From a virus, in IMG/VR virus record IMGVR_UViG_3300006638_000013, positions 1-36,005 of that record: 36,005 bases of DNA, one strand, 5' to 3'. Below the pieces are notes generated by a model that was given only the letters and a program-made list of their open reading frames with translations, had not been told where the DNA came from and did no database searches. Below are positions 1-36,005 of this stretch, one piece after another. A program made the translations under genes and the position numbers. The first letter of the stretch is position 1; every line of letters starts with the position of its first letter.

Positions 1-437
1 GGCTTGCAGAACATATCTTTCAGCCCCACCGTTTTCGTTTTCTTCACGGTGGTGCCAGCAACGTCTTTCTGCTGGGCCATCTTCAAAATTTCGGCGACCT
101 TGGCAAGTTTGCCCGGTAGAGAAATGTTATGGGCGAGGACAATTGGATCGCGGAATTTGGACAGCGGCAGCGGCATTTTCAAAACGTAATTAAAGATGCT
201 CCACTCGAACTGTGAATTCCACGAGACAATAATGATGTCGGGGTCATTGAGGATAGGGTCGCAAAGTTTCGACGGCATGAGTCCGAGATGAGGCAGCCAC
301 AGTTGGACTTCGCCGTCATCAATCGCCCATGCCAACATCGAGACGCCCGTCGAAGGGTGCTTGGAATAGTTGTCCAGCCCGACAATTTTCAGGTCGACAA
401 GACTGAACGTCTCGAAGTCTACGTGCAAATATTTCAT
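1..437 (-). CDS. DNA polymerase I family (family A), N-terminal 3'-5' exonuclease domain, partial
   Basis: The gene runs off the left edge; about 145 N-terminal residues are visible. The protein opens MKYLHVDFETFSLVDLK, in which D7 and E9 form the DxE motif of DEDD-type proofreading exonucleases. The phrase DLKIVGLDNYSKHPSTGV and the later SWNSQFEWSIF segment match the exonuclease domain of phage and bacterial family A polymerases; the polymerase domain must lie beyond position 1. Its role would be copying phage DNA with proofreading. The ATG directly follows the TAA of the upstream gene, so it is the last visible gene of a minus-strand operon. The family call is from motifs; an exonuclease-only protein cannot be excluded because the C-terminus is missing. 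Confidence 0.8.
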   Translation of the reverse strand, partial: MKYLHVDFETFSLVDLKIVGLDNYSKHPSTGVSMLAWAIDDGEVQLWLPHLGLMPSKLCDPILNDPDIIIVSWNSQFEWSIFNYVLKMPLPLSKFRDPIVLAHNISLPGKLAKVAEILKMAQQKDVAGTTVKKTKTVGLKDMFCK

Positions 438-644
438 TTAGAACTCCTGAAGCAATCGAACAATCGTTTCGCGCGCGACCCAGTTGGCGGTTTCGTCTTT
501 GGTGTACGCCTGCTGCAGCCCTTTGAATTCCACGCGGCAGTCAGGGTCTTCGAACAGCGCCCGGTACGTCCGCTCAAGGATAGCTTTGCGATCCTCGATT
601 TTGTACGTCGGACAGTTGATTAGGTTTCCTGTGGGCTCGCTCAC
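438..644 (-). CDS. small hypothetical protein (68 aa) in the DNA polymerase operon
   Basis: A GTG start is chosen because GGAGG lies 8 nt upstream and the GTG overlaps the TGA of the preceding gene (GTGA coupling). The stop TAA abuts the ATG of the polymerase gene. The product is charged and probably helical (KIEDRKAILERTYRALFEDPDCRVEF ... WVARETIVRLLQEF in part), with no signal peptide or membrane segment. I do not recognise a family. The tight spacing implies co-translation with the polymerase, which hints at a replication accessory role, but that is inference only. Confidence 0.75.
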   Translation of the reverse strand: MSEPTGNLINCPTYKIEDRKAILERTYRALFEDPDCRVEFKGLQQAYTKDETANWVARETIVRLLQEF

Positions 645-1093
645 AGTTTGACCTCCGCTTTGGCGACCGCGTTCTCTAATTGACGCCGCACGTCCCTCCA
701 ATCCTGCGGATCGATGTGAGTCACGTCGAAACATCCAACCGCACACGGATAAGTCTGTGGATACAGTTCCAACATCGCTTTGCACGCCGCCAGCAATTCA
801 GGCAAAGCACTGATAGCTTGTGCATTCTCCACGCGGTCGGGACCGACTACGATGGCGATTGTATCACGACCTTCGGAGACGGGCACGAAATAATCGTCGC
901 ATGACGGCGTGATCGGAAACGGTCCTGTGTCAATACCTTTGTTACGTTGGCGAGTCCAAGCATCCGCCGCATGGTGCCAGTTATCGCGGGCGACACTATG
1001 ACCCGCCGTGACTCCCATGGCGCTCGGGGTATTCGGACCCGTCAGTCCGTCGCCCCAGCCGTTTACCCATCGCTTATTTTCGGGGTCGAACAT
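641..1093 (-). CDS. hypothetical phage protein (150 aa) with an APELL-type motif
   Basis: The start MFDPENKRW is chosen over longer forms because AGGAGG lies 6 nt upstream. The C-terminal part reads NAQAISALPELLAACKAM and then a helical tail. This resembles the NAxLIAxAPELLxAL motif common in small phage proteins of unknown role. The N-terminal half contains a WHHAADAW segment. The start overlaps the end of the upstream 71-residue gene by 20 nt, and its own TGA overlaps the next GTG, so it sits inside one coupled operon. No enzymatic motif is evident. Confidence 0.75.
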   Translation of the reverse strand: MFDPENKRWVNGWGDGLTGPNTPSAMGVTAGHSVARDNWHHAADAWTRQRNKGIDTGPFPITPSCDDYFVPVSEGRDTIAIVVGPDRVENAQAISALPELLAACKAMLELYPQTYPCAVGCFDVTHIDPQDWRDVRRQLENAVAKAEVKL

Positions 1094-1289
1094 CAGATTC
1101 CTCCTGCGCGAAGGCACGCTCTCGCAGAATAATAGCAATCTCTGGACCGTCGTCGGCGGGGTCGAGCAAATCAGGCCATGCCTTGCGGGCAAATTCCAAA
1201 TACGCGTCCTCGCCCCAGACGCGCTGGCGCGCGACATACGGGGCACCGAGCACACGGGGCTTCTCGTTTCTACGCTTCTTGTCTGTCAT
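1074..1289 (-). CDS. small basic hypothetical protein (71 aa), first gene of the polymerase operon
   Basis: The ATG is preceded by GGAGG at 9 nt. The product begins MTDKKRRNEKPRVLGAPY and is rich in Arg and Lys at the N-terminus and acidic in the middle (LLDPADDGPEIAI). No domain is recognised. It is the first gene after the minus-strand promoter at 1311-1354 and leads the operon that ends in the DNA polymerase. Confidence 0.75.
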   Translation of the reverse strand: MTDKKRRNEKPRVLGAPYVARQRVWGEDAYLEFARKAWPDLLDPADDGPEIAIILRERAFAQEESDVRPRK

Positions 1290-1310
1290 GCTGTGTTTCC
1301 TCCTGCAGGC

Positions 1311-1354
1311 ATCATCTCGCAGTCGGGGAGTCTAGTCAATAGTACGGAAGTACT
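1311..1354 (-). promoter_or_regulatory. sigma70-like promoter of the minus-strand polymerase operon with GTAC palindrome
   Basis: On the minus strand TTGACT (1339-1334), a 17-nt spacer and GATGAT (1316-1311) lie just ahead of the 71-residue gene. Immediately upstream of the -35 is the perfect inverted repeat AGTAC-N4-GTACT (1341-1354). The same arrangement (GTAC palindrome, then TTGAC) recurs at 13770 and, on the minus strand, near 24190. The -10 is weak, which suggests activation or phage control. Confidence 0.55.
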
Positions 1355-1808
1355 AAGACTGCCGAATTCTTTGTATCCACGCCATAAAATCGGCGTAAGA
1401 GTGCGTCTTTTTGGCTTTGTTACAGAACCAGCAGCAGGGCACTACGTTCCTAGGTGTATACCCAACGGCATTATCTTTGCGATCAATACCGCTGTAGACG
1501 AGAACACCGTGTTTCTGGTACTTAGCTTTGTTAGACGGCGGCAGCTTGCAGTAGTGACAGGGTTTCTGAATAATCGCGTCAAATTGAGTGCCTGAGAGAG
1601 CCCACACCAAACCCCTGTCCTTCGCTCCCCACTTGTACGCCACGAGAACTTGATTTCGAGCAGCACGCCGAAGCGGAAGCATATGGGCTCTCCTAGGCTC
1701 TTTGTGTTCAATCAGTCGTTGACGGACCGTCTCGTAGGACAAACCAGAGCCCCGAGCCAATTCTCGCAGGGAGGCTCCGTTTCTATATCGAATGGCAAAG
1801 TTAGACAT
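1353..1808 (-). CDS. free-standing HNH homing endonuclease with N-terminal helix-turn-helix
   Basis: 151 residues. The N-terminus has a helix-turn-helix (SLRELARGSGLSYETVRQRL, about residues 13-32) as in NUMOD-type DNA-binding modules. The C-terminal half is an HNH nuclease: CHYCKLPPS, then SGIDRKDNAVGYTPRNVVPC and CWFCNKAKKTH, giving two CxxC zinc pairs around the GIDR-D...NVVPCC core. Such genes cut unoccupied alleles and spread between phages. It lies on the minus strand just upstream of the polymerase operon. It has no clear Shine-Dalgarno; a promoter -10 ends 5 nt before the ATG, so translation is probably leaderless. Confidence 0.85.
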   Translation of the reverse strand: MSNFAIRYRNGASLRELARGSGLSYETVRQRLIEHKEPRRAHMLPLRRAARNQVLVAYKWGAKDRGLVWALSGTQFDAIIQKPCHYCKLPPSNKAKYQKHGVLVYSGIDRKDNAVGYTPRNVVPCCWFCNKAKKTHSYADFMAWIQRIRQS

Positions 1809-1813
1809 AACTC

Positions 1814-1843
1814 AGTGTACCGCTGGATGGTTCACAATGTCAA
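1814..1843 (-). promoter_or_regulatory. promoter of the HNH gene, leaderless arrangement
   Basis: Minus-strand TTGACA (1843-1838), an 18-nt spacer and TACACT (1819-1814). The ATG at 1808 lies only 5 nt beyond the -10, so the transcript would start at or next to the start codon. Confidence 0.55.
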
Positions 1844-1868
1844 GGAAAAAAGAATTTTAAAATACCCC

Positions 1869-1898
1869 TTGACAACTTGATGGTACTTTTCGTACTAT
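1869..1898 (+). promoter_or_regulatory. sigma70-like promoter with GTAC palindrome over the -10, leaderless
   Basis: TTGACA (1869-1874), 18-nt spacer, TACTAT (1893-1898). GTAC-N5-GTAC (1883-1895) overlaps the spacer and -10, as an operator would. The ATG at 1905 follows the -10 by 6 nt. This should drive the long plus-strand replication operon beginning with the next gene. Confidence 0.65.
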
Positions 1899-1904
1899 CG
1901 CGTC

Positions 1905-2267
1905 ATGGCAATCGATACACGCTTTCCGATCAGACCTGACGGGCTCCTGAGCCGATTGCAGCGTGCGGTGATCGCGGCTGGCGGCGAATGGGTCGGTGCT
2001 CAAGAGTCGATACCTCCAATTCCGAGTGTAGTGATATTCCGCAATCCAACTACAGGCGTCGTGATGAGCATCCCGATTCCCTTCAACCCGCGTGCGGACT
2101 TCTCAGATACAGAGTTTAACATATCCGTTCACGAAATGCTAGAGAAGGATGGCGAGAAGTATCTCAGCCGCAAGATAGTGGTTCCTGTGGAAGCATTAAA
2201 CGACATCCGCCAACGACTTCAGTTTTTGACTGACGAAATCGACAAACTTATAGGGAGAAAATCATGA
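1905..2267 (+). CDS. hypothetical protein (120 aa) heading the recombination operon
   Basis: First gene after the 1869 promoter; there is no Shine-Dalgarno because the transcript should start at about the ATG. The protein has an alpha/beta look (SVVIFRNPTTGVVMSIPIPF strands) and a C-terminal amphipathic helix (DIRQRLQFLTDEIDKLI). Its TGA overlaps the ATG of the ERF gene, so the two are coupled. No family is recognised. Confidence 0.8.
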   Translation: MAIDTRFPIRPDGLLSRLQRAVIAAGGEWVGAQESIPPIPSVVIFRNPTTGVVMSIPIPFNPRADFSDTEFNISVHEMLEKDGEKYLSRKIVVPVEALNDIRQRLQFLTDEIDKLIGRKS

Positions 2268-3160
2268 TGCAAACGGACACCATCCTCAAGCTAGTTGCGG
2301 CACTGCGCAAAGCGCAGAAGGAATTCCCAGTCGTAAAGCGGGACACGACCAACCCGCATTTTCACAGCAAGTACGCCACGCTGGACGGCGTCATCGAAGC
2401 GTTGGGGAAGACGCTCGACAATAACGGACTGACGATTTTCCAGCCTGCGGTCGCCGATCCAGTCAACGGATATACAGGGGTCACGACGTACCTCTATCAC
2501 GAGTCTGGCGAATTCATTGCAGAGACTTTGCTTCTCCCGAACACGACTACGGGCGGCGACAAAGGAAATGCCCAGAGTGCGACAGGCTGTGTCACGTATG
2601 CTCGGCGCACTGGCTATCTGTCCATTTGCGGCGTCACGTCCGAAGACGATGATGGTAACACCGCAGTAGGACAGGGACGCGACACCGAGCGGAAGACAAC
2701 CCCAAACGCACGACCGCAGGCGGCAGCGAAGACTACTACACCTGTTACTCCTGCGGCTGCGAAATCGACGACGAAGGAATCTGCATCAACTGCGGCAAAT
2801 TCTTCGTCCGCGACTGCCCCAGCCACGGCAGCGGTGGCAGCGGCGACTTCGGCGACTACATCCGCTACATCGGTGAACTTTGCGGATTCGACCATACCGT
2901 CCGAAGAACAACTGAAGCCGTATCGCAATAACATCACGCTGCTCGGAGAGGATTTGGCGAAAGCTGGATTGAAGAAGAGCACGGGGTTGCCGATCAACCG
3001 GAAGATTCTGGCGTACATCAAATCTGTGGTCGGTCAGCAGGACGCTACGAAAATCACGGTCGGTCAATGGCAGCAATTCTTTGAAGCGGTCCGGGTCACG
3101 AAGGGGCAGGAGAACGGCATCAACAAACTCGTCGAATTTGTCGAGAAAGCAAACGCATAA
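2264..3160 (+). CDS. erf: ERF-family single-strand annealing recombinase
   Basis: 298 residues. The N-terminal 130 residues carry the ERF signature: KAQKEFPVVKRDTTNPHFHS, KYATLDGVIEAL, NNGLTIFQP, the SGEF strand, NAQSATGCVTYARRTGYLSI and the EDDDGN end. ERF proteins anneal complementary single strands during phage recombination and usually act beside an SSB, as here (ssb follows by 12 nt). A long Ala/Thr/Ser linker (about 150-205) joins a small C-terminal helical domain that may contact partners. ATG 2264 or the adjacent ATG 2267 could be used; AGGGAG lies upstream. Confidence 0.9.
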   Translation: MMQTDTILKLVAALRKAQKEFPVVKRDTTNPHFHSKYATLDGVIEALGKTLDNNGLTIFQPAVADPVNGYTGVTTYLYHESGEFIAETLLLPNTTTGGDKGNAQSATGCVTYARRTGYLSICGVTSEDDDGNTAVGQGRDTERKTTPNARPQAAAKTTTPVTPAAAKSTTKESASTAANSSSATAPATAAVAAATSATTSATSVNFADSTIPSEEQLKPYRNNITLLGEDLAKAGLKKSTGLPINRKILAYIKSVVGQQDATKITVGQWQQFFEAVRVTKGQENGINKLVEFVEKANA

Positions 3161-3172
3161 AGGAGAAACACC

Positions 3173-3589
3173 ATGTCATCAGTCAATAAGGTAATTTTGG
3201 TCGGACGGTTAGGCAAAGACCCCGACATTCGACACACTCAGTCGGGGAAAGCGGTCGCAAACTTTTCCATCGCAACCGACGAGTCGTATAAGAACGGCGC
3301 GGGCGAAAAGCTCAAGCAGACCGAGTGGCATAATCTCGTCGTCTGGGGCAAGTCTGTGGAAGCGTTCGTTCAGCCTTACCTGCACAAGGGTGACATGGTC
3401 TACGTCGAGGGGAAGCTGCAAACCCGCAAGTGGGAAGACAAGCGGGACGGCACCACGAAGTACACGACCGAAATCAACGTGTCGGACATCAAGGGTCTTG
3501 TCACGGGCGGCGACCGCGAGGAAGCAACAGTAGCACGGGAGGAAGTCGGGGCAACCGAGGACACCAGTGCCGAAGACATGGGATTCTAG
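3173..3589 (+). CDS. ssb: single-stranded DNA-binding protein
   Basis: 138 residues with a typical bacterial/phage SSB OB fold: NKVILVGRLGKDPDIRHTQ, KAVANFSIAT, TEWHNLVVWGK, KGDMVYVEGKLQTRKWED. The tail ends in acidic residues and a terminal Phe (AEDMGF), the form of the SSB tip that recruits partner proteins. It is shorter than host SSB because the linker is short. AGGAG lies 9 nt before the ATG. It follows the ERF recombinase, the usual phage pairing. Confidence 0.95.
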   Translation: MSSVNKVILVGRLGKDPDIRHTQSGKAVANFSIATDESYKNGAGEKLKQTEWHNLVVWGKSVEAFVQPYLHKGDMVYVEGKLQTRKWEDKRDGTTKYTTEINVSDIKGLVTGGDREEATVAREEVGATEDTSAEDMGF

Positions 3590-3755
3590 TCTCCTGACGG
3601 ATGTCTCGTACATCTGGATGGGCGTGCTCATGGGCTTCGGGTACGAAATTTCATTCTTCGTCCTATGGCTCTTCTGGCGAGTGACTCACAGTAAAGTCGC
3701 TCGCCGGGTTGGCGAAGATCACTGGATACATTTTCTCGCGGAGTACTTCAAATGA
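3567..3755 (+). CDS. small single-pass membrane protein
   Basis: A hydrophobic segment (SYIWMGVLMGFGYEISFFVL onward) predicts one membrane helix, followed by a basic then mixed tail. It has no clear ribosome site. The ATG at 3567 overlaps ssb by 23 nt; an internal ATG at 3618 would give a 45-residue form. The stop overlaps the ATG of the HNH gene (ATGA). No family is recognised; function unknown. Confidence 0.5.
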   Translation: MPKTWDSSLLTDVSYIWMGVLMGFGYEISFFVLWLFWRVTHSKVARRVGEDHWIHFLAEYFK

Positions 3756-4246
3756 AGCGATGTTCGATGTGCGGAAAAGACTCGGTTGATTTCTACCGCA
3801 ACCCAGCCATGCGTGACGGACTTTTTGCCCAGTGCAAGCAGTGCTGCAAACGCTATCAGTCCGAGCACAGCACCGCACATCAAGCAAGCGTTTTGAAGTA
3901 TAAGAGGAAAGTTCAGTGGTGGAAAACAGAAGATAGCACATCGCTTCGACATCGTTTCTCGCAAGCAAAACGCCTTGCCAAGCATCCTTGGAAGTTGTCT
4001 TTCGAGCAGTGGGCTCAGTTAATCACTTGCCCATGCTATTATTGCGGCGGACCACTAAGCAGATACGGTTCTGGATTGGACCGCATCGATAACCGTAAAT
4101 GGTACACGCTCGCTAACGTAGTTCCCTGCTGCGGGAGCAAAAACGGCAAAACCAGTAAAGGGTGCAATTTTCGCAAAGGCTTATTAGAGCAAGCTGGATT
4201 TTCCCATCCTCGCACTACAGAACTTATGCGAGAACTTTTCAAATGA
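3752..4246 (+). CDS. HNH homing endonuclease with N-terminal zinc motif
   Basis: 164 residues. The N-terminus has CSMCGKDSVDFY and CKQCCKRY, a Cys4-type module. The C-terminal half has CYYCGG, SGLDRIDNRKWYTLANVVPC and GCNFRKGLL, the HNH core of the GLDRIDN...NVVPCC family. It is a free-standing selfish endonuclease wedged between ssb and the helicase gene, coupled to both by ATGA/AATGA overlaps. It is the second of four HNH-type genes in the window. The tight fit without a promoter of its own contrasts with the leaderless endonuclease genes. Confidence 0.85.
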   Translation: MKRCSMCGKDSVDFYRNPAMRDGLFAQCKQCCKRYQSEHSTAHQASVLKYKRKVQWWKTEDSTSLRHRFSQAKRLAKHPWKLSFEQWAQLITCPCYYCGGPLSRYGSGLDRIDNRKWYTLANVVPCCGSKNGKTSKGCNFRKGLLEQAGFSHPRTTELMRELFK

Positions 4247-5823
4247 CCGATCTAAACCCAGAGCAACTCGCCGTCGTCGAGTCACGAACCCGCAAAGGTG
4301 CGCGATGTGTTATAAGCGGACCGGGTTCGGGGAAAACTTCGACGATGGTGGAGTTGTTTCACGCTCTGCGCGACTCAGGCGTTCCTGCATCCAACATCCG
4401 CTGTGCGACCTTCAGCAAAGAAGCCGCCAACACCATCGAGACTCGTGCGGGCGTGAAAGGCGTCTTCTCCACACTCCATAGTCTCGGGTACCTAATTTGT
4501 TCGGAAGACGGACGCAAGCCTGTCGAGCCCGAGCTACGTTTCCGTTTGATGTGCAGACTCATTCGTAAGTATAAACTCGACTACAAGGAACTGGACAGTT
4601 TCATTTCGAAAATGCGTCGCGGCAACATCACCCCGGAAGAGTCAGCGGAGAATTTCGAGTACGGCTACTCGCGCGCGTACGGGGAATACGAGCGAGAGCG
4701 CATCGCCGCAGGGTGGATGGACTTCGACAGCATGCTCTGCGACGCCGTACGCCTGCTTGAAGAGAACGCGGACACGCGAGCGCGCTGGCAGTACGAATAC
4801 CTGATTATTGATGAAGCCCAAGACACCGACAACCTGCAGTGGCGTATGATGCAGCTTCTGTCGGAGAAGCACGGCAACGTCACGGTGGTCGGCGATCCGA
4901 ATCAGGCGATCTATACATGGCGCGGAGCTAGTCCCGAGAACCTGACCAACTTCACGCAGTGGTTTCCGGGCGGAAAATATTTCTATCTTGGCAAAAACTA
5001 CCGCAGCACACAGAACATCGTCAAATTCATTCGGGAGAACGCACCGTCCGACTGTCCGCAGGAACTTCTCGACAAGATGGTGTCGGCTCGCACCGAAGTC
5101 GGAGCGCCCATTGGGATGAAAATGTATTTCACCGAGGACGCCGAAGCCGAGGCTGCGGTCGCCAACGCCCAGATAGACCCGACGAACAGCATCATCATCG
5201 CGCGCACGAACCAGATGCTCATGCCGCTGGAGCGCATCTGCGACGAGAATAATATTTTCTACCATCTGCTCGGCAAATCGGGGTTCTGGAAGCAGACCGA
5301 AATAAGCAAAGCCATCAACGCGCTGAAAGCGCACCCATCACTCTCAACGGAAGCGGCCATCGCGCAAACGTTTCCCGAACTCGAATCGAAATACGCTGTG
5401 GACGACCGCACCGAGAGGGACAACGACGCGCTCAAGAATCTGCAGACGCTGCGTATCATCGCCGAGGATTTCAAATCCAATAAAGAGTTCATCGTCTACG
5501 CCAACAAGAAAATGCACCGCAGAAATACGGTGAAAGGTTTGACAATTTCCACAGTTCACCAAGCCAAAGGCGGCGAATGGAAGAACGTGTTCATCATCGG
5601 CGCGCGAAGCGGAATGATGCCGCACATCAAAGGTGACGCACGCGAAGAGCGGCGCATCTATTTCGTGGCGATCAGCCGCGCCATCGACCGCTTGCGCATC
5701 ACATTCGCGGGCAGTCCGTCACCGTACCTTGACCGCTACCTGCCCGAGGCTGTGCTGGACAAGTTGCGCGAGAAGGCAGGCGAGGTTGAGAAGATTCAGA
5801 AGCAAACCAACTTTTTCGCTTGA
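4243..5823 (+). CDS. UvrD/PcrA-like superfamily 1A DNA helicase
   Basis: 526 residues from the ATG that overlaps the HNH stop. All helicase motifs are visible: Q motif LNPEQLAVV, Walker A GPGSGKTST (about 26-34), Ia TFSKEAANTIE, II IIDEAQDTDN, III VGDPNQAIYTWRGA, IV YFYLGKNYRSTQNIV, V GLTISTVHQAKGGEW, VI EERRIYFVAISRA. It is shorter than host UvrD (about 720 residues) because 1B/2B insertions are reduced, as in phage versions. It would unwind DNA 3'-5' in replication or recombination. The longer ATG at 4162 lies inside the HNH gene and is not needed. Confidence 0.93.
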   Translation: MTDLNPEQLAVVESRTRKGARCVISGPGSGKTSTMVELFHALRDSGVPASNIRCATFSKEAANTIETRAGVKGVFSTLHSLGYLICSEDGRKPVEPELRFRLMCRLIRKYKLDYKELDSFISKMRRGNITPEESAENFEYGYSRAYGEYERERIAAGWMDFDSMLCDAVRLLEENADTRARWQYEYLIIDEAQDTDNLQWRMMQLLSEKHGNVTVVGDPNQAIYTWRGASPENLTNFTQWFPGGKYFYLGKNYRSTQNIVKFIRENAPSDCPQELLDKMVSARTEVGAPIGMKMYFTEDAEAEAAVANAQIDPTNSIIIARTNQMLMPLERICDENNIFYHLLGKSGFWKQTEISKAINALKAHPSLSTEAAIAQTFPELESKYAVDDRTERDNDALKNLQTLRIIAEDFKSNKEFIVYANKKMHRRNTVKGLTISTVHQAKGGEWKNVFIIGARSGMMPHIKGDAREERRIYFVAISRAIDRLRITFAGSPSPYLDRYLPEAVLDKLREKAGEVEKIQKQTNFFA

Positions 5824-5866
5824 CTTGGTGAAGGGAATGTGAGATAGATCGGTTGAGGTAAATAGG

Positions 5867-6484
5867 ATGACAATCGGAGATAGAATTTCAAAGCGCGGTT
5901 TGAATGGAACAGTGCTATCGGTAGTTGGTTCGGCGGCTGGGTACTTCACTGCGGCAATGGATGACGGCACCGTGAGATGGTTCGCTGCGGGGCAGTCTGA
6001 AATTATCGCGAGCGCCCCAGATTATTCGCAAGGGACTCAGAACGTGGCTCTCCCCGAAGTTTTGGAAGAGAGCATGCCCGTTTCCGTCGTCGCTGAAGAA
6101 CCTAAAGAGAAGCAGCGAGTGCGGGCTCCACTATCGGAGCCTCTACCGTATAGCGTGTCGTCTCTGTTCATCGGGCATTTGAAAAAATCATACAAACTCC
6201 GGTTACTTTATCGCGAAGAGTCGGAAAGGTACGTTAAGGATTGGTTTAACGAAAATCAGTTGAGCCTGCCCACAGATATTCGCCCAGTAAAAAGTAAGAT
6301 GGCGTCGGTGGCGGGTACGCTCGCCTTTCCGACCCCCGATGACACTTCGTTTCTGCCGCCGACATTACACTACATTTCGCGGGGCAAAAATCTAGAGGTG
6401 AACGATGTCCGTTTGGTGGTTGCACTCATGAAGTTGGGTTTTGAGATAAACTCGTACGCCAAAAAACAAGGAGCATCAAAATGA
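5867..6484 (+). CDS. hypothetical protein (205 aa), two-part
   Basis: Residues 1-45 (GDRISKRGLNGTVLSVVG ... DDGTVRWFAAG) look like a small beta-barrel of SH3/Tudor style. A Pro/Glu-rich linker leads to a helical C-terminal part (SSLFIGHLKKSYKLRLLYRE). The family is not recognised. A 43-nt gap with TTGACT at 5820 and GAGG upstream precedes it. Its stop overlaps the next ATG. Confidence 0.8.
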   Translation: MTIGDRISKRGLNGTVLSVVGSAAGYFTAAMDDGTVRWFAAGQSEIIASAPDYSQGTQNVALPEVLEESMPVSVVAEEPKEKQRVRAPLSEPLPYSVSSLFIGHLKKSYKLRLLYREESERYVKDWFNENQLSLPTDIRPVKSKMASVAGTLAFPTPDDTSFLPPTLHYISRGKNLEVNDVRLVVALMKLGFEINSYAKKQGASK

Positions 6485-7014
6485 CCGCACGGAAAGCACG
6501 AAGACGACCTACGGGAGTAATCCCGAATCGCGAAATCAGCGAACCACTGAAGTTCACCATCACCCCGCAGGACGTGGCGGCAGGGGAATGCGCCAGCGAA
6601 GGGCACTGCGTAGTCGCTCAGTCCATCATGAGGTGCCATCCCGAGATCCGGGATATTAAGATTCCGAGCAGTTCCCCCCTCGTGAGCATGCTAGTTCCGA
6701 AAGGGCGGGCCAGTTTCCTATATAAAAGGGGCACGCTCGGCGCAGTACTGCAGCGGGAAGCGAACGAATTTGATAAACATCCCGGCAAAAAAGTCTGGAC
6801 GCTATTTGGAGACTTTGAACTGGGTGTGCCACCTAAGTCACTCAAGGCTGCGTATCTCAAGATACGGGCAGCGAAGATTCGCAAGGAAGTGTTGGCAGGA
6901 ACTCGAAAAGCACCAAAAACTCGGTACGCGTTCACGGGTAGCCGCACAAGGACGCGAACGCTGAATTCCAACGAGGCTCGCAGAAACGACATCGCGGCAG
7001 CAAGAGGGCTTTAG
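6481..7014 (+). CDS. basic hypothetical protein (177 aa)
   Basis: Begins MTARKARRRPTGVIPNREIS and is Arg/Lys-rich at both ends. A central segment TPQDVAAGECASEGHCVVAQ has two Cys and precedes SIMRCHPEI. The C-terminus (TGSRTRTRTLNSNEARR) suggests nucleic-acid binding, but no domain is recognised. Coupled to the upstream gene by ATGA; followed by the promoter at 7018. Confidence 0.75.
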   Translation: MTARKARRRPTGVIPNREISEPLKFTITPQDVAAGECASEGHCVVAQSIMRCHPEIRDIKIPSSSPLVSMLVPKGRASFLYKRGTLGAVLQREANEFDKHPGKKVWTLFGDFELGVPPKSLKAAYLKIRAAKIRKEVLAGTRKAPKTRYAFTGSRTRTRTLNSNEARRNDIAAARGL

Positions 7015-7017
7015 TAC

Positions 7018-7046
7018 TTGACTTGGTGCGCTTTGTGGGTTACATT
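7018..7046 (+). promoter_or_regulatory. sigma70-like promoter ahead of the tRNA-like element and mom-like gene
   Basis: TTGACT (7018-7023), 17-nt spacer, TACATT (7041-7046). A GTAC half-site (7014-7017) sits directly upstream of the -35. The expected start, about 7 nt past the -10, coincides with the first base of the tRNA-like element at 7054. Confidence 0.55.
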
Positions 7047-7053
7047 TAGATTT

Positions 7054-7129
7054 GCGGAGGTAGTTCTATGGCAGAACAGTCACCTATCCGGGTGAAAGAA
7101 GGGGGTTCGATTCCGCCCGCTCCGCTCCA
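7054..7129 (+). tRNA. degenerate tRNA(Gly)-like element overlapping the mom-like start
   Basis: 76 nt that read as a tRNA: GCGGAGG acceptor, TA, D-arm GTTC/GAAC, T-loop TTCGATT and a genomic TCCA end. The overall layout resembles bacterial tRNA(Gly). It is imperfect. The anticodon stem TCACC/GGTGA leaves a 6-nt loop (or 8 nt if the closing pair is open). The T-stem has one G-G mismatch or bulge, and the 3' acceptor has one extra base. It is probably a decayed or remodelled tRNA rather than a normal one. It also contains the ribosome site and first codons of the next gene. Confidence 0.42.
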
Positions 7130-8003
7130 TTTTTGTCTTCGGGGTTCACCGTCGTTATATATTGAGGAAATTTCGCTGGTAATCGCAACCGCGTTCGTGA
7201 AGCAGCATCACTACTCCAAAGTGATGCCGAAATTGAACAAGGTGGTTCTGGGGCTGTTTGACCCGACCGCCCGTCTAGTGGGAATAATCACATTCGGCTG
7301 GGGTGTGCGGCCAAAAGACACGATCCGCGTTTTGTTTCCCTCGCTGGACTCCCAAGACTACTTAGAAATCGGAAAACTGTGTCTACTGGATGAATTGCCG
7401 AAGAACAGCGAAAGCAGGTTCATTACGGCGGCCATCCGCTGTCTTCGACAAATGCGTCCCGACCTGAAGGTTCTGTTCACATGGGCAGACGCGATTTGGG
7501 GCAAACCCGGATACATCTATCAAGCCAGCAATTTCTACTGTGGCCCGTCTATATCATCGGAAGCGTACCGAGACAGCAAGGGCCAGCGGATTCACCCTCG
7601 CCAACTGCATAAGCTGTTGATTTCGATCGGGGAAATCACTGCAGGAAAAAAAGGACGTTATGTGACGCCCACTGAAGTGCGCGAAAATCCAAAACTAGGG
7701 GTCGGTAATTGGGCTCCCCGTAACACCAAGTCTGGCGTACGTCGCCCGTTTCCGAGCGACATGGCTCGCTTAGGTCTATCCCATGTGCGCGGGCTGCAGT
7801 TTCGGTATGTTTATTTTTTGTGTAACGCCAAGATCGAGCAGAGGCTATTAGCGGAATCGACTGTCGCTTGGCGTAAGACCGACTATCCAAAAACAGCAGA
7901 CTGTATTTGGACAGTCAGAAACGGAGCGGAGAACTGGCATAACTGGACACCCGGAGCCGAACCCGTTTTTACCGCAGCATTCGATACGGAGAAAACCACT
8001 TGA
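7068..8003 (+). CDS. Mom-like DNA base-modification protein (GNAT-type fold)
   Basis: 311 residues. The central region matches the Mu Mom family, which modifies adenine in phage DNA to evade restriction: QHHYSKVMP, LVGIITFGWGV, LEIGKLCLLDELPKNSESRF, CLRQMRPDLKVLFTWADA, then PGYIYQASNFYCGP. A C-terminal extension (about 185-311) has IHPRQL and a basic segment. The ATG has GGAGG 7 nt upstream, but both lie inside the tRNA-like element. The first 20 residues are therefore tRNA-derived, and there is no other standard in-frame start before the conserved part. The role as anti-restriction modification is inferred from family motifs. Confidence 0.65.
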   Translation: MAEQSPIRVKEGGSIPPAPLHFCLRGSPSLYIEEISLVIATAFVKQHHYSKVMPKLNKVVLGLFDPTARLVGIITFGWGVRPKDTIRVLFPSLDSQDYLEIGKLCLLDELPKNSESRFITAAIRCLRQMRPDLKVLFTWADAIWGKPGYIYQASNFYCGPSISSEAYRDSKGQRIHPRQLHKLLISIGEITAGKKGRYVTPTEVRENPKLGVGNWAPRNTKSGVRRPFPSDMARLGLSHVRGLQFRYVYFLCNAKIEQRLLAESTVAWRKTDYPKTADCIWTVRNGAENWHNWTPGAEPVFTAAFDTEKTT

Positions 8004-8473
8004 ACACGGAATCGCAAGCAAAGCAGGAAATCTCAGAAGCATACGACGCAGCTAAGGCGGCTGGAGCAGTGGATGACACCAGTGCGGAGGGGCACACCTT
8101 CGGGCGCGTGTGTGTAAAGTGGCACGACTGGTACGTGGTTAACAAACCAAAAGATAAGGGCGACCGCATTCGTTTTATGTGGAAAGCCCTCGGCATCCCT
8201 CACACAACGGCGTACCATTGGATGGGTATCTACAGAAAAACGAGCGGAGAAAAGCCGCCGATTGTGGAGTACACTAGGGAAGAACTTGAACACCAAGAAC
8301 GCAAAAAAACTAACGAGGAGAGGCTGTTACTATTGTTTGCGGAGTGCGGGTTTCCGACCTACGTCAAACAGAATTGCGCTACAAACGAGCTACATTTCAA
8401 TGTGATTTTTTCCGCATTGACTGAAACAGAAGTGAGAAGTCTGGCCGAATTGGTGGATCGACGCGGAAAATGA
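8000..8473 (+). CDS. hypothetical protein (157 aa) with helix-turn-helix-like segment
   Basis: TTG start overlapping the TGA of the mom-like gene, with GGAG 8 nt upstream. The segment RIRFMWKALGIPHTTAYHWM resembles a helix-turn-helix with a recognition helix, so DNA binding is possible. The C-terminal half is mixed alpha/beta (ERLLLLFAECGFPTYV). No family is assigned. Confidence 0.75.
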   Translation: MNTESQAKQEISEAYDAAKAAGAVDDTSAEGHTFGRVCVKWHDWYVVNKPKDKGDRIRFMWKALGIPHTTAYHWMGIYRKTSGEKPPIVEYTREELEHQERKKTNEERLLLLFAECGFPTYVKQNCATNELHFNVIFSALTETEVRSLAELVDRRGK

Positions 8474-9441
8474 AGTCAGAAGAATTTCAACTCGAAGAGC
8501 CGTTGCACTTCTACAACGGCTCAGTCACCCTGCGTTTTGACAGGGCGAATTGGCATTGGTACATCGAGCACCCAGACGGCAGACTCGAACGGGTGTCGGG
8601 TATCACGGGCGTCGTCGGCATCATCGACAAAAGCATGTATCTAGTGCCGTGGGCGTGCAAGATGATGTACCTCAAGATGCTGCGCCTCATACCCACAGAA
8701 GACAACCGCATCAAAGCGATCACGATGGGCGAATTCGACGCGCTCCTGATGCAGTCCAAGTCTGCGCACAAGGACAAATTCGAAGACGCTGGCGACGTAG
8801 GTACGGCGGCGCACAAATGGATCGAGGCTACCATTCGCAACGCCATCACGTTTAATCACGGCGTCGTAGATAAAATGAACGACATGGCTCCCACAGATGA
8901 ACGCTCAATAAGCTGCGGCATGGCGGCGTTCGACTGGATGCAGAGACATAACGTGCGCTGGATTTGCACGGAGCGTGTCGTTTACAGCCGGAAGCATGGG
9001 TACGCGGGCACCACGGACGGGCTCGCGATGGTTGATGCTTGCGAGAACCCGGCATGCTGTGGTAGACTGTTTCTTGACGAACTGGACCTGATCGACTGGA
9101 AGTCGAGTAACGCGCTGCGCATCGACTACCTGTACCAGACGGCGGCGTACCAAAACGCAATCGTCGAGGATACGGGCGAAGACATCAAGGCGCGCTGGAT
9201 TCTTCGGCTCGGCAAAGAAGACGGAAAATTCGAGGCGTGGTATGAGACGAATTTCGAGCAAGATTTCTCTGGGTATCTCGCATGCCTGAATCTGCAGCGT
9301 GTGCATCGCGCGGTCGAACAGCGGATGTCTGAGCAGAAAAAGTTGAAGACGTTCACTAAGCGTAAAGCCGCTAAAGACGTGAAAGAGAAAATCAAGTTCG
9401 AGAAACGGACCATAAAAGAGCAGGGCAAGTTCGGGTTTTAA
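8470..9441 (+). CDS. PD-(D/E)XK superfamily nuclease (RecB/Cas4-like)
   Basis: 323 residues. The core motifs are GTAAHKWIE (helix with the conserved His), GYAGTTDGLA (first Asp), LIDWKSS (the D-x-K pair) and YLYQTAAYQ (the Q-xxx-Y helix), in the order seen in RecB-like exonucleases. The extreme C-terminus is strongly basic (KRKAAKDVKEKIKFEKRTIK). It probably processes DNA ends for the ERF annealing protein, as lambda Exo does for Beta. That pairing is inferred from genome context. ATGA overlap with the upstream gene. Confidence 0.82.
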   Translation: MKSEEFQLEEPLHFYNGSVTLRFDRANWHWYIEHPDGRLERVSGITGVVGIIDKSMYLVPWACKMMYLKMLRLIPTEDNRIKAITMGEFDALLMQSKSAHKDKFEDAGDVGTAAHKWIEATIRNAITFNHGVVDKMNDMAPTDERSISCGMAAFDWMQRHNVRWICTERVVYSRKHGYAGTTDGLAMVDACENPACCGRLFLDELDLIDWKSSNALRIDYLYQTAAYQNAIVEDTGEDIKARWILRLGKEDGKFEAWYETNFEQDFSGYLACLNLQRVHRAVEQRMSEQKKLKTFTKRKAAKDVKEKIKFEKRTIKEQGKFGF

Positions 9442-9456
9442 TTCGAGGTGTAGCTG

Positions 9457-11460
9457 ATGGTGAATGCTGACGCTATTCCGCAGGTATTGAAGGATTTTCC
9501 GCACTGGATTGTGTGGAAGCTAGAGAAGCGTAAAGGTCAAACCACCAAAGTTCCGTACGACGCCAAAAACGGCGGACCAGCAAAATCGAACGACTCATCG
9601 ACGTGGGCAGCCTTCGATACAGCACTCGAATTGGCCTCCGACGAACTGACGAAATACGACGGCATCGGGTTCATGCTGCAGGGCACCGACTTGGTCGGCA
9701 TCGACTTCGACGGCGTCGTCAAAGACTCTATCGTCGAGCCGTATGTTCTCAATATTCTGGAACAACTCGGCAATCCGTATAGCGAAATCACTCCGTCAGG
9801 CAACGGCATTCGCGCGTTCGTGCAGTGCGCGGCACTTCCGAAGGGGCAGCGAAAATTCCCCAGCGGCAATCACTACGGCGCGGAAATCTACAGCGGTGCC
9901 GAGGGCGGTCGCTACCTCACGGTGACGGGTCGGATTTGCCTCGGCGGCGACGGCATCCCAGCAATTGCGGACATGACCGTGCCGTACTTCATGATTACGC
10001 AGTTTAAGAACGAAAAATTCAAGCAGGTGTGGATGGGTGATGCCTCCGCGTACGATAACGACAACTCCGATGCGGACATGGCACTCTGTTCAATGCTTGC
10101 GCGGCGGCTGAACAATAACCCAGCGGAAGTTGAGAAAATGTTCAACGCTTCCGTACAAGGCCATCGAGAGAAATGGATAGAACGCGGCGATTACCGCAAG
10201 CGCACCGTCTTCAAAGCCTGTGGCATCAAACCCGAGACAGCCTACGGCATCGAGCCCGCCAAACCTGTCAGCGATGCGTGCGAACCTGAATTCGAAGCCG
10301 ACTTCGAACACGAAGAGCCCGAGGTAAAGCCGAAGTCGTTGGTTTATCGTACGGCGGATACTCTCTGCCCAAAGCGTATCAAATGGCTGTGGAAGGATCG
10401 CGTGCCGCTTGGGAAAATTACGTTGATCGCCGGGAACCCGGACAACGGAAAATCCATTGTTGCCGTCAGCATCGCCGCGATTTGTTCCACAGGTAGACCG
10501 TGGTCGGACTGTGCAAATACCATTCCTCCATCTGAAGTTTTGCTACTCATTGGCGAAGACGACTTGGACGACACGGTTATCCCGCGCTTGATTGCATCCG
10601 AAGCCGACAGGACGAAAGTCCATCTCCTTGAATCGGTCAACCGACCCGGCGACGCCGATACCGAAGTGCGGTTGGACGTAGACGTTCCTGCAATCGATAG
10701 TTTTTTGGGCGAGCATCCTGACATTCGGTTGGTCGTCATCGACCCGATTAGCAACTACCTCGGCGACGCGAGCATGGTCGCTGAACAAGAAGCACGGCGG
10801 GAGGTGTTGATTCCGCTCAAACAGATGGCGGCGCATAGGAATGTCGCCATCATCATGATTATGCACCTCAACAAAAAATCGGAACTGGACGCCATCGGTC
10901 GAGTCGGTGGAGCGATGGCATTCATCGGCGTGTCTCGGTGCGCTTGGATGTGCATCAGGGACGCCAGCGAAGACGAGGGCGGAACCAAAGATACCTACTC
11001 GATGGTTCGCATCAAAAATAACTTGGCGAAAGCGGGCGGCGGAATCGCGTACCGAACCACGGCGCTGAAAATTCCCGAACTGCAGGTTGCGGGCGAGGAT
11101 GATGTTTGGACCCCGTACGCGATCTGGGGCAACGCAGTGGACAAGACGGCTGATGATATGCTGGAAGCCAAACGTGCGGGCGGCGGGCGACCGACAGGTA
11201 CGGACTTCAAACTGCAGGAAGCGGTGCATTTCTTGACGGACTTTTTAGCAGGCAAACCCAAACCTGCGAAAGAGGTCTTCGAGCAGGCTAAAGAGATGCA
11301 CGGTATCTCCCCAGAGACGGTTCGCCGCGCGGCGAAGTCCATAAATGTGAGCATCAAGCAATTTCAACGGCAGTGGCTGTGGGAACTGACTGAAATGAAT
11401 GAAGTTAATGACAGTCCCACAGAATCTGAAGCCGAAGTCAGCGGGGATTTATACCGATGA
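9457..11460 (+). CDS. bifunctional primase (AEP/NrS-1-type) and RecA-like replicative helicase
   Basis: 667 residues. The N-terminal domain (about 1-180) starts DFPHWIVWKLEKRKGQ with VPYDAKNG, then VGIDFDGVV (catalytic D83/D85), SGNGIRAFV and EIYSGAEGGRYLTVTG, matching primase-polymerase domains of the NrS-1/archaeo-eukaryotic type. After an acidic linker comes a RecA-fold ATPase with Walker A GNPDNGKS (326-333), LIGEDD, Walker B LVVIDPIS and the MHLNKK sensor segment, as in RepA/DnaB-like helicases. The C-terminus has a winged-helix-like tail (SPETVRRAAKSINVS). It would prime and unwind phage DNA. AGGTG lies upstream of the ATG. Confidence 0.88.
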   Translation: MVNADAIPQVLKDFPHWIVWKLEKRKGQTTKVPYDAKNGGPAKSNDSSTWAAFDTALELASDELTKYDGIGFMLQGTDLVGIDFDGVVKDSIVEPYVLNILEQLGNPYSEITPSGNGIRAFVQCAALPKGQRKFPSGNHYGAEIYSGAEGGRYLTVTGRICLGGDGIPAIADMTVPYFMITQFKNEKFKQVWMGDASAYDNDNSDADMALCSMLARRLNNNPAEVEKMFNASVQGHREKWIERGDYRKRTVFKACGIKPETAYGIEPAKPVSDACEPEFEADFEHEEPEVKPKSLVYRTADTLCPKRIKWLWKDRVPLGKITLIAGNPDNGKSIVAVSIAAICSTGRPWSDCANTIPPSEVLLLIGEDDLDDTVIPRLIASEADRTKVHLLESVNRPGDADTEVRLDVDVPAIDSFLGEHPDIRLVVIDPISNYLGDASMVAEQEARREVLIPLKQMAAHRNVAIIMIMHLNKKSELDAIGRVGGAMAFIGVSRCAWMCIRDASEDEGGTKDTYSMVRIKNNLAKAGGGIAYRTTALKIPELQVAGEDDVWTPYAIWGNAVDKTADDMLEAKRAGGGRPTGTDFKLQEAVHFLTDFLAGKPKPAKEVFEQAKEMHGISPETVRRAAKSINVSIKQFQRQWLWELTEMNEVNDSPTESEAEVSGDLYR

Positions 11461-11615
11461 CCCGCCGTGGCGTGAGAGATGATGACCATCTGACTATGCG
11501 CGAGGGAGAATTTTCCTTAAAAGGGGTAAGTTATAGAGAGGGAAAGAGTTATAATATATATATATATTTACCACCTGACCCCTCAGATGGTCATCAACCT
11601 ATACGGCACGGCTAG
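11457..11615 (+). CDS. possible 52-residue ORF overlapping the inverted-repeat segment
   Basis: ATGA overlap with the primase-helicase stop opens a frame of 52 codons (MTRRGVRDDDHLTMREG ...). It runs through the AT-rich tract (giving NIYIYL) and both arms of a 13-bp inverted repeat. Those features suggest structural DNA rather than a protein, so this is listed only as possible. Confidence 0.22.
   Translation: MTRRGVRDDDHLTMREGEFSLKGVSYREGKSYNIYIYLPPDPSDGHQPIRHG
11481..11595. repeat. 13-bp inverted repeat flanking an AT-rich tract; candidate replication origin
   Basis: GATGACCATCTGA (11481-11493) and its exact reverse complement TCAGATGGTCATC (11583-11595) flank a segment containing 22 consecutive bases of almost pure A/T (11549-11570). 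The element lies in the only sizeable gap of the replication block, right after the primase-helicase gene. An easily melted tract between binding-site-like arms is the layout expected of an origin. This is inference from layout. Confidence 0.4.
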
Positions 11616-11661
11616 AACGGGTTTTGCGCACTACTTCTTGACAATGTGACGGAGGATTCAA

Positions 11662-12138
11662 ATGGCACTGAACAAGTCGTTAGCTAAGATCGCCGCTCGG
11701 GTGCTTCACAATACCCACACGGCTCCAGATAATTGCAAATTCAAATTCGAGTTGCTGGCGGAAGCGTACGGCTCCGCCGCAGTCGAGGCGGACTTCGAAA
11801 CATGGTGCGTAGAGCACATGGTTGAACCGCCGCAGTACCCGATCACCTCGTACCTGAAGGTGGTTGACTCTCGTCTGGGCACGGAGCCCACGAAAGCCGA
11901 CACCAAGGACCCACGGGTCGCGGATATGCTGGCGTTCACCTACGACCTCACGGGCACGTTGCCGTACGCAAAGCATGTGGCACAACTGCTGGTCGATTTT
12001 GAAATCGAGGAACTGAAAGCGGCACTGACGGAATACAACGGTCTCCTCGACGACAAGGAAATGAAAAGCGGGATGCGGTCGTTCTTCGCCGACGGCGGCG
12101 CAGCGGCGGTCATCTACGCTCGAAGGAAACGGAAATGA
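11662..12138 (+). CDS. hypothetical protein (158 aa) downstream of the primase-helicase
   Basis: GGAGG lies 7 nt before the ATG. Mostly helical, with SLAKIAARVLHNTHTAP at the start, a central loop (EPPQYPITSYLKVVDSRLG) and a basic end (YARRKRK). No family is recognised. Its position next to the primase-helicase and the candidate origin would suit a replication accessory protein, but no motif proves it. Stop overlaps the next ATG. Confidence 0.78.
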   Translation: MALNKSLAKIAARVLHNTHTAPDNCKFKFELLAEAYGSAAVEADFETWCVEHMVEPPQYPITSYLKVVDSRLGTEPTKADTKDPRVADMLAFTYDLTGTLPYAKHVAQLLVDFEIEELKAALTEYNGLLDDKEMKSGMRSFFADGGAAAVIYARRKRK

Positions 12139-12779
12139 GCGAGTCATTGATGAATTCGAAAGCCAACGAAGCATTGAACCGCGTAGACACTCAAGTGGCG
12201 ATGCTGGCCTCCGCTGAAAACGGCTTGGAGCGCGGCTACGCTTACCTCGGGTACCTTATCTTGGAAGTTGCCGAGTTACAATATTGGCGGGTAAATTACG
12301 ACTCTTTCTATCAATATTTGCAGTGCCTCGCCACCAAGTTTAATCGAGGAACAGGCTGCATTCAACGATATTTTCTCACAGTTCGGGACTTGATTGATAC
12401 GTTCTCCCGAGACCAACTAGAAGCTATTGGGATAACAAAAGCCATAGAGTTGAGACGTGCGAAAGAGTTTGCGATTGTTCTTCCGCCAACCATCGTCGAG
12501 GCGGCACTGAATTCAACTGTGACCGTGCGGGAACTGAGAAAACTGATAAACACCACGCTGAAATTTCCAGACGATGAACCCGGAGATTGGTTTGATGCCG
12601 AGATGGCGTTCATGGCTACTGCAGAAGAGCGCGCTACCATCGAGGCAGCTTTTGACGCCGCCCGGCGCACTGACCCGCTCATCAAAGATACAATCTCGAA
12701 GTCTGGACAAATGAAGGAGATTTTGCTACGATTGAGTATGGAGTACCTTTCGACGTACTCAGGAGCCGTAGGAGAATAG
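12135..12779 (+). CDS. hypothetical helical protein (214 aa), possibly DNA-binding
   Basis: The middle reads YLGYLILEVAELQYWRVNYD, SFYQYLQCLATKFNRGTG and LEAIGITKAIELRRA. The GITKAIEL phrase and the overall pattern recall plasmid and phage replication/partition-type proteins, but I cannot name a family. The second half is acidic and helical (DDEPGDWFDAEMAFM). ATGA overlap with the preceding gene suggests co-translation. Confidence 0.75.
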   Translation: MSESLMNSKANEALNRVDTQVAMLASAENGLERGYAYLGYLILEVAELQYWRVNYDSFYQYLQCLATKFNRGTGCIQRYFLTVRDLIDTFSRDQLEAIGITKAIELRRAKEFAIVLPPTIVEAALNSTVTVRELRKLINTTLKFPDDEPGDWFDAEMAFMATAEERATIEAAFDAARRTDPLIKDTISKSGQMKEILLRLSMEYLSTYSGAVGE

Positions 12780-12783
12780 GCAC

Positions 12784-13239
12784 ATGCGACATCAAAAAGA
12801 AAACCAACATCGCTGGAATCTCAAGAATCCCGAGAAAATTAAGGGATATACTGCTAAATACCGCGCAAAGCCGGGGTACCGGGAACGCCATCGAGATTGG
12901 TATCGCGCTCACCCGCTTCAGGTCATGCTCTGTCGCGCGAAGTACTCTGCTAGTCGTCGCGGGTTAGCTTTCAACCTCACGCTAGAATATCTCCAATCCA
13001 TCTTTGTCACTGTCTGTCCCATCTTAGGGGTGAAGCTGAATTACAGCGGCGACACCCATAGGTCAGACCGCAACTCCGCATCACTAGACCAAGTGGTCGC
13101 TGGGAAAGGATACATACAAGGAAACGTCGCCATCATATCAGACCGAGCCAACACCATCAAAAACGACGGCACCGCAGAAGAGCACCGCTTGATTGCCGAT
13201 TTTATGGATAAATTTCTCGGGAGTCACCCCAGTGAGTAA
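12784..13239 (+). CDS. HNH-like endonuclease, ASLDQ...KGYIQGNV type
   Basis: 151 residues. The N-terminus is very basic (HQKENQHRWNLKNPEKIKG and YRERHRDWYRAHP), typical of DNA contact. The catalytic part reads CPILGVKLNY, then ASLDQVVAGKGYIQGNVAII and SDRANTIKNDGT. This is the pattern of the phage endonuclease family in which 'SLDRID...KGYVxGNVWVIS..AN.IKND' replaces the classical HNH spacing. The usual RID is QVV here, which may affect catalysis. GGAG lies 9 nt before the ATG. Free-standing selfish nuclease by inference. Confidence 0.78.
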   Translation: MRHQKENQHRWNLKNPEKIKGYTAKYRAKPGYRERHRDWYRAHPLQVMLCRAKYSASRRGLAFNLTLEYLQSIFVTVCPILGVKLNYSGDTHRSDRNSASLDQVVAGKGYIQGNVAIISDRANTIKNDGTAEEHRLIADFMDKFLGSHPSE

Positions 13240-13579
13240 CTTCGTGTGGGTTGAAATCAACAGAAAGTCTCAACTCCCCACGCGTATTTTCAAGAACCAG
13301 AGGGCGGCGTTCAGTGCGCTCGGTTTGACTGGATTTCTTGCGGAGTGGGACAGGACCCAAGCAGTTGCATCAATTCGGCATCAATGTTTCAGGCGCGCAG
13401 AAAGATACTGTGAACTGTGCGCTTCTCTCGTCTTAGAATCCAACGGGCACATGCACGAGCAGCAACATCGCGGCAAGGGCGGCGAGATTTCACTTGCAAA
13501 TTCTGTGTTTATCTGCGCACAATGTCACAGGCGGGCACACAGCGATAGAGAACCAAAATTCACTAGGAGAACACGATGA
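13232..13579 (+). CDS. HNH endonuclease (115 aa)
   Basis: GTG start overlapping the previous stop, with GGAG 9 nt upstream. Residues YCELCASLVLESNGHMHEQQ HRGKGG (broken here for length), SLANSVFICAQCHRRAHSD give CxxC, HMHEQQHR, N and CAQCH-H: a classical HNH fold. Tandem with another HNH-like gene, an arrangement that suggests one homing unit or two successive insertions. Confidence 0.8.
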   Translation: MSNFVWVEINRKSQLPTRIFKNQRAAFSALGLTGFLAEWDRTQAVASIRHQCFRRAERYCELCASLVLESNGHMHEQQHRGKGGEISLANSVFICAQCHRRAHSDREPKFTRRTR

Positions 13580-13770
13580 CTATGATTCCTTTTCGTTGTA
13601 TCGGTCGGAAGCAAGTAGGTAGAGACCTGATCCGCTGCGAAAACACATCGAACGAACCCAGCTATCCTGATAAACCTCAGTGGGGTTGGCTCTGCCCGTC
13701 CTGCGCCGGGGCTCCTACCATCGGCAGTGCGCGAAATACGAAAGGCATTGTCGAAGAAAGAGAAAAATAG
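13576..13770 (+). CDS. small zinc-ribbon-like protein (64 aa)
   Basis: AGGAG precedes the ATG, which overlaps the HNH stop. Four Cys in two groups (RCIG...RCEN and LCPSCAG) suggest a zinc ribbon. Function unknown. Directly followed by a GTAC-palindrome promoter. Confidence 0.7.
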   Translation: MTMIPFRCIGRKQVGRDLIRCENTSNEPSYPDKPQWGWLCPSCAGAPTIGSARNTKGIVEEREK

Positions 13771-13812
13771 TACTTCGGTACCATTGACGCCATGCTCGAC
13801 ATCGGGTAAAGT
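13770..13812 (+). promoter_or_regulatory. promoter of the response regulator/polysaccharide operon with GTAC operator
   Basis: GTAC-TTCG-GTAC (13770-13781) lies 2 nt before TTGACG (13784-13789), followed by a 17-nt spacer and TAAAGT (13807-13812). This is the clearest plus-strand copy of the palindrome-plus-TTGAC arrangement. It should drive the 13838-19485 gene run. Confidence 0.65.
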
Positions 13813-13837
13813 TGGTTTGTAAGCGATAGGAGACCCA

Positions 13838-14068
13838 ATGAAGAACATCGACAGAGACGTAACTATCACTGACAAAGACTGGCTGGACGAAAATCTGGCG
13901 TATGAACTGAAGCAAGTCCGCGCCGAACTCCGCAACGATCCCAGTCCGCGTGAAAAATTCATTTTGGAAAGTCGCCTCGCAGACTACCTCGACCGCATCA
14001 ATAATTCCATCAAATATGAAGTTGCACGTCAGAAGTTTTTTGACGACAACGTGAAGGGACTGAACTAA
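13838..14068 (+). CDS. small helical hypothetical protein (76 aa)
   Basis: AGGAG 7 nt before the ATG. Highly charged and helical (LAYELKQVRAELRNDPSPRE, LESRLADYLDRINNS). First gene of the apparent response regulator/polysaccharide operon. Stop and next start share TAATG. No family recognised. Confidence 0.75.
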   Translation: MKNIDRDVTITDKDWLDENLAYELKQVRAELRNDPSPREKFILESRLADYLDRINNSIKYEVARQKFFDDNVKGLN

Positions 14069-14307
14069 TGGACGGGAACAACTGGCTGGCGAGGGAACAA
14101 GAGAAGCAACAGAACCTGCTGAAACAGGCCATCGAACAGCGGGATTTGCTGAAACAAGCTATCGACGATTTTCAGGTTTGGGTCGATACGTCGGAGAAAA
14201 AAGTTATCCCCGACGAGTCAAAAACTGTGTGGGATAACCTCACCCTATCCGACTTGAAGTTTTTGCACGATATGGGAATTGACATCGGCGACACGGAGGC
14301 AAAATGA
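14068..14307 (+). CDS. small coiled-coil-like hypothetical protein (79 aa)
   Basis: N-terminal heptad-like repeat (EQEKQQNLLKQAIEQRDLLK) suggests a short coiled coil, followed by an acidic C-terminal part (LSDLKFLHDMGIDIGD). Coupled to both neighbours (TAATG before, ATGA after). Function unknown. Confidence 0.75.
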   Translation: MDGNNWLAREQEKQQNLLKQAIEQRDLLKQAIDDFQVWVDTSEKKVIPDESKTVWDNLTLSDLKFLHDMGIDIGDTEAK

Positions 14308-14477
14308 CAACGAATTATAAGGCGCAGTGGCTTCGGAAAGGTCTGTTGGAACGCAACGGCGGAGAGAAGTCCGCGATGGGACACGCTCTATCACTTCTGA
14401 GCGACGAGGAACTGATCGAAAAGTACCAGCGCTATAATCTGCGGCACATCAGGGCGATCACCGAAGGGGCGAAGTGA
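14304..14477 (+). CDS. small hypothetical protein (57 aa) before the response regulator
   Basis: Frame of 57 codons from an ATGA overlap to a TGATG overlap: MTTNYKAQWLRKGLLERN then SLLSDEELIEKYQRYNLRHI. It fills the gap exactly between its neighbours, which supports it being real. Helical and basic; unknown function. Confidence 0.72.
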   Translation: MTTNYKAQWLRKGLLERNGGEKSAMGHALSLLSDEELIEKYQRYNLRHIRAITEGAK

Positions 14478-14836
14478 TGCACATCCTAGTGGTTGACGAC
14501 TACGCAGACCTGTTGAAGGTTGTCAGAACAATTCTCCACGGGGAAGGGCACCAAGTTAAGACGGCGGAAGACGGGCAACAAGGGCTCCACGATTTTCGGT
14601 ATGCACTGGGTTCGCCGTTTCCGTTCGACGCGGTTATCTCAGATTGGAATATGCCGCACATGAATGGGTTCGAGATGGTGTCCGAAATTCTCGACCTCGA
14701 TCCCAACGTCAAAATTGTCATGATGTCCGCCGATTACTCGAACCAACCGCCCGAACGCGCTGACGGGCGCAAGATTAAAATGTTCCAGAAGCCATTCCAT
14801 CCAGATGCGATGCTAGAGGAACTGGTCAAGCCGTGA
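14477..14836 (+). CDS. stand-alone response regulator receiver domain (CheY-like)
   Basis: 119 residues, one complete receiver domain and no output domain. The acidic pocket is D7-D8 (HILVVDD), the phospho-acceptor is D56 (VISDWNMPHMNG), the switch Ser is S84 (VMMSAD) and the conserved Lys is K105 (MFQKPF). It should be phosphorylated by a histidine kinase, which must come from the host because none is visible here. It lies just upstream of and coupled to the polysaccharide synthase genes, so control of that export system is a reasonable inference. Response regulators are uncommon in phage genomes. Confidence 0.9.
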   Translation: MHILVVDDYADLLKVVRTILHGEGHQVKTAEDGQQGLHDFRYALGSPFPFDAVISDWNMPHMNGFEMVSEILDLDPNVKIVMMSADYSNQPPERADGRKIKMFQKPFHPDAMLEELVKP

Positions 14837-14928
14837 AATTGTTCTGGTACGAATGGGTTTTAGCGTCTGCCGCGTTGTTTTGGCTGTACGCGTTGACGTA
14901 TCACGCAGTGAGATATCCGGGTATCTGA
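14833..14928 (+). CDS. tiny membrane protein (31 aa)
   Basis: GTG start overlapping the response-regulator stop (GTGA). The sequence KLFWYEWVLASAALFWLYAL is one membrane helix with a short polar tail. It fills the space between two coupled genes and ends just before the GAGGAG ribosome site of the glycosyltransferase. It may be a subunit of the synthase complex, by position only. Confidence 0.6.
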   Translation: MKLFWYEWVLASAALFWLYALTYHAVRYPGI

Positions 14929-14937
14929 GGAGAAATC

Positions 14938-16140
14938 GTGACCGACGCCGTCTTACTTATTCCGTACCTATTCTTGGTGTTCTGGGCAGCGAAGTTGACG
15001 TTCGCAGGCATCTTGCGAATCGCCTCCCCAGAATTGGGGCTGCAGAAAGACTACAGCTTCACACCATCCGTGGTCGTCCTTGTCTCCTGCTACAACGAGG
15101 GCGAGGCTATTTACGCCACGTTGAAGGCGGCGGGGGAGAGTAACTATCCAAAGGATAAGTTCAAAATTCTTGCCTTTGATGATTGTTCCAAGGACGATAC
15201 GTGGGAATGGATGCAGATGGCAGCGGACAATTTCGAGTGCGTCACGGCGTCGAGGAATGCGGTCAATAAAGGCAAGGCTATCACGATTGGCGAAGCGATT
15301 CGGAACTCCACGTCCGACATCATCATCACCATCGACTCTGATACCCAGTTGGATGCGAATGCGATCCGCGAAATGATAGCGTGTTTCTCGGACCCCAAGA
15401 TCGCTTTGGTTGGCGGGGCGGTCAAACTAATCAACCCGAATGAAAACTCGCTCACGGCGTTTCAAGCGTACGTGTACGCGATATTCTTCCACTGGCTGAA
15501 ACTACCCGAGGCGTATCTGCGGCAGGTTGCGGTGATAAGCGGTTGCATGTCGGCGATTCGTCGGAGCGTTTTCGAAGAAATCGAACCCGCCATCGAGAAG
15601 CGAAACTTCTTAGGGGTATCGGTGCGTTACGGCGAAGACAGGTTCATTACGCATCAGACTCTGCTGCGCGGGTACCAAACATTTTTCAACCCGCGTGCGA
15701 TTTGCTGGACTACGGCACCGAACACATTCGAGGGATATTGGGGACAGCAGATTCGATGGGCGCGCAGCGGTCTCGGGGACTCGATTAAGACCATTACGCA
15801 CCCGTACAGCAACACGGTCGTCGGCACGCTGGCGTTGACCAGCTACCTGCTGACCACGGTGACGCTCCCCATCATGATGTGCTCTTTTTGGCTGTCGCTT
15901 TCGAGTGATCCTGCAAGTTCAGTCACCGCTAAATGTTTAATGTGCGCAGGGTCTGCGATTGTGGTAGTATGGTTTATGAATTTCTTTTCCCACATGAAGG
16001 CGAACCCGATAAAAGTTGTAGGCTTTGCGACATGGGGTTTGATTAAAGTTCTGTTCTTGGTTCCATCCGCCCTGTTCACACTCGACTTCGATGGCTGGGG
16101 CGGCGCACGAAACAAAAACGACGAAAAGGGGTCACAATGA
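14938..16140 (+). CDS. processive family 2 glycosyltransferase (hyaluronan/chitin/cellulose synthase-like)
   Basis: 400 residues, GTG start with GGAG 7 nt upstream. An N-terminal membrane helix (5-27) precedes a GT2 domain: VSCYNEGEAI, FDDCSKDD (82-87 region), TIDSDTQLD (D133/D135 metal site), SGCMSAIRRS, GEDRFITHQTLLRGYQTFF (catalytic GED, 232-234) and QQIRW (270-274), the Q-x-x-R-W product-site motif of processive synthases. Three or so C-terminal membrane helices follow. The pattern is closest to hyaluronan synthase/NodC. It should polymerise and export a beta-linked polysaccharide across the inner membrane. The sugar cannot be read from sequence. Confidence 0.9.
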   Translation: MTDAVLLIPYLFLVFWAAKLTFAGILRIASPELGLQKDYSFTPSVVVLVSCYNEGEAIYATLKAAGESNYPKDKFKILAFDDCSKDDTWEWMQMAADNFECVTASRNAVNKGKAITIGEAIRNSTSDIIITIDSDTQLDANAIREMIACFSDPKIALVGGAVKLINPNENSLTAFQAYVYAIFFHWLKLPEAYLRQVAVISGCMSAIRRSVFEEIEPAIEKRNFLGVSVRYGEDRFITHQTLLRGYQTFFNPRAICWTTAPNTFEGYWGQQIRWARSGLGDSIKTITHPYSNTVVGTLALTSYLLTTVTLPIMMCSFWLSLSSDPASSVTAKCLMCAGSAIVVVWFMNFFSHMKANPIKVVGFATWGLIKVLFLVPSALFTLDFDGWGGARNKNDEKGSQ

Positions 16141-17171
16141 AGATCGTACCGTTACTGCATCGGCTGGCACTTGGATTCTACAAAACGGCAGGCGTGATTT
16201 TTCTCTACGGCGTGCTGGCATTGATTCTATCCTATCCTGTGTTGCTGGGGTTTTACGCGCTGAACACATCATGGTGCGCGCCGATTATTCTCACGGCGTC
16301 GGGGGACAAGGTTCTCGCCCTGACTCAGCAGATCGTCACGAGCGGCGAATCATTAAACACGTTGACGCTGGCTCTCGATCAATCTGAAATCGGACTGGTA
16401 ACGATGTTTAGGCAAGAGCAGGAACTTCGCGGCTTGCGAAGTCGGCTGGACAAAGAGATACCAAAAGAAGCAAGCGAAGACTGGGCGGCGAGACACGCGC
16501 TTTCCGACTTAGATGTAGAGAAAACGAAAAACAACACTGCGTCTGTCGCTCTAGTTGCGCAAGTGGACGCACTACAGGCGGGTGTCGCCCGAGATTTGCA
16601 GGCAGGTTTGATTACGAAGAACGACGCCACGGCGTTGTTGGTATCAGTCAACCAAGTTAAAGTGGGCGCTACTGACGGGAAGATCGAGGAAGCGGTGATG
16701 CAAGACGATCTGACACAGAAAAATCCCGAGCATACCAGTCGGCTCGCGATTCTGGTACAACGTGAGGCGTTGGAGAACCAGATTGAACAGATCGAAGACG
16801 CAGAGAAGGTGGCGGCGGAACAGGTCGTGACAAACAAGCGAGAAATCGCTGTCGTGAATGCCGCCGTCAATCGGGCGAAGGCGACCCCATACTATGCGGC
16901 GAGCCAGTCCGACCGTTCAGTGTTTGCTTTCGTTCCATATGATAACCAGAAGTCAGCGAAAGTCGGTGCCCCGGTATTCGATTGTTACCTAAGCATGGTG
17001 CTATGCCACCAAGTAGGCTGGGTCGATAAAGTTTTCGGAGACGAAGAACAGGCGATGAACCCTGTACTCAAAACACCGACGCGCGGTTTTCTGGTTCAGC
17101 TTAATCTGATTGACCGGAAGTCAGGGCAATCTAAAACTCTCATGCTCGGCGCGAAGCCGCTGCTATTCTAA
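16137..17171 (+). CDS. HlyD-like periplasmic adaptor (membrane fusion protein)
   Basis: 344 residues. One N-terminal membrane helix (VIFLYGVLALILSYPVLLGF) anchors a periplasmic part with a long helical hairpin (about 60-245, rich in Glu/Gln/Ala), followed by a beta-rich end (SVFAFVPYDNQKSAKVGAPV, TRGFLVQLNL) like the barrel domain of HlyD/EmrA/Alg44 proteins. It overlaps the synthase gene by ATGA. The likely job is to link the inner-membrane synthase to an outer-membrane channel for polysaccharide export. The family call rests on architecture rather than one strict motif. Confidence 0.68.
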   Translation: MKIVPLLHRLALGFYKTAGVIFLYGVLALILSYPVLLGFYALNTSWCAPIILTASGDKVLALTQQIVTSGESLNTLTLALDQSEIGLVTMFRQEQELRGLRSRLDKEIPKEASEDWAARHALSDLDVEKTKNNTASVALVAQVDALQAGVARDLQAGLITKNDATALLVSVNQVKVGATDGKIEEAVMQDDLTQKNPEHTSRLAILVQREALENQIEQIEDAEKVAAEQVVTNKREIAVVNAAVNRAKATPYYAASQSDRSVFAFVPYDNQKSAKVGAPVFDCYLSMVLCHQVGWVDKVFGDEEQAMNPVLKTPTRGFLVQLNLIDRKSGQSKTLMLGAKPLLF

Positions 17172-17181
17172 CGGAGACGAC

Positions 17182-18228
17182 ATGAAAATTCTCACCATAG
17201 CACTCGCATTACTCGCGGCAGTCTCGGCGCAGGCGCAGATTACACCAGAGCAGGATGCGTACTGCACGGCGCAGGTCGAACAGGCTCAAGCGACGGCAAT
17301 TCAACTTCGGTCGCCGAGCAGCATCACAGGTTTCACGCAATCACAGGCGACTGCTGGCGCGCCGCAGGCGTACAGCGGGATTCAAGAGAGTATCGGCGGC
17401 GTCCGCAAGGCGTCAGCGACCGTTCGCTTGGCGTATTCAAACTGTGGACAGTACACGTACACCGAGGATGCGACGCTGGCGATTGCATCCGCGTTCCCTG
17501 CGATCCAACGGGATGCGCTCAAGCACCGCTTAGAACTGATTGCGGTTGCTCAAGGGCAGATTATCGCGATGATTCGGGACGCTCAGGCTCGCGTGGATGC
17601 ACAGGACCTGACGCTGCCGACGTTGTATGCCCTTCAGACAACCAAAGCGAAACTGTCGGCGGACTACATGGCGACGCTGCTGGCGATTGACGCTATATAC
17701 ATTCCCGACGTTCCGAAGATTCCCGTTCGCGAGATGGTGCGGGCGGCACACGACGGAGACAAAAACGTAGAAGCGGCGATCAATCGTGTGCAGCGCGCGA
17801 GTGATTGGGATGTGCTGCTGGACTTCGGCGCGCGACAGCAGATTCCCACGGGTCCGCGCGGACCATACGGCGAGGCAACGTTTACCTATAATCTCGGAAA
17901 TCGATTCGAGCATCGGCACCTCGACCAAGCTGCGACGGCGTCGGCTGAATTCAAAGCGTCGCAAGAAGGCGGCGTCGTGAAAAGTGCGAACGTGCTCGAA
18001 AAGCAGATTCATGATACACTGGGCACCGAGGCTCGCGTTCGGCAATCTCTGGCGGCACAGGATGCGTTGATTGGCGACGACCTGAAAGCCGTGGAGAACG
18101 CCGACACAACGAACGCACTCGTGTTCAAGAACCAGCTACTCGCCGACCGCATCGCACTGCGTGTGGATATCGAGGATGCCGATTTTAGACTCGCGGCATT
18201 GAACCAGTACGGCATCGACAATTTCTAA
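17182..18228 (+). CDS. exported helical protein, TolC-like outer-membrane-factor candidate
   Basis: 348 residues from the ATG with GGAG 6 nt upstream. A clear signal peptide (KILTIALALLAAVSAQAQ) is followed by long Ala/Gln-rich helices and one beta stretch (WDVLLDFGARQQI ... GEATFTYNLGN) between helical regions. This is the helix-strand-helix layout of TolC-type proteins, though shorter than their usual 420-490 residues. It follows the HlyD-like gene by 10 nt, where a channel partner is expected. A periplasmic coiled-coil protein is an alternative. Confidence 0.55.
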   Translation: MKILTIALALLAAVSAQAQITPEQDAYCTAQVEQAQATAIQLRSPSSITGFTQSQATAGAPQAYSGIQESIGGVRKASATVRLAYSNCGQYTYTEDATLAIASAFPAIQRDALKHRLELIAVAQGQIIAMIRDAQARVDAQDLTLPTLYALQTTKAKLSADYMATLLAIDAIYIPDVPKIPVREMVRAAHDGDKNVEAAINRVQRASDWDVLLDFGARQQIPTGPRGPYGEATFTYNLGNRFEHRHLDQAATASAEFKASQEGGVVKSANVLEKQIHDTLGTEARVRQSLAAQDALIGDDLKAVENADTTNALVFKNQLLADRIALRVDIEDADFRLAALNQYGIDNF

Positions 18229-18279
18229 TTCTGAACCGCCAATCACGATTCGGCGGCAGAATTTGGTGAAGAGGAAGCA

Positions 18280-19485
18280 ATGAAATCAATTAGCAGAATC
18301 AGTTTGATCGCGCTGGGACTCCTGTGTACGGTGGCTCCAGCCTTCGCATGGAACTGCACGACGCCAAACGCAATTCGTGTGCAGGTTCCGAACGGCACGA
18401 CAACATCTCAAGGAACTGGCGACGGATTAGGGCAAATCGTAGTTGACGGCGGACTCACGTTCGAATGCGAGATTTTACCTCCGCCGTCGACAACGCCGCC
18501 GCCCTCCACGACCAGCAACACGAATTCAAACACCAACTCGAATGCGAATTCGAATAGCAACACGAATACGAACAACAGCAAGTCGAGCAGTAAGTCGAAC
18601 AGCAATTCCAGTTCGAACGCAACTGGCGGCAACTCTACCTCGAACGCTACGGGCGGAAGTTCGAAGTCCTCCGCGACGGGCGGCGCAGGCGGTGCAGGCG
18701 GTTCTGTTAACGGTAGCGGGAATTCTACGCTGTCCAACAGCAACGTTGCGACGACTACGCTGGCGAATAGCGGCAACTCAACGAACACCAACACCGCTAA
18801 CGGCGGAAACCAGAAGCAGGGTCAGACGCAGTCCGCACAAGGCGGTAGTGCGACGGGCGGCGCGTCGAACCAAAGTCAATCGGCTGTCGCGGCGGGCAAC
18901 GGCGACAATTCGAACAACTACACATCAACGGTCAACATGCCCCGGCAGGTCGCGAGCGCCATTGCTCCAGACGTTCTGCCTTCGGCACCATGCTTCAAGG
19001 GATTCAGCGGCGCGGCTCAGACTCCGTTGCTCGGCGCGTCGTTCGGTGCGGGTAAGATCGATAAGGGTTGCGATTCACGGGAAACCGCGCGCTCGTTTGC
19101 GGCTCTCGGCAATCGTTTCGCAGCAGCGTCTATTCTGTGTAAGACGGACGCGGCAAAACGTGCAGGACTAGTGCTGGCCGATTGCCTGACGTTTGTTGTG
19201 GCACCCGCGCCAGTGATAATTCAGGCACCGACGCCGCAACCGCTTCCGCAGCAGGCATCCGAAATCAATATCACGGTGCTGCCTGCGCCAGTGGTGATAC
19301 AGCAGGCTCCGACGCCCGCACCCGTAATTGTGGTGCCTGCGCCGAAGCGCCCCGTCGTACGTCGTGTTCCATCGTCGCACTCTGGATGCCCGATCCCCAA
19401 GGCGGACCCGTGTCAGCCTAAGAGAGTCGGCACCCTGTGGGACGAGAAGACGATTTACGCGATGCGTATTCAGGACGGCGACTAA
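18280..19485 (+). CDS. secreted low-complexity Ser/Asn-rich protein of unknown function
   Basis: 401 residues. A signal peptide ends near AFAWNC, followed by a Cys-containing head (about 25-65), a long region of SN/TN/GGN repeats (about 70-220) and a conserved-looking Cys region (PCFKGFSGAAQTPLLG, GCDSRETARSFAALG, ASILC, GLVLADC). A Pro/Val-rich part (APAPVIIQAPTPQPL and similar) and a basic CPIPKADPCQPKRVG end complete it. It is the last gene of the polysaccharide cassette. It may be an outer-surface partner of the exported polymer; this is inference from position and secretion signal. GAGG lies upstream. Confidence 0.78.
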   Translation: MKSISRISLIALGLLCTVAPAFAWNCTTPNAIRVQVPNGTTTSQGTGDGLGQIVVDGGLTFECEILPPPSTTPPPSTTSNTNSNTNSNANSNSNTNTNNSKSSSKSNSNSSSNATGGNSTSNATGGSSKSSATGGAGGAGGSVNGSGNSTLSNSNVATTTLANSGNSTNTNTANGGNQKQGQTQSAQGGSATGGASNQSQSAVAAGNGDNSNNYTSTVNMPRQVASAIAPDVLPSAPCFKGFSGAAQTPLLGASFGAGKIDKGCDSRETARSFAALGNRFAAASILCKTDAAKRAGLVLADCLTFVVAPAPVIIQAPTPQPLPQQASEINITVLPAPVVIQQAPTPAPVIVVPAPKRPVVRRVPSSHSGCPIPKADPCQPKRVGTLWDEKTIYAMRIQDGD

Positions 19486-19496
19486 TAACCTTGGGC

Positions 19497-19552
19497 GGCT
19501 GTCAAGTTTTTGCCACGAATAACTTGACAGCCTTACCCAAATCTGGTACGAT
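19497..19552 (+). promoter_or_regulatory. ligase promoter with 12-bp inverted repeat covering the -35
   Basis: GGCTGTCAAGTT (19497-19508) and AACTTGACAGCC (19521-19532) form a perfect inverted repeat with a 12-nt centre. The right arm contains the -35 TTGACA (19524-19529), followed by a 17-nt spacer and TACGAT (19547-19552). The left arm holds the same -35 on the other strand. No T-run follows, so an operator is more likely than a terminator. Confidence 0.6.
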
Positions 19553-19569
19553 GTTTATAGGAGAAACAC

Positions 19570-20454
19570 ATGTTCAAACCGATGTTGGCTTCGAAGTGCT
19601 CGGACGTGACAAAATTGAAGTACCCGGTTCTGGCGTCGATCAAGTTGGACGGTGTGCGCTGCGTCGTAATCGGCGGGCGGTTGATGTCCCGCAGTCTCAA
19701 GGAAATCCCCAACCACCTCGTGCAAGAGATGTTCGCGGGCGTGCCCGAAGGCACAGACGGCGAGTTAATCGTAGGCGATCCTACGGAACCCGACGCGTAC
19801 CGCAAGACCGTCAGCGCTGTCATGGGCGACGGCAACGACACAACCGGGCTCCGCTATCATGTGTTCGACAACTTCAAAATCGACGGCGGGTTCGAGGACC
19901 GTTCCGCCTACGTGAAAAACTTCAAGTATAAGAATCCCGCCGTATGCGTCCTGCCGCATCTTTATATCGACGAGGTAGAAATCTTGAACGAGTACGAAGC
20001 GAACGCCGTCGACGCAGGCAATGAGGGCATCATGGTCCGCAGCTTGGACGGTCCTTACAAGAATGGTCGCAGCACCGAAAGAGAAGGCTACCTTCTCAAG
20101 GTCAAGCGGTTCGAAGACACCGAAGCCGTAGTCATCGGGTTCGAAGAGCGGATGCACAACGGAAACGTTGCCACGACGAACGCACTCGGGCGCACGGAGC
20201 GCAGCAGCAACCAAGAAAACTTGACCGGGCGCGGCGATCTAGGCAAGCTAATCGTTCGAGGCGTCGGCGGCACGTACGACGGCGTCGAGTTTGGCGTAGG
20301 TACCGGGTTCAATGACGCCGAGCGCGCAACGATATGGGCAGGACGCAAGGATATAATCGGACAAATCGCAAAGGTCAAATATTTTCCGCTCGGCAGCAAA
20401 GACAAGCCGCGTTTCCCCGTGTTCTTGGGCTGGCGGGACAAGACCGATCTATGA
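19570..20454 (+). CDS. ATP-dependent DNA ligase
   Basis: 294 residues, T7-ligase-sized. Nucleotidyltransferase motifs: I IKLDGVR (adenylated K25), III GTDGELIVG, IV EGIMVRSLDG, V GYLLKVKRFED, with an OB-fold end containing GVEFGVGTGF and AKVKYFPLG. It seals nicks in phage DNA during replication and recombination. AGGAG lies upstream of the ATG and the promoter at 19524 gives a short leader. Confidence 0.93.
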   Translation: MFKPMLASKCSDVTKLKYPVLASIKLDGVRCVVIGGRLMSRSLKEIPNHLVQEMFAGVPEGTDGELIVGDPTEPDAYRKTVSAVMGDGNDTTGLRYHVFDNFKIDGGFEDRSAYVKNFKYKNPAVCVLPHLYIDEVEILNEYEANAVDAGNEGIMVRSLDGPYKNGRSTEREGYLLKVKRFEDTEAVVIGFEERMHNGNVATTNALGRTERSSNQENLTGRGDLGKLIVRGVGGTYDGVEFGVGTGFNDAERATIWAGRKDIIGQIAKVKYFPLGSKDKPRFPVFLGWRDKTDL

Positions 20455-20531
20455 GGGCCACTTTCCTCATCGCGTATCTGGTCAAGTCGGTAATTTTCTG
20501 GGGATTCGTGTACGTGGGAAGCGTTCGATGA
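20451..20531 (+). CDS. tiny membrane protein (26 aa)
   Basis: ATGA overlap with the ligase stop and again with the next ATG. The product MRATFLIAYLVKSVIFWGFV is one hydrophobic helix. Its exact fit between two coupled genes supports it; function unknown. Confidence 0.5.
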   Translation: MRATFLIAYLVKSVIFWGFVYVGSVR

Positions 20532-20755
20532 AACTGACTCACATGCAGCGAATTCTGCAAGCGATAGACGCCTGCCGTCGCGAAGGATTAACGCAGTCGG
20601 CGAAGACACTTGAAGAGCACTTCAAAAAGGATGACCATGGAAATCAATCGAACGGGCAGAGCACTGAACCATCGGGACCGCAAGAATCCAAAGGCTCACG
20701 AACTGTGGATGACGGAGAAGCGGCAGAACCGCCCGTACCAAGTGTTCGTGATTGA
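20528..20755 (+). CDS. small hypothetical protein (75 aa)
   Basis: Begins MKLTHMQRILQAIDACRREG, a helical start, then becomes Ser/Glu/Pro-rich over the stretch shared with the next gene in another frame (20637-20755). The first half looks real; the second half may be passive read-through of the overlapping gene. ATGA overlap with the preceding tiny gene. Confidence 0.55.
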   Translation: MKLTHMQRILQAIDACRREGLTQSAKTLEEHFKKDDHGNQSNGQSTEPSGPQESKGSRTVDDGEAAEPPVPSVRD

Positions 20756-20810
20756 CGAGCATCACGACGGCTCCGTTGTTGGGCACTATGTGAAGGTGGC
20801 GACGAAGTAA
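20637..20810 (+). CDS. small hypothetical protein (57 aa)
   Basis: From the ATG after AAGGATGACC: MEINRTGRALNHRDRKNPKA, HELWMTEKRQNRPYQVFVID. Basic, with a beta-like C-terminus. Its TAA shares bases with the next ATG (TAATG). It overlaps the upstream gene by 119 nt in a different frame. The composition here is more protein-like than in the competing frame. Confidence 0.6.
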   Translation: MEINRTGRALNHRDRKNPKAHELWMTEKRQNRPYQVFVIDEHHDGSVVGHYVKVATK

Positions 20811-20998
20811 TGGACGATAAGCAACCGCCCCTCGTGATGCTGGCGACCCACCTACCGTGCGGATGCACGTCGGAGTTTCGCTGCAGCCGCTGTGGTCGGT
20901 GCTACTATCACCAGCACAAGGCGGTCTACCTCGTGCAGGCGGACAAGTGGATGTGGAAGACGTTGGGAAAATTCGAACCTGTTATACTGGAGCCATAA
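20810..20998 (+). CDS. small Cys/His zinc-binding protein (62 aa)
   Basis: The segment HLPCGCTSEFRCSRCGRCYY HQH (broken for length) has five Cys and two His, consistent with one or two zinc sites. Coupled to both neighbours. Function unknown; one of several small zinc-type proteins in this block. Confidence 0.7.
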   Translation: MDDKQPPLVMLATHLPCGCTSEFRCSRCGRCYYHQHKAVYLVQADKWMWKTLGKFEPVILEP

Positions 20999-21214
20999 AT
21001 GAAAATCATATCTCTGCGACACGCAAAGAAACCCAAGCACGGAGTAGTTGTGTATGCGAAGGTGCAGTCGCGGTCGAAGGATGGGATCGCGCACACAGTG
21101 ACGGGCGCACGGCACGGCGGCGACATTCGGTACCGTTGCGGCTGCGACGACAATTTGTTTCGCCCTCGGCTCGCATGCGACCATATCGTAGCGGTCAAGG
21201 CGCGCGTGAAATAG
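20999..21214 (+). CDS. small SWIM-type zinc-finger-like protein (71 aa)
   Basis: The C-terminal part reads YRCGCDDNLFRPRLACDHIV, matching the SWIM pattern CxC...CxH, preceded by beta-like strands (VVVYAKVQSRSKDG). SWIM fingers bind DNA or proteins. It starts directly after the previous stop. Confidence 0.68.
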   Translation: MKIISLRHAKKPKHGVVVYAKVQSRSKDGIAHTVTGARHGGDIRYRCGCDDNLFRPRLACDHIVAVKARVK

Positions 21215-21217
21215 TTC

Positions 21218-21246
21218 TTGACAATTTCCCCAAGTTGGGGTAGGAT
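21218..21246 (+). promoter_or_regulatory. sigma70-like promoter with palindromic spacer
   Basis: TTGACA (21218-21223), 17-nt spacer, TAGGAT (21241-21246). The spacer contains the palindrome CCCCAAGTTGGGG (21228-21240), a likely operator different from the GTAC type. Confidence 0.6.
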
Positions 21247-21269
21247 TCGCAGTAGGAACTGAGCGAGCG

Positions 21270-21309
21270 AGACGGGCGGCACCTTGGCAGAGATGCCGCC
21301 TTTCCGTCT
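21270..21309 (+). promoter_or_regulatory. leader hairpin abutting the ribosome binding site
   Basis: AGACGG/CCGTCT (21270-21275, 21304-21309) encloses GCGGCA/TGCCGC (21276-21281, 21294-21299) with a 12-nt loop and a 4-nt bulge. GGAGG starts at the next base (21310). A structure touching the ribosome site could tune translation or stabilise the mRNA. Confidence 0.5.
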
Positions 21310-21319
21310 GGAGGCTAAA

Positions 21320-21790
21320 GTGGCCGACGATATCATCAACGATGAACTGGCAGAAATCCCCGCAGAGTACGCGGTTCTCAGCGAGACTGCATTCAAGAAA
21401 GCCAAGGTCGAGGGCTGGGACGTTGTTCTCCCGTCGAAGACCGAACTTTTTATCGACATCGACGACGAGCAGGGAGCGGCGAAATTTGATGAACTGTTTC
21501 CGATATTTTTGGAGTTTCGACCCAACGCCGTAGTGGTTCGCCGCACGCCGTCGCCGAGCGGCAAGCCGGGGCGTTATCATATCGTGGTCGACACCAACTC
21601 CAACTCGAAGTTGACCGACCTCGAACGCATCACACTGCAGGCGGCTCTGGGCAGCGACCGCAAACGGGAATTGCTCGGCTGGCAGCGGGTAGAACTCGGG
21701 GACAAAAACCCGACACTGTTTTTCGAGAAACCTGCGGTCGTGGTGCCCACGATTGACGGAACAAAAATCGACGACGATATTCCATTTTAA
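21320..21790 (+). CDS. primase-like (AEP-type) small protein with SSB-like C-terminal tail
   Basis: 156 residues from GTG, chosen for GGAGG 5 nt upstream (a TTG at 21284 would add 12 residues). Motifs: ELFIDIDDEQ (D-x-D-like acidic strand), SPSGKPGRYHIVVD (xxH strand), LQAALGSDRKRELLGW. These resemble the catalytic core of small archaeo-eukaryotic primase-type proteins. The protein ends KIDDDIPF, the same acidic tip that bacterial SSB uses to recruit repair proteins. It may load onto SSB-binding partners or mimic SSB. The primase relation is tentative. Confidence 0.6.
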   Translation: MADDIINDELAEIPAEYAVLSETAFKKAKVEGWDVVLPSKTELFIDIDDEQGAAKFDELFPIFLEFRPNAVVVRRTPSPSGKPGRYHIVVDTNSNSKLTDLERITLQAALGSDRKRELLGWQRVELGDKNPTLFFEKPAVVVPTIDGTKIDDDIPF

Positions 21791-21801
21791 CGGAGGATAT
21801 G

Positions 21802-22173
21802 ATGGGAAAGAACGTAGGCGAAGTAGCGGCACAAGCCGTCAAGAAAAGCGAGAAAGTAAAGGCGTCGGAACGCACGGGCGATCAAATTTTGCTCGACATT
21901 CGGCGCAACATCGCGGCTCACCTCGCGGTGACGCCCGACGACGTGCGGTTCCTTCTGTCGCAGTACGACAAAGCCGCGCTGATTATCGATATCGCGGTCA
22001 AGAACGACATTCTGAAGACCGCCGAGATTGCCGCGCTCGAAGCAAAAATCGAGGAATTTCGATCTGTGTACGAGCAGGAGAATCGGCGTACCACACTTCG
22101 GGTTGACGTGCGGGAGACCGACGAACAAACTGACGAACCAGCTTCGTGCGGCACGCTCACGGACTCGGAGTAG
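21802..22173 (+). CDS. helical hypothetical protein (123 aa)
   Basis: GGAGG is 5 nt before the second of two adjacent ATGs (21799, 21802). Contains DQILLDIRRNIAAHLAVTPD and DVRFLLSQYDKAALIIDIAV, then a coiled stretch (AEIAALEAKIEEFRSVYE) and an acidic tail. No family recognised. Confidence 0.75.
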   Translation: MGKNVGEVAAQAVKKSEKVKASERTGDQILLDIRRNIAAHLAVTPDDVRFLLSQYDKAALIIDIAVKNDILKTAEIAALEAKIEEFRSVYEQENRRTTLRVDVRETDEQTDEPASCGTLTDSE

Positions 22174-22175
22174 TC

Positions 22176-22388
22176 ATGCCCGTCACTAACGTGCTGGCGT
22201 ACGACCACCAGCCGTACAGCATAAGCACTGGGGATGCACCCGAAGCCGTAGCACGGGCGGCTCGCGGCGGGTTCGGGATAAACATTTTTGATCTGGACAT
22301 TCGCGAACTTTCATGGCATGATGAATCATTCTCCTCGACGAAGGTTCACATCGGCGGGAGACCAAAGGTGATGAAACATGATATATAA
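22176..22388 (+). CDS. small hypothetical protein (70 aa)
   Basis: GGAG 6 nt before the ATG (MPVTNVLAYDHQPYSIST). A Gly/Ala-rich middle and a His/Ser-containing end. Overlaps the next gene by 11 nt. No family recognised. Confidence 0.62.
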   Translation: MPVTNVLAYDHQPYSISTGDAPEAVARAARGGFGINIFDLDIRELSWHDESFSSTKVHIGGRPKVMKHDI

Positions 22389-22584
22389 TATCCATGTCGA
22401 GTTGGACGGCGGCGCAGTCTCGAAAGGTTATAATCGCAAGACCGAAGAGGATGCGACGAAGTGGTTCGAACTGGTGAAGGGGCAACTCTCGGTCATGCCG
22501 GGGTTCGAGGGCGACGTTGTCCTACTCGCCGACCGCGTTGAGGTTCAGCGCGAACGCGTCAAGGGAGGCTACTACCGTGGCTAA
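22378..22584 (+). CDS. small hypothetical protein (68 aa)
   Basis: MIYNIHVELDGGAVSKGYN suggests beta strands followed by a helix (EEDATKWFELVKGQL) and another strand (VVLLADRVEVQRERV), a compact ferredoxin-like order. AGGTG upstream. Function unknown. Confidence 0.68.
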   Translation: MIYNIHVELDGGAVSKGYNRKTEEDATKWFELVKGQLSVMPGFEGDVVLLADRVEVQRERVKGGYYRG

Positions 22585-23020
22585 TCCTGAATTCAAGCCT
22601 GTGTTCTCGAAGGAAATGCTGGAGACGGCGAAAGACATTCTCATGGGTACCGCTGCGAAACCGCGCGCCAAAATGCAGACGTGCCCGTTCTGTCACAAAC
22701 GTAGGCGCTCCGACGAGAAGTGCTGCAACGTGGAGTACGTCAAGGGCAGCGAGACGCCGTACATCACCAAAACGTACGTGAAACGATTTCAGAAAAAGCA
22801 CCACGGTCAGAACCGAGCGTGGCACATTCGGGAGACGGCGTTAGCATTTTTTGCTGACGATGTAAGATTGACGAACGCGGCCATAGAGATGCACGTCAAG
22901 GTGCCCGACCTCGCGAGCATCCCAGCCTTTGCGGAGAAGTATTATCTGTGGAAGACTGCCCGCGAGAACCGGGCGGAAGAGAAAATGAAATCGGCATCGC
23001 GGAGGCGAAACCGTGATTGA
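22577..23020 (+). CDS. zinc-ribbon hypothetical protein (147 aa)
   Basis: GTG start chosen for GGGAGG 8 nt upstream. Contains CPFCHKRRRSDEKCC, a Cys4-like ribbon, followed by basic (YVKRFQKKHHGQNRAWHI) and helical segments and an Arg/Lys-rich end. Nucleic-acid binding is plausible. Unrecognised family. Confidence 0.72.
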   Translation: MANPEFKPVFSKEMLETAKDILMGTAAKPRAKMQTCPFCHKRRRSDEKCCNVEYVKGSETPYITKTYVKRFQKKHHGQNRAWHIRETALAFFADDVRLTNAAIEMHVKVPDLASIPAFAEKYYLWKTARENRAEEKMKSASRRRNRD

Positions 23021-23210
23021 TGAATTCTGCTTGTGCGAGGATTGCGAGAGGCACCGCAAACTCAAATTTGAAATTCAACTTGCTGGCGAGAGCACTGACG
23101 AAGGGCGGCGGATCACGGCCATGTCGCATGTGACGCTGCCCTTCATCAAACTGACGTTCTGGCAATGGCTGCAAATTCAACTCGCTCCGATCTTTCGAGC
23201 AATGAGGTAA
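23013..23210 (+). CDS. small hypothetical protein (65 aa) with a hydrophobic C-terminal helix
   Basis: GTG start, GGAGG 7 nt upstream. Cys motif CLCEDC near the start and an amphipathic or membrane-associating end (FIKLTFWQWLQIQLAPIF). Overlaps the previous gene by 8 nt. Confidence 0.65.
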   Translation: MIDEFCLCEDCERHRKLKFEIQLAGESTDEGRRITAMSHVTLPFIKLTFWQWLQIQLAPIFRAMR

Positions 23211-23211
23211 C

Positions 23212-23400
23212 ATGGGTCACGAACTGTTCGAGATATGGGCATTCCCTAACGGCGGCAAATTCAAATGGCGAGCCCAACTGATAAACTTTATCGGACACTT
23301 CGCCACCCAAGAAAAAGCACAGAATTTCGTGGACGCAGTTAAGGAATACCGAAAGAGGAATAACCTTGACGCCCCAGCACCTGTACGGAAGACTAAATAA
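23212..23400 (+). CDS. small hypothetical protein (62 aa)
   Basis: GAGG 5 nt before the ATG. MGHELFEIWAFPNGGKFKWR resembles a beta hairpin, followed by a helix (QEKAQNFVDAVKEYRKRN). Function unknown; overlaps the SprT-like gene. Confidence 0.7.
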   Translation: MGHELFEIWAFPNGGKFKWRAQLINFIGHFATQEKAQNFVDAVKEYRKRNNLDAPAPVRKTK

Positions 23401-23686
23401 ACTTCTGTGGTTCGGGCGGCTCCCTGACGCGACCGTCATCCTCGTGGACAACGAGACCATGCCGAAGCTGTGGGGCATCGTGATGAACCGCGACGAAAAT
23501 TTTGCGCTACCGATTGTCGTCCTGAATTATTTTCGACCGGGCGGATGGGGTATAACGTTGGTTCACGAAATGCTCCATATCGCAGAACCTGAACTGCGGC
23601 ATGGTACGGCGTTCAACTCCATCGTCAACGCGTACTGGGCTCGGGCGCAGCGGGAAATAAAGAACCTGAAGAAGAAGACGACATAA
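23366..23686 (+). CDS. SprT-like zinc metallopeptidase
   Basis: 106 residues, TTG start with GAGG 8 nt upstream. The motif LVHEMLHIAEPELRHGTAFN holds HExxH with a downstream His, the zinc site of SprT/WSS1-like domains, and the strand FALPIVVLNYFRPG precedes it. Such proteins act on DNA-bound proteins in cells. The phage substrate is unknown. Its 3' end overlaps a minus-strand gene by 62 nt. Confidence 0.8.
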   Translation: MTPQHLYGRLNKLLWFGRLPDATVILVDNETMPKLWGIVMNRDENFALPIVVLNYFRPGGWGITLVHEMLHIAEPELRHGTAFNSIVNAYWARAQREIKNLKKKTT

Positions 23687-23834
23687 GTCCGCACAACGGA
23701 AGTCCACATTTGCATTTCCTGCACTCGGTCCTGTAAGGCTCCAAGCACAGCGTATATCGACAGTCCCAACGAGCGCCGCACAGCACACAGACATGCGGCT
23801 GCGACCAATTTTCTCCATCGCCTGTGTGATCCAT
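23625..23834 (-). CDS. small Cys-rich zinc-binding protein (69 aa), minus strand
   Basis: ATG with GGAGG 5 nt upstream. The protein has HVCVLCGARWDCRYTLC and ECRKCKCGLPLC, many paired Cys, consistent with zinc ribbons. The Ser-rich end is antisense to the SprT-like gene. A minus-strand promoter near 24154-24182 supports transcription in this direction. Confidence 0.55.
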   Translation of the reverse strand: MDHTGDGENWSQPHVCVLCGARWDCRYTLCLEPYRTECRKCKCGLPLCGLMSSSSSGSLFPAAPEPSTR

Positions 23835-23889
23835 AACCGCCTCCGAAAAATTGATGCGCCTCCCACTATTCGCTGTGGCTGCCAGAGCA

Positions 23890-24112
23890 TTATCTGCTTG
23901 CGGTACTGCGGGCTTTCCCTTTTGCGGCGGGCTTCTCGGGCTCGTCAGGTATTTCCCATAACCGTCGCTGGACTTTAGCCGTGGTATTAGCGGCGCATGT
24001 GGTTGTCCTTCCCGTTGATGAGCCTCCCGTGAGACAGGCAGCGGGTCAGCGCCCACCGAGCGTCCCATCCGACAGCCAACGGCGTGACAGTTGGGAACTC
24101 AGACCCCAACAT
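23890..24112 (-). pseudogene. small minus-strand ORF interrupted by an apparent +1 frameshift
   Basis: An ATG at 24112 with GAGG upstream opens 41 codons (MLGSEFPTVTPLAVGWDARW ... HGRLINGKDNHMRR) ending in TAA at 23987-23989. The frame one base further on continues without an initiator as NTTAKVQRRLWEIPDEPEKP to a stop at 23890, and looks coding. Together they would make about 73 residues. It could be an indel-broken gene, a sequencing error or a frameshift site; alternatively only the 41-residue ORF is real. Confidence 0.4.
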
Positions 24113-24153
24113 TCGAGCCCTCGATCTTGAGACCAGTTTACCCGAACAGGAAA

Positions 24154-24199
24154 ATAATATCAGAAAGGGCTTGACAAGTCAAGGGTACTAAAGTACTAT
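24154..24199. promoter_or_regulatory. overlapping divergent promoters sharing one GTAC palindrome
   Basis: Plus strand: TTGACA (24171-24176), 17-nt spacer, TACTAT (24194-24199). Minus strand: TTGACT (24182-24177), 17-nt spacer, TATTAT (24159-24154). The two -35 boxes abut as CTTGACAAGTCAAG, itself palindromic. GTAC-TAAA-GTAC (24185-24196) overlaps the plus -10 and lies just upstream of the minus -35. RNA polymerase can occupy only one direction at a time. Confidence 0.68.
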
Positions 24200-24206
24200 T
24201 CTGTTC

Positions 24207-24539
24207 ATGATGACGTTGAGTTGGATAGCAGGATTCTACGAAGGGGAAGGAAACCCATCGTATACGAAAGGCGGCGGGAAACGGAAACCGCACGCAAAGC
24301 GTTATCTCAATATCAAAATTTCACAATGCGAAAAGCCTATTTTGGACGCCATTCGTCATCACTTGGGGTTTGGACATGTGTATCTGAGACGGTGGCGTGT
24401 GCGACCTATCCATCATCGGAACTGGATACTGACGTTCTTTAATCACGAAGCACATCGGTTCGCGAAGATGATACTGCCGCTGATGCAGTCTCCGAAAAAG
24501 AAGAAACAACTAGTCGGGATGGTAAGGAAGTATAAATGA
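24207..24539 (+). CDS. LAGLIDADG homing endonuclease (single motif)
   Basis: 110 residues with one LAGLIDADG-type helix, LSWIAGFYEGEG, and the following beta-sheet pattern (LNIKISQCEKPILDAIRHH, WILTFFNHEAHRFAKM). A single motif implies action as a homodimer on a near-palindromic site. The ATG follows the promoter -10 by 7 nt, so it is leaderless. Stop overlaps the next ATG. Confidence 0.85.
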   Translation: MMTLSWIAGFYEGEGNPSYTKGGGKRKPHAKRYLNIKISQCEKPILDAIRHHLGFGHVYLRRWRVRPIHHRNWILTFFNHEAHRFAKMILPLMQSPKKKKQLVGMVRKYK

Positions 24540-24754
24540 AATACATCGTCACGTTGGAAACAAAAGTTATTTCCACTCACGCGTACGGCGTCGAAGCAGC
24601 CACAGAGAACGAGGCGACGTTGACGGCGATTCGCGAAGCCACGTACGACCTCGGCTTGATCGATCACGTCGACGTTCTGTCGGTGAAAGAAGTTCAGCCG
24701 ACCGACGTGCTGAAACGACCGCTGAAGCAGGGATACCTGAAGGGGATGATCTGA
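24536..24754 (+). CDS. small hypothetical protein (72 aa)
   Basis: Beta-alpha-beta-like order: MKYIVTLETKVISTHAYGVE, EATLTAIREATYDLG, VDVLSVKEVQPTDV. ATGA overlap before and TGATG overlap with the endolysin gene after. Function unknown. Confidence 0.7.
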   Translation: MKYIVTLETKVISTHAYGVEAATENEATLTAIREATYDLGLIDHVDVLSVKEVQPTDVLKRPLKQGYLKGMI

Positions 24755-25272
24755 TGGCTGACGCACGCACCGCAATTATGATAACGCTCGACCCCGCTCA
24801 CGAAGGCGGTTACCAAAAAATGACGAACGACCGGGCGAACTGGTCGGGCGGGCAGGTTGGTCTCGGGATTCTGGTCGGCACGAAGTACGGCATCACCGCA
24901 CTCGACATGCCGGGAGCAGACATCGCGAACCTGACAGTCCCCGTAGCGATTGCATACTACGAGCAAAACTACTGGAAGAATTTCTACTCGCAAATCGAAT
25001 TGCAGGAAGCCGCGAATAAACTTTTTGACCTCGGCGTTTTGTTCGGCGTCGGCACCGCAGTGAAGGTGTTGCAGCAATCTCTCGGCTGCCCAGCGGATGG
25101 TGAATTCGGACCCGCAACGTTGTCGCTGTTGAATTCAGACTGTGGAAAAGACCCGGGCGGGACGTTGCAGAAGTACAAGGATGCGATGCACGCTCACGCG
25201 CAGAAAGTCGCAGCGAATAATCCGAACGACGTTGCCGACCTACCAGATTGGAATCGAAGGATAGACTCATAG
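24754..25272 (+). CDS. endolysin, glycoside hydrolase family 108-like muramidase
   Basis: 172 residues. The N-terminal part carries the GH108 pattern: HEGGYQKMTNDRANWSGG (catalytic E17), TKYGIT, DIANLTVPVAIAYYEQNYW. The C-terminal part is the peptidoglycan-binding type 3 domain: LFDLGVLFGVGTAVKVLQQS, DGEFGPATLSLLN, ending near DWNRRID. It cuts the glycan chains of the cell wall at lysis. It has no signal peptide, so release should need a holin. The small membrane-protein genes downstream fit that. Confidence 0.88.
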   Translation: MADARTAIMITLDPAHEGGYQKMTNDRANWSGGQVGLGILVGTKYGITALDMPGADIANLTVPVAIAYYEQNYWKNFYSQIELQEAANKLFDLGVLFGVGTAVKVLQQSLGCPADGEFGPATLSLLNSDCGKDPGGTLQKYKDAMHAHAQKVAANNPNDVADLPDWNRRIDS

Positions 25273-25280
25273 GAGACACC

Positions 25281-25457
25281 ATGAAAACGAAGAGCAAGAA
25301 AGGGTACATCTTGGTGTTCGAGTGCAACGACAAGTGGCTCAGGTCGGAAGACTACCCGAAAGTCTACAGCACCAAGGCGGCGGCTCAACGAGTTGCACAA
25401 AAAGGGTCGAAATCGAATAAGTTGGAGTATCGCGTTTTTGAGCAGGTCGCGAAATAG
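25281..25457 (+). CDS. small basic hypothetical protein (58 aa)
   Basis: ATG in the context ATAGGAGACACCATG, identical to that of the next gene. The product (MKTKSKKGYILVFECNDKWL ...) is basic with a beta-like start. It lies between endolysin and the holin candidate; function unknown. Confidence 0.72.
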   Translation: MKTKSKKGYILVFECNDKWLRSEDYPKVYSTKAAAQRVAQKGSKSNKLEYRVFEQVAK

Positions 25458-25465
25458 GAGACACC

Positions 25466-25696
25466 ATGCGAACGAAAGATGTAGTGTTTTGGGTTTTGTT
25501 TTTCATCGCCATCATCGGCGCGGCGGCTATCATTCCGGGGCTGGACTTCTTGGCGTGGTACGTCCTGAAACCTGTCGGGTTTATGCAGAAGTTTGCCGTC
25601 CTCGGGGTTGAAGGGATTACGGCGGCTCCCCGAGCGGCACTCGGTTTCCTATTCTTCGGAATCACCGCATCGATTGCGGCGAAAATTACGGACTAA
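25466..25696 (+). CDS. two-helix membrane protein, holin candidate
   Basis: 76 residues with two hydrophobic helices (VVFWVLFFIAIIGAAAIIPG; ALGFLFFGITASIAAKI) joined by an amphipathic linker, short charged ends and a strong ribosome site. Size, topology and its place after the endolysin fit a class II-type holin that opens the inner membrane. The identification rests on topology and location, since holins lack a shared motif. Confidence 0.6.
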   Translation: MRTKDVVFWVLFFIAIIGAAAIIPGLDFLAWYVLKPVGFMQKFAVLGVEGITAAPRAALGFLFFGITASIAAKITD

Positions 25697-25700
25697 CACC

Positions 25701-25808
25701 GTGCGGCTCATTTCGTTTTGGCTTTTGGTGATAGGCTTCTGGTCGATGCTCGACCAAGTGTGGCACGAATTTCGAGGAAGTAGACTTTTTAATCGTAAGG
25801 TAAGGTAA
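25701..25808 (+). CDS. tiny membrane protein (35 aa) in the lysis block
   Basis: GTG start 4 nt after the holin-candidate stop. One hydrophobic helix (RLISFWLLVIGFWSML) then a charged tail ending NRKVR. It could be a lysis accessory protein (antiholin or spanin-like piece), by location only. Confidence 0.5.
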   Translation: MRLISFWLLVIGFWSMLDQVWHEFRGSRLFNRKVR

Positions 25809-25821
25809 ACACTTTGACCCA

Positions 25822-25879
25822 GTCGGCGGGGCATGAACCCTTCTAGCAAAGGGCTCCTAAATCCAAAGAATACGCCGAC
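25822..25879 (+). ncRNA. structured element, possible small RNA or leader
   Basis: A closing stem GTCGGCG/CGCCGAC (25822-25828, 25873-25879, 7 bp perfect) encloses a second stem CCCTT/AAGGG (25838-25842, 25849-25853). It occupies most of the 90-nt gap between two small genes. It is tRNA-like in outline but has no T-arm. Could be an mRNA structure or an independent RNA. Confidence 0.35.
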
Positions 25880-25898
25880 CACACTTTGAGGCGACCTG

Positions 25899-26072
25899 AT
25901 GGACGTGGTCTTTGAATTCAAATGTGCCCGAGGGCATCTAACCGAGAAAGTCTATCCACCGGGGACATCTTACGACAAACACGCGCAAATTTCTTGTCCC
26001 ACTTGCTTGAAGAACTATGACTTGGAAGTCGCGTACCTCACATTCGCGTATCCTCGAAAGGAAAAGCCGTGA
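25899..26072 (+). CDS. small zinc-ribbon-like protein (57 aa)
   Basis: ATG with GAGG 7 nt upstream. FKCARGHLTEKVYPPG and ISCPTCLKNYDLE give a Cys/His metal site like a rubredoxin-style ribbon. Stop overlaps the next GTG. Function unknown. Confidence 0.65.
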   Translation: MDVVFEFKCARGHLTEKVYPPGTSYDKHAQISCPTCLKNYDLEVAYLTFAYPRKEKP

Positions 26073-26146
26073 CACTGTTCCTTCTCTGGCTGGTTTTTGT
26101 TGGCGTCGGCGGACTGACGAGTCGCTTGTGGAGTCTCAGAAAATAG
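26069..26146 (+). CDS. tiny membrane protein (25 aa)
   Basis: GTG start overlapping the previous TGA. TLFLLWLVFVGVGGLTSRLW is one hydrophobic helix with a basic end. Immediately followed by a promoter. Function unknown; low support beyond the coupled start. Confidence 0.4.
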   Translation: MTLFLLWLVFVGVGGLTSRLWSLRK

Positions 26147-26149
26147 GTC

Positions 26150-26178
26150 TTGACAATTTGTTTCGCAGGTAGTACGAT
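26150..26178 (+). promoter_or_regulatory. sigma70-like promoter with GTAC repeat at the -10
   Basis: TTGACA (26150-26155), 17-nt spacer, TACGAT (26173-26178). GTAC-GAT-GTAC (26172-26182) covers the -10 and start region. The following 200 nt (26183-26380) hold no convincing gene, only a terminator-like hairpin and a 24-codon frame. Confidence 0.6.
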
Positions 26179-26320
26179 GTACCCGATGAAGTAAACGTTG
26201 AACATCATGTTTCGAGCGGGTTTCGGCAAAGCGTTCGAATCGCCATTTCATGGAGGTGGCTCATGCGCCTGTAAACACTAGCATCCTGAAACTACAAAGA
26301 GAGCAGTCCAATAATCAGTG

Positions 26321-26365
26321 GCGGTGCCGTGGAGGGGAAACCCAAAGAAGCGGCACCGCATTTTT
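26321..26365 (+). terminator. Rho-independent terminator or attenuator
   Basis: GCGGTGCCG (26321-26329) and CGGCACCGC (26351-26359) form a 9-bp stem followed by ATTTTTA. It lies between the promoter at 26150 and the next GTG at 26381, so it either ends the lysis transcript or attenuates the downstream gene. Confidence 0.62.
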
Positions 26366-26380
26366 ACGTTTGGGGGCACC

Positions 26381-26968
26381 GTGCAGGACTTATTTTCATC
26401 GGACTATTTTTCGAAGAAAACGCAGGCGCGCGTCAACCGGATGCGACCCGAGGAATTCGAGCCGTACGAAGAGGCTCGCGAACGGTACATCGAGACGAAA
26501 CTCGAACCGCTGCTCGACCTGTATCGGCAGGGCGATCACGAGGACTTCAAAAATTTCAACCGCCGCAAGGGCGAAGCGATGCACTCCAGCGACTTAATCT
26601 TCTGCGTCCAAAAGTTGAACCCGCACATTTTTGTTCAACAACAGATTAACTTCCCCGACGACTGGGGGCTCTACACCGAGAACTTGGGACGCGTCCAGTT
26701 CCTGACCGGAATGCCGAAGGGCTGGATGACAGAATTTTCCTACGCACTCGTGGACGCGCGCAACCTGCCGACCGAAGAGCGCCGAGGCTGGCGCACGGTG
26801 CTCGTCTACTGTTTGATGAAGGGCGCGCTGCAGTGGGAAGACGTGCTCAAGGAATTTGGCGATCCTGTGGACGGGTTCAACGACGAACGTTGGCACAATG
26901 CCACAGAAAGTTTCCGGTACGGCGGCGAAGTAATCTCGCAGCGAAACATCGCGAACTCGCTTGAATAA
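26381..26968 (+). CDS. hypothetical protein (195 aa) at the start of the late region
   Basis: GTG start with a GGGGG tract 4 nt upstream; a frame from 26318 exists but runs through the terminator hairpin. Mostly helical and charged (RPEEFEPYEEARERYIETKL, EDFKNFNRRKGEAMHSSDLI), then LPTEERRGWRTVLVYCLMKG. Unrecognised family; first gene before the virion block. Confidence 0.72.
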   Translation: MQDLFSSDYFSKKTQARVNRMRPEEFEPYEEARERYIETKLEPLLDLYRQGDHEDFKNFNRRKGEAMHSSDLIFCVQKLNPHIFVQQQINFPDDWGLYTENLGRVQFLTGMPKGWMTEFSYALVDARNLPTEERRGWRTVLVYCLMKGALQWEDVLKEFGDPVDGFNDERWHNATESFRYGGEVISQRNIANSLE

Positions 26969-26969
26969 T

Positions 26970-26993
26970 AGACTATTCTTAATTAAACAGGAG
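26970..26993 (+). promoter_or_regulatory. late-type promoter motif, copy 1
   Basis: AGACTATTC, 8 nt (TTAATTAA), then ACAGGAG, which also serves as ribosome site for the next gene. It matches the AGACTWTTC-N8-ATAGAG family upstream of virion genes, with a divergent downstream half. Confidence 0.45.
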
Positions 26994-27000
26994 TACCAAC

Positions 27001-27537
27001 ATGACTGAGCATACTGACACACCCATCAATTCTAGTTCTATGTCCCCCGAAGTTCAGGCGATAGTGAATTCCACGGTCGCCGCCGCAGTCAAGGAAGCTG
27101 TCAGCGGTGTGTTCGCTAACTTGGCTCCGCTGCTCCGCGACATGGCTATCACTCCTGAGAAATTGCGGGAAGCCAATCGTCCGTACGAAGACCCCGAAAA
27201 GATTAAGCGCGAACTGCGCGAATCGCTGAAGTCCAAGAAAGACGAAGCCGAACTTCGCCGAATGGACGCCGAGCGCAAAGCGAATTGTCCTCATTTGGAC
27301 AGAAATGGGCGGACGGCTATTAACCTCTGTCACAATCATTGCGACCACCAACCTCGCGGTGTTTGTGTGCTCTGCTCAGATTGGATACACCCTAAAGAGT
27401 GGAGAATTGCTGCCTCGGAAGAGCAAGCGGCACAATTAGCGATCAGCCATTCTGAACAACATCTGAAGGGCTGCGCCTACGTCGTTGCCGCCCACAAAAA
27501 TTACCCAACAGTAATGGCCCTTGAGAGCATGTCGTGA
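27001..27537 (+). CDS. hypothetical protein (178 aa) with coiled segment and Cys/His module
   Basis: AGGAG 7 nt before the ATG. The N-terminal half is helical (VQAIVNSTVAAAVKEAVSGV, then a charged coil KIKRELRESLKSKKDEAELR). The C-terminal half has CPHLDRNGRTAINLCHNHCD and GVCVLCSDWIHP, a zinc module. Follows a late-type promoter, so it may be a virion or assembly protein. No family recognised. Confidence 0.75.
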   Translation: MTEHTDTPINSSSMSPEVQAIVNSTVAAAVKEAVSGVFANLAPLLRDMAITPEKLREANRPYEDPEKIKRELRESLKSKKDEAELRRMDAERKANCPHLDRNGRTAINLCHNHCDHQPRGVCVLCSDWIHPKEWRIAASEEQAAQLAISHSEQHLKGCAYVVAAHKNYPTVMALESMS

Positions 27538-27543
27538 TACAAT
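27535..27543 (+). promoter_or_regulatory. extended -10 promoter of the GIY-YIG gene, leaderless
   Basis: TGATACAAT forms an extended -10 (TG-N-TACAAT) whose TGA is also the previous gene's stop. The ATG at 27550 is 6 nt beyond. There is no good -35 at 17 nt. Confidence 0.45.
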
Positions 27544-27549
27544 AGGCGC

Positions 27550-28080
27550 ATGGACTACTATTCATACCTGTGGCTGCGCGCTTCGGATGGCTCCCCATAT
27601 TACGCGGGGAAGGGTTCAGGCAGGCGTGCCGTTAAAGGCTATCACGGCGTACATCGCCCGTCTGATAAATCACGAATCCTGATTTTTCCAATGCTGAACG
27701 AAGCGGAAGCGTTTGCATCTGAGGTGGCGTTGATTGAATTATTTGGACGGAAAGACCTTGGGACAGGTTGTCTTCGCAATAGAACGAACGGCGGCGAAGG
27801 AACTTCGGGGCATCACCACAATTCAACTTCTTGCGCGGCTATTTCAGCGTCCCTACTCGGCAATAAGCGCGGCGTAGGAAATACGAATCGCGTCGGTCAT
27901 CACGCGTCTCTTGAAACACGAAAGAAACAATCCATGGCTAAGATGGGAGGCAAGAACGGATTCGGTAATCCCGCGAATGCTGCGAGACAAGCCGCACGAA
28001 ATCGCGGCACACATCATCCGCCAGAAACTCATCGCAAGATGTGGGACACACGCTTCATCAAAACTGTGGCATGGGGTTAG
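27550..28080 (+). CDS. GIY-YIG family homing endonuclease with NUMOD3-like repeats
   Basis: 176 residues. The N-terminal nuclease domain shows YSYLWLRASDGSPYYAGKGS GRR (divided for length), a diverged GIY...YAG form, then SEVALIELFG and the C-terminal Asn of the fold in RNRTNGGEG. The second half has two SxxxGxxxxxG-type repeats (ISASLLGNKRGVGN; SMAKMGGKNGFGN), like NUMOD3 DNA-binding modules. It interrupts the late operon and carries its own leaderless promoter. Confidence 0.82.
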   Translation: MDYYSYLWLRASDGSPYYAGKGSGRRAVKGYHGVHRPSDKSRILIFPMLNEAEAFASEVALIELFGRKDLGTGCLRNRTNGGEGTSGHHHNSTSCAAISASLLGNKRGVGNTNRVGHHASLETRKKQSMAKMGGKNGFGNPANAARQAARNRGTHHPPETHRKMWDTRFIKTVAWG

Positions 28081-28086
28081 AGTTTT

Positions 28087-28149
28087 AGACTATCTCTGAT
28101 ATAAATAGAGAGCCCAGCACATTTGCGGGCTCCTGTCGGTTCCCGACAG
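28087..28149 (+). promoter_or_regulatory. late-type promoter motif, copy 2, with double-hairpin leader
   Basis: AGACTATCT (28087-28095), CTGATATA, AATAGAG (28104-28110). Two adjacent hairpins follow: GAGCCC/GGGCTC (28110-28132) and CTGTCGG/CCGACAG (28133-28149), ending 18 nt before the start codon. The transcript would begin with these structures, which may protect abundant late mRNA. Confidence 0.6.
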
Positions 28150-28167
28150 AACTTAAAGGAAATTACA

Positions 28168-29394
28168 ATGTCGATTTCATCGCGCGGTTATACGTCCAGC
28201 TTTCGAGGGTCAAATCCCCCGGGCGCGTATTTCGTTGTCTACCCTACTGACTTTAGTACAGGAAGTTTGGCTCCTGTTGTAGGGGACGTTAGTTTGGGCT
28301 TGGCTGGCGCATACGCCATTTTGGCATATAGCGGAATTACAGGCTCTGCTGCGGCGGGTACGAAGATCACGGGCGGGAATATCGGCACTGCGCCGACGAT
28401 GTCAATCTCTAACTTTCCTCCGTCACAGGTTGTGTTGCCGGGGATCATCGACAACGCGAACGCTGCGGCTGCACGCACTGCAGGATTGGCTGCGTACACC
28501 GCGTATGCCGCTCTGTCATTTACCGATTTGGGCACTCTCGCCAACCTGAGTACTTCAGGGAACGGCGGCACGAACGTTTATTTTGCTGGCAGATTTTCAT
28601 CTCCCGACTCCATGACGATGCCTACGGGTATCGTGTTGGATGCTCAAGGCAATCCGAACGCAGTCTTTATTTTCAAGGCGGGGTCTACGATCAACTTGGC
28701 TTCGGGTCAATCTGTAGTGTTGATAAACGGCGCGCAGGCCAGCAACGTAATTTGGCTTGTCGGCAGTTCCCTCACCACCGTGGCGACTTCGAACATGGTT
28801 GGAACCATTCTCGCTTATGCCTCCATCACGCTCGGCGGCGGAACTCTCGTCGGTCGCGCGCTGGCGGTCGGCGGCGGCAACGGCGCGGTCACTATCTCAT
28901 CGACTACGGTCATTTCGACGGGTTTGACTGGCGGCACCGTCTCCTATCAGAACTCTCTCCCGCTAGTGCCCGCAGAGAGCACGGCAGATTACGTTTTGAT
29001 TGTCGCAAACACCGGATCGCAATGGAAAACCCAAAAGTCGGTTCTCTATGCTCGCCCGAACGGCACCACCGAAACGGCAGGCATCGTCATCGACGGCGTC
29101 GACTGCATTCAGCCTGTGTATCCGGGTACCTCGACAGTTGTGACGGCGGGATTCAACCCAGCGTCGTACATGGAACTGAATGGATATTTGTTCCAAGCAA
29201 CGACGACGGGTACGACTGCGGCGAACTTCATTGGGTTCAGCGCATTCAACCTCGCGAAGGGTGCGACTACTACGGACGGAACCGTTGTATGGACTTCGTT
29301 CGGGAAGGCGGTTATCGTTCGCATTCGGTTCGCGAACGTGTCGATCACGGCAGCCACTCCGGTCGCCCAAGAGTACGACGTTTGGGAAGCATAA
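28168..29394 (+). CDS. virion protein with inserted ice-binding (DUF3494-type) domain
   Basis: 408 residues from the ATG with AAAGGA upstream (an ATG at 28123 lies in the hairpin leader). Residues about 40-250 are a full DUF3494 ice-binding domain: SLGLAGAYAILAYSGIT, ITGGNIGTAP, FTDLGTLANL, TGIVLDAQGNPNAVFIFKAG, SVVLINGAQASNVIW, VGTILAYASITLGGG, LVGRALAVGG. Residues 1-35 and 255-408 are homologous to the next gene product, so the domain sits inside a structural protein. No signal peptide is present, unlike secreted ice-binding proteins. It probably projects from the virion as an adhesion or ice-binding module. Confidence 0.82.
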   Translation: MSISSRGYTSSFRGSNPPGAYFVVYPTDFSTGSLAPVVGDVSLGLAGAYAILAYSGITGSAAAGTKITGGNIGTAPTMSISNFPPSQVVLPGIIDNANAAAARTAGLAAYTAYAALSFTDLGTLANLSTSGNGGTNVYFAGRFSSPDSMTMPTGIVLDAQGNPNAVFIFKAGSTINLASGQSVVLINGAQASNVIWLVGSSLTTVATSNMVGTILAYASITLGGGTLVGRALAVGGGNGAVTISSTTVISTGLTGGTVSYQNSLPLVPAESTADYVLIVANTGSQWKTQKSVLYARPNGTTETAGIVIDGVDCIQPVYPGTSTVVTAGFNPASYMELNGYLFQATTTGTTAANFIGFSAFNLAKGATTTDGTVVWTSFGKAVIVRIRFANVSITAATPVAQEYDVWEA

Positions 29395-29424
29395 AACAGT
29401 TCGTTTGAGCAGAAGGATAATCTC

Positions 29425-29955
29425 ATGGCAGGTTCACGCGGTTATAACAGTCGTGCATATGTTTCAAACGCCCCCGGCGCATTTGATATCGTCGGCGCGG
29501 CAGATTTTACGAACGGCGCACAAGATACGCTGCCGCTTATCGCGGCAAGCAGCACGGTCGATTATTTCGTTCGTGTTGCAAACTCGGGTTCGCAGTGGAA
29601 GGTTCAAAAGACCGTCCACTACATGCGTTCCGATAGTCTCGCTGATCCCACAGGTATCGTGGTCGGCGGCGCGGATTGCATTCAGCCTCCATACCCCGGC
29701 ACGGCCACGGTCGTTGCAACCTCGGCGTACATGGAACTGAACGGCTATCTGTTTCAGGCGACTACGGGCGGAACCACGGCGGTCAAGTTTATCGGGTTCG
29801 CGAATTTTAACACCGTGAAGGGTGCGGTGACAACGGACGGCTCGGTCGTGTGGACCTCGCGCGGCAAGGCGGCGCTGGTTCGGTTACGGTTCGCCAACGT
29901 AAGTTTGGCTGCCGCGACACCAACGGCTCAAGCGTACGAGTTCTTCCAGTTTTAA
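29425..29955 (+). CDS. virion structural protein, paralogue of the preceding gene without the insert
   Basis: 176 residues: SRGYNSRAYVSNAPGAF at the start aligns with SRGYTSSFRGSNPPGAY of the neighbour. From TLPLIAASSTVDYFVRVANS onward (GSQWKVQKTV, DCIQPPYPGTATVV, MELNGYLFQATTGGTT, VTTDGSVVWTSRGKAALVRL) the two are clearly duplicates. It represents the ancestral form lacking the ice-binding domain. The shared TDGxVVWTxxGK phrase also occurs in tail proteins. Likely a small appendage or decoration protein. Confidence 0.75.
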   Translation: MAGSRGYNSRAYVSNAPGAFDIVGAADFTNGAQDTLPLIAASSTVDYFVRVANSGSQWKVQKTVHYMRSDSLADPTGIVVGGADCIQPPYPGTATVVATSAYMELNGYLFQATTGGTTAVKFIGFANFNTVKGAVTTDGSVVWTSRGKAALVRLRFANVSLAAATPTAQAYEFFQF

Positions 29956-29970
29956 TGACGGGAAATCGAA

Positions 29971-30417
29971 ATGGTTAAAAAGGATTCTACTGTGTCTCCG
30001 GTTTCTGCGAAGCCTGCCAATTTGGCCGCTGCGCAAGCGACGCCGGGAACCAGCACCAGCACGGGCGGCGCGACCGCCACACGTAACACCGGGGCTGCGA
30101 CGGGCGGTGCGGTGACGATTACTATTTCAGGGTCCAGCAGCACGGGGACCAGCACTGAGACCGCCACGACTACAGGGGCGGGCGCGGGTAAGGGCGCAGG
30201 TAAAGGAAAAGGCGCAGGCGCTGCAGGCGCAGGCAAAGGACCCGACACGGGCGACAAGCGACCGCACGTTTACAACATCACGGTAAATTCGACGGGCAAA
30301 AGCGGTGATGCAGTTGATGGCGGAAAACCACCGCTACCGCCGCCAGCCAAAAAAGCAAAAAGTTTCAGCAAAGGGATTAGCGGGATGGCGACGCCCGGTA
30401 AAAAGAGTTCACAGTAG
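29971..30417 (+). CDS. low-complexity Gly/Ala/Thr/Lys-rich protein (148 aa)
   Basis: Begins MVKKDSTVSPVSAKPANLAA, passes through a Thr/Gly/Ser tract and an Ala/Gly/Lys repeat (GAGKGAGKGKGAGAAGAGKG), then a short strand (HVYNITVNSTGKSGD) and a basic Pro/Lys end. GGGA upstream. Probably disordered; a late-region position suggests a virion linker or DNA-associated protein. Unknown family. Confidence 0.68.
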   Translation: MVKKDSTVSPVSAKPANLAAAQATPGTSTSTGGATATRNTGAATGGAVTITISGSSSTGTSTETATTTGAGAGKGAGKGKGAGAAGAGKGPDTGDKRPHVYNITVNSTGKSGDAVDGGKPPLPPPAKKAKSFSKGISGMATPGKKSSQ

Positions 30418-30449
30418 TAAAATCGGAGTACCACACAAGGAGCAATACC

Positions 30450-30722
30450 ATGAGTGCGATTCAAACGATAGAGCAAGAGTTGGGAACGTTTTTCAAGCAG
30501 CGCGAACAGGCCATTGCGAATGTTCATGCTGTGGACGGCGCAATTCAAGCGGCACAGCATTTGCTGATTAAACTGCGAGCCGAAGAGGCCAAGGTTGTAG
30601 GCGCAGTCGAGGCGGAAGTGACCAAGGTTGTTGACGCGGTTGAGGGCAAGGTCGAAGCCGACGTTAAGACGGCAGTAGTCGAAGTGGCTCCTGCGGTCGA
30701 AGCGGAAATCAAGAAAATCTAA
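30450..30722 (+). CDS. helical Glu/Val/Ala-rich protein (90 aa)
   Basis: AGGAG 7 nt before the ATG. Helical throughout, with repeated 11-residue-like units (KVVGAVEAEVTKVVDAVEGK and VEADVKTAVVEVAPAVEAEI). It resembles an amphipathic coiled protein such as a scaffold or chaperone. The family is not recognised. Followed by a terminator. Confidence 0.72.
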   Translation: MSAIQTIEQELGTFFKQREQAIANVHAVDGAIQAAQHLLIKLRAEEAKVVGAVEAEVTKVVDAVEGKVEADVKTAVVEVAPAVEAEIKKI

Positions 30723-30762
30723 CATCTCCTGCATTGCTGCTCACAATGCTAGGTGCTCCGAG

Positions 30763-30800
30763 AATGCCCAACTCTTCTAAATCAAGGGTTGGGCATTTTT
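30763..30800 (+). terminator. Rho-independent terminator
   Basis: AATGCCCAAC (30763-30772) and GTTGGGCATT (30788-30797) form a 10-bp stem with a 15-nt loop and a T-run (30796-30800). It ends the 28168-30722 transcript and is directly followed by the next late-type promoter. Confidence 0.82.
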
Positions 30801-30806
30801 CATTTA

Positions 30807-30829
30807 AGACTTTTCGTAAGTATATAGAG
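30807..30829 (+). promoter_or_regulatory. late-type promoter motif, copy 3
   Basis: AGACTTTTC (30807-30815), GTAAGTAT, ATAGAG (30824-30829), 8 nt before the ATG of a virion gene and 7 nt after a terminator. Best-placed copy of the motif. Confidence 0.65.
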
Positions 30830-30836
30830 GGATACC

Positions 30837-32255
30837 ATGAACTTTAACGGCGTACCGAATGTGAACATGACAACGACCGTACAGGCAATGGCGGAGCAGT
30901 TAAAATTACACACGAAGTTGCAGAACTATTTCAACGTCGGTGGCATCAATGGGCAGCCGATGCTTTCGATTGCGGAGCGCGTCAACCAGATGCTGCTCAT
31001 TCGGCGCATGGCGTGGAAATTTAACCGCGTGGATATGGGCAGCAACAACCCCGCAGTGAACCCACATTTCTTCGTGAGTCAGTTGGGATTTCAAGATTAC
31101 AAACACGCGGGCGCATCCTGCTTCACGCTGATTAACAGCACGACACCGGGCGGGCAACTTCCCGCTGGCGGCGCGGGCGTGGATTTGAACCCCGGCGTCT
31201 ATCAGAACGCGTATACGAAAGTGAACTACGGAACATTCAACGGCGGCGGCACCTTTGGCCCCACCGGAAATTGGCAGACTGCAGGCATCATATTCGATCC
31301 CGTGGCTGGCACACTCACCGTGCAGTTTCTGGACCCGCATCCGTTCCGACCCGAGAACATCGGAGCGAGCATCGTCCTGATCGCGGGCGTAGTCAATCCC
31401 GCGTACAATAGCCTGTTCACGTACAATCAGCTTGACCAGACCAGCCAGTGGTTCAACGGATACCAGTTGCTCGCCGTCCCAGATCATTTTCACGTTGTCC
31501 TCGCGACGAACGGTCGACAGATGGGGGCGATCACCAATATTTCGGCGGCTGGCGGCATCACAACTGTGGCCGTCGTTAACGGTAACGGCTTCCCCATGGG
31601 AGGCTTCGTCCCGGGCGGGATAATGACCTTTGCGAGCGTCGGCGTGAATGCTGGGCTCAACGGCAAGACCGTGACGCTGCTCACGGCTACGGGCACGGCA
31701 GTGACGTTTACTACCCCCACAGGCGTCGCTATCACGAACGGCGCGGACTCTGGGACCATCTACGCGGCACCGAGCGGCGCGCCGGGAATTTGGAACCTCG
31801 GCTGGCTTCAAGCGGCAGCGCTGATCGACATCAACAATCCGTCGTTCCCACTTCCCGTGAATCCTATCGATGCGGTTCACAGACTCTCACCCGAATACAC
31901 CGCGACGGGCGACAACATATCGCTGTCGTGTGAACGGGATTTCGGAAACGGCGTAGTTGAGTTTCGAATATCCGAGCCCGTCTCGACGTATCCGTTTGCG
32001 TTCTCGGTCGTGTATCAGGCGCGCGCGCCGAAGTTCATCAGCGGGCAGAGCGTGTTTCAATGGCCGGATGATTTGTCCTACGTGATTTTCGAATTATGTC
32101 TTGCGATGGGGATGCGCTTCGCGTACGGGATGTCTGCCGCAGAAACGCAGCAGCAAATTCAGATGGCGCAGGCAGCCATCATGAACGCGTTGCAGTCTGA
32201 AGACCGCGAGGCGAACACCGAATCGATCACCCCGCAGTTCAGTTTGATGCGATAG
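30837..32255 (+). CDS. phage structural protein (472 aa)
   Basis: No signal peptide; N-terminal helices (MTTTVQAMAEQLKLHTKLQN, IAERVNQMLLIRRMAWKFN) then Gly-rich beta structure. Residues about 230-305 form a module (ITNISAAGGITTVAVVNGNG, NAGLNGKTVTLLTATGTAVT, ADSGTIYA) that is also repeated in the partial tail protein at the right edge. The C-terminus is helical (MSAAETQQQIQMAQAAIMNA). Its position with a late promoter and beside a tail fibre suggests a virion surface or tail component; the exact part is unknown. The last 17 nt overlap a minus-strand gene. Confidence 0.75.
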   Translation: MNFNGVPNVNMTTTVQAMAEQLKLHTKLQNYFNVGGINGQPMLSIAERVNQMLLIRRMAWKFNRVDMGSNNPAVNPHFFVSQLGFQDYKHAGASCFTLINSTTPGGQLPAGGAGVDLNPGVYQNAYTKVNYGTFNGGGTFGPTGNWQTAGIIFDPVAGTLTVQFLDPHPFRPENIGASIVLIAGVVNPAYNSLFTYNQLDQTSQWFNGYQLLAVPDHFHVVLATNGRQMGAITNISAAGGITTVAVVNGNGFPMGGFVPGGIMTFASVGVNAGLNGKTVTLLTATGTAVTFTTPTGVAITNGADSGTIYAAPSGAPGIWNLGWLQAAALIDINNPSFPLPVNPIDAVHRLSPEYTATGDNISLSCERDFGNGVVEFRISEPVSTYPFAFSVVYQARAPKFISGQSVFQWPDDLSYVIFELCLAMGMRFAYGMSAAETQQQIQMAQAAIMNALQSEDREANTESITPQFSLMR

Positions 32256-32433
32256 TCCGCCAATGCCTGTCGATGGCGTCCTTGTACTTTTTTTCTACTG
32301 CCTTGCCCACTGCGCCCTCAATTGGCGGTAACTCTTGAGGGTCGTGGGACGGCGGCACCGCATGGTCGACTGATTCCAGCCGACCGAGCCGAAACGGAAA
32401 AAGCGCCGATAGAATATAATCTGCGAATTTCAC
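32239..32433 (-). CDS. small hypothetical protein (64 aa), minus strand
   Basis: GTG start 1 nt after the upstream TAA, with GAGG 6 nt before it. N-terminal hydrophobic patch (VKFADYILSALFPFRLGRLE), then PPSHDPQELPPIEGAVGKAV and a basic helix. Second gene of a two-gene minus-strand island. Function unknown. Confidence 0.65.
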   Translation of the reverse strand: MKFADYILSALFPFRLGRLESVDHAVPPSHDPQELPPIEGAVGKAVEKKYKDAIDRHWRTIASN

Positions 32434-32434
32434 G

Positions 32435-32770
32435 TTAGACCTCGTTTTCGCTGGCGTCCATGACTTGACGGACGGTTGCGGACTTCGTAAAGTTGACCCG
32501 AACGCGTGGGAAATAGCGGGCGACAAAATCCACGCGGTACAGACCCCGCACGGTGTCGGTGTAATCATACTCGTTCGGAAACGCACGTCGAGAATTGGCG
32601 TACGTCAAACCTGCCTCCAACTCGGCTCCCGTGATAAATCCGTCAGGATCGAATGCGTTATTGCCAGTCGTGCGGCGCGATGCGAAATTGTCCTGTGCGA
32701 AGGCGTCGGGGAAGTCGATTCCTGCGAATAACCCAAAGTCGTTGCGAAGTTTGCTATTAAGGTTGTTCAT
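32435..32770 (-). CDS. hypothetical protein (111 aa), minus strand
   Basis: The ATG for MNNLNSKLRNDFGLFAGIDF is favoured because GGAGG lies 8 nt upstream; an ATG 15 nt earlier is possible. Contains NAFDPDGFITGAELEAGLTY and VDFVARYFPRVRVNFT. No family recognised. A sigma70-like promoter lies just upstream, so it is probably expressed early although placed among late genes. Confidence 0.7.
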   Translation of the reverse strand: MNNLNSKLRNDFGLFAGIDFPDAFAQDNFASRRTTGNNAFDPDGFITGAELEAGLTYANSRRAFPNEYDYTDTVRGLYRVDFVARYFPRVRVNFTKSATVRQVMDASENEV

Positions 32771-32791
32771 CGGTGTATCCTCCATGTCAGA

Positions 32792-32826
32792 AGTATAGCC
32801 GAGCCATAGACAGAACGCAATAGTAC
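32792..32826 (-). promoter_or_regulatory. sigma70-like promoter of the minus-strand island
   Basis: TTGCGT (32820-32815), 17-nt spacer, TATACT (32797-32792), with a GTAC half-palindrome (32823-32826) directly upstream of the -35, the same arrangement as at 1334 and 13784. Confidence 0.62.
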
Positions 32827-32835
32827 TAAAGTTTG

Positions 32836-32858
32836 AGACTTTTCAATCTTAAATAGAG
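32836..32858 (+). promoter_or_regulatory. late-type promoter motif, copy 4
   Basis: AGACTTTTC (32836-32844), AATCTTAA, ATAGAG (32853-32858), 9 nt before the tail-fibre ATG. Lies back to back with the minus-strand promoter above. Confidence 0.65.
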
Positions 32859-32866
32859 CCAACGTT

Positions 32867-34207
32867 ATGATAACTCTAATCAACGGAAACATCCAAAATT
32901 GCGGCGGTCTCGTGGTTCCGAACGGCTCCGTGTCGTTTCAGTTGAACGTGGACGCGACGATCATCGTAACGCCCTTCGGTATCGTCGCTGGCGGAATCCC
33001 AATCAATTTTCAGTTCGATAAAAACGGCGACCTCGTTCAGCCTGCACAGCTTTGGTCTAACGCGGAATTGAATCCGCAGAACAGCATCGGGCTCGGCACG
33101 TATTATTTGGTGTCGTTCTACGACGCGAACGGCGCGATCATCAACAAGGTGCCGATGTGGTTTCAGTTTACCGAGGCAGATGGCGATACGGTCGACCTCG
33201 GACAGGTCACGCCGTTTGCGACCGTAGGAGGCAATGTGATTTTCTATCCGACATCTTTCGCGATTCAACCGCCGTCCCCTACGACCATCGGCGGCATATT
33301 TTCCAATGCGGGATCGCCCGGTCTGTTTGTGACAGCCATCAACACGAACGGCTCGGTCACGCTCTCCCCCATATCGTTTTCCGAAATTACCGGAATTTTA
33401 ACGAACGCGCAACTTCCGAGCCCGCTTATTTTTACGGCTACCTCGTTCAGCGGTCTCGTCACCGCCCAAGCGAATGAGGAACTGGGTGTGATTGGCACCA
33501 CGACGGGTCAACTCACTTTCGACGGCGGCACCACGGGGCAAGCAACTATCACAGGTCCTGCGGTTGCGGGAACAAGTACCAATCCGTTCACATTCAGCAA
33601 CAGCATCAATATCCCGGGCAGCGCAGCTTTTACGATCAACACCGACACGGGGATTTCTCGCGCGTCAGCCGGGGTGCTTGATGTCGGCAATGGAATCGTA
33701 GGCAACGCGTCTGGTACCGTGAACGCTGCGCAGTTTAATGTGGCGGGCTCCCCAATCGCGGCTACGAATCTCGCGAACGGCACGACGGGCTCGGGCTCGA
33801 TTGTGCTCGACGCATCTCCCGCGCTCGCTGGAATTCCTACAGCACCAACTGCAGCCGCGCTGAATAACTCGACGCAACTCGCGACGACCGCTTATGCGGA
33901 CGCTGCGACTGCGGTAGAAAAGGCTCGCGCACTCGCGGCAGAATCCTTCCTCCCTCCTGTGTATACTGCCGCTGGGGTAGAACAGACATCTCCACACATC
34001 GTCTCAGATACCGCGACGCTAGCTGGCGGAACCGTAACAGTCACGCTTGTGGGGAGCGCCGCGTTCACGTCCGCGACTTCGTATCACGTTGTGATTCAAG
34101 AAAAGACAACCGCCCTCTCGACTCAGGTGACCCAAGTGAGCGGAAGCAGCTTCATCATCACAGGTACGGGAACGGACGTAATCAACTTCATCGCAATCGG
34201 AAACTAG
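32867..34207 (+). CDS. probable tail fibre / receptor-binding protein
   Basis: 446 residues, beta-rich. N-terminal domain (MITLINGNIQNCGGLVVPNG ... LGTYYLVSFYDANGAII) resembles a virion-attachment beta-sandwich. The middle holds GITGIL-like and NGSVTLSPISFSEITGI strands, and then IPTAPTAAALNNSTQLATTA, the PTAPTAAxGTxTTQxATTAY motif common to tail fibres. A short coil (DAATAVEKARALAAESF) precedes a C-terminal beta domain (TATLAGGTVTVTLVGSAAF) that may contact the host. Likely trimeric by analogy with fibres. Promoter motif copy 4 lies just upstream; no strong ribosome site. Confidence 0.8.
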   Translation: MITLINGNIQNCGGLVVPNGSVSFQLNVDATIIVTPFGIVAGGIPINFQFDKNGDLVQPAQLWSNAELNPQNSIGLGTYYLVSFYDANGAIINKVPMWFQFTEADGDTVDLGQVTPFATVGGNVIFYPTSFAIQPPSPTTIGGIFSNAGSPGLFVTAINTNGSVTLSPISFSEITGILTNAQLPSPLIFTATSFSGLVTAQANEELGVIGTTTGQLTFDGGTTGQATITGPAVAGTSTNPFTFSNSINIPGSAAFTINTDTGISRASAGVLDVGNGIVGNASGTVNAAQFNVAGSPIAATNLANGTTGSGSIVLDASPALAGIPTAPTAAALNNSTQLATTAYADAATAVEKARALAAESFLPPVYTAAGVEQTSPHIVSDTATLAGGTVTVTLVGSAAFTSATSYHVVIQEKTTALSTQVTQVSGSSFIITGTGTDVINFIAIGN

Positions 34208-34229
34208 ACTTTTCTTCCTTTAGTGAGAG
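34206..34229 (+). promoter_or_regulatory. late-type promoter motif, copy 5
   Basis: AGACTTTTC (34206-34214), TTCCTTTA, GTGAGAG. The upstream half is exact; the downstream half is diverged. Overlaps the fibre stop codon and precedes the next virion gene by about 20 nt. Confidence 0.5.
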
Positions 34230-34250
34230 CCTTCCGCTCCCACAACGAAC

Positions 34251-36005
34251 ATGCCGAAAAAAGCTGCCCAAAGCGATCCCGCTCTGGCGATAGAATTTTG
34301 GTTAAGCGGATTCTACACGCACAGGTCGCAACTCTTTGCCCCCTTCAAGGGCATCGGGGTAAATGTCGTTTCGTTTCATGATCCCGTCATCGACGGCGCG
34401 AACATGGAAGACACGGACCTTTTCGAATGGTCTCGGCGTCCCGGTTTCTCTATCTTCTGCCCGGTTGTTCTCAATATCGGCGAAATCGTCGACGAATTCT
34501 ACAGCTTCCGAAATTTCAGCGGTAACGTCATCGCCCTGTTTGACTCTAACCAGCGCATCGCGCAGTTCACAGATACCACCATCACGTCGGTCATCCCAAA
34601 AACTACGGCGAACGAAGGGTTCATCAGCGCCATCGGGGACATGATGTATTTTTCGGACGGCGCATCTGTGGATATGCAGAAGTGGGATTCCGCAGAGCCG
34701 TTCTCGACTATCAATCCGTCTTCTTGGGGACTTCCCGCACCGACGCTGGCACCCGCGATATTTAACCGTGGATGCTGGCTACCAAAAACGGATTTTGTTA
34801 TCAACAACGCGATCCTAGACCCGAACGGAAACGTCGAGGTGGTGACCGCGATCAATGGCGTGGCGGGAATTTCCGGCGCGAATGAACCGCTCTGGCCGAC
34901 CACGGTCGCGTCCACGATCAACGACGGCACCATACAGTGGACGAACATGGGTCCGCTGACGACATGGCTGCCAAACTCAAACTACCCCGTCCCTGTGGTA
35001 GTGCTGGATACGAATGGAAACCTGCAACTGGCGACCACTACGACGAGCGGAGTTACGGACTGGGATGCGGCGACCGCGTACACAGTCGGTGAGACAGTTT
35101 TCTTCGGCGGAAATTATTGGACGGCTCTCGTTGCTAACGTCGACGTGCCGCCGACGGGCGGGTACATCGTAACCACAGGCGCGGTTCAGCAACCTTACTG
35201 GGTGCTGTCTCAGAATCCTATCGTCACCGGACCCGTGGCACCGACTTGGTCAAAGATGGTTGGCGGGACGACAGTTGACGGCAGCTATACGTGGACGAAC
35301 ATCGGACCCGGCCAGCTTACGGAGTCCTTCGGTACCTCGTACGTCTATGCCTATCGCACAATCTACGGGCATCTCTCGACCTCGTCACCGATCAGCATAA
35401 ATACGGGTGCGATCTTCGGACCAACTGTCGCGGCGATCACCGCGTACTCGGTTACCGGAAACGTCGTGACTTTTTTTGGGACGAATAATTTTATTCCGGG
35501 GAACGTGTTCACCGTAGAAGGGCTCGCGGTCGGCACGTTTTTGAACAACCAGTCATTCACGGTCATCGCGGCGGGACTTTCGCCGACGCAATGGTCTGCG
35601 GTCTTTAATTATCCTGACGTGGCTGCGACCATAGACTCGGGTTCCACGCTCAACTTAGTCGCGCAAGTGACGGGCGCGGGCAATACTTCGCCGTTGTGCA
35701 ACGCGGTCGTGTCGATCACCGCTACCTCAGTTCTTGCAGGAATCGTCACAGTGTACGCGGTCAACGATTTTGTTCCGGGGCTTCAGGTCACGTTCGCGGG
35801 CGTAACCGTCGCGACATTCCTGAACGGCCAGCAGTTTCAGATCACGAACGTGGACCCGCTCGGGACATGGTTTCAGGTTTATTTTGCGACGCTGAACGGA
35901 GCGCTGCCTCCTAACCAAATCCAGACCACGGATTCAGGGACCGCGACATTCAACGCGATTGAAATCTACCGGACGAGCGACGGCGGAGGCATCTATCTAT
36001 TTACG
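34251..36005 (+). CDS. large tail/virion protein with carbohydrate-binding-like and repeat modules, partial
   Basis: 585 codons are visible before the right edge. N-terminal part (FWLSGFYTHRSQLFAPFKGI; FYSFRNFSGNVIALFDSNQR; ISAIGDMMYFSDGASVDMQK) is followed by two WPTTVASTIND-GTIQWTNMG / SKMVGGTTVDGSYTWTNIG units. Between them lies DWDAATAYTVGETVFFGGNY WTA (divided for length), matching the chitin-binding CBM5/12 pattern. Then come two tandem repeats with NFIPGNVFTVEGLAVGTFLN and DFVPGLQVTFAGVTVATFLN. Probably a tail protein that binds surface glycans. No ribosome site is visible before the ATG. Confidence 0.75.
   Translation, partial: MPKKAAQSDPALAIEFWLSGFYTHRSQLFAPFKGIGVNVVSFHDPVIDGANMEDTDLFEWSRRPGFSIFCPVVLNIGEIVDEFYSFRNFSGNVIALFDSNQRIAQFTDTTITSVIPKTTANEGFISAIGDMMYFSDGASVDMQKWDSAEPFSTINPSSWGLPAPTLAPAIFNRGCWLPKTDFVINNAILDPNGNVEVVTAINGVAGISGANEPLWPTTVASTINDGTIQWTNMGPLTTWLPNSNYPVPVVVLDTNGNLQLATTTTSGVTDWDAATAYTVGETVFFGGNYWTALVANVDVPPTGGYIVTTGAVQQPYWVLSQNPIVTGPVAPTWSKMVGGTTVDGSYTWTNIGPGQLTESFGTSYVYAYRTIYGHLSTSSPISINTGAIFGPTVAAITAYSVTGNVVTFFGTNNFIPGNVFTVEGLAVGTFLNNQSFTVIAAGLSPTQWSAVFNYPDVAATIDSGSTLNLVAQVTGAGNTSPLCNAVVSITATSVLAGIVTVYAVNDFVPGLQVTFAGVTVATFLNGQQFQITNVDPLGTWFQVYFATLNGALPPNQIQTTDSGTATFNAIEIYRTSDGGGIYLFT

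Follow-up and report, generated by a model that had tools for sequence, protein, structure and literature searches.

How phages persist through soil freezing, and how their particles are retained near rare hosts, is poorly known, and the locus described here raises the question of whether a phage particle could itself carry an ice-binding module. The locus lies in the window, which denotes the whole stretch of viral DNA analyzed, namely the entire IMG/VR record IMGVR_UViG_3300006638_000013, of 36,005 bases, linear and probably a fragment. An initial annotation made from the sequence had proposed that one of two adjacent genes, here P0001, is a duplicate of its neighbor P0002 into which a domain of the DUF3494 ice-binding family was inserted, and that the product is carried on the virion rather than secreted.

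Pairwise comparison confirmed the proposed kinship of the two ends of P0001 to the adjacent 176-residue protein. Residues 261-407 of P0001 aligned with residues 33-175 of P0002 at 62% identity over 147 aa (BLAST, E 5e-63), and the left arm matched P0002 residues 4-32 with 14 of 29 identities, a score reached by none of 200 shuffles. This indicates that P0001 is the P0002 scaffold with DUF3494 placed between residues 32 and 35 of the empty copy, of which the insert displaces only about 2 residues. Insertion into one copy of a duplicated gene therefore held, with a boundary nearer residue 33 than the proposed position after residue 35, a trivial difference. An equivalent tandem pair was found in the nearest relative, L009, whose P0001 counterpart is 71% identical overall, with a dN/dS of 0.195 for the domain as against 0.082 for the C-terminal scaffold. 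The same pair at this identity and low dN/dS indicates that the arrangement is not an assembly artefact, and that duplication and insertion are older than the split between the window phage and L009; we infer that the duplication came before the insertion. The scaffold itself had no relative in PHROGs, Pfam, or INPHARED (tblastn), its profile (A7) was too weakly conserved for scanning, and AlphaFold modeling gave a pLDDT of 36.8 for P0002 and mostly <50 for the P0001 arms.

Coordinates and evidence for the P0001/P0002 pair, its parts, its neighbors and the homing-endonuclease-like genes (window positions unless another record is named)
Feature	Coordinates	Strand	Evidence or remark
P0001, 408 aa, scaffold with inserted DUF3494 domain	28168..29394	+	ORF/translation (ATG at 28168), PF11999 E 1.2e-34
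P0001 left scaffold arm, residues 1-33, matching P0002 4-32	28168..28266	+	alignment and shuffles, second BLAST segment
P0001 inserted DUF3494 beta-solenoid, residues 38-250	28279..28917	+	PF11999 51-248, AlphaFold model
P0001 right scaffold arm, residues 261-408, resembling P0002	28948..29394	+	62%, E 5e-63
P0002, 176 aa, scaffold paralogue without insert	29425..29955	+	ORF, BLAST; tandem pair also in L009 5037-5585
472-aa neighbor	30837..32255	+	nearest relatives 67-73% identical; weakly alike gene there carries DUF3494 in L037/L043
446-aa neighbor, tail-fibre-like C-terminus	32867..34207	+	phrog_32740 E 8.2e-12; Tunturi_3 gp15 (tail fiber) matched weakly, E 2.8e-5
Large gp19 homologue, 585 aa to contig end, truncated	34251..36005	+	Tunturi_3 gp19 E 2e-20 (tblastn E 2e-17)
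Homing-endonuclease-like gene, window	27550-28080		
Homing-endonuclease-like gene, L003	8593-9357		
Homing-endonuclease-like gene, L042	8994-9785		
Homing-endonuclease-like gene, L053	11298-11879		
Homing-endonuclease-like gene, L059	11123-11893	-	

Around the pair, several further features were observed. A 148-aa low-complexity GAGKGAGKGKGAG-type protein lies directly after P0002 (29971-30417), and L009 has a 167-aa counterpart (5592-6095) similar in its C-terminal part. In the gp19-type protein of the window, residues 271-297 gave a sub-threshold match to the carbohydrate-binding CBM_5_12 (E 0.0047). PDB profile searches with the gp19-type and 472-aa families did not confirm a suspected T7-like tail-nozzle identity, since nothing beyond the DUF3494 portion was matched except by chance. 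Farther upstream, a GtrB-like glycosyltransferase gene (14938-16140; phrog_841, E 8.8e-12) is possibly, judging by similarity, a surface-antigen modification gene.

The DUF3494 domain claimed for residues 40-250 of P0001 was borne out by a match to PF11999 (Ice_binding), the sole Pfam match in the protein, spanning residues 51-248 and profile positions 1-207 of 208 (E 1.2e-34; 120.3 bits, with a curated cut-off of 28.7 bits). All PDB sequence matches of P0001 were DUF3494 ice-binding proteins as well, with 6eio at the top (E 4.5e-21). The predicted beta-solenoid was also recovered: the AlphaFold model, having a pLDDT >90 over most of residues 41-250, forms a discontinuous beta-solenoid with a long helix (99-114), and structural comparison gave Z scores of 30.3 and 30.2 to 7bwy and 7bwx, at an rmsd of 1.6 over 199 residues, of about 29 to FfIBP, and of 28-30 across about 25 solved DUF3494 ice-binding proteins. 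Among the viral structures of BFVD, only a DUF3494 protein of Hyperionvirus matched significantly.

Mutations have located the ice-binding face of AnpIBP, with S153Y and T156Y cutting the activity to 17%, and the repeat of FfIBP reads T-A/G-x-T/N (PMC7277481). P0001 S200 and T203 align with AnpIBP S153 and T156, and its six B-face segments (SGIT, DSMT, STIN, SSLT, ASIT and GAVT), placed through alignment to AnpIBP and not from coordinates, come near the FfIBP repeat. Across 36 phage domains, 99-100% of the residues in B-face columns 1-2 are small, and column 4 holds Thr in 75% of cases and T/N/D in 90%, versus 13% and 22% overall, whereas column 4 of five actinomycete DUF3494 controls had T/N/D in 18 of 30 positions (hand count). 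As far as these alignments go, the ladder is better kept in the phage domains than in the five controls, a contrast of degree, and the residue pattern makes ice binding by the P0001 domain likely.

The same kind of fusion, when sought elsewhere, proved widespread in IMG/VR. A protein search recovered 3 related contigs, and a profile built on their domains recovered 54 loci; all 34 records searched whole contained PF11999, with 63 domains and a maximum of 6 per record, although these records were chosen for DUF3494 and so give no prevalence estimate. After domain masking, 45 distinct carriers fell into at least 11 scaffold groups, this count being a lower bound because shared fibre-like repeats chain two large groups. 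An empty paralogue adjoins the carrier in five scaffold kinds (window/L009, L004, L013/L035, L029 and L039/L046). A 508-aa carrier in L004 lies beside a 293-aa empty copy, with the insertion at residues 218|220 of the latter; the insertion in L013/L035 falls at empty-copy residues 94-100|100-106; and the L029 insert stands in place of some 80 empty-copy residues. These independent insertions into other scaffolds indicate that DUF3494 insertion is a repeated event. The absence of a signal peptide claimed for P0001 agreed with its N-terminus, which had no hydrophobic signal-like stretch when judged by 10-residue hydropathy alone (best value 0.74, versus 2.89 in the L032 leader). On the viral contig L032, the DUF3494 protein at 7506-8798 (430 aa) has a signal-like leader and is the lone secreted-looking carrier. 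Searching the deposited phage genomes of INPHARED by tblastn with four queries found no DUF3494, although Synechococcus phage S-SKS1 is named in PMC11515562.

Phylogenetic analysis placed 52 phage domains apart from 5 actinomycete ones (100/100, on a small outgroup), with scaffold types intermixed. When scaffolds D and E, groups defined by scaffold and not taken from the tree, were each constrained to one clade of the domain tree, both constraints were rejected (p-AU 1.1e-8 and 1.1e-9, respectively), which indicates either repeated movement of the domain from scaffold to scaffold or its replacement in situ. The dN/dS of the domain was 0.02-0.20 in seven comparisons, two of them with near-saturated dS, indicating that the domain is kept by selection. 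Two scans of 84,980 species genomes, conducted with very narrow patterns, found no close relative as a cellular source. Homing-endonuclease-like genes (GIY-YIG/NUMOD3) lie next to or between DUF3494 carriers in several records, in positions that vary even among close relatives. Pfam matches to GIY-YIG and NUMOD3 were obtained for the copies in L003 and L059, and none of significance for that of the window. Such genes might help to move the DUF3494 cassette, and their linkage to DUF3494 showed no clear excess over random placement.

Whether the carrier proteins belong to the particle was approached through Tunturi_3 (PP885686), an Arctic tundra podovirus that was isolated with Tunturiibacter psychrotolerans (Acidobacteriota) as its host (PMC11924767) and was the only deposited phage matched by large proteins of L043 and the window. 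Its genome gave no PF11999 match. Tunturi_3 gp19, annotated as head decoration, is collinear with a 1635-aa protein of L011 on both flanks of the L011 domain. Adjacent genes were found to swap the domain: gp19-type large proteins carry it in L045, L011 and L055 and lack it in L043, L037 and Tunturi_3, whereas gp13-type proteins carry it in L037/L043 (685-924 aa) and lack it in L045/L011 (315-322 aa). In G002, the closest relative of the window, the gp19-type protein has a second DUF3494 near its C-terminus (E 5.2e-88). We obtained 80 loci with a capsid protein at least 79% identical to the query over the best segment, and among the 51 with a Tunturi_3-like capsid protein and at least 2.5 kb beyond its gene, a DUF3494 gene starts 225-1021 bases past the capsid gene in 10, and no DUF3494 lies within 2.5 kb past it in 41. 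Two of the 10, L117 and L147, are insert-bearing orthologues of Tunturi_3 gp7, which directly follows the capsid gene and is annotated as tail fiber; their insert lies between empty residues ~224-229 and 228-239, as compared with L110, L105, L135, L144 and Tunturi_3 gp7. In L047 (7015-8961) and L039 (6451-8325), the capsid gene, which shares ~80% identity with Tunturi_3 gp6, occurs as two ORFs about 0.9 kb apart, as if interrupted by an insertion.

By annotation, which for most of these genes derives from similarity only, the DUF3494 domain appears to sit in particle genes. Scaffold D directly follows the capsid gene; scaffold A, that of the window, is not beside a capsid gene there, and the window fragment showed no Tunturi_3-type gene for terminase, portal or capsid. 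Terminase, portal and major head protein genes are present in G001, which has a module in synteny with that of the window. As the scaffold has neither database relatives nor a usable model, the designation of P0001 as a virion protein rests on its neighbors, notably the tail-fibre-like gene and the gp19 homologue, and on analogous carriers. Its carriage on the particle is indirectly supported by analogy, in that the domain occurs in genes homologous to virion-type genes of Tunturi_3, an isolated podovirus, and in many cases directly follows the major capsid gene.

The occurrence of the domain in varied particle genes of dozens of soil-phage contigs suggests that certain phages carry on their particles modules that grip ice or surfaces. 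We give an even chance to the reading that P0001 is a virion-surface protein displaying an ice-binding DUF3494 beta-solenoid, a mobile module among the particle proteins of soil phages. One copy of the tandem-duplicated scaffold would retain its assembly role through its two arms, and the inserted solenoid would project outward, like the Ig-like domains of other phages; the module is mobile and has been placed repeatedly into differing particle-type proteins of this and related soil phages. On the particle, the flat Thr-rich B-face may order water and adsorb to ice, which could tether particles at ice-water boundaries or limit ice damage during freeze-thaw. For P0001 itself, then, we infer particle presence, outward display, ice binding and benefit. 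A broader proposal, that a large group of soil tailed phages repeatedly and independently fitted head and tail proteins with ice-binding domains as a general adaptation that anchors particles in freezing soil or helps them to survive there, is more tentative and stands somewhat below an even chance.

The finding of DUF3494 also in mesophilic Streptomyces and Rhodococcus plasmids, that is, in soil actinomycetes, makes binding of another ordered surface the main rival: the displayed domain could grip a crystalline polysaccharide, a mineral or a host surface polymer and serve as a general adhesin concentrating phages near hosts. DUF3494 has been described in ice-binding as well as substrate-binding and surface-adhesion proteins across environments (PMC12337378), phage Ig-like domains are thought to serve such surface adsorption (PMC9022992), and the evidence of insertion and virion context fits this rival equally. 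Nevertheless, the stricter T/N/D ladder of the phage domains relative to the actinomycete ones fits selection for ice-like water ordering better, albeit with a small control set, and we consider the non-ice adhesin possible but rather unlikely.

Two further readings appear much less probable. The domain could bind nothing specific and be a mere spacer or decoration, with the virion surface tolerating a mobile beta-solenoid, as would suit an accessory domain that most of the examined capsid loci and Tunturi_3 do without; but the purifying selection, repeated independent insertion and multiple copies per record speak against this, as does the conservation of outward-facing residues and not of the core alone, and we hold it improbable. 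Least probable is an auxiliary gene for ice protection of the infected host, the role suggested for ice-binding-like genes of Arctic marine viruses, among whose vOTUs PMC11515562 reports three PF11999 genes and reads them as host cryoprotection. The leader of the L032 relative, which could be secreted, is in keeping with such a role, but P0001 has no secretion signal, and the domain is built into phage scaffolds that have counterparts lacking it in particle gene blocks, which sets it apart from a free-standing secreted protein.

Should the module bind ice, it would represent a particle-borne trait gained or lost by a single domain insertion, and natural pairs with and without it adjoin an isolated, culturable phage, Tunturi_3, whose host is a cold-tolerant acidobacterium. 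With a ligand other than ice, the module would still be a second promiscuous display fold besides the Ig-like one and offer a way into many phage surface proteins that lack annotation.

A literature search, weak as evidence because subscription journals fell mostly outside its scope, returned no paper joining DUF3494 and phage or reporting ice-binding domains in particle genes. Compared with the type 1 ice-binding proteins of DUF3494/PF11999 (AnpIBP 7bwx, FfIBP 4nu2 and 6eio), P0001 shares the profile family, the beta-solenoid with helix, and the B-face layout of small outward residues and a Thr-rich column. The known members are secreted or cell-anchored in cells, whereas the P0001 domain lies inside a phage scaffold without a signal peptide. 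Viral genes of the ice-binding/antifreeze group, to which P0001 also belongs, are reported from the Arctic (PMC11515562) and, as a single antifreeze gene, from Southern Ocean viruses (PMC8407431); in the accessible portions of these papers they are read as host cryoprotection, and no insertion into a particle gene is described. With Tunturi_3, the window shares a homologous gp19 and, weakly, gp15, and relatives with a capsid protein at least 79% identical carry the domain, whereas Tunturi_3 differs in having no DUF3494 and in its insert-free gp7 and gp19. Tailed phages also have promiscuous Ig-like display domains (Fraser et al. 2006, cited in PMC9022992), which are likewise accessory, mobile, found in several classes of particle proteins and variable between orthologues; the phage DUF3494 differs in its beta-solenoid fold and presumed ligand, and its surface exposure is putative. 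By this analogy, phage DUF3494 would work like the promiscuous Ig-like display domains without being a member of that group.
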